From Oligoflexia bacterium (GTDB taxonomy: Bacteria; Bdellovibrionota; UBA1018), in NCBI GenBank assembly GCA_903881565.1, contig CAIRTR010000323.1, forward strand, positions 1 to 55,050: a stretch of DNA of 55,050 nt, given 5' to 3'. The notes under the pieces were generated by a model. That model saw only the letters and a program-made list of their open reading frames with translations. It made no database searches and was not told the origin of the DNA. The translations under genes were made by a program, and so were the position numbers. This document shows, one piece after another, positions 1-55,050 of this stretch. The first letter of the stretch is position 1. The number at the start of each line of letters is the position of its first letter.

Positions 1-600
1 GGTATCTTCGTCGAGGCCTTCAATGCTGAGGCGGAAGGCAGTGGGTGAAACTATTCTTTGAACTTGGCCTGGGGCGCGCTCGACTTTTCCGGCCGCTATT
101 ATATCCTCCGTGAATGTAGGGGCGAATTTGATGCTCATAAAGGCAGGATCCTTTGAGCCACCCTCACAAGCGGGAAAGGTAACCTCCGTGATGACTGCCT
201 CGTGGAACTCCTTTACTATTTTGACCTTATAATCTAAGTCTGTCCCGATAATCTCGCCACTTTTGCGCATAGGTTTGCGATCAAATAAGCTCTTGATCCA
301 GTCGTAGAATGCAGGGCTCGTATCTGGACTGAGATCCAAGTTGAGCGTGATGTCTCCGTACTTGGGTTGGCCGATATGTTTTTTGGCTACACTGAAGTTG
401 TCTAGTGGTGGTTCAGTGATGACATCAGCTTTGACACTGCCGCCGTCGAAGCTTTGGACATACCCCGTTGACTTGCCATCTAGAGATATGGCGAAATGTC
501 CTACGGCGTAGCCGGTTTTAGCGGCCGAGGCGAGGTGGATACTGATTCCGCTGAATGCGAGGCCAATGATGATGAGAGGCAGATGTGATTTTTTTAGCAT
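1..600 (-). CDS. Exported phage-tail-tube-like (gp19-type) protein, partial
   Basis: Open reading frame entering from the left window edge; the start is ATG at 600 and the C-terminus lies outside. About 200 residues are visible. They begin with a signal-peptide-like stretch (MLKKSHLPLIIIGLAFSGIS) ending near HLASA. The body has the pattern of the T4 gp19 / phage tail tube family: FAISLDGKSTGY near the start, KYGDITLNLDLS followed by FYDWIKSLFD in the middle, then RKSGEIIGTD and AVITEVTFPACEGGSKD. The family forms hexameric tubes in contractile injection machines, normally without a signal peptide. The residues after about 180 (AFRLSIEGLDEDT) may be a linker into a further domain. The family call rests on remembered sequence pattern only; no other injection-system gene is visible in the window. 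Confidence 0.55.
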   Translation of the reverse strand, partial: MLKKSHLPLIIIGLAFSGISIHLASAAKTGYAVGHFAISLDGKSTGYVQSFDGGSVKADVITEPPLDNFSVAKKHIGQPKYGDITLNLDLSPDTSPAFYDWIKSLFDRKPMRKSGEIIGTDLDYKVKIVKEFHEAVITEVTFPACEGGSKDPAFMSIKFAPTFTEDIIAAGKVERAPGQVQRIVSPTAFRLSIEGLDEDT

Positions 601-796
601 GGCGGATTCCCCCGGGGTCAAAGTTTCAGAGCCCAAATGCTCTCAATTAGGGTAAGGGCAGTGCGCCCATTTACCAAGTGAAAAAAGGGGTGCCCTCGTG
701 GTGGCTTAGTGCTGGCCCAAAGGCGCAAGGGCTCACCGTCAATTAAATATCGCCCGGGGTCTTGTGAAGCGGAGCGTTCGGAAGCAGAGTTGAAGC

Positions 797-3670
797 ATGT
801 TTAATAAGATGACACGTTATCGAATCTTGATTTATCTTGGAATTTTTCTGACCGGCGCTACGGGTCTGATTTTTCAAGTGGCCTGGCAGCGGTACTTCGC
901 GTTTCTGTTAGGCAACGAGAGCCGCTCCGTGAGTTTGGTGATCGCGTTCTTTTTGTTTGGTTTGGCGACGGGATATCGATCTTGGGGAAAATTCACGGCG
1001 CGTGGCCGGACACGGGGTCAGCTCCTTGCGATCTACGGTCTCATTGAAGCAGCAATTGGCATCTATGCTCTGGCGTTTCCGTATTTGTTTGCGATAGCTC
1101 AGAGGGGGTTGAGAGCGATGGGCCCGGGATGGGTCTGGGACGCTGTGGCCTCTTTTGCCCTTCTTTTTGTGCCTACTTTTTTGATGGGCGCGACGATTCC
1201 GATTCTGACCCAAGTTGTGCCGGATCAAGAAGAAGAGGTCAATCGCTGCCACGCCTCCGTCTATGGCTGGAACAGCCTGGGCGCTTTTGCGGGCGCGCTT
1301 ATCGGGGGATTTGTGCTTATTCCGTGGCTGGGAATCCGAGGGGCGCTTGCGTGTGGAGCGGGGGTTAATCTTGTTGTGGGGATATTTTATGCCTGCAATC
1401 GTATCGAGGGGGAGGCCATTCGCCTGCAAGCGCGCGGAAAATCGCGCGAGGGTAGTGAAGCCACGCTCGATCTTGCGACTATCGGGGCATTGACCGTGAT
1501 GTCGGGTGCGGTATTGATTTCGGTTGAAGTGCTGGCCATGCGGTTGATCGGCCTCACTTCGGGAAGCAATGTCTACGTTTATCCCATGGGCGTGAGTGCT
1601 GCGATCCTGGGAATGGCTCTCGGGAGTTTGAGCTTGAATAAATCTTGGAAAAGCTCACAAGGAATCCGTCCCCTTTCACGCGCATTGATTCTCTCTCTGC
1701 TCGCGCTCTCCGCGCTTTTCTTAACCGCACCATTTTGGCCGTATTGGTTGAGCTGCATTCGAGTGAGTTTGACGACGATTTCGACGAACTTTCGGGTTTT
1801 TCAGGCGCTGACTTATGTTCTTGTCTTGGCGGTGCTGCTGCCGTTCTTTGTTACGGCTGGACGAATTCTTCCCCTGTCCTATTCGCTGATGAACAAAGAG
1901 GACGGCGATTACGGGCGGGCCAGTGGGTGGCTGTATCACCTCAATACCGTTGGCACGGTGCTGGGTGCGCTCATTCTGGGGCATTTTGGTTTGAATGTAT
2001 TTAGCCTGGAAGATCTGCTGAAGTTTGATCTTTTGATTCTGGGGGCCGTGGGTACGTGGGCGCTCTGGCGGGGCGAAAGTTACAAGGAGGCGGTGATCGT
2101 TGGCGTGTTGGCCGCAGGGGTGGCGCTTCTTGCGCCAGCCTGGAACCGCGAATCGCATGCGCAGGGGTTGTTTCGCATGAGGGATGCGCGCGACTTTCAT
2201 TTCAAGGGTTTCTTCTCGGTTCCTCAGATAACTCGCGATGTGATTTATCTGCGTGATGATCCCAATTCGACGGTGGCGGTCTCAGAGGCACCTGCGCCCG
2301 ACGGAACCAAAGCCTATTCTCTTATGACCAACGGCAAACCCGATGGGAATACGTTTAGTGGTGACTATAGCACCATGCTCTTGATGGGGGTGTTGCCTTA
2401 CCTTCACGCGCCTGATGCTTCGAATCTCAAGGCGGCGGTCATTGGATTAGGCACGGGGATCACGGCAGGAATTCTGGGGCGTTCAAAGGACGTGAGCGAA
2501 GTGACGGTGCTTGAGCTTTCGTCGGCGGTGATTGGCGCGGAGAAGTATTTTGAGCAGGCGAATTTTGAGCTCTCAAAAAATCCGCGAGTGCATATCGTGC
2601 AGGACGATGCCTTCAGGTATTTTGCGCGGGGGGGCGGGGAAGGTGGAAAAACCGCAAAGGAAGGGGGTCTCGACATTTTGGCCTCCGAGCCCAGCAATCC
2701 TTGGGTCGCGGGGGTTGATAATCTTTTTACGCGTGAGTTTTACGAGCTAGCCGCCGCTGCGCTGAAGCCCGAGGGGATACTCGTTCAATGGGTGCAGTTC
2801 TATGAGCTTTCGGAGCCGATTGTGCTCTCGATTCTTGAGAATGTGAAACGGGAGTTTCCTTATGTAAAACTTTATCAGGTCAGTCAGGGCGATACCGCGA
2901 TCATGGCTTCGCGAAAACCCTTCGATGGGGCGGCATTTTCGCGGCGATTTGCAGAGAATGAGGTGATGCGTGCCCTTAAGCGCGTGGCGATTGATGCGTT
3001 TGACGATATCAAGTTCCTTGAACTTTTTGATACTGAGGAGCTTTCCTGGCTTGCGAGCCGAAACACTTTAGGAACGCATTCGCTTGAAACTCCGCGATTA
3101 AACGAAGCCGCACGCATGCTTTTCTTGGGGACAGGGGTAGCGGTGAATCGGTTTTTTCCGGGAGAAGTATCGCGAATGGTGCGGTATCGGCAGGACAGAG
3201 AAGCAAACTTCAATCGATTGCTTGCCCGAAATATCGGAGGCAAGCCCAGTTGTGTTGATCGCCTGCTTCCGCCTTCGGTTTATTGCGATCGCTTCGATAC
3301 GTTCATGAGTGCGAGCGCGAAACTTCGGGGCGCGGGGTTTGCGGAGGCAACAGAAGGGCAAATCCTTGGGGCGTATCGAGTACTGCGCGAGGAGGGTTTG
3401 CTTGCGGCGGATGCGGGGCTTCTAGCGCGAGTGGAAAGGCGATTGCTCGCACAAGGAACAAGCATGGGGTCATTCGGGAAAGAGGCCGTGGTGAGCTATT
3501 TTGAAGAACTTGCGCGCGATGGAGCTTGGGATCGCGCCTCTGCATCGCTTGAGCGCTTTAAGATGGCAGGGACGCTGAAGCCTGAAACGATTGCGAGTCT
3601 TGCGCGTGCGATTGCGGTGGCGCAGCTTTCGGTGGATCAGTTTTTTTCGGCGTATCGTTTAAGTAAGTGA
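797..3670 (+). CDS. Fused MFS-like membrane domain / spermidine synthase-like protein
   Basis: 957 residues. Residues 1 to about 450 are a chain of hydrophobic helices with short polar loops, starting in ATGLIFQVAWQRYFAFLLG, typical of the membrane half of fused spermidine synthases. Residues about 480-720 form a spermidine-synthase-type Rossmann domain: the AdoMet/decarboxy-AdoMet loop VIGLGTGITAG lies near 546-556, and the acidic loop SEPSNPWVAGVDNLFT near 630. The last 230 residues are a helical extension of unknown role. The family transfers aminopropyl groups or acts as a methyltransferase-like enzyme; the true substrate is unknown, and no speA/speD-type gene is nearby. ATG 797 is used because the first membrane helix follows directly. 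It is transcribed alone, divergent from the tail-tube-like gene. Confidence 0.8.
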   Translation: MFNKMTRYRILIYLGIFLTGATGLIFQVAWQRYFAFLLGNESRSVSLVIAFFLFGLATGYRSWGKFTARGRTRGQLLAIYGLIEAAIGIYALAFPYLFAIAQRGLRAMGPGWVWDAVASFALLFVPTFLMGATIPILTQVVPDQEEEVNRCHASVYGWNSLGAFAGALIGGFVLIPWLGIRGALACGAGVNLVVGIFYACNRIEGEAIRLQARGKSREGSEATLDLATIGALTVMSGAVLISVEVLAMRLIGLTSGSNVYVYPMGVSAAILGMALGSLSLNKSWKSSQGIRPLSRALILSLLALSALFLTAPFWPYWLSCIRVSLTTISTNFRVFQALTYVLVLAVLLPFFVTAGRILPLSYSLMNKEDGDYGRASGWLYHLNTVGTVLGALILGHFGLNVFSLEDLLKFDLLILGAVGTWALWRGESYKEAVIVGVLAAGVALLAPAWNRESHAQGLFRMRDARDFHFKGFFSVPQITRDVIYLRDDPNSTVAVSEAPAPDGTKAYSLMTNGKPDGNTFSGDYSTMLLMGVLPYLHAPDASNLKAAVIGLGTGITAGILGRSKDVSEVTVLELSSAVIGAEKYFEQANFELSKNPRVHIVQDDAFRYFARGGGEGGKTAKEGGLDILASEPSNPWVAGVDNLFTREFYELAAAALKPEGILVQWVQFYELSEPIVLSILENVKREFPYVKLYQVSQGDTAIMASRKPFDGAAFSRRFAENEVMRALKRVAIDAFDDIKFLELFDTEELSWLASRNTLGTHSLETPRLNEAARMLFLGTGVAVNRFFPGEVSRMVRYRQDREANFNRLLARNIGGKPSCVDRLLPPSVYCDRFDTFMSASAKLRGAGFAEATEGQILGAYRVLREEGLLAADAGLLARVERRLLAQGTSMGSFGKEAVVSYFEELARDGAWDRASASLERFKMAGTLKPETIASLARAIAVAQLSVDQFFSAYRLSK

Positions 3671-3701
3671 GGTTCGTGGGGCGAGTGGGTTTTTGAGGGG
3701 G

Positions 3702-3773
3702 AACAAACGGATTGGTTAACCAAAAAGGACTAGGGGGGGTAGGGGGGATTTGGAGCTAACCAATCCGTTTGTT
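3702..3773. repeat. 17-bp perfect inverted repeat with G-rich spacer
   Basis: The arm AACAAACGGATTGGTTA (3702-3718) is matched perfectly by its reverse complement at 3757-3773. The 38-base spacer holds two long G tracts (seven Gs, TA, six Gs) and further GG pairs. It lies 31 bases after the stop of the spermidine-synthase-like gene, so it could be an unusual transcription terminator, but there is no clear T run. The long spacer and G tracts also fit a small insertion remnant or a G-quadruplex-forming element. Confidence 0.7.
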
Positions 3774-4250
3774 GTCTCTATCTATTGCAGCGGGTGTGCC
3801 AGAGGTCTTTTTTAAATTATTGGTGAGTTGTTTTGGTCGTTTAACCCTTTTTTCTAATGTGCGCCGACGTCTGCGATGTGTTTATGCTTTGGACGATGTG
3901 GGGTTTGTGTCTATCGTTTGGTTAGGAAGTTGGATTTCAAAGTTGTCCTAAATCGGGGAGTTACGGATGAAGTGTCAACGTATTGGTCACTTTTGAAGTG
4001 AGTGGTCGGGCGCATTTTTGAGAGCCAAGGTAGTAAATGCAGTTTCCCAAGAGAAGGCCACGCATCAGCAAAAGTTCGATGTCTTTTGCAAGCAAGTGTT
4101 TCGAGGGAAACAACTGTGGACCCAAGGGCGGCGGATCTAGCGCGTAAACTTGTAAGGCGTTTTGAGGTGAGGCTTGTGAGGTTCTCTGTGCGATTCAACT
4201 GAATTGATTTCTCGAAAAACTCAGAAAAAAATTTGGTTTTTGTAATTTCC
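3774..4250. other. Gene-poor stretch
   Basis: No convincing gene. Several short open frames overlap one another on both strands and none has a good ribosome-binding site. The most protein-like is a 47-codon open stretch on the + strand at 3997-4140 that reads EKATHQQKFDVFCKQVFRGK before a stop; it could be the tail of a decayed gene, but I cannot assign it to a family. Confidence 0.4.
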
Positions 4251-4446
4251 CATTGACAACAAATTCACGGTTTTCTTTGTGTGGGTTAGGTCCAGCGTTT
4301 GTCCGCCTTGCAACAGGGTTCAGTGGCCCGCCTAAAGGTAGGTTCGAATTCGCGCGGAGTCCTTCGCGCTATGCTTTGATTCAGCTGTTCTAAAGGCATC
4401 GTAGAGCGTATAAAGAGATGCGATTTTCCCGTGTTATGCAAGGTGA
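4251..4446 (+). promoter_or_regulatory. Conserved 196-bp leader of the HNH gene family, copy 1
   Basis: CATTGACAA at 4251-4259 lies 196 bases before the start codon at 4447. The same word lies 196 bases before the start of the second family copy at 18220. Short matching blocks continue between the two leaders, with the best match just before the gene (TTTTCCCGTG-TATGCA). TTGACA could be a -35 element; I see no good -10 box at the right distance. The conserved length suggests the leader belongs to the repeated unit. Confidence 0.45.
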
Positions 4447-5413
4447 ATGAAAAATCAAATTCAAAGTGGTTTATCGGCCCAAGAAATTACAAGGAGTATT
4501 TCGGATGAAAACCTCTTATCCCAGATTCGGCGCCTTGCTGCAGAAGAGCGTAAGTTAACGACGCAGACTCTATGCAGGACTTGGCTTTGACTCGCTCTTT
4601 GCATACGCCGTCAAGGAACTTGGTTATTCTGAAGCCAGTGCTTCGCGCCGGATAAATTCGATGAGGTTACTTAAAGAAGTCCCTAGTGCCGCTGCCTCAA
4701 TTAGAACTGGCGCGCTGAATCTATCGACCGTGAGTACGGTGCAGTGCTTTTTAAAGCGCGAGGAGCGGGACAAAGGGAAAATCTACTCTTCCGATGAAAA
4801 GCGTGAACTTCTAGATAAGATGGAGAATCTCTCGGTTCGTGAATGTGAGAAGATCTTGTTTCAAGTTTCGCCGGGATCGGCCAAGTCGAAAGAAACGAGC
4901 AAAGCGATTTCGAATAATGAGACTGAACTTAGGGTCGTCGTGTCGGATGAGTTGATGAAGAAGTTTGAGAAAATCAAAGGCCTGGTGGCCCATTCTTACC
5001 CAAAGTTGAGTATGGCGCAGCTTGATCCAGATCGAAAAAATGAGCGTCGCAAGAAGCGTAAAGAGAGCAAAGACGAAAAAGCTGCTGATGCGGATACTAC
5101 CCCTCAAACACATTCGACTCCGGCGCCGGAGTCAGGTTTATCGCTAAAGCAGAGTCCAAGGTATATTCCCGCAGCTATCAGGTCTGAGGTGTGGGCGCGC
5201 GATAAAGGTAAATGTACTTTCGTTTCCCTTGAAACAGGTAAGAGATGCGAATCAAGGCATGGGCTGCAATACGACCACAAGATACCCCTCGCTTTGGGAG
5301 GGCAAACTGAACTGTCGAACCTAAGAATCTTATGTTCTCGTCATAACTCTTGGGAAGCGATTCAGAAGATCGGTCATGCGACGATGAAGAGATATATTCC
5401 GAATTTAGGATGA
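4447..5413 (+). pseudogene. HNH endonuclease, frameshifted copy 1
   Basis: Translation from ATG 4447 gives SISDENLLSQIRRLAAEERK and then runs into a stop. Compared with copy 2 at 18220, about 35 bases are missing after ACGACGCAG, which shifts the frame. The original frame resumes before 4661 with RRINSMRLLKEVPSAA and continues to the end. A second, in-frame loss removes the FELLADR segment after LSMAQL. The C-terminal HNH domain is intact: RYIPAAIRSEVWARDKGKC, then YDHKIPLALGG and NLRILCSRHN, giving the D-H / N / H metal-binding core and CxxC-like cysteines. Such proteins cut or nick DNA. A 250-residue protein could still start at ATG 4661, but the N-terminal part would be lost. Confidence 0.8.
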
Positions 5414-5473
5414 TCGCGGTCTATTTGTCCGTGTCGCATGTCCTCGACTTATATGAACCGTAAATAGCTGCTT

Positions 5474-5490
5474 ATCTTTGGATCAAAGAT
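5474..5490. promoter_or_regulatory. Palindrome upstream of outer-membrane protein gene
   Basis: ATCTTTG-GAT-CAAAGAT is a perfect 7-bp palindrome with a 3-base centre, about 185 bases before the start at 5674. It could be a regulator-binding site, but it is isolated and no matching site was seen elsewhere. Confidence 0.25.
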
Positions 5491-5673
5491 TGCGCTCATA
5501 GTTACATTCGTAATTACATACACTTACTGTCATTAAAGGCCCCTTGTAAGTCGAAACTCGCCGCCCAAACTCGAAAAATACTGCACAGCGTTAAAATAGT
5601 TCTAGGCAAGCGCCACTATCTCTGATACAAAGCGTCACGAATGGTACTCGGGTAAACCTGAAGGAGCAAATTT

Positions 5674-7113
5674 ATGACGATCAAAAAATCTAATTTCCGC
5701 ATGACAGGCTTAAGTGATGTGAGAGTTCTCGTGCTGTGTGCGATGGTTCTTGGCTTGGTGGCTGCAAAGGCCCGAGCTGAGCTGGTTTACGAAAACGAAC
5801 CTCAACGTCAGGCTGCAGTCGCGGCGCGCGTCGATGATCGCGAAGCCACACGCCAGGTGCTCACAAACTCTGAGCGCGCTCAGACGGTCAGAGCCGTTGC
5901 GCCTCCAACCGTGATTCAGGTTCAGGCTCCAACGCCGGTGTATCAGCAGCAAATCGCACAGCCCGCACCTCAGCAGGCTCCGGCTCCCGTTTACATTGCC
6001 GCTGCACCGACGCAACAGCCTGCTCCCCAGGTTCAATACGTCGAAGCTCCCGCCGTCGAAGGAACTCATGCGACGGCCTCAGAGCTAACTCGCCGCTCAC
6101 GGGTGAGAGAAGAATTGCGGAACGAAGATATTTTGTCACAGCGTCTTGAAGAGCTGCGCTTGAAAGAAGAAAAACAACGCACGGATTATTTGCTAGGACT
6201 TAAGGGGCAGGAACTCCAAAAAGAAGTGCCTGCTAATAACATCGCTCCAGAACCCCCAAAGGTTGAAGTGATCGCGGCTCCTTTAACGGAGCAGCGTTTG
6301 GCGGATAAGATGAACCCCCCTGCACCCGCACTAGCATCTGATGGGGCTTTGAACGCAAGCACGGCAAGCGCAAAAGATGGAGATAAACTTCAGATCAGCA
6401 TTCGCCCTCGTTTTGGTTTATTGAATATGCTGGGCAGCTCGACTTATACAGTAAGTCCACGATTTGCTACGGGTGCCGCTGTTGGTTTAGGGTTGGCAGA
6501 TAATCTTGCGATTGAAGCGGGTTTTACCTATGCCGAAATGGGCGTTACCATGAACAGTACGAACCCTTATGTCATCGCTTATCAGACCTGGTCCAACAGC
6601 ATGGGCAATACGAGCTCTTTTGAAAACGCAGCGATGAAGCAAAACGTTTTTGATGTCTCCATCAAGTATTATCTGGCCAATGCAGAGGCGCGCCTGCGCC
6701 CTTATGTAGGAGCCGGCGGCGCCTATAGTTTGGGTTACATCAATTATGACTCTAAAATTCTGGATTATATGGCGCGCTCTGGCTACGGAACGATGGCGGG
6801 GGATTACCAACTCTCCTCGTACCTGGGAATGCTTTCTGCCGGAATGGATGTCCGAATCACCAAGAACCTCTCCATCGGCGCGGATGCAAAGTACTATAAA
6901 GTTCTCTCATCTCGTCAGAGTCAGTCGGCTACCGCTTCGACAACGGGTGCACAATATGGGGCGTATTCAGGCTATAGCTACTATCCCGGCTATTATGCCG
7001 CGAATCCCTATGCGAGCGCACTTTCTCCAGATGTGGATAAGCAAAATCTGAGCTCTTCATTCTCTCAGATGAGCTTCTACAGCATCATGGCGGCGATGAG
7101 CTTCACTTTCTAA
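5674..7113 (+). CDS. Exported protein with Pro/Gln/Ala-rich linker and C-terminal outer-membrane beta-barrel
   Basis: 479 residues. AAGGAG sits 8 bases before ATG 5674. An extended signal peptide ends around AAKARA-EL. Residues about 75-130 are rich in Pro, Gln, Ala and Val (APAPVYIAAAPTQQPAPQ), resembling a periplasm-spanning or peptidoglycan-facing linker; residues 135-185 are charged and probably helical. From about 240 to the end, alternating strands (IRPRFGLLNMLGSSTYTVSP, RPYVGAGGAYSLGYINYD) and a final aromatic residue (MSFTF) indicate an 8-stranded OmpA/opacity-type barrel. A Tyr/Gly/Ser-rich loop (YSGYSYYPGYYAANPY) would be exposed at the surface. The function is unknown; structural role or surface contact is plausible. 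It is monocistronic. Confidence 0.7.
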   Translation: MTIKKSNFRMTGLSDVRVLVLCAMVLGLVAAKARAELVYENEPQRQAAVAARVDDREATRQVLTNSERAQTVRAVAPPTVIQVQAPTPVYQQQIAQPAPQQAPAPVYIAAAPTQQPAPQVQYVEAPAVEGTHATASELTRRSRVREELRNEDILSQRLEELRLKEEKQRTDYLLGLKGQELQKEVPANNIAPEPPKVEVIAAPLTEQRLADKMNPPAPALASDGALNASTASAKDGDKLQISIRPRFGLLNMLGSSTYTVSPRFATGAAVGLGLADNLAIEAGFTYAEMGVTMNSTNPYVIAYQTWSNSMGNTSSFENAAMKQNVFDVSIKYYLANAEARLRPYVGAGGAYSLGYINYDSKILDYMARSGYGTMAGDYQLSSYLGMLSAGMDVRITKNLSIGADAKYYKVLSSRQSQSATASTTGAQYGAYSGYSYYPGYYAANPYASALSPDVDKQNLSSSFSQMSFYSIMAAMSFTF

Positions 7114-7193
7114 AAAGTTTTTGGGGCCGCGCCGCTTCATTCGAACGCTCAAGCGTAAGAAAGAAGGTGGTGCGGACGGGTCCTCTGGGTTGG

Positions 7194-7268
7194 AAAAAGC
7201 TGTAAGCCTACCAATAACGCTTCACTCTTGCTATGTGCAGAATGACGCGGGCGGGCTTACAGCTTTTT
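7194..7268 (+). terminator. Possible terminator with 15-bp perfect stem
   Basis: AAAAAGCTGTAAGCC (7194-7208) pairs perfectly with GGCTTACAGCTTTTT (7254-7268), followed by TCTT. The arm carries A and T runs on both sides, so it could stop transcription in both directions. The 45-base loop is long for an intrinsic terminator. Confidence 0.5.
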
Positions 7269-7309
7269 TCTTATTTGGCGTGTGCTGCTTCCGCTGATAT
7301 GCTGCGCAC

Positions 7310-9562
7310 ATGGAAACCCAAAATTTACCCAAGAACATACAAAGTCTCGACATCTTCAAACTTCAAGAAATCTCCCCGAGTGGTTCCCCGAGTGGTTCAA
7401 AGATATGGAAACTCGTCTTTGATCTCCCCGGCGAGAAGGTCAATAAATTAGGGAAAAAGGCGCTCGAGCAGTTTACCGCGCTTTTGCCTCATCTTGAAAT
7501 CCTCGCAAAAGAAGGCAAAATCGATGCCTTGGTCATGCTCTCGGGCAAACCCACGGGATTCATCGCAGGAGCCGACATCACCATGGTTCAGGGTGTGAAG
7601 GATGCCTCCGAAGCTGAAGCCCTTTCGCGCGCCGGCCAGGCCCTTTTAAGCCGCTGGGAAGACCTGCCGTTTCCAACAGTCATGGGTGTGCATGGCGCGG
7701 CCTTAGGTGGAGGACTTGAATTTTGCTTAGCCAGTACCGCGATTGTGGCGTCCAATGATTCTTCGACGAAGTTGGGGCTGCCCGAGGTGATGTTAGGATT
7801 TATTCCGGGTACGGGTGGATGTCTAAGAATGCCCAGCAAGGTCGGGCTTGCCACTGCTTTGGACATGATTCTGACTGGAAAATCGCTCTCAGGCGAGCGC
7901 GCATTTAGGGGGGGGCTTGTTGAGGCCTGCCTTCCAAAGGAAAACTTTGAAGAAGCCGTGTTGCATTGGACAAAAGTGAACTTAGATGCTTTGCGCTCTG
8001 GAAAACGCCTGGCAAAAGAACCAAAACTAGGTGGAATGGGGGGCCCCATCGGCAGCCTCATGGAGAAAAACTCCATTGGTCGTAAGGTGATCTTCAAAAA
8101 AGCCCGCCAAGGGGTGCTCTCCAAAACGCGTGGCAAATATCCGGCGCCTCTTGAGGCCTTGGATGTGATGGAAGCCGCCGATGCGGCCTATGAGCGGGTA
8201 TTTAAGGGCGCGGCCCGCGATCAAGTGATGGCTCGTGAAGCTAAAGGTTTTGGCAAAGTCGTCGCAACGGATGTTTCCAAAAATCTCGTTCGATTGTTTT
8301 TCATGATGGAAGACATCAAAAAAGCCACGGGCCTCCCACCCGGGGTGAAGGTGCAGGCTCAAGAGATCAAAGGCGCCGCTGTCTTGGGCGCGGGCGTCAT
8401 GGGCGGCGGTATCGCGCAACTTTTTGCCGACAAGGGCGTGGTGACCCGACTCAAGGATCTTAATAGCAAAGCCTTGACTTTGGGCGTGCAAGCCGCAGGC
8501 AAAATATTCATGAAATCCGTTCATCGCAAGAAAATCACGAAGCGCCAGTTTCAGCAGAAAATGAATTTGATTGCGCCGGTATTGGATTATACCGGGTTTC
8601 GCGGCACGAATCTCGTCGTTGAAGCCATTGTTGAAAATATGGAAATCAAGCAGAACGTGCTCACAGAGCTTGAGACGCAGGTGAGTGAGACGTGCGTGAT
8701 TGCGACGAACACTTCTTCTTTGTCAGTCACCAAGATGGCAAGCCCGCTTGCGCACCCCGAGCGTTTCGTGGGGATGCACTTTTTCAATCCTGTCAGTCGC
8801 ATGCCCTTGATCGAAGTGATTCGCGGCGAGAAGACTTCGGACGAAGCGGTGACGACCACGTTTCAGTTTTGCAAGAAAATCGGCAAAACGCCGATTGTCG
8901 TAAAAGATGCTCCAGGCTTCTTGGTGAATCGCCTCCTGATGCCTTATCTTAACGAAGCGACTTATCTCGTGATGGAAGGTGTGCCGATTCCGGAGTTGGA
9001 TGAGATCCTGTTGGATTTTGGTATGCCCATGGGCCCGATGGAACTAATCGACGAAGTCGGGGTCGATGTCGGTGAAAAAGTCGCGCACATTCTGCATGAG
9101 GGTTTTGGCGAGCGCATGACTCCTGCGCCCAATAACGGCAAGATCGTTGCGGCTGGCCGTTTGGGTAAGAAAAACGGCAAAGGCCTTTATGTCTACGATA
9201 AATCAGGTCGGAACAAAGAACTGGATCCAAAGATCTATGAGATTTTGGGGGTCACGCCTAAATCCGGAACCGTTTCAAAACAAGAAATCCTGGACCGTTG
9301 CATCTTGCCGATGATCAACGAGGCGGCGCGGTGCCTGGATGAAGGGGTTGTGGCAACCGCCGCAGAAGTGGATCTGGGGATGATCATGGGTACGGGGTTT
9401 CCGCCATTTAGAGGAGGCTTGCTCCGTTACGCGGATTCATTGGGCATGCAGGAGATCCTGGATCGGCTTAAGAAACTCAGCAATCGTTTTGGTGCCCGTT
9501 ATGATGCGGCCCCGGGGCTGCTGCGGCGTTTTGAGCTGAAACAAGGGTTTTACAGTAACTAA
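7310..9562 (+). CDS. fadJ: 3-hydroxyacyl-CoA dehydrogenase / enoyl-CoA hydratase (FadJ/FadB type)
   Basis: 750 residues, normal length for the trifunctional alpha subunit of fatty-acid beta-oxidation. The N-terminal crotonase domain has GADITMV near 88, the oxyanion region GAALGGGLEF with Glu137, and LGLPEVMLGFIPGTGG with Glu159, matching the two catalytic glutamates. The NAD-binding domain starts at LGAGVMGGGIAQ (about 359), the dehydrogenase signature is GMHFFNPVSRMPLIEV with catalytic His490, and the C-terminal dimer domain starts at DAPGFLVNRLLMPYLNEA. It hydrates enoyl-CoA and oxidises the 3-hydroxyacyl-CoA product. No thiolase (fadI/fadA) is adjacent. A 12-base tandem duplication near the start codes for the SGSPSGS residues. 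The start ATG has only a weak ribosome-binding site. Three bases separate its stop from the next gene. Confidence 0.9.
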   Translation: METQNLPKNIQSLDIFKLQEISPSGSPSGSKIWKLVFDLPGEKVNKLGKKALEQFTALLPHLEILAKEGKIDALVMLSGKPTGFIAGADITMVQGVKDASEAEALSRAGQALLSRWEDLPFPTVMGVHGAALGGGLEFCLASTAIVASNDSSTKLGLPEVMLGFIPGTGGCLRMPSKVGLATALDMILTGKSLSGERAFRGGLVEACLPKENFEEAVLHWTKVNLDALRSGKRLAKEPKLGGMGGPIGSLMEKNSIGRKVIFKKARQGVLSKTRGKYPAPLEALDVMEAADAAYERVFKGAARDQVMAREAKGFGKVVATDVSKNLVRLFFMMEDIKKATGLPPGVKVQAQEIKGAAVLGAGVMGGGIAQLFADKGVVTRLKDLNSKALTLGVQAAGKIFMKSVHRKKITKRQFQQKMNLIAPVLDYTGFRGTNLVVEAIVENMEIKQNVLTELETQVSETCVIATNTSSLSVTKMASPLAHPERFVGMHFFNPVSRMPLIEVIRGEKTSDEAVTTTFQFCKKIGKTPIVVKDAPGFLVNRLLMPYLNEATYLVMEGVPIPELDEILLDFGMPMGPMELIDEVGVDVGEKVAHILHEGFGERMTPAPNNGKIVAAGRLGKKNGKGLYVYDKSGRNKELDPKIYEILGVTPKSGTVSKQEILDRCILPMINEAARCLDEGVVATAAEVDLGMIMGTGFPPFRGGLLRYADSLGMQEILDRLKKLSNRFGARYDAAPGLLRRFELKQGFYSN

Positions 9563-9565
9563 ATC

Positions 9566-10861
9566 GTGTTTAAAAATAGCGCACTTGCACACCTTTGGCG
9601 GAGTCCTTGGACAAAGTGGGTCGGGATGCGCTACCTGCGCTCCAAGAAAAACTCGCGCTTTTTAAGTTTCATCACCATCCTCTCCATCATGGGCGTCGGT
9701 GTCGGCGTGACTTCGATGATTGTCGTCTTATCGGTCATGGATGGGTTTGAGGCCGAGCTTAAGAAGCGGTTGATGTCGACTGATTTGCATATCTTGATTT
9801 TGCCTACTCCGGAAATCCCTGGGTTTGATTCAGGCTTTGTGCCTAAATTCGCGATGGATCAATCGGGGCTCAAGGATTTTGCGGCAAAAGATAAACGCAT
9901 CGTGAGTTTCTGGCCGGTGGTTTCAACCGAGGCGATTCTCAAAACCGATCGCAAGGTGACTGGGGTGGTTCTAAAAGGAATCACCGCGGAGCGCTTGGCG
10001 CGCATGAAGAACCAGATCACCGAATCTGCGGATCCGCGGATGATGGTGGAGCGCTCAGGCGCTGACACGATCCGTTTGCCCGGAGCCTTTTTGGGGCAGG
10101 AGCTGGCCTATGAGATGGGCTCAATCCCTGGGGATTTTCTGACCATTATTTCGCCCACGGAAACCGAAGGACCGCTGGAGACGGTGCCCAGGCTTAAGCG
10201 GTTTGCCGTTGAAGGGGTGTATCACACGGGATTGCCTGAGCAGGAACTGCACACTCTTTTTGCCACCGATGCGGCGGTGAGGTCTTTTCTTCGCAGGGCC
10301 GATGTCGTGTCGTCTTGGGAGATAACGCTCAATGATTTTGAGCAAGCGCCAGCCGTGGCACGCGAGATTCGTAAGCTGCTTCCGAACTATAAGGTTCAGG
10401 ACTGGGTGGAGCTTAACTCTAATCTTTTTGCCTCTCTTAAACTTGAGCGCATCTCTATGTTCATCATCTTGGCATTCATTATCGTGGTCGCGTCGTTTAA
10501 TATTTTAACGACGCTGACGCTCATGGTGATGGAGAAGAAAAAAGAAATCGCAATTTTAAAAGCCATGGGCGCACGCGATGGCCAAGTCGCTGCCGTGTTC
10601 TTGGCTGAAGGGATGCTTATCGGGGCAGTGGGAGTCGCAGGAGGAGCGGCCGTGGGTTGGGTGATTTGTCAGGCCTTGAGACGCTACGAGTTTATCACTT
10701 TGCCCGATGTGTTCTATGATCGCACGCTGCCCGTGACGTTTGCCCCAGGGTATTACGTGGGGGTCAGTATTGTTGCCATCCTCATCGTACTCGCGGCTTG
10801 CCTATATCCCAGCCGAAGGGCTGCGAAGTTTAATCCGCTTGATGGTTTCCGTTTTGGTTAA
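9566..10861 (+). CDS. LolC/LolE-family lipoprotein-releasing permease
   Basis: 431 residues with a GTG start 3 bases after the fadJ stop, so translation is probably coupled. The N-terminus has the LolC/E signature: WVGMRYLRSKKNSRFLSFIT, then a membrane helix ending VVLSVMDGFEAELKKRL. A large periplasmic domain (about 70-290) follows, then three helices around 295-330 (MFIILAFIIVVASFNIL), 345-375 and 395-420, i.e. the FtsX/MacB fold. The family extracts lipoproteins from the inner membrane with the LolD ATPase, which is not in this window. Its last 32 bases overlap the convergent cyclase-like gene. Whether it is LolC, LolE or a single LolF-type permease cannot be decided here. Confidence 0.85.
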   Translation: MFKNSALAHLWRSPWTKWVGMRYLRSKKNSRFLSFITILSIMGVGVGVTSMIVVLSVMDGFEAELKKRLMSTDLHILILPTPEIPGFDSGFVPKFAMDQSGLKDFAAKDKRIVSFWPVVSTEAILKTDRKVTGVVLKGITAERLARMKNQITESADPRMMVERSGADTIRLPGAFLGQELAYEMGSIPGDFLTIISPTETEGPLETVPRLKRFAVEGVYHTGLPEQELHTLFATDAAVRSFLRRADVVSSWEITLNDFEQAPAVAREIRKLLPNYKVQDWVELNSNLFASLKLERISMFIILAFIIVVASFNILTTLTLMVMEKKKEIAILKAMGARDGQVAAVFLAEGMLIGAVGVAGGAAVGWVICQALRRYEFITLPDVFYDRTLPVTFAPGYYVGVSIVAILIVLAACLYPSRRAAKFNPLDGFRFG

Positions 10862-12773
10862 GCGCGCGCTGGTAGCGTGAAAGCGCAATCAGCGGAAACA
10901 CGTACGGGTATGACGGATAGTTCATGTAAACAATGCTGGGGTGCCCCGTGCCGACGGTTGAAGGATCGCTCCATTTTTTTCCGGCATTAAACTGCGTGAC
11001 AAGATACGATGCTGCTTTTTCGGCAGTGTCGGTGCTTGCGAGCCCTGCTTCGGTAAGCGTGATCAAGGCCCATGCGGTTTGGGAAGGGGTGCTGAGGCCG
11101 ACGCCTGCGAGTTTTTTGTCGTCATAGGATGCCGTGGTTTCCCCAAAGCCGCCATCACTATTTTGTCGAGATCTGAGCCAAGTGATCGCTTTGTTAAGCG
11201 CAGGCGTCCCAGGCGACTCGCCCGCGCGAATCAGGCCAACGGTTGCGGCACAGGTGCCGTAGATATAATTGATTCCCCAGCGTCCGAACCACGCGCCAAG
11301 CTGTGGGTCTTGGGTGGCATGCAGGTATTGCATCGCGCGCTGAATCGTTTTTGAATTTTGGCTCGTCATCCCCAGCCCAGAGAGTGCTTCAAGAATGTGG
11401 CCCGTGACATCGGGAGAGCTTTCGTCAAAGAGATCGGCGGAATCTGTAAAGTCTTTTGCAAACGAGCGAAGCAAGCCGTTGCCCGTGTTGTTTCGGCTAA
11501 AGGCTCCCCAACCGCCGTCACTATTTTGCATGCTTTTGAGCCATTTTGCGGCGCTTAGGATGGGTTTTTCAAACCCGCCTCCAGATTTATTGAGGCGATT
11601 GAGAAAAATAATAATTTCAGCCGTGTCGTCCGTATCGGGCGAATATTCGAAGTCCAGACCGAAAGCAAAACCGCCATTGTTGCTTTGCCTGGAGACTAAG
11701 TATTCGCCGGCGGAGCGCAGGTCGGCAGAAGCGGCGTCGTTTTCGCTGAGCGAAATTCCCATGAGGGCCGTATCCCAATATCTGCCGTCATCGGTGACGC
11801 CTTTGTAGCGACCCTCGCCGGAGTTCAGGTACATCTCTTCGGTGTAGGTAAATCCTGCGCTAATCGCGCGCTTGGTTTTGCCTGACAGAACCTCTGATGC
11901 ATTAGGCATGTAGGTTTGAAAATCATCGAGTGCGGCAATGCTCAAGAGGGTCGCAATCGTGTAGCCGCCCATGCTGCCCGCGGGTTGTTGGATACGAAGG
12001 ATTTTGTTGATGAGCATGCTATCGCCAGACAAAAGATGGGGGAAGTGGCGTTCCTTGGGCTGTGAGCGACCATTTGCCCTAAAAGCAGCGATTTTTGCGG
12101 GATGGGTAAAGAGCTCGTCGGCTGTGTAGTTTGGCCCAAGGTCTTTGGACAGCTCCATGCTTCGTAGATAAGCGATGGGCATGAGGTGGGGCGCAATCCA
12201 CTGACCAAAGTCACTCATGTTGTAAGGGGATCCGTCCATGAACACAAGGTAGGGGATTGTAGGAATTTCATTCCACGGGAAATTTCCAAAAAGCGCGGCC
12301 ACGATTTTGGTAAAAATCGAAGCTTTTTCCATGCCTCCTTTTGCGAGAATGTAGGCGCGTGCTTTGGACATAAGCGCGCTTTCAAGAGGGGCGCCTTGAG
12401 CCTTAAGCGCAAGGTAGTTGAGAATCGTGGCGTTGAGATCACCTGAGTGAAGATTTGTGTCAGCAATGGCGTACCAAGATCCGTCAGAGAGTTGCTCGGC
12501 CGCAAGGCGGGAGCGAAGCTCTAGCGTGTTCAGGCGAGTGCTACTCTGGCCAAGCCAGGCCAACAGGAGCTGATATTGAGAGAGATAATGGGTTCCTAAG
12601 TAGGAAGGGAGATTCCAATAATCTTTTCCTTCGGATCCTTTTTGCGTGTCTTTTTCGCGAAGGTCTAGGTTGATTTTGCGAGCGCGCTCGATCACCGATG
12701 TGACATCGGTTGGGGAAAGCGCGGCGTGGGCAGAGGAGAGGGTAAGGCATAGTAGGACTAGGATTCGAATCAT
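10830..12773 (-). CDS. Squalene-hopene-cyclase-like protein with signal peptide
   Basis: 647 residues, close to bacterial squalene-hopene cyclases. A typical signal peptide (MIRILVLLCLTLSSAHA) begins the protein, which is unusual because cyclases normally sit on the cytoplasmic face. The class II terpene cyclase acid motif DxDD is present as DTDD at 380-383 within YSPDTDDTAE. QW-type repeats are seen: AAEQLSDGSW (91-100), NGGFAFGLDF (about 366), SDGGWGAF (about 418) and NSDGGFGE (about 538). Family blocks GAWFGRWGINYIYGT (493-507), STPSQTAWALITL (561-573) and a C-terminal GTGHPSIVYMNYPSYPYVFP are recognisable. The reaction would be proton-started polycyclisation of a linear triterpene or isoprenoid; the substrate is unproven. 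It is divergent from the UbiB-like gene. Confidence 0.75.
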   Translation of the reverse strand: MIRILVLLCLTLSSAHAALSPTDVTSVIERARKINLDLREKDTQKGSEGKDYWNLPSYLGTHYLSQYQLLLAWLGQSSTRLNTLELRSRLAAEQLSDGSWYAIADTNLHSGDLNATILNYLALKAQGAPLESALMSKARAYILAKGGMEKASIFTKIVAALFGNFPWNEIPTIPYLVFMDGSPYNMSDFGQWIAPHLMPIAYLRSMELSKDLGPNYTADELFTHPAKIAAFRANGRSQPKERHFPHLLSGDSMLINKILRIQQPAGSMGGYTIATLLSIAALDDFQTYMPNASEVLSGKTKRAISAGFTYTEEMYLNSGEGRYKGVTDDGRYWDTALMGISLSENDAASADLRSAGEYLVSRQSNNGGFAFGLDFEYSPDTDDTAEIIIFLNRLNKSGGGFEKPILSAAKWLKSMQNSDGGWGAFSRNNTGNGLLRSFAKDFTDSADLFDESSPDVTGHILEALSGLGMTSQNSKTIQRAMQYLHATQDPQLGAWFGRWGINYIYGTCAATVGLIRAGESPGTPALNKAITWLRSRQNSDGGFGETTASYDDKKLAGVGLSTPSQTAWALITLTEAGLASTDTAEKAASYLVTQFNAGKKWSDPSTVGTGHPSIVYMNYPSYPYVFPLIALSRYQRALNQNGNHQAD

Positions 12774-12915
12774 AGTCAGCTATTTACCATTCGTGACTAT
12801 TTGTGTCAATGTCCAGCAATGCATTGTTTTGTTGCAAGATATCGAATGGTTGCATCGTTTTTTTTGACTCAAAATAAGACTGAAGTTGTTTCAGTGATTT
12901 TCCGAAGAACTCTAT

Positions 12916-14997
12916 GTGATTCAACGCTTTATTGCCCTTATTGCATTCGTGAGTGTGTTTGCTTCAAGTTTTTGCTCAATCGCCTGGGCTACTCCCGAAG
13001 AGAGAACCAAAGAAGGGCTGCTCCTTCGTGCGTTTCTCGCGGATCTCATCACGGCGACAAGCCAGGTCGATCCCGAAGTTCAGAATCAGCACATTCGAAG
13101 CGCGATCGCCCATAATCCCGAAATCGTGGAATGGGTGGCGGCCGAACGCGATCTTGAGCCCATCGCAAAAGAAGGCGACGTCGAAAGTGCATTGCGCACT
13201 TCGACCGATGGCAAGGGCGTAAAACCCTTTCTTGATGGGAAACTTGATGAAGTAATTCAGGACATTGCTTCAAGCCAAGGCGGCGAGGGGATTGCCGAGA
13301 CGCTTAAGAGTCATCCGGAGCTTCGAAAGCCGATGGCGATCGCGGGGGCTAAGCATTTTAAGGACCTCAATGTTGAGGGCCGCATAGAGCTGCTTAAAAA
13401 GGCGGGTGATTCTTCAATTGAGAAGATTCGTGAGGCGGTTAATCAAAATCTCGAGCGGGCTCGAATGTCTGAGTCAGCGGCCGTGAAGATGCTCATGGAT
13501 CCTGCTCATGCCATTCAGATCGCGGATTTTCCAAAAGACAAAGCGGGGCTTTTCAATGAATTGGTGGTGAAGTATTATGATGCGTTGCCCTTGCCCGAAA
13601 AACGGCTGATCATCATTGAGCAACTCAAACTACCTCCCTATTCGAGCATCGATAAACAGCTCTCCGTTCTACTTCAGAATTCGGGGCCTGCGATCCAAAA
13701 ACTTTTTCAGCTCTTTGGCAAAGATGCAAAATCGCCCATTATCAGAGCGGCCATGACGGAACTTTTCTCAAGCGTCAAACCGTTTCCGGGGGCAGAGGCG
13801 ATGAAGATGGGCGAAGCTCGGTTGAAAAGGCCTCTTGACGAAGTTTTTTCGGAATTCATTGAGGAGCCCCTAGCAAGCGCGACGGTGGGGCAAGTGCATC
13901 GGGCACGCTTAAGATCCAACGGCCAGTGGGTGGTGGTGAAGTTCCTGAGACCCGGCATCAGGGAGCGGGGCAAAAAAGATATGGCGGTGTTTAAGTCCAT
14001 CATCAGTGATAGCCCTTTTGAAAAAGCGCTGGTGACGAATCTCGAAGAATCACTGATGTTGGAGCTTAATTTTTTATATGAAGACGCTAATATCGCGGCC
14101 AGTAGTTTCTATATTCGTCCTGAGCAGGGTTTATCCATTGCAAAGAGAGTCGAGGGACTTCCTGCATTTGAAGATTTGCTCATTTTAGAGATGGCTCCAG
14201 GAATAAATATGTCAAAGCCGCTGCATGGCATTTCACCTGAATTGAAGGGACAAGCGATTAATAATTTATTGGAGCGCTGGTATGATGAAGCGATTTTTGG
14301 GAGCGGGAAATTTCATGCGGATTTGCATCCCGGCAATCTGTTTTATCAGCCCCAACCCGGGAAAAAACCTCCCTTTTTACTTACCGTAATTGATTTTGGT
14401 GCTTATGGCGAATTGACGCTGCCCCAGCGGCGCGGGTTCATGGCTTTGTCGATGGCGGTGGTGTCGCAATCTCCTGAGCAGACGCTGGATGCGTTGGCGG
14501 ATATCTCTGAAATTCCCTTTGAGAAGCGCGCGAAGTTGCTGGGCGAGCTTCACTTATTGTTTGAAAAAAAGATGACGATTTCTCAGCGGATGACCGAGGT
14601 TTTTATTACTGCGGTCGATGGGGGGCTGACGCTCCCACGCACATTGTTGCAGTTTAATCGGGGGCGCACGTTTTTGGAAAAAGCGCTCGCCGAAGTGAAC
14701 AAGGAGTTGGATGTCCTTGATCCTAAGGGGCGAAAGCTTCGGTTTGATCCGATACGCACTTATCTCACGACCTCCGCAAAAAGGGTGGGGCTGAGCATGC
14801 CAGAGACGATAAAGGGGGCGATAAAGAGTGCGATCAAGGGACGCGTGATGGGCGTGTTGGGTCGCGAAAAGCCGGAGGAACCCGTTGTGACTTTGGAAAT
14901 GCTGAACAAGACACTGACTGATAATCGAGACCGGATGTTGGGCTATTTTCGGTGTAGTTTGAGGGGCGCACTGCAGGCGCTTCTGGCGGGGGGATGA
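12916..14997 (+). CDS. ABC1/UbiB/AarF-family atypical kinase with signal peptide
   Basis: 693 residues with a GTG start. Residues 1-26 look like a cleavable signal peptide (FVSVFASSFCSIAWA-TPEE). Residues 27-250 are a helical extension. The kinase-like domain follows: the family KxGQ motif is changed to KLFQ (262-265), the Ala-rich nucleotide loop is ASATVGQVH (about 320-328), the invariant Lys is K342 in VVVKFLRPG, the catalytic loop is HADLHPGN (467-474) and the metal motif DFG is at 493-495. Known members support ubiquinone synthesis or lipid homeostasis through ATPase activity. Export would place an ATP-dependent fold outside the cytoplasm; the segment may instead be an uncleaved membrane anchor. 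It is convergent with the cobalamin adenosyltransferase gene. Confidence 0.75.
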   Translation: MIQRFIALIAFVSVFASSFCSIAWATPEERTKEGLLLRAFLADLITATSQVDPEVQNQHIRSAIAHNPEIVEWVAAERDLEPIAKEGDVESALRTSTDGKGVKPFLDGKLDEVIQDIASSQGGEGIAETLKSHPELRKPMAIAGAKHFKDLNVEGRIELLKKAGDSSIEKIREAVNQNLERARMSESAAVKMLMDPAHAIQIADFPKDKAGLFNELVVKYYDALPLPEKRLIIIEQLKLPPYSSIDKQLSVLLQNSGPAIQKLFQLFGKDAKSPIIRAAMTELFSSVKPFPGAEAMKMGEARLKRPLDEVFSEFIEEPLASATVGQVHRARLRSNGQWVVVKFLRPGIRERGKKDMAVFKSIISDSPFEKALVTNLEESLMLELNFLYEDANIAASSFYIRPEQGLSIAKRVEGLPAFEDLLILEMAPGINMSKPLHGISPELKGQAINNLLERWYDEAIFGSGKFHADLHPGNLFYQPQPGKKPPFLLTVIDFGAYGELTLPQRRGFMALSMAVVSQSPEQTLDALADISEIPFEKRAKLLGELHLLFEKKMTISQRMTEVFITAVDGGLTLPRTLLQFNRGRTFLEKALAEVNKELDVLDPKGRKLRFDPIRTYLTTSAKRVGLSMPETIKGAIKSAIKGRVMGVLGREKPEEPVVTLEMLNKTLTDNRDRMLGYFRCSLRGALQALLAGG

Positions 14998-15003
14998 GAA
15001 GTT

Positions 15004-15540
15004 TTACCACTTCTCTTCGACAACACCCGCGAGATGATTCGCAAGTCTTGCGCTTACAAATAGGAAATCACTGAGCCGATTGAGATAATTCAATACCTCG
15101 GCCCTCAGTGGCTCCAAGTGATGAAGATGAACCGCCGTACGCTCGGCCCTTCGACTGACTGTGCGGGCGAGGTGGAGCTGAGCTGCGGCCCGGCACCCGC
15201 CAGGGAGGATAAACTGCTTCAAGGGCTCAAGCTGGGTTTCGAACTGGTCAATGCATTGTTCAAGGGTGAGGGTCTCGTTATTCCCGATAAGAGTGCTGCT
15301 GGTTTTGGCACCCGGCGGAGTTGCAAGCTCAGAGCCCAGGTCAAAAACGCTTCGTTGAATGGCCGTTAGTGGCGCGCGCAGCGGGGAATCTTTGGAAAGT
15401 TCGGTTAGGGTGATTCCTAGGTGGCTATTAAGCTCATCCAGCGTCCCATAGACCTCGATTCGCAGGTGATCTTTGGGAACCCGTACTCCACCAATCAGTC
15501 CTGTTTCACCCTTGTCTCCAGTTTTCGTATAGATCTTCAT
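15004..15540 (-). CDS. Cob(I)alamin adenosyltransferase, PduO type
   Basis: 178 residues from ATG 15540 (an upstream ATG at 15561 would add seven residues; the shorter start matches the family). It begins MKIYTKTGDKGETGLIGG, the conserved ATP-binding N-terminus of PduO/MMAB adenosyltransferases. A second signature follows as RIEVYGTLDELNSHLG. The C-terminal half has FILPGGCRAAAQLHLARTVSRRAER and LNRLSDFLFVSARLAN, the conserved Arg/Asp/Asn pairs of the trimer. It transfers the adenosyl group of ATP to cob(I)alamin, making coenzyme B12. A B12-dependent mutase is not in the window. It ends six bases from the stop of the UbiB-like gene on the other strand. Confidence 0.9.
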   Translation of the reverse strand: MKIYTKTGDKGETGLIGGVRVPKDHLRIEVYGTLDELNSHLGITLTELSKDSPLRAPLTAIQRSVFDLGSELATPPGAKTSSTLIGNNETLTLEQCIDQFETQLEPLKQFILPGGCRAAAQLHLARTVSRRAERTAVHLHHLEPLRAEVLNYLNRLSDFLFVSARLANHLAGVVEEKW

Positions 15541-15598
15541 TTGTACTTGACCATAAGCCACTTTTTTGGGTAAGCAAAGGGTCTAGTCTTTTTAAGGT

Positions 15599-15675
15599 GC
15601 GGGCTTAGCTCAGTTGGCTAGAGCGCCACGTTGCCAACGTGGAGGTCGAGGGTTCGAACCCCTTAGCCCGCTCCA
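15599..15675 (+). tRNA. tRNA-Gly (anticodon GCC)
   Basis: A full cloverleaf can be folded. The acceptor stem is GCGGGCT/AGCCCGC, the D arm GCTC...GAGC, and the anticodon arm CCACG-TTGCCAA-CGTGG with anticodon GCC at 15633-15635. The T arm is GAGGG-TTCGAAC-CCCTT, the discriminator base is T, and CCA is encoded at 15673-15675. It lies between two genes on the opposite strand and is transcribed alone. Confidence 0.97.
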
Positions 15676-15684
15676 AAATTCAAA

Positions 15685-16497
15685 TTATTTAAGTCCAAAC
15701 AAATCCATTCCGTAGGCATAGACTTCTTCTTCGGCAGACGCCGCCACAAGCGTGCGAATCTCTTCAATGGCCTTGATCATAATGGCGCGGGCTTTGGGGA
15801 CGTCTTGCCGTGAAATGCTGACCACCGATGAATAATGAAGGTCATGGGCTTGCGGCTGATCCAGTGACTGAAGTGTCCTCACGCGCCAGTTGGTGTGGTG
15901 CTTTGAAATCATCGGTGAATCATTGCCGAGATGGATGCTCGTGGTGCCGACATGGTATTGGCCACGGTCGGTTACCACGACGCCTGTGGTGACGAGAAAA
16001 TCCAAAATTCCATTCACTTTCTGGAGGGGGAGGCGCAAGTATTTGGCAATCGCTTCTGGGGTTTGAAAACTGGGGACGGAGACGAGCGCGTGGATTGCGC
16101 CATAGTGCCAGGAGCTGTAGTAGGTGGATTGATCGTCGCCTTCGAGTTTTCGTTTGAATTCGAGTCGGTTTTTGAGCAAGGTTTGCGCGTCGAGCGCTTT
16201 ATGGATTTCTCGATCAATATAAGTTTTGAAGGCCGCGTTTCCAGCGCGGGCAAGTTGAACCAGCAGGAGCAAGAAATGCTGTTCATCGGGCCGATGCCCG
16301 AGGTAGGTGCTGAGATCCGACGCCTGTTCCATGCTCAGATGTGCGGAGCCACTAAAAACGTGGGTGATGTAAGCCGTGTGGCAGCGCAGGGCCTCTGCGA
16401 TCCGCTTCTTTTCGCCTCGTCCGCGCCCCGGGCGGCTTAGGAGCCAGTCTTTTAAGTAGAGTTTGTAATTTCGGTAATTATAGATAGATCCTTGCAT
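15685..16497 (-). CDS. TIGR02147 family protein (putative regulator)
   Basis: 270 residues from ATG 16497. A longer open frame reaches 16878, but that extension overlaps the next gene and lacks protein-like character, whereas SIYNYRNYKLYLKDWLLSRP just after ATG 16497 is the typical family start. Residues about 25-75 form a helix-turn-helix-like region (KRIAEALRCHTAYITHVFSG, then LSMEQASDLSTYLG). The C-terminal part has the family ending: HYSSVVSISRQDVPKARAIM followed by an IKAIEEIRTLV helix. The family is abundant in Fibrobacter and Bdellovibrio-type bacteria and is thought to be regulatory; no target is known. A decayed relative lies at 19965-20332. Confidence 0.8.
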   Translation of the reverse strand: MQGSIYNYRNYKLYLKDWLLSRPGRGRGEKKRIAEALRCHTAYITHVFSGSAHLSMEQASDLSTYLGHRPDEQHFLLLLVQLARAGNAAFKTYIDREIHKALDAQTLLKNRLEFKRKLEGDDQSTYYSSWHYGAIHALVSVPSFQTPEAIAKYLRLPLQKVNGILDFLVTTGVVVTDRGQYHVGTTSIHLGNDSPMISKHHTNWRVRTLQSLDQPQAHDLHYSSVVSISRQDVPKARAIMIKAIEEIRTLVAASAEEEVYAYGMDLFGLK

Positions 16498-16647
16498 ATT
16501 CGGGGTGTTACCATACTTTATTGACTTGTGCTCAATTTGTGAGCTGTAAATTGATAAACTTTCAGTGTTAGTGACGAAACAGATCAAGTATTGTCTCGCC
16601 ATAAACGCGGTGTTATTCAAACGCAGCTTAAAGAATTGGAGTCTGAT

Positions 16648-17811
16648 ATGAAATGTTGGTTTTTGGTTTTGCCTTGTTTGGTCATTACATTTTTTGCAGC
16701 CACGCTTGTCCATGCGGCAGCCGGCACCGAAAGCAGTGGGGGCACCGAATTCTATCAACCCACTGGTGCCTGGTTCAAAAGTCTGAACGCAGATCGAAAG
16801 ATTCGGACGTGTGTTCTGATCTCGGATGATTTTGGTGTTGAACGCCAAGGCTCCGATGGCGCGCAAGCCACCTTGCAATTGGCGTTTAAAAAGTGGGGCG
16901 ATTATCTTCTGGAAAAACGAATTCAGAAGTTTCCGGTGAACAATATTAACGACGGATATTTTTTTAATACCGAACTTGAGATGCTCGATACCTGTGGCGC
17001 AGGCGAGCAGACCGAGGACCTTCGCGTATATTTAGGATTCAAAGACGAGCAGGTCTTGGCCGCAAAATCCAAATTTACAAAGCCCTATGGTTTTGTGAGT
17101 TTAAGTTCGAATTCCTCTTCCCACCATAAGTGGCAACAGGGATTTATCTATATTGCCACTCCCTCTGAGATTGCGCCCGCGCCCGCCTGGTCCAAGGGGG
17201 GCGATCATCTCTTGGGCATACTTCTTCATGAGGTGGGCCATATCCTGGGTAATGGTCATCTTGATGGGACCATCATGGAATCCAATTTAGGCGAATGGCT
17301 CGGGTATGCGCAGAGCTTTCGGCAGTTTAGCCATATCGATGGCGCAAGAGAGCTGCGAATTTGTGTGGCATGCGCCGCAAAGTATGAGGGTTTGATAGCG
17401 GATCAAAGTGCGTATTCGGCGGAACATGGTTTTGAGGCGCTTGTCGGGAAGAAACCGGCGCAACTTTCACAGGCCGTCTTCTTTAAGAAAGAAAAAGAAA
17501 ATCCTGATGGCTCACATGGTGAGGATTATAATTTACCCGAAGGAGAGTTGGTCTATAGCGATTTGAGTGGAGACACTTCATTTACGCTTAAATCTGAATC
17601 TGTCATCGCGAGTAATGCGATTGATGTCCCGATCTTTGGCGGGTGGCGCTCTTATGGAGAAACTTTTATTGGAACGCTGAGCTCTAAAGAGGGGCGTATT
17701 TTTCCTGTCGTGATTAACTTGAATTCAAACGGGGCGGCCTTTGAAATTCAACTCATGGATCATCAGCATTATCCTCAGGTGCTGTTTTGGTCCTCGTGGG
17801 CGAGTAAATAG
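16648..17811 (+). CDS. Exported matrixin-like zinc metalloprotease
   Basis: 387 residues from ATG 16648, preceded by TTGGAG; an upstream in-frame start at 16591 would bury the signal peptide. The signal peptide is MKCWFLVLPCLVITFFAATL followed by VHAA. The extended zinc motif HEVGHILGNGH (about 194-204) fits HExxHxxGxxH of metzincins, and IMESN downstream supplies a Met-turn-like methionine. The protein should be secreted or periplasmic and cleave proteins. Four cysteines (CVL, DTCG, ICVACA) may form disulfides. The C-terminal 130 residues look like a beta-rich domain. The gene is divergent from the TIGR02147 regulator, with about 150 bases between the starts. Confidence 0.75.
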   Translation: MKCWFLVLPCLVITFFAATLVHAAAGTESSGGTEFYQPTGAWFKSLNADRKIRTCVLISDDFGVERQGSDGAQATLQLAFKKWGDYLLEKRIQKFPVNNINDGYFFNTELEMLDTCGAGEQTEDLRVYLGFKDEQVLAAKSKFTKPYGFVSLSSNSSSHHKWQQGFIYIATPSEIAPAPAWSKGGDHLLGILLHEVGHILGNGHLDGTIMESNLGEWLGYAQSFRQFSHIDGARELRICVACAAKYEGLIADQSAYSAEHGFEALVGKKPAQLSQAVFFKKEKENPDGSHGEDYNLPEGELVYSDLSGDTSFTLKSESVIASNAIDVPIFGGWRSYGETFIGTLSSKEGRIFPVVINLNSNGAAFEIQLMDHQHYPQVLFWSSWASK

Positions 17812-17911
17812 TGCTTGGTCAGTGGGAGCGGACGCAAGTGTGCTATGGTTTAGCGATAGCGAGTATTATGTGATGACGGATGTGGGGATGAACGTGAAGT
17901 TTCACTTTTGA
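17810..17911 (+). pseudogene. C-terminal remnant of an outer-membrane beta-barrel protein
   Basis: An open frame directly after the protease stop reads VGADASVLWFSDSEYYVMTD and ends GMNVKFHF-stop. Alternating polar/hydrophobic residues and a terminal Phe are the signature of the last strands of an outer-membrane barrel. There is no start codon or ribosome-binding site, so this is a tail left after deletion. The parent gene is not in the window. Confidence 0.5.
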
Positions 17912-18023
17912 AAATTTCCGTTGAGTTCAATAGCCGTAAGGTGGCCGCCAGGGATGTGCCGACGAACTCATCTGTGATAATTCGCGGAAAAGCCCGGAGA
18001 AAAGCGCAGTTATTGAATTAATT
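17912..18023 (+). other. Short stretch with possible decayed reading frame
   Basis: A TTG-initiated frame overlapping the preceding stop reads KISVEFNSRKVAARDVPTNS and then ends after 37 codons at 18020. It is protein-like in composition but too short to assign. Otherwise nothing is visible. Confidence 0.2.
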
Positions 18024-18219
18024 CATTGACAAGGTATTCATGATTTCGATTGCCCGAGATTGCCCTAGCCTTAAATCACGCTCAGAAGGGCCTCAATCCT
18101 TCACCCGAGGGCGGTTTCGGATCCACGGAAGGTCCATGCTGCCCTGATTTCAGTTTCATTGTCTAAGGGAATCCTGGCGCGTCTGAGAGGGGGCCATTTT
18201 CCCGTGGTATGCAGGCAAA
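18024..18219 (+). promoter_or_regulatory. Conserved 196-bp leader of the HNH gene family, copy 2
   Basis: CATTGACAA at 18024-18032 lies at the same 196-base distance from its gene start as in copy 1 (4251). The last 35 bases, TTTTCCCGTGGTATGCAGGC and following, are nearly the same as in copy 1. Possible -35 element TTGACA; no clear -10. Confidence 0.45.
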
Positions 18220-18762
18220 ATGAATAACAAAGCCTCGGCAAATTTGTCAGCAAGAACCCTATCCGATGAAAATCTTTTGTCCCAAATCAGATGCTTGGCC
18301 GCCGAGGAGCGTAAGCTCACGACTCAAGTCCTTGAGTTATTGCGGGAGGTGGAGCGGCGTAGACTTTTTGCGGGTCTCGGCTTTAGCTCGCTCTTTGAAT
18401 ACGCTGTAAAAGAACTGGGCTATAGTGAAGCCAGTGTCTCACGGCGGATAAATTCGATGCGGTTACTCAAATGCAGAGAAGCTGGACCTTTTGGCAAAAA
18501 TGGAGAACCGCTCCGCCCGTGAGTGCGAAAAGATCTTGTTTCAAATTTCTCCAGAATCGGCAAAGCGTAAAGACAAGATGACGGTGGTTTCGGCGACCCA
18601 AACTGAAATCAAAGTCGTGGTATCAGAAGAGGTGGTAAAGAAGTTTGAGAAGCTCAAAGGACTGTTGGCTCACTCCAATCCGAATCTAAGCATGGCGCAG
18701 CTTTTTGAGCTTCTTGCGGATCGCATTCGACGATGAAGCATTATATTCCAGACTTGCAATAA
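18220..18762 (+). pseudogene. HNH endonuclease, truncated copy 2 (HNH domain lost)
   Basis: The N-terminal part is intact from ATG 18220: LSDENLLSQIRCLAAEERKL, a leucine-rich helix LELLREVERRRLFAGLGFSS, then KELGYSEASVSRRINSMRLL. After that a deletion joins codon MRLLK to the block EKLDLLAKMENRSARECEKI in another frame, giving an early stop at 18520-18522. The second block runs to LSMAQLFELLADRIRR. A second deletion then removes the whole HNH domain, because the following bases encode only the family tail MKHYIPDLQ before TAA 18760-18762. Both fragments align with copy 1 at 4447, so the two copies document each other's losses. No product with nuclease activity is possible. Confidence 0.85.
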
Positions 18763-18789
18763 TCGCCTCTCAAGCGTTTCTTCTGTTTC

Positions 18790-19572
18790 TCATTTTTTAA
18801 GCTGTGGAGTTGGAAAATTTCCATCGAGTTCAAAATCTGAGCGCCGAAAAACAGTTCGATCGGTCGGGACTTGGATTGCCTGAAGGCCGAGGGGTTTGAA
18901 TTCTACTGTTTCGGCGCTGCTTACGCAAAACCATGAACCGTCCTCAACAGGTTTGCGCGCTTGAAAGGCCGAAATTTTCGTGACCGCGATATTGAATCCG
19001 AGTTCCGCACATCTTGCTGATTTGAATCGAATCACTTCTGCGCCGCGATCACGAAGTTCTGAACCGACCTTCTGGGAGGCGGTATAGGAGTTAGGCGCTG
19101 CGAGGTCTTTCTCAAATTTATGGAAAGGAGGACGCGTCAAATCAGCACAAGACTTTGTTTTAACTTGGGCTGCAAATACCGTGATCGACGTCTCGAAGAC
19201 ACCAAAGTCCGCGTGTGAACCTGAACGAAATAGAAAGCTGTAGTATGCCTTCTCGGCAAAAGCCGTTTCAATATTCTCTGATCCATACCAAAGTCCACGC
19301 CGGTCAGAAGTTCCGAGACGCGATCCGTGTTTTAGGGGGGGGTAACGAAAGGGAGTCCAAAGAAGATAGTGATAGCGGTTGCACTCATCGTCGTGAGGCT
19401 GAGGAGGTTTTGCATTATCGATCAACTCTTCGAGGATCGCTTGCTCCTCGTCGCTATCGACGAGCTTTCGTGTTGCAACGATGTGTTGCGCTTCAACGAC
19501 TCGCCAAGGTTTTCCTTGGTAAGCGGTAAATTTAAACTTTGGCGCGCATTGCGTCCAAATATCCTGCGACAT
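18790..19572 (-). CDS. RES-domain toxin
   Basis: 260 residues. RES domain features: PWRVVEAQHIVATRKLVDSD near the N-terminus, TPFRYPPLKHGSRLG around 92-106, the LWYGSENIETAFAEKAYY block that carries a conserved Glu and Tyr, and SYTASQKVGSELRDRG near 180. RES toxins phosphorolyse or hydrolyse NAD+, arresting growth. The start ATG at 19572 lies inside the upstream antitoxin gene (41-base overlap), so translation is coupled. The R, Y and E residues expected in the active site are present, so the gene looks functional although its neighbours are decayed. Confidence 0.85.
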   Translation of the reverse strand: MSQDIWTQCAPKFKFTAYQGKPWRVVEAQHIVATRKLVDSDEEQAILEELIDNAKPPQPHDDECNRYHYLLWTPFRYPPLKHGSRLGTSDRRGLWYGSENIETAFAEKAYYSFLFRSGSHADFGVFETSITVFAAQVKTKSCADLTRPPFHKFEKDLAAPNSYTASQKVGSELRDRGAEVIRFKSARCAELGFNIAVTKISAFQARKPVEDGSWFCVSSAETVEFKPLGLQAIQVPTDRTVFRRSDFELDGNFPTPQLKK

Positions 19573-19918
19573 GAATGAGCCCTTGAATGTTTTTAGTGAG
19601 ATTGAGTGGGATTCCGCCTAAGTGATCATTTGAAGCCTTTAGCCATCGAGAGCAAAGCTCAGACTTGCCCCCAAACAAAGTGTCGAGGCTGCGGTAGATA
19701 CGAACCAGCTGCGAGGCTGCCTCGCCCTCTTTAGTTTCAAGGGAGATCGTAGATTGGCCTTGGTACATTCGCGAGAGGGTGGCTTCACTGATGCCAACGA
19801 TTTGTGAAAGCTCCTTTCTTGAAACGCCTAAAAGATCGGCTGCACGAAGCAATGCTTTTGTAATTACCGCTTCTTTCTTAAGCTGGTCCGGGCTGGTTAC
19901 CATTTTTGCGGGTGCCAT
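19532..19918 (-). CDS. Xre/ParS-type antitoxin (DUF2384)
   Basis: 128 residues from ATG 19918, which has AGAGAGG seven bases upstream; the longer start at 19951 lacks such a site. An Xre helix-turn-helix is seen at LLRAADLLGVSRKELSQIVG followed by ISEATLSRMYQG. The C-terminal toxin-binding domain has LVRIYRSLDTLFGG, WLKASNDHLGGIPL and GLIHVAGYLDAM, the typical MbcA/ParS/Xre pattern. It neutralises the RES toxin and probably represses the operon. The antitoxin is first and the toxin second, as usual for this pair. Confidence 0.85.
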   Translation of the reverse strand: MAPAKMVTSPDQLKKEAVITKALLRAADLLGVSRKELSQIVGISEATLSRMYQGQSTISLETKEGEAASQLVRIYRSLDTLFGGKSELCSRWLKASNDHLGGIPLNLTKNIQGLIHVAGYLDAMRAKV

Positions 19919-19953
19919 AAATAGCCTCTCTTTCACTTGCAAGAATAACATGT

Positions 19954-19966
19954 ATTTGTTTCAAAT
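19954..19966. promoter_or_regulatory. Candidate operator of the RES/Xre operon
   Basis: ATTTG-TTT-CAAAT is a perfect 5-bp palindrome with a 3-base centre, about 36 bases upstream of the antitoxin start. The flanks TTGCAA and ATGCAA add partial symmetry. Autorepression at such a site is the rule for Xre antitoxins; no mapped promoter is implied. Confidence 0.35.
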
Positions 19967-20332
19967 GCAATATCCCTCGTTCGGAGGTCTTTTTGCACGT
20001 TTACATGGCTTGCTTGCCGTACCAAAAACTCCCGAATCTCGATTCGAGCTTTTGCGAAGCGATTGGGACTCTCGGCAGGCGCCGCCAACGAGATCCTCAA
20101 GGGTGAGCGGCGGGTGTCTGCGAAGATGGCCGCGCGGCTCTCCAAGCGCCTGCTGCTGGACCCCTCCGAGCATGCGGCACTCATCGGTGAGTTCCCTGAG
20201 CGCGTGGCGCGGGCGGTGCGCGAACTGCCGGTGGAGCTTCGCGATGTGAGTTCGCTTACGATGCCGGCGGATCCGAAGTTGTTACCAGAAGCCAAAGTTA
20301 TTTTGCGCCGAGCACAAGATCAGATCGAATAG
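19965..20332 (+). pseudogene. TIGR02147 family remnant
   Basis: ATG 19965 opens MQYPSFGGLFAR, resembling the family start. A one-base shift then gives TWLACRTKNSRISIRAFAKR and LGLSAGAANEILKGERRVSA, the family helix-turn-helix region, running on to LLLDPSEHAALIGEF. The next residues jump to RDVSSLTMPADPKLLPEAK and the final helix VILRRAQDQIE, which is the conserved family C-terminus. The middle domain of about 130 residues is missing. One frameshift plus one internal deletion make it a pseudogene; an 89-residue piece from an internal start could still be made. Its 5' end overlaps the promoter region of the divergent antitoxin gene. Confidence 0.7.
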
Positions 20333-20363
20333 CATACACGACCCGTTAATCATCAGCCTTCTT

Positions 20364-20441
20364 CCTGCTACTGCTATTGTAAATGACCGTGGAGGAGATG
20401 AACTTGGTTTTCGGCTCGTGCGGACTCGGGTAAATCCATAG
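20364..20441 (+). pseudogene. C-terminal tail of a formylglycine-generating-enzyme (SUMF1) family gene
   Basis: The frame reads SLLPATAIVNDRGGDELGF followed by RLVRTRVNP and TAG at 20439-20441. The GFRLVR ending is the well-known C-terminus of FGE-sulfatase (SUMF1/EgtB-type) domain proteins. No start or earlier domain is present; the frame opens directly after the TIGR02147 remnant. Confidence 0.45.
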
Positions 20442-20511
20442 GGGAGTTCCGGTGAGTCATTAGGGCATTCGCAGAGTTTTAGTCAGTTTAGCCAGAAGGT
20501 CAAAGACCCGT

Positions 20512-20697
20512 TTAAGGGTTGTAATACTCCACTCCCGTAGAGTCGTTCCCGCCGACAATGAAGGGTTTGCCATTGGCAAGCCAAGTGATCGCCGGCCCGG
20601 CGAAGGAACTGTGGCTGTAGATGAGATAAGTGTCCGCTGAGGTGGGTTGGATGAATTTGTTTCTGGACTCAAAAAGGTGGGGTTTTCCGTGAGTTAT
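20512..20697 (-). pseudogene. Unidentified gene tail
   Basis: A 61-codon open stretch on the minus strand without a start codon reads GKPHLFESRNKFIQPTSADT, then YLIYSHSSFAGPAITWLANG and KPFIVGGNDSTGVEYYNP before TAA 20512-20514. The GGND...VEYYNP ending vaguely resembles a Kelch or beta-propeller blade, but I cannot assign the family. It looks like the end of a deleted gene. An adjacent short frame upstream ends DIKTEEFVVGK. Confidence 0.35.
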
Positions 20698-20785
20698 TTA
20701 CCCACCACAAATTCTTCGGTTTTGATGTCGATTCGGGTCATTGAAGAAGAGGACGAAGAAGAAAACTCGTTTGACGCATCAAGCA

Positions 20786-21484
20786 TCAAAAAGGGGTCGG
20801 ACCCTTTTTAGCCTTCGCCTCAAGCCGTGCGGCCCGAGCGGCCAGCCTAGCTTCACGCACCACACGTCGTTCGCTTTGCTTCACTCGTCTTTTTTCACGA
20901 ACCGCGACGAAAAAGTCCACGATGTAGTCCTTGGCGGACCAAAGACTGATGGCGAGCGAAATATACAAAAGAACCTGGCCCGCCATGAAAAGCGGAATCC
21001 CAAAAAGGGTTTGCCCCATGATAAATGGAATCGCCACCATCTGGGTAGTCGTTTTTAGTTTTGCAGATCCCGAGGCCCCGATGATGAGGCCTTCAGCGCT
21101 GGCCAGGGCGCGCAGCCCAGTGATTGCCATTTCGCGACAAATCAGTAACATGACAATCACGGGATGAATGCGTCCCATCTCTTGCAGCATGATCAAAGCT
21201 GATACGACTAGGAATTTATCGGCAAGGGGATCCAAAAGTTTGCCATAAACCGTTTCTTGGTTGCGGGTTCGCGCCAGATATCCGTCAAAAAAATCCGTGA
21301 TACTTGCCACAGCAAAGACTAAGGCGGCCGCTACATCCCAGGTGGGGTCCTTGACGAAGAGCATGGCCACGACAATCGGGACGAACCCCATGCGGACCAG
21401 GGTGATGATGTTGGGCGTGGTATTGAATTTGAGTTCGTCGTGTGCTTCTTTGGGTTCTTTTTGTGATACTTTTGCTTCTGACAC
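20786..21484 (-). CDS. pgsA: CDP-diacylglycerol-glycerol-3-phosphate 3-phosphatidyltransferase
   Basis: 232 residues from GTG 21484; a TTG start at 21553 would lie only seven bases from the divergent gene and adds a non-conserved leader. The CDP-alcohol phosphatidyltransferase motif is complete: D64xxDGxxAR, eight residues, G81xxxD85xxxD89 (seen as DFFDGYLARTR then YGKLLDPLADK). Several membrane helices follow. It makes phosphatidylglycerol phosphate, the first step to phosphatidylglycerol and cardiolipin, in the inner membrane. The last 45 residues are strongly basic and Ala/Arg/Lys-rich (AARAARLEAKAKKG), a tail not usual in the family. Confidence 0.9.
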   Translation of the reverse strand: MSEAKVSQKEPKEAHDELKFNTTPNIITLVRMGFVPIVVAMLFVKDPTWDVAAALVFAVASITDFFDGYLARTRNQETVYGKLLDPLADKFLVVSALIMLQEMGRIHPVIVMLLICREMAITGLRALASAEGLIIGASGSAKLKTTTQMVAIPFIMGQTLFGIPLFMAGQVLLYISLAISLWSAKDYIVDFFVAVREKRRVKQSERRVVREARLAARAARLEAKAKKGPTPF

Positions 21485-21560
21485 GTTCTTCAGTATGAGG
21501 AAGTTCCTCAGAATGTAAAGAGGACTATTCAAAACCAGGCTCTCTTGGCACAATAAGGTT

Positions 21561-22292
21561 ATGGCAAAGGGTGTTCAATGCGCGGTTCTGGCACTGGGGG
21601 TTATTGGGGGGACTTTTGCCGCTTTTCCGGGCCACTCTGCACAACTTAAAGTCGATGTCCCGGAGACCGGTTGTGAATCCCAATATACCGCCCCTCAACT
21701 CAAGAGCATGATTGAGGATCGGGATGTTAATGCGCAGGCGCGGCTTGATCAGGATTACTATGGCTTCAAAGCTGCAATGCTCGTTCACACGTCCGTGGAT
21801 GTGGCTTACAAAGTTTTGACGGATTACGCTGTGTATAAAAAACTGGTGCCCTATATCGATCGAACTGACTTTGATCCCAGCACGAAGAGGCTTATTTTGG
21901 AGGGAGGGATTTGGAAATTTCGTTTAAGCTCCCTCATTGAGTTTAGTGAAACGCCGGGTAAACTAGTCCGTTATCGCATTATCGCCGGCCATTTTGCAGG
22001 CCTAACAGGCGAAATGCGGTTTGAAGGCAAGGGCGAAAAAGGCGTTTTGGTTTGTTTTAAAGGGGGGGTGAGTGGAACGCAATGGCCCCCCAGATTTGTA
22101 ATCGAACGCGGAGCAGAAATAGTCTTTGGTTTTACAGCAAAACGTATGCGATCCTATATGGAGTCCCAAGAAGAACAAGGTACCAATGACGCTAGGGATG
22201 CCATGAAGGCAACTAACCGGGAAAAAGGAGCTTCCCCCTATGATTCAAAAGATTCAAAATCAATCCCCCAACCTCGAAAACGTATTAATTAA
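21561..22292 (+). CDS. Exported SRPBCC/START-like protein
   Basis: 243 residues. A hydrophobic N-terminus (CAVLALGVIGGTFAAFPGHS) indicates export. Residues about 60-210 have the COQ10/START (SRPBCC) pattern: a first strand FKAAMLVHTSVDVAYKVLTD with the DYAVYKKLVPYI motif, strands around RLILEGGIWKFRLSS, and a long C-terminal helix EIVFGFTAKRMRSYMES. Members bind hydrophobic ligands in a deep pocket. The C-terminus (residues 215-243) is charged and overlaps the next gene by 53 bases in another frame, so both are probably translated from one message. The ligand is unknown; a periplasmic lipid or quinone carrier is a guess. Confidence 0.6.
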   Translation: MAKGVQCAVLALGVIGGTFAAFPGHSAQLKVDVPETGCESQYTAPQLKSMIEDRDVNAQARLDQDYYGFKAAMLVHTSVDVAYKVLTDYAVYKKLVPYIDRTDFDPSTKRLILEGGIWKFRLSSLIEFSETPGKLVRYRIIAGHFAGLTGEMRFEGKGEKGVLVCFKGGVSGTQWPPRFVIERGAEIVFGFTAKRMRSYMESQEEQGTNDARDAMKATNREKGASPYDSKDSKSIPQPRKRIN

Positions 22293-22989
22293 TCCTCGTC
22301 GATCCTTTGATGAGCGAAGAAGACTTCCTCGTTTGAGTGTTTCAACGGAGCAGTTTCGTCTAGAGCTTCTTGATAAAAATTCGCACGGGAAAGTGTTTTC
22401 CGTCAGCGATCTTTCCGAAACCGGAATGGCGCTTCGAGTTTTGGATGTGCAAGACCTGAAGTTTTTTCCCGTCGCAGCAGAGCTGAAGGGCACTCTTAAC
22501 TTGAGGGGCAAGAAAATTCCTGTTCAAGCGAAAGTTCGCCATCTGACACCCGAATCCATTGGGTGCGAATTTATTGATCTGGCCTCCGAAATAAAACAGC
22601 AACTCTCCTCTTTTTTGGATCCTGCAAAATTGGGCAGCGAACTTAAGCCGCTCCCTGTTTCTGAAGGACGAATGCTTTGGTATCATGGTCCTTCGGGGAC
22701 TGATCTTTTGATGTGGCGGCATAACGACGGTCAATATTGGAAGTTCACGCTCTACGTTTTGGGAAGCTACATTCAATGGGAAGAGGGTCCTGGAGTTTCA
22801 ACCGGAGTCAGCAGAGCGTCGGGGGATCTGGTGGAACAACGAGGCATTCTAAGGCTTGAAACGTGCCTGCTTGAGGCCGATGACAAGGTGGATTCAGATA
22901 AATTACTCATTGCAAAAAAACTTCTGCTGGGATCTAACTTGCCCCAAGATCTTAAGAAATGGTGCGTTCGGCATTTTGAGTCCACCTAG
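22240..22989 (+). CDS. PilZ domain protein
   Basis: 249 residues; AAGGAG lies 10 bases before ATG 22240. The N-terminal PilZ domain has the c-di-GMP-binding RxxxR as RRLPR (within ERRRLPRLSV) and the (D/N)xSxxG motif as DLSETG, followed by strands ending IGCEFIDLA. Residues about 140-249 form a separate alpha/beta region with no recognised family. Cytoplasmic c-di-GMP effector is the likely role. The start lies within the upstream SRPBCC gene, so the two are coupled. Confidence 0.8.
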   Translation: MIQKIQNQSPNLENVLINPRRSFDERRRLPRLSVSTEQFRLELLDKNSHGKVFSVSDLSETGMALRVLDVQDLKFFPVAAELKGTLNLRGKKIPVQAKVRHLTPESIGCEFIDLASEIKQQLSSFLDPAKLGSELKPLPVSEGRMLWYHGPSGTDLLMWRHNDGQYWKFTLYVLGSYIQWEEGPGVSTGVSRASGDLVEQRGILRLETCLLEADDKVDSDKLLIAKKLLLGSNLPQDLKKWCVRHFEST

Positions 22990-23015
22990 AGTTAAGTCAG
23001 TAAGAAGGAGTACGT

Positions 23016-23969
23016 ATGGATCGTAACTTTGCGATGGAATTTGTTCGAGTGACGGAAGCTGCAGCCCTTGAAAGTGCGCGGCTCATGGGTCGAGGTGATG
23101 AAAACCTTGCCGATCACGCTGCCGTTGAGGCAATGAGAAAAATGCTCAGTTCGATCAACTTTGATGGAACCGTTGTGATCGGTGAAGGGGAGCGCGATGA
23201 AGCGCCGATGCTTTATATCGGCGAAAAAGTCGGCAAAGGCGATGGCCCTCGTTTGGATTTGGCTTTGGATCCTCTTGAAGGAACCACGATTTGCGCTAAG
23301 GGTGGCAATAACTCTCTGTCCGTGATCGCGATTGCGGAAGAAGGCAATTTTCTGCATGCGCCCGATACGTACATGAATAAAATCGCGGTGGGTCCTTGGG
23401 CAAAGGGACTGATTAGTTTGACGGCGAGTCCGACTGAAAATCTTAACAAAATTGCAAGAGCCAAACGCTGCGATGTTGAGGATCTGACGGTGGTTATTTT
23501 GGATCGTCCTCGCAATGCGGATCTCATTGCAGAAGTTCGCACGGCCGGCGCTCGGATCTGGTTTATTGGCGATGGCGATGTTTCTGCCGCCATTGCGACA
23601 GCGAAACCCGATAGCGGCGTAGACGTACTCATGGGCAGTGGCGGCGCGCCCGAAGGCGTGATCGCTGCGGCAGCATTGCGGTGTATGGGTGGAGATTTTC
23701 AGGGCCAGCTGATTTTCCGCAAAGAAGACGAAAAAGAACGCGCCCGAAAAATGGGGATCACCAATTTTGATCGAATCTATGAGATCGATGATCTGGCTCG
23801 AGGCAATGTGATGTTTTGCGCAACCGGCGTGACCCAGGGAACTTTCCTCAATGGGGTCCGGTTCTTCAGTGGCGGCGCCAAAACGCAATCCGTGGTGATG
23901 CGTTCGGAGTCCGGCACGATTCGTTATATCGAAGCGGACCATCATTTTCATTTGAAACCCAGGTATTAA
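23016..23969 (+). CDS. glpX: Fructose-1,6-bisphosphatase class II
   Basis: 317 residues; AGAAGGAG precedes ATG 23016. The GlpX signatures are clear: MDRNFAMEFVRVTEAAALES at the N-terminus, the metal site GEGERDEAPML (56-66), DLALDPLEGTT (81-91) with the catalytic Asp-Pro-Leu-Glu-Gly-Thr, and MGSGGAPEGVIAAAALRCMG. It removes the 1-phosphate from fructose-1,6-bisphosphate in gluconeogenesis. A lithium-sensitive, metal-dependent fold is known for the family. It lies 26 bases after the PilZ gene and 32 bases before the next gene in the same direction, so it may share their transcript. Confidence 0.95.
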   Translation: MDRNFAMEFVRVTEAAALESARLMGRGDENLADHAAVEAMRKMLSSINFDGTVVIGEGERDEAPMLYIGEKVGKGDGPRLDLALDPLEGTTICAKGGNNSLSVIAIAEEGNFLHAPDTYMNKIAVGPWAKGLISLTASPTENLNKIARAKRCDVEDLTVVILDRPRNADLIAEVRTAGARIWFIGDGDVSAAIATAKPDSGVDVLMGSGGAPEGVIAAAALRCMGGDFQGQLIFRKEDEKERARKMGITNFDRIYEIDDLARGNVMFCATGVTQGTFLNGVRFFSGGAKTQSVVMRSESGTIRYIEADHHFHLKPRY

Positions 23970-24001
23970 ACTAAAAAAGTCGAGAAAAGGAATCAACTTC
24001 A

Positions 24002-24430
24002 ATGGCTGAAGCTCAATTTCAAGAAGTAATTGCAGTGGATTATGACAAGTTGTTTCAAGCGATCACAAAGTACGAAGATTATCCACAGTTTGTGAGTGGT
24101 TGCAGCGGTGTGAAGGTCGAGCGCAAAGGGCCGGGACAGGCGCGCGTGGCTTATGACATCAACATGATCAAGGACATCAGCTACACTCTTGATCATAAAG
24201 AGGACCGCGAAAAAGGGACGCTTGAGTGGTCCTTGGTTGCCAGTGATTTTATCAAAAAGAATAACGGGGCCTGGAAAATCAAGAAGTTGGCTGGCGGCAA
24301 GTGCGATGTGAACTACAGCATTGAGATTGAGTTTAAGATTCCGGTGCCGGGGATGATCCTCAATCGATTGGTTAAGAGCAGCCTGCCCGCGATGGTAAAG
24401 GGGTTTGTGAAGCGCGCGGAAGCGTTATAA
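24002..24430 (+). CDS. SRPBCC/COQ10-RatA-like protein
   Basis: 142 residues, all in one START-like domain: an N-terminal strand AEAQFQEVIAVDYDKLFQAI, the family motif YEDYPQFVSGCSGVKV, then WSLVASDFIKKNNGAWKIKK and a C-terminal helix LVKSSLPAMVKGFVKRAEAL. No signal peptide, so it is cytoplasmic. RatA/COQ10 relatives bind ubiquinone-like lipids. It is the second protein of this fold within 2.5 kb, the first being exported. Eight bases separate it from the next gene. Confidence 0.75.
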   Translation: MAEAQFQEVIAVDYDKLFQAITKYEDYPQFVSGCSGVKVERKGPGQARVAYDINMIKDISYTLDHKEDREKGTLEWSLVASDFIKKNNGAWKIKKLAGGKCDVNYSIEIEFKIPVPGMILNRLVKSSLPAMVKGFVKRAEAL

Positions 24431-24438
24431 GAAGAGTT

Positions 24439-24822
24439 ATGACCATTTCTGATGATCTGCAAAGCAAGGCCTCTGAGATTGTAAAAAAAGTTCTCACCGT
24501 CGGAATCGGCGCCATTTTCCTCACCGAAGAAAGTGTTCGTGCCATGGTCTCCGAGTTTAAGCTTCCCAAGGAGCTCCTGCACGGAGTGTTGGAGACGGCG
24601 AATAAGACCAAAACAGAATTTCTCCAGAATATCTCGCAAGATATCGTGAAAAAGTTTGTGGACCGTATTGAGCCTGCGGCGCTACTGGATGAGTTCTTAG
24701 CCAAGCACGTCGTGGAGTTTAACGTCAAAATGAGCTTTTCTCCCAAGGCCACTCCTCACGGTAAGCACGGCAAGCACGTTGCTTCGGCGGCAGCACCGGA
24801 CAATGTTGATCCGGCTGACTAG
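24439..24822 (+). CDS. Small helical protein, unknown function
   Basis: 127 residues; GAAGAG lies just before ATG 24439. A mostly helical protein with one hydrophobic patch (VLTVGIGAIFLTEESVRAM), then amphipathic helices (LLHGVLETANKTKTEFLQNI). The C-terminus is a His/Lys/Ala-rich tail (HGKHGKHVASAAAP). The general shape recalls phasin-like or membrane-surface-associated helical proteins, but I do not recognise the family. It is in the same operon as the SRPBCC gene. Confidence 0.65.
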   Translation: MTISDDLQSKASEIVKKVLTVGIGAIFLTEESVRAMVSEFKLPKELLHGVLETANKTKTEFLQNISQDIVKKFVDRIEPAALLDEFLAKHVVEFNVKMSFSPKATPHGKHGKHVASAAAPDNVDPAD

Positions 24823-25032
24823 TTCCTAGACACCTCGTTCAAGCATTGCGTCTTTTTCTTAAGGCCCAAAACCTGGGCTAACTCATTAATATTGCTGCGT
24901 AAAAAATATTTCTGCACGTCTGTGTCGCGGGTGGCATTTCGATTGCTCTATCTCACTGCATGACGGCTCAGGAGAGCCCGAAGGAGTAGAAGCAGTCGCA
25001 GTTCTAAAACGAGAGAGAAGAAGGAGTACCCG

Positions 25033-25467
25033 ATGTCAGCCACCTACGATAAAAGTCAAAAAGTCACATTTGTTTACAAAAATTTCCACAAACTTTACCA
25101 AGAATCCAAGGGTCAAGCGCAGCCCCAAGCCCAAGCGGCACTGGCCCCTGCTGCTCAGCCTCCTGCTTTTATGCCGTCGTCACCTCCAGCTCCCCCTAAA
25201 GGCAGCGGAGCGGTCCTTAAGGCCGCCCAAGTGGATCAAAACTTTTTTGCGCACGTCAACTCGGCCCAAGTTAACGTCGCCCCTTTTTCCCCTCCTCATT
25301 TGATTGGAAAGCGCGTGGCACGTCCTTCGGTTTTGCCGGATTCGTTTGCAATGGCTCCCACGAATCCCGCTCTTGAAGGGTTGAAGGATAACCTCAAAGC
25401 GTTGAATGATCTTCATTCCCGTCTTCGCTTCATGCTCAAAGAACTTGAGGAATTGATTAAGGATTAA
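25033..25467 (+). CDS. Pro/Ala-rich hypothetical protein
   Basis: 144 residues with a strong ribosome-binding site (AAGGAG). The N-terminal 30 residues are charged, residues 30-70 are rich in Pro, Ala and Gln (AALAPAAQPPAFMPSSPPAP), and the C-terminal 35 residues form a helix (LKALNDLHSRLRFMLKELEE) that could be a coiled coil. No signal peptide. Not recognised. Preceded by a 210-base intergenic region that probably holds its promoter. Confidence 0.6.
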   Translation: MSATYDKSQKVTFVYKNFHKLYQESKGQAQPQAQAALAPAAQPPAFMPSSPPAPPKGSGAVLKAAQVDQNFFAHVNSAQVNVAPFSPPHLIGKRVARPSVLPDSFAMAPTNPALEGLKDNLKALNDLHSRLRFMLKELEELIKD

Positions 25468-25557
25468 TTTGAAGGATTAATTCAACATCGACTATTGAGC
25501 GCGTCTGAGTTATAGCCTGCCCTGCGGAACAGCGTTTGGTTTCGCGGGGGGTTCACA

Positions 25558-26232
25558 ATGTTTTCAAAAAGACTTTCAGTTATCGCGTTTCTTTCCTTTA
25601 ACCTCATTGGTTCCATGCAGGCCTGGGCAGTGCCCACTTGCGGCGAGGTCCAAAACTATTGGTACGGCAAGTACCTTAAAGACTTCAGCGTGACCTGGGA
25701 TACCACCACTTTTGTTTGCCCTGGAAACGAAGCGCGATTCGCGCTGGCTCTTTACGACATTGAGATGACCACTTTTCGCCCTAATAGCTCAGGCTATTCT
25801 CCCGATTTTTATAGGCTCGTTTTTGATAACGTCGTGCACTTCAATGGTGGCGCGAATTGCACAAGCGGCATTCTGGCCTACACCCATGGTTCCGACATTA
25901 ATCTTTGCGCAGCATTTTTCGCAGACTCTCGCGAGGACCGTGCGAGTACGATTATTCACGAGACTCGGCACACCCAAGCTGATGATCCCAGGCACGTGAT
26001 GTGCGTAGGAGGTCCTTACAATGGCGCCGCGGGCGCTTGTGACAATACGTTTGAGCATGGCACTTGGGGCGATAGCGGGTACAATGCCGATATCTTTTTC
26101 TTGAGCTGGGTCGTGAGAAGCGGCCAAGGCAACGAGCTCTCCAAGAGCGTCGCACAAAGTGTTATCAATTCCATGATTCCGGATCGTTTCAATAACATCA
26201 CGGATGAGGAAATCAGCGCTTGGCGCGACTAA
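25558..26232 (+). CDS. Exported HExxH protein, putative zinc protease
   Basis: 224 residues. Signal peptide up to SMQAWA-VPTC. A HETRH motif lies near 133-137 (ASTIIHETRHTQADD), matching HExxH, and Asp/His residues follow in DDPRHVMC. Six cysteines (CGEV, VCPG, NCTS, LCAA, MCVG, ACDN) suggest three disulfides in the periplasm. A bulky DNTFEHGTWGDSGYNADIFF segment could give the third metal ligand. No named family is recognised. It shares its layout (signal peptide, Cys pairs, HExxH with DNTF/GNDEIYAL-type downstream block) with the frameshifted gene at 29638-30511. The next gene starts 13 bases before its stop. Confidence 0.6.
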   Translation: MFSKRLSVIAFLSFNLIGSMQAWAVPTCGEVQNYWYGKYLKDFSVTWDTTTFVCPGNEARFALALYDIEMTTFRPNSSGYSPDFYRLVFDNVVHFNGGANCTSGILAYTHGSDINLCAAFFADSREDRASTIIHETRHTQADDPRHVMCVGGPYNGAAGACDNTFEHGTWGDSGYNADIFFLSWVVRSGQGNELSKSVAQSVINSMIPDRFNNITDEEISAWRD

Positions 26233-26981
26233 TCGCCCTGGGGGTTTTGGCACTTGCACTGGTCGGAGCTCTCTTTGCGATTTCAAAACATAATCAACAG
26301 CCGGTGAGTGTGTCCGCGCCCAAGAGCGCGGAAGCATTGACCCCAGCGATCGGAAAAAAGATCGCACCTGCACCAAGTCCAATCGGCGCGGCAGTAGCCG
26401 TGGCCTCCGCCCCATGGGACAATCTGCTCCCTCGTCTCCGAGCGCTCGATGAGAACGATCAGGCCACGTTAAACACCTTATATGGTGATGCAAAGACTCT
26501 GATTGCTGCTGATGAGCCAGGGAATCTGAAGCGTTTCCGAGCCTCGATGCCGGAGCTTGTAAAAGTGGATTTCAAGGAGAGTTTTTTTGAAGTAAGCGCG
26601 GGCATTCGTTTTAGCAAAAATCCCGAAGCGATTATCAGTGCTCTTTTGAGTTACACTCCACCCGCCGATCCTGTGGGAAAAGACCTGCACCATCTCGAAT
26701 TGACTCCCGCGGTCCGTTATTTGCGGCTTGAAGCCTTTGTGATTCGCGAACTCAGGCAGCGATACCTGCGAGGAGAGTTAGCTCTTGAACAAAGTGCGCG
26801 CGTGAAGCTCGTAGCCGAACTCACCAGCCGAGCCCTCACCGAGCAGTCTCTGAATGTGGGGCTGGAGATTTTTCAGTTACTCGCGGCTTTAGGCGAGCGA
26901 AAAGCGATTGATGCGGCGTTGGTTGGGCATTCGCCGCGGGATCAGAAGCTTATCTTAGGCGTGATCGGGAGGCACCGCTAG
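26220..26981 (+). CDS. Hypothetical protein with N-terminal membrane anchor
   Basis: 253 residues from a TTG start at 26220 inside the end of the protease-like gene (13-base overlap), so translation is probably coupled. The N-terminus is a signal anchor (LIALGVLALALVGALFAISK). A Pro/Ala/Ser-rich spacer (residues 30-65) leads to a helical C-terminal domain with LHHLELTPAVRYLRLEAFVI and repeated Leu/Glu/Arg helices resembling a HEAT/TPR-like array. No known family. The coupling suggests it works with the exported HExxH protein, perhaps as its chaperone or anchor; this is inference. Confidence 0.55.
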   Translation: MARLIALGVLALALVGALFAISKHNQQPVSVSAPKSAEALTPAIGKKIAPAPSPIGAAVAVASAPWDNLLPRLRALDENDQATLNTLYGDAKTLIAADEPGNLKRFRASMPELVKVDFKESFFEVSAGIRFSKNPEAIISALLSYTPPADPVGKDLHHLELTPAVRYLRLEAFVIRELRQRYLRGELALEQSARVKLVAELTSRALTEQSLNVGLEIFQLLAALGERKAIDAALVGHSPRDQKLILGVIGRHR

Positions 26982-27541
26982 GTCTGTTTCCACTTGATGC
27001 TGCAACCCATCGAAGAGGGTTGATCCTCTGAAACGGGATTGCCATCTAAAAGACAATCCAGCGCATGGGCCAGGTCGCGACGGGTGACTTTTGAAGGCTC
27101 TTTCCAGTTGTCATCCAATCTCCCTCGATAACTTAGGCGAAACTGATTCTTTAAGTTTTGATAAACATAAAAATCGGGAGTGCAGACTGCGCCGTAGGCA
27201 CGCGCCACCTTTTGCGATTCATCAAAAAGATAAGGGAAGTGGTAATTTTTTTCTTTCGCGCGCGCTTTCATCTGCTCAAAACTATCATCAGGGTAGCGAG
27301 AGGCGTCGTTCGAGTTAATCGCAATAACCATGACACCTTTGTCTCGGTACGCTTTCGCAAGATCGTTGATCCGATCATCGACGGCTTGAACATAGGGGCA
27401 GTGGTTGCACATGAAAACCAATACCAATGCTTTGGGTGAATCGATTTTGGAAAGACTGTAGGTCTTGCCGTCCACTCCAGGTAACGAAAAGTCAGGAGCG
27501 ATTGATCCAAGTTCACCAGGTTCCGAGTGTGTGAGTGCCAT
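26978..27541 (-). CDS. Thioredoxin-fold peroxiredoxin-like protein
   Basis: 187 residues from ATG 27541; the longer open frame to 27613 adds a non-conserved leader. The thioredoxin fold is shown by GSIAPDFSLPGVDGKTYSLS, the redox-active CNHC in LVFMCNHCPYVQAVDDRIND, and the cis-Pro-containing YGAVCTPDFYVYQ. This pattern matches the AhpC/TSA PRX-like-1 family: cytoplasmic thiol-disulfide oxidoreductases of uncertain partner. No signal peptide with this start. Its end overlaps the convergent gene by four bases. Confidence 0.8.
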   Translation of the reverse strand: MALTHSEPGELGSIAPDFSLPGVDGKTYSLSKIDSPKALVLVFMCNHCPYVQAVDDRINDLAKAYRDKGVMVIAINSNDASRYPDDSFEQMKARAKEKNYHFPYLFDESQKVARAYGAVCTPDFYVYQNLKNQFRLSYRGRLDDNWKEPSKVTRRDLAHALDCLLDGNPVSEDQPSSMGCSIKWKQT

Positions 27542-27676
27542 CGTAAGATCGGTCTTAGCGTGGGAGGTGGGGTGATGCAAGAGACGATGATGTTCTTCTT
27601 CAAAAACTCCCACTAATTCATTGTCCTAAAGGCCCAAAGACGTTAGTACCTGCCTTCCTACTGGGGGTAATTGTCT

Positions 27677-28936
27677 ATGATTCGAACTTTTATTCGTTCC
27701 GGCTTTGTGCTTGCTCTTCTGCTTTTGCCCCTGGCGAGTTTCGCGCAAGCCCAACCAAACGTGAGAAGCTCCGATATTGAACTCGACTACAGTGCTGTCT
27801 CCATGGCGCAGCAGATTCTAGATCCGCAGCAGGATCATCAGAAAGTCACACAGGCTCTGGACCTGGCCGTCGTGCTGTCGCAGTTCAATGTCCGCCAAGC
27901 GGATGGTAGCACTTCGATGACGACGGGTCAGGGCCTGTATATGGATTCCTGGAACATTGAAGCGATGAGCATGGCGATGTCTAAAGGGGTTTCGCAGACG
28001 CTGGATGATTATCTCCTGATGTGGCAACTAAGCGCCGATGCGGTTCACGGTCCGCTTCCGGAGAGTGCCGTATTGGATTCCGTATTTCGCCAGAAGTTTC
28101 TAGAGGATATTTCTGAGGCCGCAAACTTGTCTGAGGATGATACCTCAGGCCTTCGATTCATGATCCACTTGATCATTGCGCTGGGACGTGAGGATCATAC
28201 GAATTCTTATGATTTGCTGGATACCAATGTGTCGGGGTCTGTGCGGCTCAATATCGTTCAGATGTACTTGCTCACTCATCGCATGTCGGCCGAGTTTTGG
28301 GTTCGTGCCCAGGAGTTTAAACCACAAAGCCTCGCGATCAAGCCACTGCTTGCGAGCCCTCTTCATGCGGCAAGTCGACCTTGCACGATGACTGAGACGC
28401 AGGCCCTCGTGATGGATGGCGCAGCGGCGGGCAGTGGCGCGATTTTGGGGGGAGTTCAATTTGCGAAAGGGGCGCTAGATCATTTACAGGTGCTTAAATT
28501 TATTTCTGAGGAGGGTTTGGAGAAATTCAATAAGATGTCTTCGACGGCCAACATCAGCCTCAACTATCTGAAATTCGCAATCACGATGGCGGCCTTCAAG
28601 GCTTCAATGAAGGCGAATCCTAACCCTCTTGTGCGTACTAAAAATACGAACGCGGGGGGGGATTCGATTGTCGCCGCGCAATTCAAGTTGGACGTTGGAA
28701 ATGCCCAAATTGTGAATTGCCTCCGGCCGGCGCTTAATGCGGTGGGAATTGATTTTAGTTTGCCCCAAGATGGGCCTTTGGTGGGCAGCTTAGTCGAGTG
28801 GGCCATTCAATCAAGAGTGGGGGCTGCTAATGATGTCCTGCAAACCCTTGGCGATCCCATTCTCGCGGCTGGCAGTACAAAGCGGAATATCCAAACTGCC
28901 AACTTGATAACAAAGAAGAGTCGGATTCTGACCTAA
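27677..28936 (+). CDS. Exported hypothetical protein
   Basis: 419 residues from ATG 27677, with GGGGG upstream. Signal peptide to LASFAQA. The body is largely helical, with a Gly/Ala-rich hydrophobic patch in VMDGAAAGSGAILGGVQFAK (about 255) and two cysteines far apart. No recognised domain or catalytic motif. It lies between the thioredoxin-fold gene (divergent) and the cytochrome gene (convergent). Confidence 0.6.
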   Translation: MIRTFIRSGFVLALLLLPLASFAQAQPNVRSSDIELDYSAVSMAQQILDPQQDHQKVTQALDLAVVLSQFNVRQADGSTSMTTGQGLYMDSWNIEAMSMAMSKGVSQTLDDYLLMWQLSADAVHGPLPESAVLDSVFRQKFLEDISEAANLSEDDTSGLRFMIHLIIALGREDHTNSYDLLDTNVSGSVRLNIVQMYLLTHRMSAEFWVRAQEFKPQSLAIKPLLASPLHAASRPCTMTETQALVMDGAAAGSGAILGGVQFAKGALDHLQVLKFISEEGLEKFNKMSSTANISLNYLKFAITMAAFKASMKANPNPLVRTKNTNAGGDSIVAAQFKLDVGNAQIVNCLRPALNAVGIDFSLPQDGPLVGSLVEWAIQSRVGAANDVLQTLGDPILAAGSTKRNIQTANLITKKSRILT

Positions 28937-29065
28937 TCCAGAGCTACATCAGCTTCAGCTCTCTTCAGCTGCAGAAGGTAGGGGATTTTATCACGATTGA
29001 TGAAACCCCGAATGGTTATGGCTGGAAGTTCGTCGTTACTTATCTCGAGTAAGTGCGTCTCGTAG

Positions 29066-29120
29066 TTCAAAAAGCAAAAAGCCCCTGCGGTGAAAATCAC
29101 CCAGGGACCTCTTGCTTTTG
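29066..29120 (-). terminator. Intrinsic terminator of the cytochrome c gene
   Basis: Read on the minus strand, a GC-rich stem (CCCTG-GGTGA / TCACC-GCAGGG with one bulge) closes over a short loop and is followed by the T-rich TTTTTGCTTTTTG. It sits about 30 bases after the stop of the cytochrome gene. Confidence 0.75.
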
Positions 29121-29147
29121 AATTGAATTCTGAAAACGGATTACTAA

Positions 29148-29438
29148 TTATTTGGCAGTTTTGTACTTCATCACACCATTGTGACAATCTTTACAAGTCG
29201 CTTTCCCTTTGTATTCTGGGTCAGTGCCTTTGCCTTCTTTTTCGGCTTTCATTTTCGCCGACATGTCAAACGACGCAACGGACATGGGGTTTTTTTCGTC
29301 AGCTTTGTTCTTAGGACCTTCTTTTGCGTGGCAATCTAAGCAACCTTTAGCGCCCACATCTTTGATGTAGGCTGGTTTTGCAAATGCGAATCCGGAAAAC
29401 ATAAGGGCAACTGCAGTAGCAAGTACGATCTTTTTCAT
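29148..29438 (-). CDS. Small periplasmic diheme cytochrome c
   Basis: 96 residues; AAGGAAC precedes the ATG. Signal peptide MKKIVLATAVALMFSGFAFA. Two heme c attachment motifs: CLDCH (33-37) and CKDCH (82-86). The mature protein is about 75 residues and rich in Lys and Glu, so it is a soluble periplasmic electron carrier. It is transcribed alone and ends at a strong terminator. The partner oxidoreductase is not visible. Confidence 0.9.
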   Translation of the reverse strand: MKKIVLATAVALMFSGFAFAKPAYIKDVGAKGCLDCHAKEGPKNKADEKNPMSVASFDMSAKMKAEKEGKGTDPEYKGKATCKDCHNGVMKYKTAK

Positions 29439-29637
29439 GACGTAGTTCCTTTCAGCGTAGGTTTAGTTTTTCGAAATTATACGACAAGAGCTCAGAACAA
29501 ATCTGAGTTCATGTCCGCATTGTATTCCTAAAATCTGAAGAGCGTTAGAGCGAAATGCTGCTTGCTTTGCTCATCCCCCAGGGTAGAGAGGCGCGAGTGG
29601 GGCTGAAAACCGGGACGCGCGTTGCGTAAAAGCTCGT

Positions 29638-30511
29638 TTAGAGTTCCTTTGGCAGTGGATCGCACGGGTCTTTGCCAGCTGCGATCTTTTCCTTAATTGG
29701 TTTCCAAATCGGCTGGGGGGTTGTGTATTGGCTGCGCAACATCACGTCATTGTCCATGTAGCGCAAAACACAGGCTACTTTTGAGGGGGTAACGACAGCG
29801 GGTACTCGGCGCTCCCGATCGTTCCAGACTGTTTTTTCAAAACAAAGTTTCTGCAGAGCATAGATTTCGTCGTTGCCTGCGGCAAACTCACCTTGAGAGT
29901 TGTGCCCGGGTGCAATCTTCATAGAAGTGTTGTGACAGTATTCATGAATGAGATTGCCTGGCCAAGCGAGTTGGCAGGTATCTGATTTGTTTCCGTCGGC
30001 TAAAAGTCTTGGAATGATGACAATTGAGCCGAGACCTCCGGCCGCGCAGGCATCCTTTTTTCCCTCTGTGGCGAAATCATGACAGGCGATCGAAATCGTT
30101 TGCTCGCGAATCGTTTTTTCGAGAGTTTCTCGCAGGTCTTCACGGACGAACGTATATTTCATGCACTCACGCACTTGAGCGAGTCCTTCTTCGAATCCCT
30201 TAAGGATCTTTGCCTTGTATAGCGGGGTGCAGTCGGAGGCGAAGTCCAGCTTGGGTTGGCCCACGGGGGTGGGCTCGGGGGGGCATTTGGGGGGAGGGGG
30301 TCGTGGTGAGTTGTTTGGTAAACTCCAAAGCGCACGCCGCTTTTGCGGCGACCACGCATGGATTCTCGTCATCGAAAAAATCGGCATTACACTTTGAGTA
30401 AGCCTTATGGTTGCACTCGATTAGTTTTGTGGCGGTGTCGTCAGCCCGGGTGGGGTGTGAAGCCGAAAGGGCGATGCAGAACAAGAGCGCAGTCTTCAGT
30501 ACAGGTTTCAT
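29638..30511 (-). pseudogene. Exported HExxH protease-like gene, split by frameshift in poly-C tracts
   Basis: From ATG 30511 the first part has a signal peptide (MKPVLKTALLFCIALSASHP) and runs through DDTATKLIECNHKAYSKCNA to LEFTKQLTTT. It then enters three C tracts on the coding strand (5, 6 and 7 Cs, around 30272-30306) and reads on in a wrong frame to 30200. The other frame continues PRPPPPKCPPEPTPVGQPKL and on to the stop at 29638. Removing one C from the first tract joins the two halves exactly. The second part holds GNLIHEYCHNTSM (HEYCH fits HExxH) and ENDEIYAL-type residues (AAGNDEIYALQKLCF). Many cysteines suggest disulfides. It could be a pseudogene, a phase-variable gene or a sequencing error in homopolymers. 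Confidence 0.7.
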
Positions 30512-30547
30512 TTCGATTTTCAATGGCAAGCCCCCCCAGGCTAGTTT

Positions 30548-31069
30548 CTAGCGAATGACTCCCAAATGGAAACCGATCAAACCGATCACATTCGAATAAC
30601 GGTACCCGTTTCCATAATCTCTGAGTCCGTCAGAGTATCGCCCTTCAATAAATACGCGAGCGATTGAAATGCGTGCACCGGCTTCCCACCCGTAATCAGG
30701 TACGAGGTGAGACTTGCTAAAGATGTTTGAAAAGGCCCCGCCAGAAAACGAGATAGCCCGAGAAAAATAGAGGCGAAATCCCGCGGGGATGTAGATCGAA
30801 GCGGTGTCATCAGATTTTAATTGGAATTTGTTTAAGAGATACAATCCGCCCGTTTCAAAACGAATTCTGGGACTCAATCCTATGGCGATCAGAAGTCCAC
30901 CCCCATAGCCGATTTTTCCCTGGTGGGGTGATCCCGACGAATCATTGTACTGGGTGAGGCCATCTGAGACGGCTCCTATACCAGAAAACAAGATGCCCGC
31001 TTGCGCAGGAAAAGATGAAACCGAGAAGGCGATGAATAGGGCCGTAATGATGACTGATTTACTACTCAT
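30548..31069 (-). CDS. Outer-membrane beta-barrel protein
   Basis: 173 residues. Signal peptide ends SSFPAQA. The rest is a series of amphipathic strands: KIGYGGGLLIAIGLSPRIRF, ASIYIPAGFRLYFS, YGWEAGARISIARVFIEGRY, SNVIGLIGFHLGVIR, fitting a small 8-stranded barrel with an aromatic/Arg-ended last strand. The function is unknown. It is 36 bases upstream of the frameshifted protease-like gene in the same direction and may share its transcript. Confidence 0.7.
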   Translation of the reverse strand: MSSKSVIITALFIAFSVSSFPAQAGILFSGIGAVSDGLTQYNDSSGSPHQGKIGYGGGLLIAIGLSPRIRFETGGLYLLNKFQLKSDDTASIYIPAGFRLYFSRAISFSGGAFSNIFSKSHLVPDYGWEAGARISIARVFIEGRYSDGLRDYGNGYRYSNVIGLIGFHLGVIR

Positions 31070-31150
31070 AAGACTAGTCTACCATGAGTGGCAAATTCGT
31101 CGCTTTTTACTTTTCTTTGTCAGCTGACATCGCCATAACCAATTGACCTA

Positions 31151-31170
31151 AAAGGGCTTCGCCCAAAGGA
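31151..31170 (-). terminator. Small terminator-like hairpin
   Basis: GGGC-TTC-GCCC at 31154-31164. On the minus strand it is followed by TTTT, about 25 bases after the stop of the lipoprotein-like gene. The stem is short, so strength is uncertain. Confidence 0.4.
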
Positions 31171-31189
31171 GCAGAAACGGCGAGAGATG

Positions 31190-32098
31190 TTAAGGGCACG
31201 TCACGTGCCCCTGCATGCACTTCTTTTGCGAGTCACAATGCTTGAGAACTGCGGTCTCCTCGCACAATGGGTCACTGGGATTGCAAACAGTGCATTCTAC
31301 TCCGCAAGACTTAGTAGCGCAGGGCTCATAGGTTCCGGGGAGGATATAGTATTTCTCCACCAGCGAATCCAACACATGGTAGAGCGCCAGTGCCTTGGCT
31401 AAGCTGCCTGCGTGACAGGTTTTTGCATTTTGCACATCCACTTTATAAATGGTTTGCAGAGTCCAATTCGTAAACCACATTTGAAGGATGACGCTGGACT
31501 GGCCCGGCATGGGGCTTATTGGAGAGCAGCTTAACCATGGCGAAAAATACTGATCCGCGACCACATCTGCAACGGCTATAAGCTCGACCCGCTCACTGGG
31601 GGTGATGTGACCTTGGGGCCTTGAGGAGTGGGGGAATCTGAAGTCGTCGCCGCCATCTCCATCTTGTGAATCCTGCTCAGGTTCTTGAAAATAATGACCG
31701 CTGTTATCGATCCAGAAAAGCCCACGGCCCTTGCACAGTGGATACGGGCAGTCTTTTTTCTCAGTCACAATAGACCATGTCACTGTTTCTGTGGGTGAAG
31801 GCGAGGGGCTTGAGCTTGGCTGGGCGCTTGGACTCGGGCTCGGTGTAGCGATGATAGGGCTAGCCGAGGGAAGAGGCATCGGTTGAGTTGTAGGTTGCGT
31901 CGTCGCCTCGGGGGTGGGTTCGGGGCTTGAAACGGGGGTCGGCGCGGTACCTGGCTGCTGCCCAGTTTGGGGTTCTGAAGGAGCCGGCGGATTGGTGGTA
32001 TTGGTGTTGTTGCTGCAGGAAACCCAGCAGACGGACCAAACTAGCGTCATTGAAATCAATACAGGTAACCACCGCTGATAGCCCTTTGTGCTTTTCAT
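31190..32098 (-). CDS. Putative lipoprotein with Pro/Ser/Thr-rich stalk and Cys-rich end
   Basis: 302 residues. The N-terminal hydrophobic stretch ends VCWVSC-SNN, a weak lipobox, so it is probably a lipoprotein. Residues 35-105 are a low-complexity Pro/Ser/Thr/Gln stalk (ASPIIATPSPSPSAQPSSSP), consistent with a cell-surface or cell-wall-spanning linker. The C-terminal 190 residues have at least 14 cysteines (CPYPLC, CATKSCGVECTVC, CDSQKKC), suggesting a compact disulfide-rich domain. No enzyme motif is recognised. A role in adhesion or surface structure is a guess. It is divergent from the Cache protein gene. Confidence 0.6.
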   Translation of the reverse strand: MKSTKGYQRWLPVLISMTLVWSVCWVSCSNNTNTTNPPAPSEPQTGQQPGTAPTPVSSPEPTPEATTQPTTQPMPLPSASPIIATPSPSPSAQPSSSPSPSPTETVTWSIVTEKKDCPYPLCKGRGLFWIDNSGHYFQEPEQDSQDGDGGDDFRFPHSSRPQGHITPSERVELIAVADVVADQYFSPWLSCSPISPMPGQSSVILQMWFTNWTLQTIYKVDVQNAKTCHAGSLAKALALYHVLDSLVEKYYILPGTYEPCATKSCGVECTVCNPSDPLCEETAVLKHCDSQKKCMQGHVTCP

Positions 32099-32162
32099 GT
32101 TTCAAGACAAGTGCAAATGCAGCACCATTTTCTCTGGCCTAAATCGTGAATACAGCCAAACC

Positions 32163-32960
32163 ATGCATATTAATCTCAAGGGTCTTGTGGTGATTTCGCT
32201 TTTGAGTATGTCGTCCGTATTTGCTGCTCCAAAGCCACCGACGGAACTTAAAATCGATAGCAAGGTTGCGCTCGCTTCTGTGATGGCGCTGAGCGATCAG
32301 CACATCGAGAGTGTTGAAGTCTCTTTGCGTCTTCTTGCCCAAACAGGTGATGCACAATCCGGAGAGTGGGAAAAAATTCGAGGAACACTCGCCACTGCTG
32401 CAAGTGCGAATGTCGAAGCGCTGTATTGGTTTGCGCTCCCCGACGGGACCTACTGGAGCGTTCAGAAAGGGAAAGAGCCGGGAAACCTGAAGGATAGGGC
32501 CTACTTTCCAAAACTTTTGCAGGGAAAAACAGTGCGAGGCGATCTCGTCGTCAGCAAGTCCACTGGAAAGAGCGTCGCAATCGTTGCGGTGCCGGTGCTG
32601 CAGAAAGAAAAGGTGATTGGTGTGCTTGGCGCATCCATCTATCTTGATAAACTCTCAGCGCTCATTGAAAAACAAATGGCCCTTGAGAGCACCATGATTT
32701 TCTATTCGTTTGATAGCCAACCCCTGGTGGGCCTTAACTGGGATCCGGCGGTGATTTTTGCTGATCCCATGAAACTGGGGTCAGAAGTCAGCACTGCTTT
32801 TAAAGAAATGCTGACCAAGGATGAAGGCTCAGTGGAGTATACGTTTAGAGGGAAAAAACGGACCGTGCTCTTTAAAAAATCGGCAAGGATGGGTTGGTGG
32901 TACGCATTTGGTCTTATTCCCGAAGGGCGAGAAAAACCGGACAGCCACGTCAGCGGCTAA
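32163..32960 (+). CDS. Stand-alone periplasmic Cache-domain protein
   Basis: 265 residues from ATG 32163 (an upstream start would overlap the divergent gene). Signal peptide MHINLKGLVVISLLSMSSVF then AAPK. Residues 60-190 match a double Cache/PDC sensor: an N-terminal helix with IRGTLATAASANVEALYWFA, the ligand-pocket block LKDRAYFPKLLQGKTVRGDL and KSVAIVAVPVLQKEKVIGVL. Such domains normally form the sensor of a chemoreceptor or kinase; here no membrane or output domain follows, so it would act as a free periplasmic binding protein. The partner is unknown. Confidence 0.7.
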   Translation: MHINLKGLVVISLLSMSSVFAAPKPPTELKIDSKVALASVMALSDQHIESVEVSLRLLAQTGDAQSGEWEKIRGTLATAASANVEALYWFALPDGTYWSVQKGKEPGNLKDRAYFPKLLQGKTVRGDLVVSKSTGKSVAIVAVPVLQKEKVIGVLGASIYLDKLSALIEKQMALESTMIFYSFDSQPLVGLNWDPAVIFADPMKLGSEVSTAFKEMLTKDEGSVEYTFRGKKRTVLFKKSARMGWWYAFGLIPEGREKPDSHVSG

Positions 32961-32978
32961 GTTCGGCTTGGAAGTGCC

Positions 32979-34163
32979 TCAGCGAAGTGCCTCTATGGCA
33001 AGAGCGGGAACATTGCTAACTGAGGTTTGCGGCGTCACCTTTACCTTGCCTGTTCTGATTGATTCAACAATCAATGCAGCGACGACTTCTGACACTTCGT
33101 TGCTGTAATCTTGGGCGTACTTATCAAAACTCTCTGCGTCGTTAACGATATTGCTAGGGATCCCCACCATCGAGAGAGTTGCGGAAAAATAGGCGTTTTG
33201 TTTGAGTTGCAAGTGGCTCAATAAGGATTGAACTGAGGCGCGAAAATTTTTATCATTCACGAGTGCCCTTTGTGAGCCAAGAACCAGCGCATTGGCTAAG
33301 TCTTGTGGATCGCTGAGGTCTTCAAGCTTTGCGTTGAGCAAGTTTTCCTTCTTCTGATCCTCTATCAAAAACTTGGTTCCCCATATCAACCCCATGACTG
33401 GCATTACCATCATGGTGGGAATTGAAAGGATGAAGCCTCGATTAACAGTTTTGAGGATGAGCGCTTTTGCCAGGGGCTCGGTTTTTTCAAAATTAAAATG
33501 AGTTCTTGCGATCGTGGGTGAGGCGCGCCCAATTAATATCGCCGAAATGCTGGGATCAATCGTGAGCCATCTCGGGATGTCCACGACTTCGGCCGCTTGC
33601 AGGGCTCGGCAAACATTTTCAGAGCAATTATTAAAAAGCAGACCGAAGCTCGTATTTTCCTTAATCTTTGCCTCAAAATGGTTTCGAAGATCCTCCATTT
33701 GCCTTGGGGATGTTTCCAGGATGGAGCCATCAAGGCGGTAATCTTTGTATCGAATTCGAACAACCTGCGTGAATTTTTCTTTGATGACGCCTCTGCCCGG
33801 CTGGATGTGATAAACAAATTCTCCCACCCGAAACGCCAAATGGCCAGTATGGTTTTCGGTTGCGGGAATATGAAGGACTTCAACGGTGCCTTTGCCCACC
33901 TGTTCAACATAGTCTTCAAGCGCTTCATCGGAGATAGCGCGCGCAGATCTTCCGACATTATTTTTCGTACTAGAATATTTGGCCGACAAAGTATCCAGGG
34001 CGGCCTGCACACGAACTGCTTCGAGCCTGACCTCTTGAGGACCCTGGCTGAGTGCCCTCATTGCTCTTGCAAGGCAAGTGGGATCATCAGCAGCCAGAGC
34101 GAGCTGAAAGCAGAGCAATCCCGTAGTCAAGATTTTGACGCTATTAAGATAACGGAGCTTCAC
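32979..34163 (-). CDS. Exported protein with possible NlpC/LRAT-like cysteine-peptidase fold
   Basis: 394 residues from GTG 34163. Signal peptide ends LCFQLALA. Residues about 95-190 carry HTGHLAFRVGEFVYHIQPGR, a His followed by beta strands, and about 65 residues later FNNCSENVCRALQ with the pattern NNCxxxV. A His-first, Cys-second order on such strands is seen in permuted NlpC/P60, LRAT and DUF4105-like proteins, so a cysteine hydrolase is possible; this is a weak similarity. A hydrophobic hairpin (ILSIPTMMVMPVMGLIWGTK) near 250 could insert in a membrane. The C-terminal part is helical. No partner gene. Confidence 0.5.
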   Translation of the reverse strand: MKLRYLNSVKILTTGLLCFQLALAADDPTCLARAMRALSQGPQEVRLEAVRVQAALDTLSAKYSSTKNNVGRSARAISDEALEDYVEQVGKGTVEVLHIPATENHTGHLAFRVGEFVYHIQPGRGVIKEKFTQVVRIRYKDYRLDGSILETSPRQMEDLRNHFEAKIKENTSFGLLFNNCSENVCRALQAAEVVDIPRWLTIDPSISAILIGRASPTIARTHFNFEKTEPLAKALILKTVNRGFILSIPTMMVMPVMGLIWGTKFLIEDQKKENLLNAKLEDLSDPQDLANALVLGSQRALVNDKNFRASVQSLLSHLQLKQNAYFSATLSMVGIPSNIVNDAESFDKYAQDYSNEVSEVVAALIVESIRTGKVKVTPQTSVSNVPALAIEALR

Positions 34164-34248
34164 AAACAACTAACGGAATTTTTTGATCGGAACTTGAAAA
34201 TACTCGTCCTTGCGCCCGACCCTTATCTGGGAAATAATTGGCGCACAC

Positions 34249-34605
34249 ATGCTAGAGACCTATTTTCGAGATGGATTCCTCAGATTTCAAAAAGGCGTGA
34301 TTCCACGCGCTCGCCGCTTTACGCCCGAGCAAGACGAAGAATCGGTGCGTATCGTTACTAAATTTCTACAAGCTCGACCGGCTTCGATTCGAATCAAGGT
34401 GATTGGCTTTCTTCTGCTCGCAGATTTAATGACGATTCTTTTTCTGGGGCAGCGGCAAAAGGTGATTCAATTTCTTTTTGATTCCTCAGTGCCTTTACTT
34501 CGTAAAGGCTTTTGGGGGGTGAATACGTTGGCAAAAATGAGCGTATTTTGTCAGACCTCGCTTCACGCAGATCTGAATTATCATCCTAAAGAGTTGCTGC
34601 GATGA
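34249..34605 (+). CDS. Small membrane-associated protein, possible GMC oxidoreductase partner
   Basis: 118 residues from ATG 34249. It has a charged N-terminus (YFRDGFLRFQKGVIPRARRF) and a hydrophobic helix (IKVIGFLLLADLMTILFLG) around 50-70. The end is CQTSLHADLNYHPKELLR. Its stop overlaps the start of the GMC oxidoreductase by ATGA. Small helical partners next to GMC dehydrogenases are known, which supports an accessory role, but the family is not recognised with certainty. Confidence 0.6.
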   Translation: MLETYFRDGFLRFQKGVIPRARRFTPEQDEESVRIVTKFLQARPASIRIKVIGFLLLADLMTILFLGQRQKVIQFLFDSSVPLLRKGFWGVNTLAKMSVFCQTSLHADLNYHPKELLR

Positions 34606-36107
34606 CGACTCGAACTCTCGAATTTGACATAGTGATTATTGGCTCAGGTGCAGGCGGTGGGACCGTTGCCAAGGAGTTGGCGCCCCTTTGTAAAAAGGGT
34701 GCAAAGATTGCGCTCTTGGAGTGGGGGGCTCGATTTCGGCCGGAGGACAATGTTCGAAACGAGCTCGAAATGGCCGATAAATACTATTTTGAGAGCGGTG
34801 GGTTTCCGACGGCTTCTCAAGATCTGACCCTCGCTTTTGCACGAGCCGTTGGAGGGTCGACAACCGTTTACACCGGAACTTCGCTGACCGCACCCAAGGA
34901 AGTTTTTGAGAAGTGGGGAGTTCCTGGAGTGACTCTTGAGGATCTCAAGCCTCGTTATGACAAGTACATCAAAGAAAACAACGTCCACCTTGCGCCCCGT
35001 GATGAGTTAAACGAGAATAACCGCCTTTTTGAAAAGGGTTGTAAATCCCTAGGCTGGAGCGTGGAGCAGTTTCCTATCAACACCAAGGGCTGTATTGGAC
35101 TCGGAACCTGCAATTTGGGATGCGCGGTTCATGCAAAACAAGGGACGGCGATTGCGCAGATCCCCGTTGCCGAAAAGGGAGGGGTGCAAGTTATCCCTCT
35201 TTGTCGCGTGGATCGGATCTCGCCTAACCTCATTGAGGCGCAAATACTTCCTGCGGAATTCGGACTCACCCCTTCGCCTCTTGCTCCCGGCCCCATCCAG
35301 TTTCGAGCAAAAAAGATCGTAGTCTGCGGCGGGAGTGTTCAGTCTTCGGCCCTTCTACTTCGCTCTTTTGGGGATGTGGCTTTGCCGGCATTGGGGCGCT
35401 ATTTTTCCTGCCATCCGGCACTTATTCTTGCAGGAGAGCATCCGCAACCGATTCAAAACATTCAGGGACACCCGAAAAGTTTTTTTTGCGATGAGTTTTT
35501 TGATTCGGATCGGTTCCTGCTTGAAACGTGCATGTACTTTCCATTCACACTTGCCAAGAACCTGGTGGGTTATGGCGAGGAACTCGATGATTTGATGTCC
35601 AACTTCAATCGGCTTCAGATGATTCTCGTGCTTGCCATTGATCCTGCCTTGAGGGAGAACCGCGTCGCTTTAGATCGCTCGGGCAATCCGATTGTGCATT
35701 ATCGTTTTTCAGAGGAGGTGATTGGGTCACTTCTTCAGGCCATTCGAAAGAGTGCAAAGATCTTTTTTGCAGCGGGTGCTGCACGAGTTCATGCACCAGC
35801 CGCAGGTCGATTTTTTGTTTATCCGAATGAGGCGGAACGCCTGGATCAGATCATCACGCGCGATCATTTTAAACTGGGACAGCTCTCCATTGCCGCGGCT
35901 CATCTGATGGGTGGATGTCGAATGGGCGAGGACATCGAAACTTCGGTGACGGATAGCTGGGGCCGCGTTCACGGCATGAAAGACGTGTATGTGGCGGATT
36001 CGAGCCTTTTTCCGGGTCCTTCTGAAGTAAATCCTTATCTCACGATCATGGCGCTTGCTGATCGGGTGGCTCAGGGTATTTGTAAAGATATGGGAGTGAA
36101 TTCATGA
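34602..36107 (+). CDS. GMC-family FAD oxidoreductase
   Basis: 501 residues. The dinucleotide-binding motif is IVIIGSGAGGGTVAKEL (residues 10-26) with ALLEWG after it. The GMC signature 1 region GGSTTVYTGTSLTAP lies near 85-100. The C-terminal block HLMGGCRMG (about 430), the catalytic-region SWGRVHGMKDVYVADSSLFP and NPYLTIMALADRVAQGI complete the family. The pattern resembles long-chain alcohol or sterol oxidases. It oxidises an alcohol; the substrate is unknown. A Cys-rich loop (GCIGLGTCNLGCAVHAK) near 155-170 could hold a metal or disulfide. It is second in a coupled operon, overlapping both neighbours by four bases. Confidence 0.85.
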   Translation: MTTRTLEFDIVIIGSGAGGGTVAKELAPLCKKGAKIALLEWGARFRPEDNVRNELEMADKYYFESGGFPTASQDLTLAFARAVGGSTTVYTGTSLTAPKEVFEKWGVPGVTLEDLKPRYDKYIKENNVHLAPRDELNENNRLFEKGCKSLGWSVEQFPINTKGCIGLGTCNLGCAVHAKQGTAIAQIPVAEKGGVQVIPLCRVDRISPNLIEAQILPAEFGLTPSPLAPGPIQFRAKKIVVCGGSVQSSALLLRSFGDVALPALGRYFSCHPALILAGEHPQPIQNIQGHPKSFFCDEFFDSDRFLLETCMYFPFTLAKNLVGYGEELDDLMSNFNRLQMILVLAIDPALRENRVALDRSGNPIVHYRFSEEVIGSLLQAIRKSAKIFFAAGAARVHAPAAGRFFVYPNEAERLDQIITRDHFKLGQLSIAAAHLMGGCRMGEDIETSVTDSWGRVHGMKDVYVADSSLFPGPSEVNPYLTIMALADRVAQGICKDMGVNS

Positions 36108-37825
36108 GTACAGAAGGCAAGAAAACCACGAATGGCGCTGCGGTTGTTGTCCACGTTCTTCAGCGCGAAAAAATTCAGTTTGTTTTTGGAATCCCGGGGA
36201 CTCATAACATTGAGCTCTATGATGCCTTTTTGGATGCCGAGGGGATCACGCCTGTTCTCGTGACAGATGAACAAAGCGCGGCCTTCATGGCCGATGGGGT
36301 TGTCCGCGCAAGTGGGGCGCTTGCGGCCGTGAATCTGGTTCCAGGAGCAGGACTCACGCATGCGCTATCAGGGATTGCTGAGTGCTACTATGATCAAATT
36401 CCTTTATTGGCTTTGCTGTGTGGAGTTCGAACCGATACGGGCAACGCCTATCAACTTCATGATATCGATCAGGTCGCCATTGCGAGGCCTGTTTGCAAAA
36501 AGGTTTTTCAGCCAAAAACCCATCAAGAACTTTATCTGGCTCTTGGCGAGGCAGCACAAGTCGCGCGCATGGCGCCTTGCGGCCCCGTGGCTTTTGAAGT
36601 TTCCGCAAACCTTTATTTGAGTCAAGGGGAGTGGGGGGGCGGCGAGGGAGTGAGCAAAGTGGCGGTTCAGCCCGCAGCGCCTAAAATTGAGAATCTCGCG
36701 CAGATAGCCGAGGTGCTCAATGGGGCTGGGCGAGTCGGGATTTACGTCGGCAAATCTCTCGAAAACAGTGGTTCTGATCTTCTTAACCTCTCGGAGAAAC
36801 TAGATGCGGTTGTCTTCACCACTGTTTCCGGTAAAGGGGTGTTTCCCGAAGACCATTTTCGGTTTGCATGGAACGCGCTAGGGCGCGCAGCTCCCTCAGA
36901 AGTGCAGGATCTTGAAAAGCAGTTGGATTGTGTTTTAGCGATCGGTTGCCGTTTTGCAGAAGTCGCAACCGGAAGTTACGGAGTCGCAAAGCCCAAGCAA
37001 TTGATTCACGTGGATGCTGACGCCTCGGTGTTTGATCGAAACCTAAAGGCGGATCTAAAACTTCAGGCTGATTCGGGAGAATTTGTCAGGGCTTTGCTTG
37101 CGTCGGGATTGCTCAAAGAGCGGACTGCTCGAACCGTTGTCGCTGCTCGCGCAGCGCCGAACGCTTCAGAATCTGTTGATGGCGTTTCACCGCCCAGGCT
37201 TATGAGTCGGTTGCAGGAACTCTACGGTGATAAGTCGGTTTTTGTGACTGATAGCGGAAACGGGCTTTTTTTGGCGATGGAGAATCTGAGACTCAAGCAT
37301 CCGCGCTCATTTTTAGCGCCCGTGGATTATTCGTGCATGGGCTACAGCGTTCCGTCTGCCATTGGGGCGAAGCTGGCCTGCCCTGATCGGCCCGTGGTTG
37401 CCCTTGTGGGCGATGGGGCGTTTATGATGACGGGATTTGAAATGGCTACTGCGGCTTCCTATAGTGCGGGCGTCATTTTTCTTCTTTTACGTGATCGGGA
37501 GTTGAGCCAGATTTCGCAGTTTCAAAAAATGGTGCTCGGGCGGCAGATTTGCACGAAAACCCCGGATTATGATTCAGAGGCCTTGGCCAAGGGTTTGGGT
37601 GTTTCGTATTTACGATTGGAAAAAGACGCCGAAATCGACTCGGTCCTGAGCCAGGCAATAGAGATTTCTCGCAGTAAAACGCCGGTTTTAGTCGAAGTCA
37701 AAATCGATTATTCGGTTTCCACCCATTTTTCGAAAGGAGTGGTGAAAACCAATTTTCTTCGCCTCCCATGGAAGGATCGGTTGCGGATGGTTAGCCGAGT
37801 GGTGAAGCGGAAACTCTTCAAATAA
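36104..37825 (+). CDS. Thiamine-diphosphate-dependent enzyme (acetolactate-synthase-like)
   Basis: 573 residues, normal for the acetolactate synthase / 2-hydroxyacyl lyase superfamily. The catalytic Glu is in VTDEQSAAFMADG (about 55), the PYR-domain block NLVPGAGLTHALSGI follows. The middle domain lies about 195-330. The ThDP motif starts GDGAFMMTGFEMATA near 435, but the expected NN at its end is replaced by RD (FLLLRDREL). Asp could still hold the metal. The reaction could be carboligation or cleavage of a 2-hydroxy/keto acid. It is coupled by ATGA overlap to the GMC oxidoreductase, so its substrate may be the aldehyde or ketone produced there. It is not a branched-chain-type IlvB by context, since no ilvN is present. 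Confidence 0.75.
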   Translation: MSTEGKKTTNGAAVVVHVLQREKIQFVFGIPGTHNIELYDAFLDAEGITPVLVTDEQSAAFMADGVVRASGALAAVNLVPGAGLTHALSGIAECYYDQIPLLALLCGVRTDTGNAYQLHDIDQVAIARPVCKKVFQPKTHQELYLALGEAAQVARMAPCGPVAFEVSANLYLSQGEWGGGEGVSKVAVQPAAPKIENLAQIAEVLNGAGRVGIYVGKSLENSGSDLLNLSEKLDAVVFTTVSGKGVFPEDHFRFAWNALGRAAPSEVQDLEKQLDCVLAIGCRFAEVATGSYGVAKPKQLIHVDADASVFDRNLKADLKLQADSGEFVRALLASGLLKERTARTVVAARAAPNASESVDGVSPPRLMSRLQELYGDKSVFVTDSGNGLFLAMENLRLKHPRSFLAPVDYSCMGYSVPSAIGAKLACPDRPVVALVGDGAFMMTGFEMATAASYSAGVIFLLLRDRELSQISQFQKMVLGRQICTKTPDYDSEALAKGLGVSYLRLEKDAEIDSVLSQAIEISRSKTPVLVEVKIDYSVSTHFSKGVVKTNFLRLPWKDRLRMVSRVVKRKLFK

Positions 37826-37828
37826 GCT

Positions 37829-38221
37829 ATGAGAACAAAAGCAAAACTGCTGAAGCTGATGAGCTTATGGCCGCCTTATTTTGGTTCAGGGATTCGGGTC
37901 AAGAATATTTCTTCCGACCTTCGCTCCCTTGATGTGGAGATGAAGTTACGATTTTGGAATCGCAATTATGTGGGCTCCCATTTTGGGGGCTCTCTCTATT
38001 CAATGGTCGACCCCTTTTTTATGTTGATGCTCATTGAGAATCTGGGGCGTGTCCATGCTCGGTTTGAACTTTCAGGTGAGCAAATTGAAGAACTCCGCAC
38101 TCAGGCAGATGCTCAATTCAAAGTGGAGCCTGTTTTCAGTGTTCAAGTGCTAGATGAGGCGGGCGAAGTTGTCGCCGAAGTTGAAAAGACGTTGTATGTG
38201 AGAAAACGGGATCACGGTTAG
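37829..38221 (+). CDS. DUF4442 hotdog-fold protein
   Basis: 130 residues starting three bases after the ThDP gene. It has the DUF4442 pattern: LWPPYFGSGIRVKNISSDLR, then the block WNRNYVGSHFGGSLYSMVDP and MLMLIENLG. The family has a hotdog thioesterase fold and probably acts on an acyl-CoA or acyl-carrier; the exact substrate is unknown. In this operon it could release or trap a product of the upstream enzymes. Confidence 0.8.
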   Translation: MRTKAKLLKLMSLWPPYFGSGIRVKNISSDLRSLDVEMKLRFWNRNYVGSHFGGSLYSMVDPFFMLMLIENLGRVHARFELSGEQIEELRTQADAQFKVEPVFSVQVLDEAGEVVAEVEKTLYVRKRDHG

Positions 38222-38223
38222 AA

Positions 38224-38766
38224 ATGGCCAATCCTTCAACTCTCTACCGCTTCAAAATCTCTCTCTCTGACGTGGATCGTTCAGTCTATGAACTTCTCAA
38301 TCTTCGGGTCGCGATGCATTCGTCTGAGTCCGTGGATTTTTTGCTCACGCGGGTCCTCGCTTTTGCGCTGAACTTCGAAGAGGGACTTGAGTTCTCGCCC
38401 GGACTCAGTACCCCTGATGAGCCCGCAATCAAACTTCAGGACGGAGGCGGGCAGATTTTGCGCTGGATTGACATCGGAAATCCAACGGCGAAGCGCCTCA
38501 ACAAAGCTTCAAAATCTGCAAAATCTGTTCGGGTTTACACTTACAAAGATCCAGAAAATCTCAAGCGCGAGGCCGCAAACGAGCGCATTTACAGGTCAAA
38601 AGAGATCGAGATCTTTTCGCTTTCCGCCGCTTTTCTCACCCCTCTAGGCAAGACGCTTGTCCGCGACAACGCCTGGTCACTGATTCACAACGACGGAGAA
38701 CTAATTGTTTCCGTGGGTGAGGAAAGTTTTATGTGTACTCTTCAAAAGCACCGACTTGAGGGTTAG
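38224..38766 (+). CDS. yaeQ: YaeQ family protein
   Basis: 180 residues starting two bases after the previous stop. The YaeQ pattern is clear: YRFKISLSDVDRSVYELLNL, SVDFLLTRVLAFALNFEEGL, ILRWIDIGNPTAKRLNKASK and VRVYTYKDPENLKR. The fold resembles PD-(D/E)XK nucleases, with an acidic D...D/E...K-like core; the biological role is unsettled, and a transcription-related role has been proposed. It closes the five-gene operon. Its last 66 bases overlap the convergent gltD. Confidence 0.85.
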   Translation: MANPSTLYRFKISLSDVDRSVYELLNLRVAMHSSESVDFLLTRVLAFALNFEEGLEFSPGLSTPDEPAIKLQDGGGQILRWIDIGNPTAKRLNKASKSAKSVRVYTYKDPENLKREAANERIYRSKEIEIFSLSAAFLTPLGKTLVRDNAWSLIHNDGELIVSVGEESFMCTLQKHRLEG

Positions 38767-40107
38767 CATCTTCAACCGCTTGTCCACAACGGCGGCCATT
38801 TTTCGGCCTTCAGCAATGGCCCACACAATTAGGGATGCTCCTCGATGAACATCGCCTGCCGCAAAAACTTTAGGATGGCTGGTTTCAAAATTGCCATCGG
38901 TAAGAACATTTCCGCGCGGGTCTAGCTTGAGTTGTAACGATTCAATGAGCCCCTTGCGATTTGGGCCCGAGAAACCTAGGGCTAAAATGACGAGGTCTGC
39001 TGGAACTTCAAGGTCTCGGCCATGAAGGCTGCTGAGAATGCCATTTTCCCCGGAAAAGTGGGTTGTCAAAACGCCCCAGCGTCTTTCGCAATTAATTGAT
39101 GTCCCTTCTTCATGGGCAGCAGAGGTGCGTAGTTGTAATGGCCAAAGGGGCCAAGGTGTGGTCTCCGCTCGCTCGCGTGGGGGTTTCGGGAGAAGCTCAA
39201 ACTGCATGACCGAAGCGCAACCCTGCCTGATTGCGGTGCCAAGACAATCAGCGCCGGTGTCTCCGCCGCCTAAAATAATCACACGCTTTCCGTGCGCGTC
39301 GATGGCTTGCCCAGATCCAAAATGGGATGTGAGATAATCCATCGCCTGATGGACCCCGGCAAGGTCTCGGCCTGGCACCGGCAAATCGCGTGGAGTGGGC
39401 GCGCCTAAAGTCAGACAGACGGCGTCAAACGAGCCGAGAAGTTCCTCTTTCGAATAATCCACTCCCACTTCAATGCCATTTTTAAAAACAACGCCCTCGG
39501 CTTTGAGTTGCTCCAATCGGCGATCCAGCACCCATTTTTCCATCTTAAAATCCGGAATCCCATAGCGAAGCAGGCCTCCAGGCTTCGCCGCCTTTTCAAA
39601 GACAGTCACCTCGTGACCTGCTCTTGCCAACTGTTGAGCAGCCGCAAGACCCGCGGGGCCTGAGCCTATGATTGCGACCTTTTTTCCGGTCCGCTCGGAT
39701 GCGATCAACGGTTGAACCCAACCCTCTTTGAAACCACGATCAATAATCGAAGATTCAATGTTTCGGATGGTCACCGAATCTGAATTGAGCCCTAACACAC
39801 AGGCTGACTCACACGGCGCGGGACAGAGCTTGCCTGTAAATTCTGGAAAATTATTGGTGGAATGAAGCGCCTTGAGTGCCTCTTTCCATTTGCCGCGAAG
39901 AACAAGGCCGTTCCAATCCGGAATTAGATTCTCAACGGGACACCCATTGGAAGTGGGAGATGAACTCTGACAAAAAGGAACCCCACAGTCCAGGCAGCGT
40001 TCCCCCTGGCCTTGGATTTTTTCTGCGGATAAAGCGACGGGAAGTTCCTTCCAATCATGGATTCGCTCAGCAACGGGGCGGTACTCGGGCATCTCTCGCT
40101 CAGACAC
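38701..40107 (-). CDS. gltD: Glutamate synthase small subunit
   Basis: 468 residues. The N-terminal iron-sulfur region holds CLDCGVPFC and [13 protein letters not shown], then [12 protein letters not shown], giving the cysteines of two 4Fe-4S clusters. The FAD motif is [18 protein letters not shown] (about 149-166) and the NADPH motif [17 protein letters not shown]. The C-terminal GFSGPNRKG and [20 protein letters not shown] complete the flavin site. It passes electrons from NADPH to GltB, which makes two glutamates from glutamine and 2-oxoglutarate. It overlaps gltB by eight bases. The last 40 residues are unusually basic and beyond the usual end. Confidence 0.95.
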
Positions 40108-43100
40108 GGCTAGCCTCCCGCGCCCGTTTGTATTCGGTGGGCATCACTCGGACAAACTTGGGCAATAATTCGTTCCAATTCGAAATGATCTTGGCTGCTT
40201 TGGGACTTCTGGTAAATTCTTGATGTTGTTTCAATAGATGTCGCAGGGTCATCAAGTCTTCGTCTTCGGTAACAGGCCCGAGTTCGACAAGATTCTGATT
40301 GCATCGTGAGGGAAACGTACCCTCGTCATCAAAAACGTAGGCGATTCCTCCGGACATTCCGGCCGCAAAGTTACGGCCTGTTCGCCCTAATACAACAACG
40401 CGACCGCCGGTCATATATTCGCACCCATGATCGCCGGTTCCTTCGACGACGGCGTGTGCGCCACTGTTGCGAACGGCGAAACGCTCGCCCGCAAGGCCTC
40501 GAAAATAGGCTTCGCCGCCCGTGGCGCCGTAAAGTGAAGTGTTGCCGATCAAAATCGATTCGTCAGCGGGGTAGGCAGCGTCATGAGGCGGTAGAACGAT
40601 GATCCGTCCTCCGGAGAGGCCCTTGCCAATATAGTCATTGGATTCGCCTTCGAGTTTAAGCGTAATGCCTCCGGCTAAAAAAGCCCCAAAAGATTGGCCA
40701 GCAGAGCCTTTGAATTGAATCTGAATCGTATTATCCGGCAAGCCTGTCGCGCCGTAAGCTTCTGCCACTCGACCTGAAAGCATGCTCCCCGTGGCGCGAT
40801 CCGTATTGCGAATGGGATATTCGAGGACCACCTTTTGTTGGTGTTCGAGCGCGGGGAGGCAATGTCTAAGGAGTGTTTGGTCAAGCACCGTATCGAGATT
40901 CCGCGGACGCCTCCCACCAAAGCGTAGATCGGAGCGTGGTGCATCCTTAATCGTTTGATGAAGCAGAGAGGCTAAATCCAGGCCTGTGGCTTTCCAATGT
41001 TGTGTGGCTTGCGTCGTTAAGAGTTTGTCGGTTCTGCCCACCAGGTCTTCAAATCGACTGATCCCCAGTTTGGACATGAGCGCGCGAACCTCTTCAGCGA
41101 TGAAGAAAAAATAATTAATGAGGTGCTCGGGCTGGCCTTTGAATTTTAGTCTTAACTCCGGATCTTGAGTTGCCACTCCGACGGGACAGGTATTGAGATG
41201 GCACTTGCGCATCATGATGCAGCCTTGGGTAATCAGAGGCGCGGTTGCAAAACCGAATTCTTCGGCCCCTAAGAGAGCCGCGACGACAACATCTCGGCCG
41301 GTCTTGAGCTGGCCGTCGGTCTCGAGTTTGACTCGATTGCGAAGTCCGCTCAGCACCAAGGTTTGATGAGCTTCGGCCAGACCAAGCTCCCACGGAATCC
41401 CTGCGTACTTGATTGACGAAAGGGGGGAGGCCCCCGTTCCCCCTGAATCCCCACTGATCAGAATTTTATCAGCATGAGTTTTTGCAACTCCTGCGGCGAC
41501 GGTCCCGACTCCGATTTCGGCCACGAGCTTGACCGAGATATCCGCTTTTGGGTTTACGTTTTTGAGATCAAAAATCAATTGGGCCAGATCCTCGATGGAA
41601 TAGATGTCGTGATGGGGCGGCGGTGAAATCAGTGTCACCCCTGGCGTGCAATAACGAAGGCGCGCAATCATCGCATCCACTTTGAGTCCGGGGAGCTGGC
41701 CCCCTTCGCCGGGCTTCGCCCCTTGGGCCATTTTGATTTGAAGTTCGCGAGCATTAACCAGGTAGTGCGCCGTGACTCCGAAACGAGCGGAGGCGATTTG
41801 TTTGATCGCCGAATTTTTCAGGTCCCCGTTGGGCAGGCGTGTGAATCGCTCCGCGTCTTCACCTCCTTCGCCTGAGTTGCTTTTTGCCCCCATTCGGTTC
41901 ATGGCAATGGCCAAGGTTTCGTGCGCCTCTTTACTGAGCGCGCCAAAGGACATTGCGCCGGTGGTAAATCGTTTCACAATTTCGGTGGCGGCTTCGACCT
42001 GATCCAGCGGGATCGGCGTGGCCGCGAAATTAAACTTGAGCAAGGACCGCAGTGTCGTATCACTCTCATTAACCCGTGCAGAAAACTCCGCAAAAGTCCT
42101 GGGGTCGCCCGACTTTGTGGCGTGCTGAAGTAGGCTAATGGTCTCGGGATTCCATTCATGATGCTCACCTTGGGCTCGGTAGTGAATGTCTCCGCCCAAA
42201 TCCAGCAGGCGCGTGGGATGCTTCAGGACAAAGGCATCCCCATGACGAATCAGAGTTTCTTCGGCAATCTGCTCTAAGCCAATTCCTTCAATGCGAGAAG
42301 GGGTTCCCGTAAAATATTTGTTGATTAATTCGGATTTGAGACCGATGGCTTCAAAAATCTGGGCGCCGCAGTATGACTGGATCGTCGAGATTCCCATTTT
42401 AGAAAAAATCTTAAGCAGCCCTTTTCCAACAGCCTGAATGAACTTAGCGTGCGCGGTGGCAGAGTCAATCCCTTCAGGGAGATAGCCGTCTCGTGCCATA
42501 TCGGTCAAGGTTTCAAACGCGAGATACGGATTAATCGATCCCGCGCCAAATCCGATCAGACATGCAAAGTGATGCACATCCCGGGGTTCCCCCGTTTCTA
42601 AAATAAGTCCACACTCTGCGCGTTGAGATTTGCGCACCAAATGATGGTGAACGGCCGAGATGCCAAGCAAACTCGGCATAGGCGCCCACGTTTCATTGAC
42701 GCCTCGATCGCTTAATACGATGAAGCGGACGCCCTCTTGAACGGCCTTCGAGGCCTGCCTGCAAAGTTCGATCAACGCTTGGCGAAGTCCGCGCGCGCCG
42801 TCAGCGGCGGGAAAAAGAAGCTTCAAAGTGATGGATCTAAAACTCGGATCAGCGATGGCCCGAATTTTTGCCATGTCCTCATTGGTGAGGACGGGCTGTT
42901 TAACTTGAATCTGTTTCCAGGCTTCTGGGTTTTCGCTCAAGAGATTGGGCCTGGGCCCAATATGGGTGCCAAGCGACATCACGATTCGCTCGCGAATCGG
43001 ATCAATCGGAGGATTGGTGACTTGGGCGAAGGATTGCCTGAAATATTTGAAAAGTAGTTGCGGCCGTCGCGACAATACCGCCATCGGAGTATCGTTGCCC

Positions 43101-44611
43101 ATCGAAGAAACCGGCTCTTCGCCGGTCACGGCCATCGGCGTGAGAATCATCTTAAGCTCTTCAATGGTGATCCCAAACGCTTGCTGACGTTGCCTCAGGC
43201 TTGCGTGGTCGGGCTGCGGGACGTTTGCAGGCTCCGGGAGTTCGTCAAGCGTTACGCGATTTGCGGTCACCCAGTTGCGGTAGGGCTTTCGCGCGGCCAT
43301 TTCGGTCTTAACTTCTTCGTCGTTTAAAATTCGGCCAAGCACCGTATCGACCAAAAACATTCGGCCAGGTTCCAATCGTCCCTTTTTTATGATCTTAGCA
43401 GGTGAGACCGGAAAAACCCCTGTCTCAGAGGCTAAGGTTACAATCTGATCATCCGTGATTTGGTAGCGGCACGGTCGAAGGCCATTGCGATCTAGCGTTG
43501 CGCCGATTGTGCGGCCATCGGTGAAACAAACGGCTGCGGGTCCGTCCCAAGGCTCCATCATAGCTGAATGAAACTGATAAAAAGCGCGACGTGATAAATC
43601 CATTTGCGGATTGGCAACCCAGGGTTCGGGGATCAGCATCATCATCGCATGCGCAATGGAGCGCCCGCCCAGGTACAAAAATTCAAGAGCATTGTCGAGG
43701 CACGCTGAATCGCTTTGCCCATCTTCAATGATGGGAAACACTTTGGAAATATCTGAGCCAAAGAGCTCCGACTTCAGCCGCCCTTGCCTGGCCCGCATCC
43801 AATTCACATTGCCTTGAATGGTGTTGATTTCGCCGTTGTGACAAAGATAGCGATAGGGATGAGCGCGTGGCCAGGAAGGAAAAGTGTTGGTGCTGAAACG
43901 AGAATGCACCAGTGCCAGGCCACTTTCAAAACGAGAATCCGTGAGATCCCTATAATACTGACTCACTTGTGCGGGCAGGAGCAGACCTTTGTAGATGATC
44001 GTTCGCGAAGAAAGGCTTGGGATGTGAAATTCGCTCATGTTTGAAGCAAACGTTCCCTGAACCGCTTTTTCGATGGCGCGTCTTAAGACATAAAGGCGAC
44101 GCTCAAAGGCCATTTCATCAAGGCCCTCTTTTTCAATAAAGAACTGGCGAATCACGGGTTCGGCCTGCCGGGCTTGTTCGCCAATGGTTGAATTATCTAC
44201 GGGGACGTCACGCCACCCCAGAAGCCGTGCCCCTTTTTTTACAATGACTTGTTCAATAAGCTCAGCAATTGAGTGCGATACTTTTGCGTCGCGAGGGATG
44301 AAGACCATCCCGACCCCGTAGTCCCCTGATTCGGGGAGAGTCCAGCCACTTGCTTGGGCCTCTGCCGAAAAAAAACCATGAGGAATTTGCGTTAGAATCC
44401 CGGCGCCGTCGCCCGTCAGCGGGTCGCTGCCTTGTGCGCCTCGGTGGTGGAGGTTGCGCAGTACTTCGAGGGCCTGGGCGACAATCCCGTGCGTGCGGTT
44501 GCCCAGAACGTGGGCAACCATGCCGACCCCGCAACTGTCTTTTTCAAAGTGAGGGTCATAGAGACCCTGTTTTGGGGGGAAGGCGTTTGAAGTTTGCTCT
44601 GAATTGCTCAC
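40100..44611 (-). CDS. gltB: Glutamate synthase large subunit
   Basis: 1503 residues. The N-terminal glutamine amidotransferase domain has its nucleophile Cys27 ([12 protein letters not shown]), exposed after removal of a 26-residue leader, and [19 protein letters not shown]. The central and FMN-binding domains contain [17 protein letters not shown] and [15 protein letters not shown]. The 3Fe-4S cluster cysteines are in [17 protein letters not shown] near residue 1135. The C-terminal GXGXG beta-helix domain has [13 protein letters not shown] and [16 protein letters not shown]. Together with gltD it forms NADPH-dependent glutamate synthase for ammonia assimilation. The operon order gltB-gltD is standard. 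Confidence 0.97.
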
Positions 44612-44711
44612 GCTTTGAAACTAGCGAAACTGGAAATTAAGTCAAGTTACCACTTCAGCATCGGGAGCGATTAAGGGGATCTTGTTTGTGTTAGGAAAGC
44701 GAACAATTTAT

Positions 44712-46208
44712 TTAAGATGCCATCTTTTGAGGTTGGGCAGAAACTTGACTCTTGGGAAGGCGGACGACGAACTTCGTGTTACCACATTGGGCATCAATCG
44801 AGAGGCTCCCTGCATGGCCCTCTATTATCCCTTTTGAGATCGACAGGCCTAGTCCGGTGCCTTTGCCGACTTCTTTGGTCGTGAAAAAAGGTTGCATCAT
44901 TTTTTGGCGAACCACCTCAGGGATGCCTGAACCACTGTCCATTACCGAGAAAACGTAGGAGTGCTCCTCTTCTTCGACCGAGACTTTAACCCATTTTTTG
45001 TCTAACTGAAGGACCGCATCGTGGGCGTTGTTCAAGAGATTCAAGAAGACCTGTCCGAGCTGCGTGGCTCGACAGGCAATCGTTATTTCGGGATCAAACT
45101 CAGAAACCTCAAGTGCGACGCCGTGACTCTTGAACCGGCTCTGACATAACTCAAGGGCATCATCGATAATGGATTTTAGTTTGCAGTCTACAAACGGATC
45201 TTCTGTGCCATCTCGGGAAAAAGATTTGAGGCCTTTGATGATTTTCGAAATGCGCTCGGCCATCGATTCGATGCCGACGGCGTGCTTGGCTAAGGCGGGC
45301 AGGTCAAGGCGGTTGCGGGCAATCATGCTCGATATCTGTTGGCTTTTTCCAGAAATGACCGCGAGGGGATTATTGATCTCGTGCGCGAGTCCGGCGGCCA
45401 TTTCGCCAAGCGCCGAGAGTTTGCTGGATTGCAGCAGCCCTGCGTGCGCTTGTTTTAGTTCATCGGTTCGGCGCTCAATCGTTTGCTCAAGGCCTTGGTT
45501 GATTTCTTCAATTTTATTGTTTCGTTTTTCGATCATGACCAGCATCGAATCAAACTCAAGCGAAAGACCAAAAATTTCCTCAATCTGGATTTTAGATTCC
45601 GATTCCCGCAGCACTGAATACGAGGAGTTGCCCGTTTGAGAGATTTTTCTAATGACCTGAAGAAGGGAGGTGATTTCACCGCTTATCTTTGTAGTCGCTA
45701 GGCGCGCAATAAGGAGCGCGACCATAAAGCCCACTGCTAAAACGAGAGTTCCGATGAGAAGGTAAGTGAGGAGTGAAGCGTAGTCGATTTCGTTGCGCAC
45801 TGTTAAAATCAGGGAGCCAACAGGTTCGCCTTGGGAGAGAATTGGGAACGCGTAGCTCCCCGAGCTGACGATTTTTGGTTGAGTCGCCGTAACGGGTTCA
45901 TCAGGCGGAAAGCTGGCAAACACATGGCCTTTTAAGTCGTAAATAGTTCCGGTTTTTAAGACAGGGTGGTTTTTGATCGAGCCCAAAGATTTAGTGGCTT
46001 CTTTTTGATCTTGGAAAACGATCGCACTTGTGAGGTTTTGAGTGAGCACATGGGCCGTTGATTCGACGGTTTTAATCTCATTTTGTTTTGAATGAATATA
46101 ATCATTGATAAGGAACCCTAGGCCGCATGTGAGCAGGATCGCGGTCGTAACGACGAATTGCCCCCTCTTGATGGCAACCTCTAATGGAATTCTGGGCCCT
46201 TGGCTCAT
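44712..46208 (-). CDS. Sensor histidine kinase with YfiN-like (CHASE8) periplasmic domain
   Basis: 498 residues. Two membrane helices at about 18-36 and 146-170 flank a 110-residue periplasmic domain with [20 protein letters not shown] and [15 protein letters not shown], typical of the CHASE8 sensor of YfiN-type diguanylate cyclases. A HAMP-like segment and a coiled coil (about 225-260) follow. The kinase core has the H box [19 protein letters not shown] (His276), the N box [13 protein letters not shown], and G boxes DSGSGIP and [11 protein letters not shown]. No receiver is attached. It probably phosphorylates the divergent response regulator at 48959. Its start overlaps the YfiR gene stop by four bases, so the two proteins are made together. 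Confidence 0.88.
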
Positions 46209-46771
46209 TCGATCAGTTTCCCCAATTTTAGCAACTGAGAGCTCAATTCGAGACCCTCTTCTTTTGCTTGGTGTAAATTTATTTCAAACCGCAAACGCTC
46301 ATCAACGGTATAAAAATTAACGATTGCGCCTTCGAGGGCTAGCCCCTCTTCATAGGTAACGGACAAACAACGGCATCCCTTTAATTTTTTTAGGGCCGCA
46401 CTGGGGGTGTGTGCAACATCCGGAATTAGCACGACAATTTCACCTCGAGTTTGTTCCAGCTTTGCCATGGCCGCCGACTGAACCTCTACCTCAAAGTCGT
46501 TGAGTTTTTTGGCCCCGATGAGGGTCTTCAAATCCTCAGCAAGACTGTCATTATCCACTACGATAAGCTTGATCCTATGCTCTTTGGGCTTCTTGGAAAC
46601 CAGGCTTTTCCATTGGGTAAATTTGGAGATATTCCAGATGAAGGCACTCAAGAGTTTTGTTTCTGAAGTGGTGTAAGAATGAATTTCATTCGCGCCCGTT
46701 TGGAGCGGCAGGAGCGAGGCGAGGAGAGAGGCGAGTAGCGAGGTAAGGAGGATAAAAAGTATTTTTTGCAT
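46205..46771 (-). CDS. YfiR-family periplasmic protein (DUF4154)
   Basis: 188 residues from ATG 46771, 23 bases after the receptor gene stop; a longer start would run into that gene. The signal peptide is a Leu/Ser/Ala repeat (LLTSLLASLLASLLPL), built from degenerate 12-base units. The YfiR pattern follows: LLSAFIWNISKFTQWKS, then IKLIVVDNDSLAEDLKTL, EIVVLIPDVAHTP, RCLSVTYEEGLALEGAIVNF and a final LRFEINLHQAKEEGLELSSQ. In Pseudomonas, YfiR binds the periplasmic part of YfiN and holds it inactive. Here the only protein with a YfiN-like sensor is the kinase encoded next. The usual CRC-type cysteine pair is present as GCRC. Confidence 0.88.
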   Translation of the reverse strand: MQKILFILLTSLLASLLASLLPLQTGANEIHSYTTSETKLLSAFIWNISKFTQWKSLVSKKPKEHRIKLIVVDNDSLAEDLKTLIGAKKLNDFEVEVQSAAMAKLEQTRGEIVVLIPDVAHTPSAALKKLKGCRCLSVTYEEGLALEGAIVNFYTVDERLRFEINLHQAKEEGLELSSQLLKLGKLIE

Positions 46772-46794
46772 TATTTTCTTCGGTTGAAAAAGTT

Positions 46795-48792
46795 TTAGAG
46801 CTTTACTTGATACCCAATCTTCAGCACCCAATCCCGGGAGGGCCCAGGCACGGGAGGGTGCCCGCCGTCGTAGGGCTGAATAAATCTAAAGTCTTGATCC
46901 AAAAGATTATAGACGCCTATGCCTGCGGATAATCCGGGAGTAAAAAGGTCAGTGCGTTCCAAGAACACGTTTGTCAAAGCCGTGGGGTTGAAGGAGCGTA
47001 CGCTCAAACCCGTGGCGCTACCGGCATCATAGTCAAAACCAAATCGGCGAGATAAGAAGGTCACGTTTGTGTTGAGGCGCGTGTGGTCGTCAAATAATTT
47101 GAAATTTACGTTGAGCGAGACTTTGTGATTGGCCATCCCCAAAAGCGAATCGGGATGATCTGGAACCTGGTAATCGATGGGTTCCTGCGCTTTGGTGTGA
47201 AAATAAGAATAATTCAGATCGATATAGCCCCAGCTGGGCCTTATCTTATAGTCCCATTCAAGCCCATACGTGCCTGTTTCGCTGCTGTTTTCGTAGGTTT
47301 CGGCCCCACTCGAATAGCCATATATGATCGGATCCGTGAGTGAGATGGTATAAGCGTTGAGGGTCGTAAACATGGTTTGCGAGAGGCGATAACCGATCTC
47401 CGTTTCAGCCACTTTTGTCGTCTCGGGTTTTAGACTGGAGTTTGCTCTTAGATTTTCAATTCCCGGCGCTCTAAAACCCCAGCTATAAATGAGTTTCGTA
47501 TGAAAATCGCCGATTTGTTTGACAGCGCTGAAGCGGGGCACAAAAGCCTGACCCCCGCTATTTTGACTTTGGTAGCGGCCCCCGAAGGTAAGATTTGCAA
47601 ATTCAGGGGTCCAGTCAACTTCTGTAAACGCCGCATGGCTATAGTAGGAGATTTCGTTGCGGCTATTGGGAAAGGTGCGCTCAGTGAAGTCATGAGCTCT
47701 TTGCATTGCGCCTTCACCGCCGAGGTGAAAAATAAGCTGCGGATTTAGTTCTGCTCTCAAAGACAATTGGCCTTTTATTTCCTGCGCCTTAACGTCGTAA
47801 AAAAGTCCAGGAACCGTAACACTCTCTGGGTTGGTAGAGTTCCAGGGGATATTTTGTTTTAGATGGATTTCAGGCGATAACGAAACAGTCTGAGAAACGG
47901 GCGCGGTGTATTTTGCGCCCAATAGAATGGATTCAAAATTATTGCGTACCGCAAGGGGCGCGTTCGTGCCGTAGGCGGTTTTATCGGTTGTGTTAAAATG
48001 GTCGTAGATGAGCCGAAAGATCCAGCGGTCATTGGAGAGGCCTAAGTTTACAAAGGCGGGATTGAGGTTTGAATTTCCCTTTAAGTTAAAAGTGTCCCCC
48101 AGATTATCCGTAAAATCGCGTTCACTTCGGTTGCCTTGGCCAATAAAGCCATAGCCGCTTACGTTCCATTCTCCAAATTTTTTAGCGTAACCAAAACCCA
48201 AGTATCGTTGAGCAAACGTTTGGCTCATTTGCCCATAAGTTCCGTTTATAACAAAGCCGTCCAGTTCTGAGGCGCCTTTGGTGATGATATTAATCACGGC
48301 GAGTTCGGCATAGCCTCCGTGAGCGGCAGAGCCCGGGCCTCGAATCACCTCGAGCCGACTAATAGAGTCGACTGGAAAATGATTGCCCATTTGAAGGGTG
48401 TTGAATGAGATTTCGTTCATTTCCTCGCCATCAATCAACAAGAGCACTTTGCCTTCATGAGCCCACATCCCGCGCACGGCGATGCCTACGGTGCCTTGAG
48501 TGTCGGTTGCGAGAGAGAGTCCGGGGACAAGATTTAAGACATCAATGAGGTCTCGGGCGCCCATGTTTTTGATCTCTTCGGCGGTCACGACAGTCACGAT
48601 GGCGGGGGTTGATTGTATGGCCTTTTTCTCTCGGGTTGCGCCAGAGATTTTGACGTTCATTAAATCCTCCAGGCTCATGGAGTTTATTTCGGAACTTGGT
48701 TCTGAGGGCACCTCACAGTGACCCAAAGTGGACAAAGAGGGGAGAAGGGCTAAGCCGAGCGAAACATAGGAGAGGGCAAGGATTGGATTCAT
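46795..48792 (-). CDS. TonB-dependent outer-membrane receptor
   Basis: 665 residues from ATG 48792. Signal peptide to about TLGHC. The N-terminal segment MSLEDLMNVKISGATREKKA is typical of one receptor subclass that often lies beside YfiR genes. The plug domain has TPAIVTVVTAEEIKNMGARD, LIDVLNLVPGLSL, IAVRGMWAHEGKVLLLIDG and the RLEVIRGPGSAAHGGYAELA block. The barrel covers about 170-665 and ends in a hydrophobic strand (DWVLKIGYQVKL). It imports a ligand (siderophore, vitamin or other) using TonB energy; no ExbBD/TonB gene is in view. No long N-terminal signalling domain is present, so signalling would go through YfiR. It is the first gene of the operon. Confidence 0.92.
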   Translation of the reverse strand: MNPILALSYVSLGLALLPSLSTLGHCEVPSEPSSEINSMSLEDLMNVKISGATREKKAIQSTPAIVTVVTAEEIKNMGARDLIDVLNLVPGLSLATDTQGTVGIAVRGMWAHEGKVLLLIDGEEMNEISFNTLQMGNHFPVDSISRLEVIRGPGSAAHGGYAELAVINIITKGASELDGFVINGTYGQMSQTFAQRYLGFGYAKKFGEWNVSGYGFIGQGNRSERDFTDNLGDTFNLKGNSNLNPAFVNLGLSNDRWIFRLIYDHFNTTDKTAYGTNAPLAVRNNFESILLGAKYTAPVSQTVSLSPEIHLKQNIPWNSTNPESVTVPGLFYDVKAQEIKGQLSLRAELNPQLIFHLGGEGAMQRAHDFTERTFPNSRNEISYYSHAAFTEVDWTPEFANLTFGGRYQSQNSGGQAFVPRFSAVKQIGDFHTKLIYSWGFRAPGIENLRANSSLKPETTKVAETEIGYRLSQTMFTTLNAYTISLTDPIIYGYSSGAETYENSSETGTYGLEWDYKIRPSWGYIDLNYSYFHTKAQEPIDYQVPDHPDSLLGMANHKVSLNVNFKLFDDHTRLNTNVTFLSRRFGFDYDAGSATGLSVRSFNPTALTNVFLERTDLFTPGLSAGIGVYNLLDQDFRFIQPYDGGHPPVPGPSRDWVLKIGYQVKL

Positions 48793-48958
48793 ATTCTGTT
48801 CTTTCGGAAGAATGCGTCCGGAAGCTAAATTATTTTGATAAACCAAAGACTTGTCAAATTTTTGTGGTGTTTGTGATGTTGGAGGTGCGGGTCTTAGTGT
48901 TTCATTGTGTCAAAGTATTTTACTCAAGTATCGTGTGATCTGGTCGATAAGGGATATT
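48793..48958. promoter_or_regulatory. Divergent promoter region between receptor operon and response regulator
   Basis: 166 bases between the start codons of the receptor and the response regulator. AT-rich parts and TTGTC-type words are present, but no clear operator or riboswitch. It must carry at least two promoters, so a shared regulator is possible. Confidence 0.4.
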
Positions 48959-49711
48959 ATGGGTGTTTCACTTTCTGGCCTTAGAATTCTTGTCGCCGAT
49001 GACGAAGTTGAACTGCGAACCATCTTGAAAGAAGAATTAGAGTATGAAGGGGCAACTGTTTTTGTCGCTGAAAACGGGCTCGTGGCCTATGAAATTGCGC
49101 GCCGAGAAAACGTCGACTTGATCGTCAGCGATGTGCGCATGCCAGGGGGCAGTGGCATTGATTTACTCGATAAAATCAAGGCCAACAATATTTATCAGCC
49201 CGTTGTGCTTTTTATAACCGGCTATTCGGATCTTGCGCTGGATGAGTCATACGCAAAAGGGGCCGACGCCGTATTTTCAAAACCATTCAAGATCTCGCAG
49301 ATTATTGAGGTGATTCAGAAATTATCGAGCCCGTTTTCCAAACGGTATGCTGTGCCGCCTTCTGTCGAAGCAAAGCAAGTCGTCGTGAAAATCTATCATG
49401 ATTTGAAACAGGCGATTTTGGAACAGCATTTACAGATTGGTCGCGGCGGCATTTTTCTTCAAGTGGAAGATGCTGGAAAACTTGATAAAACTGCGGACTG
49501 TGCTCTCAATATTACTTTTGAACTAGGTCCGGTTTTAGATATTCAGTTTACCGGTTTGATCCGCTGGACTCGCGGCAAAGATGAAGCCGATAAACGTCCG
49601 GGGATCGGGGTGGAATTTAAGTATCTCCCACCCGCATGCCAAAAAATCCTTGAAGCAATTATTTTGGAAACCGATCCAGTTCCTTCAATCCCTATTGGCC
49701 GGCGGTGCTAA
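48959..49711 (+). CDS. Response regulator with receiver and PilZ-like domains
   Basis: 250 residues from ATG 48959, with AAGGGA six bases upstream. The receiver domain (1-125) has Asp14/Asp15 in LVADDE, phospho-acceptor Asp58 in LIVSDVRMPGG, Thr87 in FITGYS and Lys108 in VFSKPF, so it is intact. Residues about 140-245 have a PilZ-like barrel: HLQIGRGGIFLQVED, then LDIQFTGLIRWTRGKDEADK and RPGIGVEFKYLPPACQ. The RxxxR part is not obvious, so c-di-GMP binding is uncertain. A receiver joined to PilZ is common in Bdellovibrio and Myxococcus types. It is divergent from the receptor operon and is the likely partner of its kinase. Confidence 0.85.
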   Translation: MGVSLSGLRILVADDEVELRTILKEELEYEGATVFVAENGLVAYEIARRENVDLIVSDVRMPGGSGIDLLDKIKANNIYQPVVLFITGYSDLALDESYAKGADAVFSKPFKISQIIEVIQKLSSPFSKRYAVPPSVEAKQVVVKIYHDLKQAILEQHLQIGRGGIFLQVEDAGKLDKTADCALNITFELGPVLDIQFTGLIRWTRGKDEADKRPGIGVEFKYLPPACQKILEAIILETDPVPSIPIGRRC

Positions 49712-50076
49712 GCAGCCTTCTTGAGGCCGTCCGAAGCTTTCGACGTATAAACAAAGCAGTTAAATCCTTGCGGCCCTTTAGTGGTCGCGAGAATGAGTCC
49801 CGTTTCTTTGCCGCCGACTGAGTATTCTTTAAGCACCACCGCAGAGGAACCATGCTCTTCTGTGAGTTTGACGAATTCTTTGGCAGCTTTTCGTGTAAAA
49901 TCGCCCGAAATTTTGTACTTCTGGCCACTTACCGAATACTTGAATACCAAGACGATCGATTTATTTTCCTTGAGCTTATGGGCGCCATCGAGTTGGACAG
50001 CGTCGGGTTTGTCCTTGAGAAACTTTTTGAGGTAAAAATAGAGCGCGTCTTCGGATTGTAAGTGTAGTAGTTCCAT
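49708..50076 (-). CDS. Hypothetical protein
   Basis: 122 residues, no signal peptide. Start ATG 50076. A small alpha/beta protein with basic character: YLKKFLKDKPDAVQLDGAHK, SIVLVFKYSVSGQKYKISGD and ATTKGPQGFNCFVYTSKASD. No family recognised. Its stop overlaps the response regulator stop by four bases on the other strand. Confidence 0.6.
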   Translation of the reverse strand: MELLHLQSEDALYFYLKKFLKDKPDAVQLDGAHKLKENKSIVLVFKYSVSGQKYKISGDFTRKAAKEFVKLTEEHGSSAVVLKEYSVGGKETGLILATTKGPQGFNCFVYTSKASDGLKKAA

Positions 50077-50205
50077 AACTGCATGTATCGGTTGTTTGGC
50101 TTAAAAAGTGAGGGTTATTTGGGCCCTTGTTTTTCTTCAGTTTTTGCATAAATGGTAAAAAAAAGAACTCAACCAAAGCCTTCAAAAATCCGAAAAATAA
50201 GAGTG

Positions 50206-51129
50206 ATGAAGCTGTATCGACTTGCCCCATTTGCAATTTTCGTGGTGTACCTGCTGGGCATTTTTGCCGCCCAATTCGCGCTTGGAGCGAATCTCTCAAG
50301 CCTCATTTTCGTTTCCGATCTCGACGACACGATTCGCGTCTCCCAGATCCTTTCCCGCACGGATCATCACCTCAATACGGCCGTCAATTATACCTCCTCA
50401 AAAATGCCCTTTAGCCATATGCCGGAGCTCTACTCGCAGCTTTTAGCCGACGGAGCGGGTTTCCAATATGTCTCCTCAATCCCCAAACCTATCAGTGGCA
50501 TGGGAGAGCGGTTTATTAAGAATTCAGGATTCCCGGCGGGAAAGCTTTGGTCTCGCGAAGGGAAAACTAAAGCGGATCATAAGATCTCCTCCATCCGAGA
50601 GATTATGCGACAGAATCCTGATCATAAGTTAGTTCTGCTCGGCGATAATGGTGAACATGATCCTGAGATATTCGCTGAGATTCTCAAAGACTCTTACATG
50701 GGGCCGCGGGTTGAAGCTGCCTTCATCCACGAACTCTATGCAAAAAATGAGACCCTCCCTGCCGGAGAAAAGCCGTTTTTCACCGCCGGTGATCTTGCCG
50801 TGAGCTTAAACGAAAAGGGCCTTTTAGAGCGTGATGCTGCTTTGAAGATTCTTAAGCGTACGGTGCGATCGCTTCATCCTGATCCTGGGCTGAAAGCCCA
50901 GAGCCGACAGCATTTGACGTATCCCTTCTTTGCCGAGGCGCCCGAAGAAAGGCTACGGGCGGTGCTCACTCCGCTCTCAGCAAACACCCCTGACGCCGAG
51001 ATAAAGGGAGAGATGAGCCATCTCCAAAATGCACTCGTGAGCAGAGCTCAACACACGAAGCCTTTGGGTTGCCTGAGGAATCTACTTCTTCGCCTCGCGA
51101 TAGGGATTAAGGGTATCAGAACCCCGTAA
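50206..51129 (+). CDS. Exported App1-type (DUF2183) HAD phosphatase
   Basis: 307 residues from ATG 50206, preceded by AAGAG; an upstream ATG at 50152 would add a basic leader. Signal peptide up to about FALGA. The HAD motif I is DLDDT at 38-42 (nucleophile Asp38, acid Asp40) in LIFVSDLDDTIRVS. Motif II is a Ser in FQYVSSIPKPIS, and motif III/IV includes HKISSIREIM and LVLLGDNGEHDPEIF. This is the App1 phosphatidate phosphatase catalytic domain, which in yeast dephosphorylates phosphatidic acid. Here it would act in the periplasm; the substrate may be a phospholipid, also from prey or host, but this is inference. Its end overlaps the convergent protease gene by 14 bases. Confidence 0.8.
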   Translation: MKLYRLAPFAIFVVYLLGIFAAQFALGANLSSLIFVSDLDDTIRVSQILSRTDHHLNTAVNYTSSKMPFSHMPELYSQLLADGAGFQYVSSIPKPISGMGERFIKNSGFPAGKLWSREGKTKADHKISSIREIMRQNPDHKLVLLGDNGEHDPEIFAEILKDSYMGPRVEAAFIHELYAKNETLPAGEKPFFTAGDLAVSLNEKGLLERDAALKILKRTVRSLHPDPGLKAQSRQHLTYPFFAEAPEERLRAVLTPLSANTPDAEIKGEMSHLQNALVSRAQHTKPLGCLRNLLLRLAIGIKGIRTP

Positions 51130-53332
51130 CCAGACACTGAAGATCATCGGACGAGTAGATTTTCAGTGGGCTCAGGATCTCCGTGATCATCTTGCGAAGA
51201 TCTTCTAGGTTAGAGAGAACTTTGGCGCGAGCCTCATCCGTCTCTTTGGCAAGTGCTTCCGCCTGGAGAGTCGGATCGCAGAGTTGGGTCTTAAGGCGAT
51301 CAAGGACGTAGGCTTTCACGCTTGAAGCGTCAGCTGGCCTGCCCGGTTTACCAAAGAAGTTGGTCCATCCTAAGGAGGTCTGTTCTGCACTCCATGCATA
51401 AGAAGCGATGCCGAAAACGGCGACGTTCATCTGGCCGGACATGTCTTCAATAGTCCAAACAGGCGCGGATTTTTCGCTGCGGGCAATCAGGCGGTCTATG
51501 CCTTTTTTGAGGCGAGATTCATAATAGGAAAACGGATCATTCGTGCCATCGTCGCGCGAACACTCGGCAGAGGCCGCTTGTTCATCAGCCGAAGCCGCGT
51601 CCTCATCCGTACAAAATTCAGTGGTGATCTCCGGACGCGCACCTGTGTAGCCGTAGCGAATGGCCATGGCGTCATAGGGACCGATGCCGTCGAGATAGCG
51701 GAAATCTCGGTTCAGATACTCCATCACTGAGCGCGAAACTTTGCCCTGCTCCTTGTGATCGGCCGCGCCTAGGTTTCCACGAAAATTATGACGAAGGCCG
51801 AGGTTGTGTCCCATTTCGTGCTCAACCATATCCCGAAAATATCCGGCCATGTAGGCATCATAAGTGTAGCCTTCAGGGAGATCATCAAAATCGTCTTGCT
51901 GCATGAGGGGATCATGCAATCCAGGATTCTGAGAGTTGATCCGGAAATCGAGGTGTTTCCCCAAGTTTAGGGTGATCAGTTGCGTTTGCGATTCTCGGGT
52001 CAGCGCCTGTGCCTCTTTGTGAAACGCCAAAACTAATTCCTCTGCTTCAGTAATTTGCCCCAAAGCTTTCAAAGCCTGAGCCTCTGCGGAAACTTTGAAC
52101 CATTTTTTGTACATGCTCACGATCTGAGGACCCTGAATCAAAATATTAGCTGACATCGTCTCGCCGGAGAACTGGTTAGCCATGGAGGGCCCCAGGCCGC
52201 CGTAGCCCGCTTTATTAACAAGGTCCCATTCAATGATGTTGAAGCGAATATCGCCAGTTACCAGAAACTCATTTCTAGGGTCGGTTTCAGGAACAAACTC
52301 ATATTCAAGCAGATCATGCCCAAAGATAGGATTCAGATTCTGATTCCATTCATCAAAAGAGGCCTTGAAGTGGGGTTGGTATTCTTCTGGAATATGTTTC
52401 AAATAATACTTAACAGGCGCCGCTACAGTATCCACAGCATTATAAGGATTCGTAGACGGAAAACGCGTAATTTTATTATCCGCAGCGCGCTCGGTTGTGA
52501 AAAAGCCAACGCCCGGAGTTTGCGAACGTGAAACAAATGCCGGATTAAAAGAAGAGGCCAGCTTCAAATACCATCGTACCGTAATGTCCGTGCCTGGTGC
52601 GGGTTTGTTTTCTTCGGTCTTTAGAGGAATCATGTGGGTTTGAACGTCAAAGACCAGGGTCGAGAGCGAATAATCAAAAAGCAGAGTCTCAGAGGCGACA
52701 GAAATAAGGTGAAGGGCCTCTCCATCGGGGTCAAGCATTCCCATCAGATTCAAGCGGGTACCCAGTTCTGAAAGATCCAGGATTAGTTCGCCGTTTTGGG
52801 TGTCAAATCCCGCCACCTTCAGGGTAAAAAGGGAGATGCGGTTTGAGGTTTCAGAGCAATTCTCCGAACAGCCGACAAGAGCGAGCTCTTTGCTTGCGGC
52901 TGAATAGGAAAGTTTGACGTGCAGGGGAGGAAGATCGGTCAGTTTAAGTCCACCGAGTCTAGCACTCTCGCGATCGCTCACGCCCGTGATGACGCCGCCA
53001 AAGATATATTGCTCTCCCAGCATCGGGAGGGGAATGCCCACCAGCAAAGAGGGGTTCAAAGAAGGCTCCGTGTTTGGCGTGTCTACCCGTGGTTCATCGC
53101 CCAAGGTAACCGCGCCAAGGCGAATTCGCTCTTGAAATGCGGATCGACCCAAAATACGGAACTGATGTTTGGAGTCACCGATTAATTGATTGGTTTTGGG
53201 ATCGCCGGCCTGCACCCGATTTGATGAGGGGAGGATCGATGCGGAAATCGATTTCTTCTGACACCCACTCAAACCCAGCACCGCAACCACGGATAATATT
53301 GCTAAACCGAATAACGAAATTTTCATGGGCAT
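51116..53332 (-). CDS. Zinc-dependent metalloprotease lipoprotein
   Basis: 738 residues; ATG 53326 is an equally good start two codons in. Lipobox VLGLSGC with Cys24 marks a lipoprotein. The extended zinc motif HEMGHNLGLRHN (about 504-515) fits HExxHxxGxxH, and SVMEYLN follows as the Met-turn. Before it lies a long helical insert (AEAQALKALGQITEAEELVL). The layout, with DPRNEFLVTGDIRFNIIEWD before the zinc site, resembles the large bacterial zinc-dependent metalloprotease family (DUF5117/DUF4953-like). The residues 24-330 are beta-rich and of unknown role. It should be anchored in the outer membrane or periplasm and may degrade protein outside the cell. Confidence 0.8.
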   Translation of the reverse strand: MPMKISLFGLAILSVVAVLGLSGCQKKSISASILPSSNRVQAGDPKTNQLIGDSKHQFRILGRSAFQERIRLGAVTLGDEPRVDTPNTEPSLNPSLLVGIPLPMLGEQYIFGGVITGVSDRESARLGGLKLTDLPPLHVKLSYSAASKELALVGCSENCSETSNRISLFTLKVAGFDTQNGELILDLSELGTRLNLMGMLDPDGEALHLISVASETLLFDYSLSTLVFDVQTHMIPLKTEENKPAPGTDITVRWYLKLASSFNPAFVSRSQTPGVGFFTTERAADNKITRFPSTNPYNAVDTVAAPVKYYLKHIPEEYQPHFKASFDEWNQNLNPIFGHDLLEYEFVPETDPRNEFLVTGDIRFNIIEWDLVNKAGYGGLGPSMANQFSGETMSANILIQGPQIVSMYKKWFKVSAEAQALKALGQITEAEELVLAFHKEAQALTRESQTQLITLNLGKHLDFRINSQNPGLHDPLMQQDDFDDLPEGYTYDAYMAGYFRDMVEHEMGHNLGLRHNFRGNLGAADHKEQGKVSRSVMEYLNRDFRYLDGIGPYDAMAIRYGYTGARPEITTEFCTDEDAASADEQAASAECSRDDGTNDPFSYYESRLKKGIDRLIARSEKSAPVWTIEDMSGQMNVAVFGIASYAWSAEQTSLGWTNFFGKPGRPADASSVKAYVLDRLKTQLCDPTLQAEALAKETDEARAKVLSNLEDLRKMITEILSPLKIYSSDDLQCLVTGF

Positions 53333-53504
53333 GACCTACCATAGAAGGTGGCCCGCCACAAATTTTGCTTTACTGGCGGAATCCCGTACATTTCAGGGGG
53401 TTATAGTGGGCGACTGGGCTTGAGCCTGCATCTGCGCTTGTATAACCCACTCCTGCCCTCTAAACTTATGGATAAGCGCAAAGAACAAACGGAGGAGTAA
53501 GAAA

Positions 53505-53853
53505 ATGAATGACCATCCACCTTCTGAATCTCTGAAACCCGTTCCGGCTTTTTGCCCAACGTGTGGGCAAAAGTTGGGGGTTGATGCCTTGCTTAAGCCT
53601 GCTCCGGCCCGGTTTTATCGGTGAGCTTATCGGTGATCTGGATCATTATGTAAAAGAGCACTTCAGCGATGAAGAACAATTAATGAAAAAATTCGGTTAC
53701 CCCACTCTGGCCGCACATCAAGAGTTTAAAGACGGGATCTTTGACTTAAGGGGACTGTTGAATTTTGTCGTGCATTGGTTTTTAGAGCATGTGCAGGGCA
53801 CGGACCGAAACTTTGGGACTTGGGCCGCTCAACAAAATTCAAAACCCGTTTAG
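53505..53853 (+). pseudogene. Decayed bacteriohemerythrin gene
   Basis: A strong ribosome-binding site (GGAGG) precedes ATG 53505, whose short frame reads PAFCPTCGQKLGVDALLKP and stops at 53623. From about 53612 another frame reads GELIGDLDHYVKEHFSDEEQ then LMKKFGYPTLAAHQEF, matching the second half of hemerythrin (HFxxEExxM, YPxxxxH). The end WFLEHVQGTDRNF supplies H and D ligands. The first half, including the first iron-binding His, is lost together with the frame, and the second His of the usual HxxxH is replaced. The product cannot bind two irons. The CPTCG beginning suggests that the parent had an N-terminal zinc ribbon. Confidence 0.6.
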
Positions 53854-53864
53854 CTATAGTTTTT

Positions 53865-54617
53865 TTAAAACGAAAAGCCAGTGTACAAAAAGCCCGTAAT
53901 ACCCGGATCAACTGCGCCCACATAAGTGCCGGTGGTTTGGCCACTTTGGGAAGGCAGTGCGTCTGCATTGATGATCCCGAGGTCTACACCGCCACCCAAT
54001 TTAAGCCCAATCACCCAGCCAAAGTGCTCTGCAAAGCGGTGAACATACATGGCATCGACCGTGCCTAGAAAAATAACTTCATTGCGCGTGGACGCTCCCG
54101 TAGATGATTGATTTTCGACACCAAAGCCAATCGAAAACATATTGCTCCCGTTGCAGCCAAAGCAAGTGGCGTCAGGGCGCCATTTGAGGGCACCCGTAAA
54201 GATGGTGCCGCCCAGGCTCCCACCGACCCCACCTTCAACAGTGATATTGGAAGTAATGTAGACTTCGATTTCGGCGTTGACCAGCGCGGGCAAGCCGATG
54301 CCGGCCTTAACGATGAAGTAGGGGTGGCCATAGTCTTTGCGGTCACTGGGGGGAACCGTGAGAGCGACTCCGCGCTCTGCGGCTGCTCGAAGGATTTCGT
54401 TGGCGCTGACTAATGTCACCGATACTCCAGGGCTCGACATAAGATCCGATACTGCGCCTGAGGTCAGGCTGACGGTGCTAAACTGGTCTGATACGGGTTG
54501 CGCATCAATTTGGATCATAGGCTGGATCATAGGCTGAATTAGGGTCGAGTCAGCGTGAACGCCTGAGGTTTGGATGAGGATTGTTGCCAAAATACCAGCA
54601 AAAAAAGAGGTTTTCAT
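53865..54617 (-). CDS. Exported beta-barrel-like protein
   Basis: 250 residues from ATG 54617. Signal peptide ends SGVHA. Next to it a 12-base tandem duplication gives LIQPMIQPMIQ. The C-terminal 160 residues are alternating strands: PYFIVKAGIGLPALVNAEIE, ITVEGGVGGSLGGTIFTGAL, MFSIGFGVENQSSTG, HFGWVIGLKLGGGVDLG, and the end FLYTGFSF with a terminal Phe indicates outer-membrane insertion. A small loop CFGC could form a disulfide. The function is unknown. Confidence 0.65.
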   Translation of the reverse strand: MKTSFFAGILATILIQTSGVHADSTLIQPMIQPMIQIDAQPVSDQFSTVSLTSGAVSDLMSSPGVSVTLVSANEILRAAAERGVALTVPPSDRKDYGHPYFIVKAGIGLPALVNAEIEVYITSNITVEGGVGGSLGGTIFTGALKWRPDATCFGCNGSNMFSIGFGVENQSSTGASTRNEVIFLGTVDAMYVHRFAEHFGWVIGLKLGGGVDLGIINADALPSQSGQTTGTYVGAVDPGITGFLYTGFSF

Positions 54618-54704
54618 GCAACGCGTTGTAAGCGATTGGGCCGCTTGAGTCAACTTTAAATTATCGTCGTGTAATCAGTAACTTGGCCTCGGAGGTTGGT
54701 TCGC

Positions 54705-55050
54705 TCATGCTTCTTCTATGGCCCGAAGTTCGGCGTCGGTTTGACGGAGGCGAATCGCCAGGACATAGGCGATTTTGCCAAAAACCGAGGCCGCGGTTTT
54801 GGGATGGACCGCTGCGAACTCGTCAAAGCGAGTCCGAGAGAGGCAGTAGACCATGACGTCCTCATCGGCGCTTGCGTCGGCGGAGCGTCCCGCTTTATCC
54901 AGAAAAGCCATATCGCCAAAAAAGTCACCTCTTCCGAAGCTGGCAAGGTGGTGCGATTTTCCCAGGGCTATGGGCAGGGTGATTCGAACTGTTCCTTTGC
55001 GAATGATATAAAGTTCGTCGTTTGTCTCGCTGGTGATTTCGCCGGCTGAA
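54705..55050 (-). CDS. Cyclic-nucleotide-binding domain protein, partial
   Basis: The frame is open to the right window edge; the N-terminus lies outside. About 114 residues are visible: DELYIIRKGTVRITLP, then ASFGRGDFFGDMAFLDKAGR with the family FGxxAxL-type phosphate cassette (FFGDMAFLD...RSADASA), and a C-terminal helix KIAYVLAIRLRQTDAELRAI. The arginine after the cassette (GR-SADA) is present. It is a CAP-family cNMP-binding domain without a DNA-binding domain at its end; what precedes it cannot be seen. Confidence 0.8.
   Translation of the reverse strand, partial: SAGEITSETNDELYIIRKGTVRITLPIALGKSHHLASFGRGDFFGDMAFLDKAGRSADASADEDVMVYCLSRTRFDEFAAVHPKTAASVFGKIAYVLAIRLRQTDAELRAIEEA

Follow-up and report, generated by a model that had tools for sequence, protein, structure and literature searches.

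Receptor-YfiR-CHASE8 operons: a divergent member in an Oligoflexia bacterium and its recurrence across phyla

The locus and its genes

The window, by which we mean the whole 55,050-nucleotide stretch of DNA that was analyzed, comes from an Oligoflexia bacterium (contig CAIRTR010000323.1). On its minus strand the genes for a TonB-dependent receptor, a YfiR-family periplasmic protein and a CHASE8 histidine kinase follow one another in a single operon, and a gene for a receiver-PilZ regulator runs divergently on the plus strand. The receptor stop lies 23 bases from the YfiR start, and the YfiR and kinase genes overlap by 4 bases (ATGA). This gene content, both spacings and the divergent regulator had been described in a sequence-only reading of the locus, and they were confirmed by the ORF coordinates and Pfam. 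The arrangement is not due to chance, because it recurs in other genomes. The features are:

44712-46208, minus strand: histidine kinase (ATG start, 498 aa, P0001; Pfam CHASE8, HisKA and HATPase_c above cut-offs)
44748-45068, minus strand: HATPase_c domain with N, G1 and G2 boxes (Pfam; invariant residues in alignment)
45210-45410, minus strand: HisKA domain with phospho-acceptor His276 in AHEINNPL (Pfam; His276 invariant in alignments)
45804-46082, minus strand: CHASE8 sensor domain (PF17152)
46205-46771, minus strand: YfiR-family periplasmic protein (ATG start, 188 aa, P0002; PF13689, E = 9e-27)
46795-48792, minus strand: TonB-dependent receptor, first gene of the operon (ATG start, 665 aa, P0003; Plug PF07715, E = 1e-17)
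48628-48681, minus strand: receptor N-terminal motif SMSLEDLMNVKISGATRE at the TonB-box position, ahead of the plug (small profile)
48829-48857, minus strand: candidate sigma-70-like promoter of the operon (TTGACA-17-AATAAT, an 11/12 consensus match only)
48959-49711, plus strand: response regulator with receiver and degenerate PilZ domains, Asp58 (Response_reg 1.5e-22, PilZ 4.6e-06)

The sigma-70-like candidate site precedes the receptor start by 36 bases, and no Fur box was found upstream of this gene. The listed ORF of the regulator starts at a TTG (48851), with an in-frame ATG at 48959 and the stop at 49711; Asp58 is given in the numbering from the ATG. On the 3′ side of the operon, two ORFs read by eye like glutamate synthase subunits, and past the regulator lie an ORF without a family and an APP1-like phosphatase (Pfam). 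Among the neighbors scanned with Pfam there was no match to a YfiB/OmpA-like gene.

YfiR and the CHASE8 sensor

As had been proposed from the sequence alone, the sensor of the kinase is of the CHASE8 type: PF17152 matched residues 43-135 with 50.7 bits against a cut-off of 27 (E = 2.3e-13). The same protein matched HisKA (4e-08) and HATPase_c (5.6e-20), and N390, N394, D424, G426, G428, G450, G452 and G454 of the latter domain are invariant in the alignment. Two-component hallmarks are present in both proteins, with His276 and the N and G boxes in the kinase and a receiver with Asp58 in the regulator. The HAMP-like stretch from the second transmembrane helix to HisKA gave no Pfam match. In the AF2 model of the kinase (mean pLDDT 81.6, pTM 0.44), two long helices surround a mixed sensor and are accompanied by a standard kinase core; the best PDB matches of the model were the kinase cores of solved kinases, with nothing on the sensor fold, and the CHASE8 sensor alone had no sequence match in the PDB.

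The periplasmic protein carries a DUF4154 (YfiR/HmsC-like) domain and gives a profile match to P. aeruginosa YfiR. Its AF2 model (pLDDT 88) finds the solved YfiR 4yna as its best PDB fold match (E = 3.9e-08; TM 0.73 by target). A search of viral contigs for YfiR returned no relatives. Residues implicated in YfiR-YfiN binding include the Phe of the YfiN AAVVF motif and Phe162 and Leu183 of YfiR (PMC3375315). In the window, Phe162 and Leu183 of YfiR align with the residues of the same number in P. aeruginosa and both are kept, and sensor residue Phe65 (codon 46014-46016) lies within SAIVF, the counterpart of AAVVF. Phe65 is invariant in YfiR-linked CHASE8 proteins (92 of 92), and Phe162 of YfiR reaches 94% conservation. 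Three CHASE8 kinases whose genomes gave no YfiR match (L183-L185), a set too small to serve as a control, were compared as well: the Phe is retained in two and missing from the weakest. The broad YfiR alignment (A2) was too diverse for the contig scan and a narrower one (A3) was used, whose single pattern in the YfiR C-terminus biases both the conservation of the Leu183 region and the kinase:cyclase ratio. Because the paired cysteines of P. aeruginosa YfiR are not kept, control of folding may differ in the window protein.

Among 58 related genomes, YfiR and CHASE8 both occur in the same 13 and neither occurs in the other 45 (Fisher 3e-13, ignoring phylogeny and joint transfer); the genome of the window itself has one of each. 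Across 369 genomes of the phylum, 20 have both, 5 have YfiR only, 4 have CHASE8 only and 340 have neither (Fisher 1e-24, ignoring phylogeny), and in four of the five YfiR-only genomes a custom profile detected a CHASE8-like kinase adjoining YfiR (L140, L144, L145 and L146). Divergence was matched as well. In 58 kinase triplets, distance correlations, which ignore phylogeny and joint transfer and whose kinase-core values may be lowered by saturated kinase-core distances, gave a rho of 0.56 for YfiR with the CHASE8 sensor, 0.23 for YfiR with the kinase core of the same polypeptides, and 0.09 for CHASE8 with the kinase core; the value for YfiR with the receptor was 0.36. All exceeded the largest of 300 permutations, YfiR with the kinase core only just, except CHASE8 with the kinase core, which stayed within the permutation range. 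The YfiR-sensor pairing is supported by this shared occurrence, the matched divergence and the kept binding residues. YfiR distances track CHASE8 much more closely than the kinase core, and CHASE8 itself hardly tracks that core, which suggests that sensors are exchanged among outputs together with their YfiR. The tree built from YfiR and CHASE8 requires no fewer than five switches from kinase to cyclase output or back, and a kinase (L057) and a cyclase (L061) are sisters in it.

We collected 76 YfiR loci with at least 2.5 kb of flank on each side. A CHASE8 protein is encoded directly downstream of YfiR in 61 and within three genes in 68, and receptor, YfiR and CHASE8 stand all together in 57. 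Their outputs vary (kinase, hybrid kinase or GGDEF), and the loci come from Pseudomonadota, Thermodesulfobacteriota, Myxococcota, Bacteroidota, Nitrospirota, Planctomycetota, Omnitrophota, Acidobacteriota and others. A neighborhood search for receptor-YfiR-kinase triplets had been named as a check in the sequence-only reading; with any CHASE8 output counted, the triplets recur widely. In G010, the nearest relative, the triplet is found with 48-60% identity to that of the window.

The core of this arrangement has been described. Malone et al. (2012) reported distant YfiR/YfiN systems to be mostly without YfiB, with other modules, sensor histidine kinases among them, often standing in for the GGDEF part, and they suggested a modular YfiR-sensor core; TonB receptors are unmentioned there (0 occurrences) (PMC3375315). 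The window likewise has YfiR next to a CHASE8-type histidine kinase and no YfiB. The earlier claim of a rewiring to a kinase is right in that CHASE8 sits on a histidine kinase, but the wiring is not new (PMC3375315), and NCBIfam models the triplet. With the YfiBNR (TpbB) system of P. aeruginosa the window shares a YfiR-family protein, a CHASE8 sensor on an inner-membrane protein and the residues named above. It differs in its output (HisKA and HATPase_c, not a GGDEF diguanylate cyclase), in having a TonB-dependent receptor as operon partner with no YfiB OmpA-like lipoprotein nearby, and in a YfiR without the cysteine pairs.

NCBIfam release 20 holds models for the same three gene types side by side, NF053590 (TOL_0244 receptor), NF053591 (TOL_0243 YfiR-like) and NF053592 (kinase near YfiR-like); the triplet is already known to its curators. 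The window proteins score 94.6, 74.5 and 92 bits against cut-offs of 645, 125 and 194, respectively, all below cut-off, and NF053591 and NF053590 are the best models for the window YfiR and receptor. By sequence, the window triplet is a divergent relative of this one. In open-access PMC texts we found no paper on the receptor-YfiR-kinase triplet or linking such a receptor with YfiR, and no bench study of the trio. Caulobacter HmrABCX was considered as a described relative and set aside, with no mention of YfiR or CHASE.

The receptor and a proposed signaling chain

A receptor gene lies directly upstream of YfiR in 53 of the 76 loci and within three genes in 63. Receptor density was 41 per 350 kb near YfiR vs. 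2 per 481 kb in the outer flanks (∼28-fold), and loci with a cyclase output still have the receptor (e.g., Geomonas, L116-L120). Among relatives, the window receptor is most similar to other YfiR-linked receptors. At E ≤ 1e-15, the 58 relatives contain homologues in each of the 13 YfiR genomes and in two more genomes, G008 (56% complete, with the gene extending to the edge of its contig) and G034 (77% complete, with a receptor without the N-terminal motif). The proposal that the receptor, and not YfiB, is the outer-membrane partner is in keeping with this recurrence and with the lack of a YfiB/OmpA gene in the neighborhood. At three loci (L095, L101 and L114) two receptor-YfiR pairs adjoin within one locus, and in L095 and L114 CHASE8 proteins of both kinds, a cyclase and a hybrid kinase, flank the double pairs.

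YfiR-linked receptors share an N-terminal segment of the type DLTxLSLEELMNVEVTSASKK, with the LSLEELMN stretch directly ahead of the TonB-box position, whereas other receptors have a plain TonB box there. A motif profile, built from 41 of the matched rows, detected 61 of 71 YfiR-adjacent receptors at E 0.01 and 68 at E 0.1 (20 and 27, respectively, of the 30 other rows). Among comparison receptors the profile matched four only, all from YfiR genomes, and the LSLEELMN-type motif was absent from the examined receptors of YfiR-free relatives. When the receptor N-terminus and plug were used as query, matches that included the segment were almost wholly confined to YfiR genomes. This distribution suggests that the motif is a candidate YfiR-coupling element, and as such it would be a directly testable contact site.

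We consider it fairly probable that receptor, YfiR and kinase form one trans-envelope signaling chain, in which the TonB-dependent receptor would be the outer-membrane input, YfiR the periplasmic go-between, and the kinase would read YfiR via its CHASE8 sensor. By analogy with Pseudomonas, the C-terminal hydrophobic patch of free YfiR (Phe162, Leu183) would dock on the Phe65 patch of CHASE8 and hold the kinase in one state; that this state is a repressed one is likewise carried over from that system. Ligand at the receptor would cause YfiR to be captured or altered, kinase activity would change, and the kinase would phosphorylate a response regulator, possibly the divergent receiver-PilZ protein. 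We infer the direct binding of YfiR, the sign of control, the receptor as switch, and which ligand and response regulator take part. Against this chain stand the YfiR loci with no receptor nearby (about one in six) and the missing cysteine pairs. The core of the sequence-only reading stands, supported by the CHASE8 sensor, the recurrence of the triplet, the co-occurrence and matched divergence of YfiR and CHASE8, the kept interface residues and the receptor as recurrent outer-membrane partner; the rewiring is not a discovery, and the suggested role of the PilZ protein in joining phosphorylation and c-di-GMP is unsupported.

The main rival, which we regard as rather unlikely, makes YfiR a ligand carrier: the receptor would import a small molecule, loaded YfiR would switch the kinase, and the receptor would never touch YfiR. 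The linkage of receptor and YfiR would then be explained with no new contact. The fold search with the window YfiR also matched Rhodothermus substrate-binding proteins and an ABC binding domain, and the YfiB pocket of P. aeruginosa YfiR accepts vitamin B6 and L-Trp, though with a Kd of tens of millimolar (PMC4887326). However, the periplasmic N-terminal motif of the receptor tracks YfiR, and pure import would not need such a motif. Receptor and YfiR distances are also correlated, though less than those of YfiR and the sensor. It is quite improbable that the receptor is a regulated target or a bystander, merely co-transcribed, with YfiR and the CHASE8 kinase alone sensing envelope or redox state: 13 of the 76 loci have no receptor within three genes and P. 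aeruginosa YfiR senses redox independently of YfiB (PMC3375315), but receptors are enriched next to YfiR across phyla and outputs, homologues occur in all 13 YfiR genomes among the relatives, YfiR-linked receptors share the N-terminal motif, and the window YfiR lacks the redox cysteines.

The receptor-YfiR-CHASE8 operon is a widespread, under-described signaling operon, and the window holds a divergent member. The kinase wiring of YfiR has been known since 2012; the receptor arm and its motif are the part worth testing. Known signaling by TonB-dependent receptors runs through anti-sigma factors. We tentatively put forward, with somewhat less than even confidence, that TonB-dependent receptors serve YfiR/CHASE8 signaling generally as its outer-membrane arm, those bearing the LSLEELMN segment binding or releasing YfiR on ligand, with YfiR then gating kinases or cyclases, a sigma-factor-independent route of surface signaling in many phyla. 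If this is true, (i) the receptor-YfiR-CHASE8 chain would be a second route of TonB-receptor signaling with interchangeable outputs (kinase, hybrid kinase, cyclase); (ii) it would account for the coupling, in many environmental bacteria, of a ligand reaching the surface to phosphorylation or c-di-GMP; and (iii) the outer-membrane part of YfiBNR would be one option among several.

The receiver-PilZ regulator and other genes of the window

The divergent regulator had been placed within the circuit, as an output that could join phosphorylation and c-di-GMP in one protein. Its presence is independent of YfiR (5 of 13 YfiR genomes vs. 19 of 45 others, p = 1), the nearest relative (G010) has no homologue at E ≤ 1e-20 despite its triplet, and the gene is not a conserved neighbor at other triplet loci. 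By this profile and these neighborhoods the regulator was rejected as a conserved fourth component. The PilZ domain reads QIGRGG (mostly xGRGG in the family), and c-di-GMP binding is not expected, because RxxxR and [DN]xSxxG are missing; the proposed joint output finds no support in the sequence.

Whether the regulator belongs with this kinase is a question separate from the operon mechanism. From its independence of YfiR, its absence from G010 and the other neighborhoods, it is nearly an even call, leaning slightly to the negative, that it is unrelated to the operon and has its kinase elsewhere. Against this, 12 of 22 receiver-PilZ homologues have, no more than 2.5 kb away, a kinase matching this kinase core (∼E 1e-40 or better), where by rough estimate, given only a handful of such kinases in each genome, ∼1% would be expected by chance, and further homologues adjoin kinases in other fetched loci. 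At the window locus this kinase is the only one nearby, and in G030 a homologue sits downstream of YfiR and its kinase. Because the receiver-PilZ family is usually found beside kinases of this core subfamily, phosphotransfer from kinase to regulator is plausible at this locus. The assignment is not unique, because the genome has four further kinases of the subfamily, most of them without an adjacent receiver gene.

In G030 (L018, 10761-12902) the YfiR-CHASE8 kinase genes precede a second kinase, which is spread over two ORFs, and then the receiver protein. Pfam gives the latter a receiver match only, but its alignment with the window regulator spans both domains. No receptor lies near this YfiR, and receptors bearing the motif are on other contigs.

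Regulators with the GRGG variant of PilZ adjoin NtrB-like kinases (AHEINNPLA core) in L172, L173, L174, L177 and others, and apparently the two make a common two-component pair in the phylum. The window regulator is homologous to those and likewise has a kinase of this core subfamily nearby, but here the kinase carries CHASE8 and sits in a receptor-YfiR operon on the opposite strand. In other phyla a receiver-GGDEF gene sometimes comes after the kinase (9 of 76 loci), and, judged from gene content, a link to c-di-GMP exists there by this path. In L060, L072, L089, L092, L108, L122, L126 and L128 such a gene directly follows a CHASE8 hybrid kinase, and the two may form a phosphorelay that returns to a c-di-GMP output.

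Elsewhere in the window, a second PilZ-domain protein (22240-22989, plus strand; 2.9e-08) has no receiver domain and is unlinked to the operon. At 18790-19951 (minus strand), a RES-domain protein (PF08808, 9e-23) and its Xre/MbcA/ParS-type antitoxin partner (PF20432, PF09722) make, by their domains, a toxin-antitoxin pair of the RES-Xre type. An HNH-endonuclease-like gene occupies 4661-5413 (plus strand), and a stretch 13 kb away (18220-18736, plus strand), with two ORFs and similar peptides (RECEKILFQ.SP.SAK), is related to it and is probably a broken second copy.
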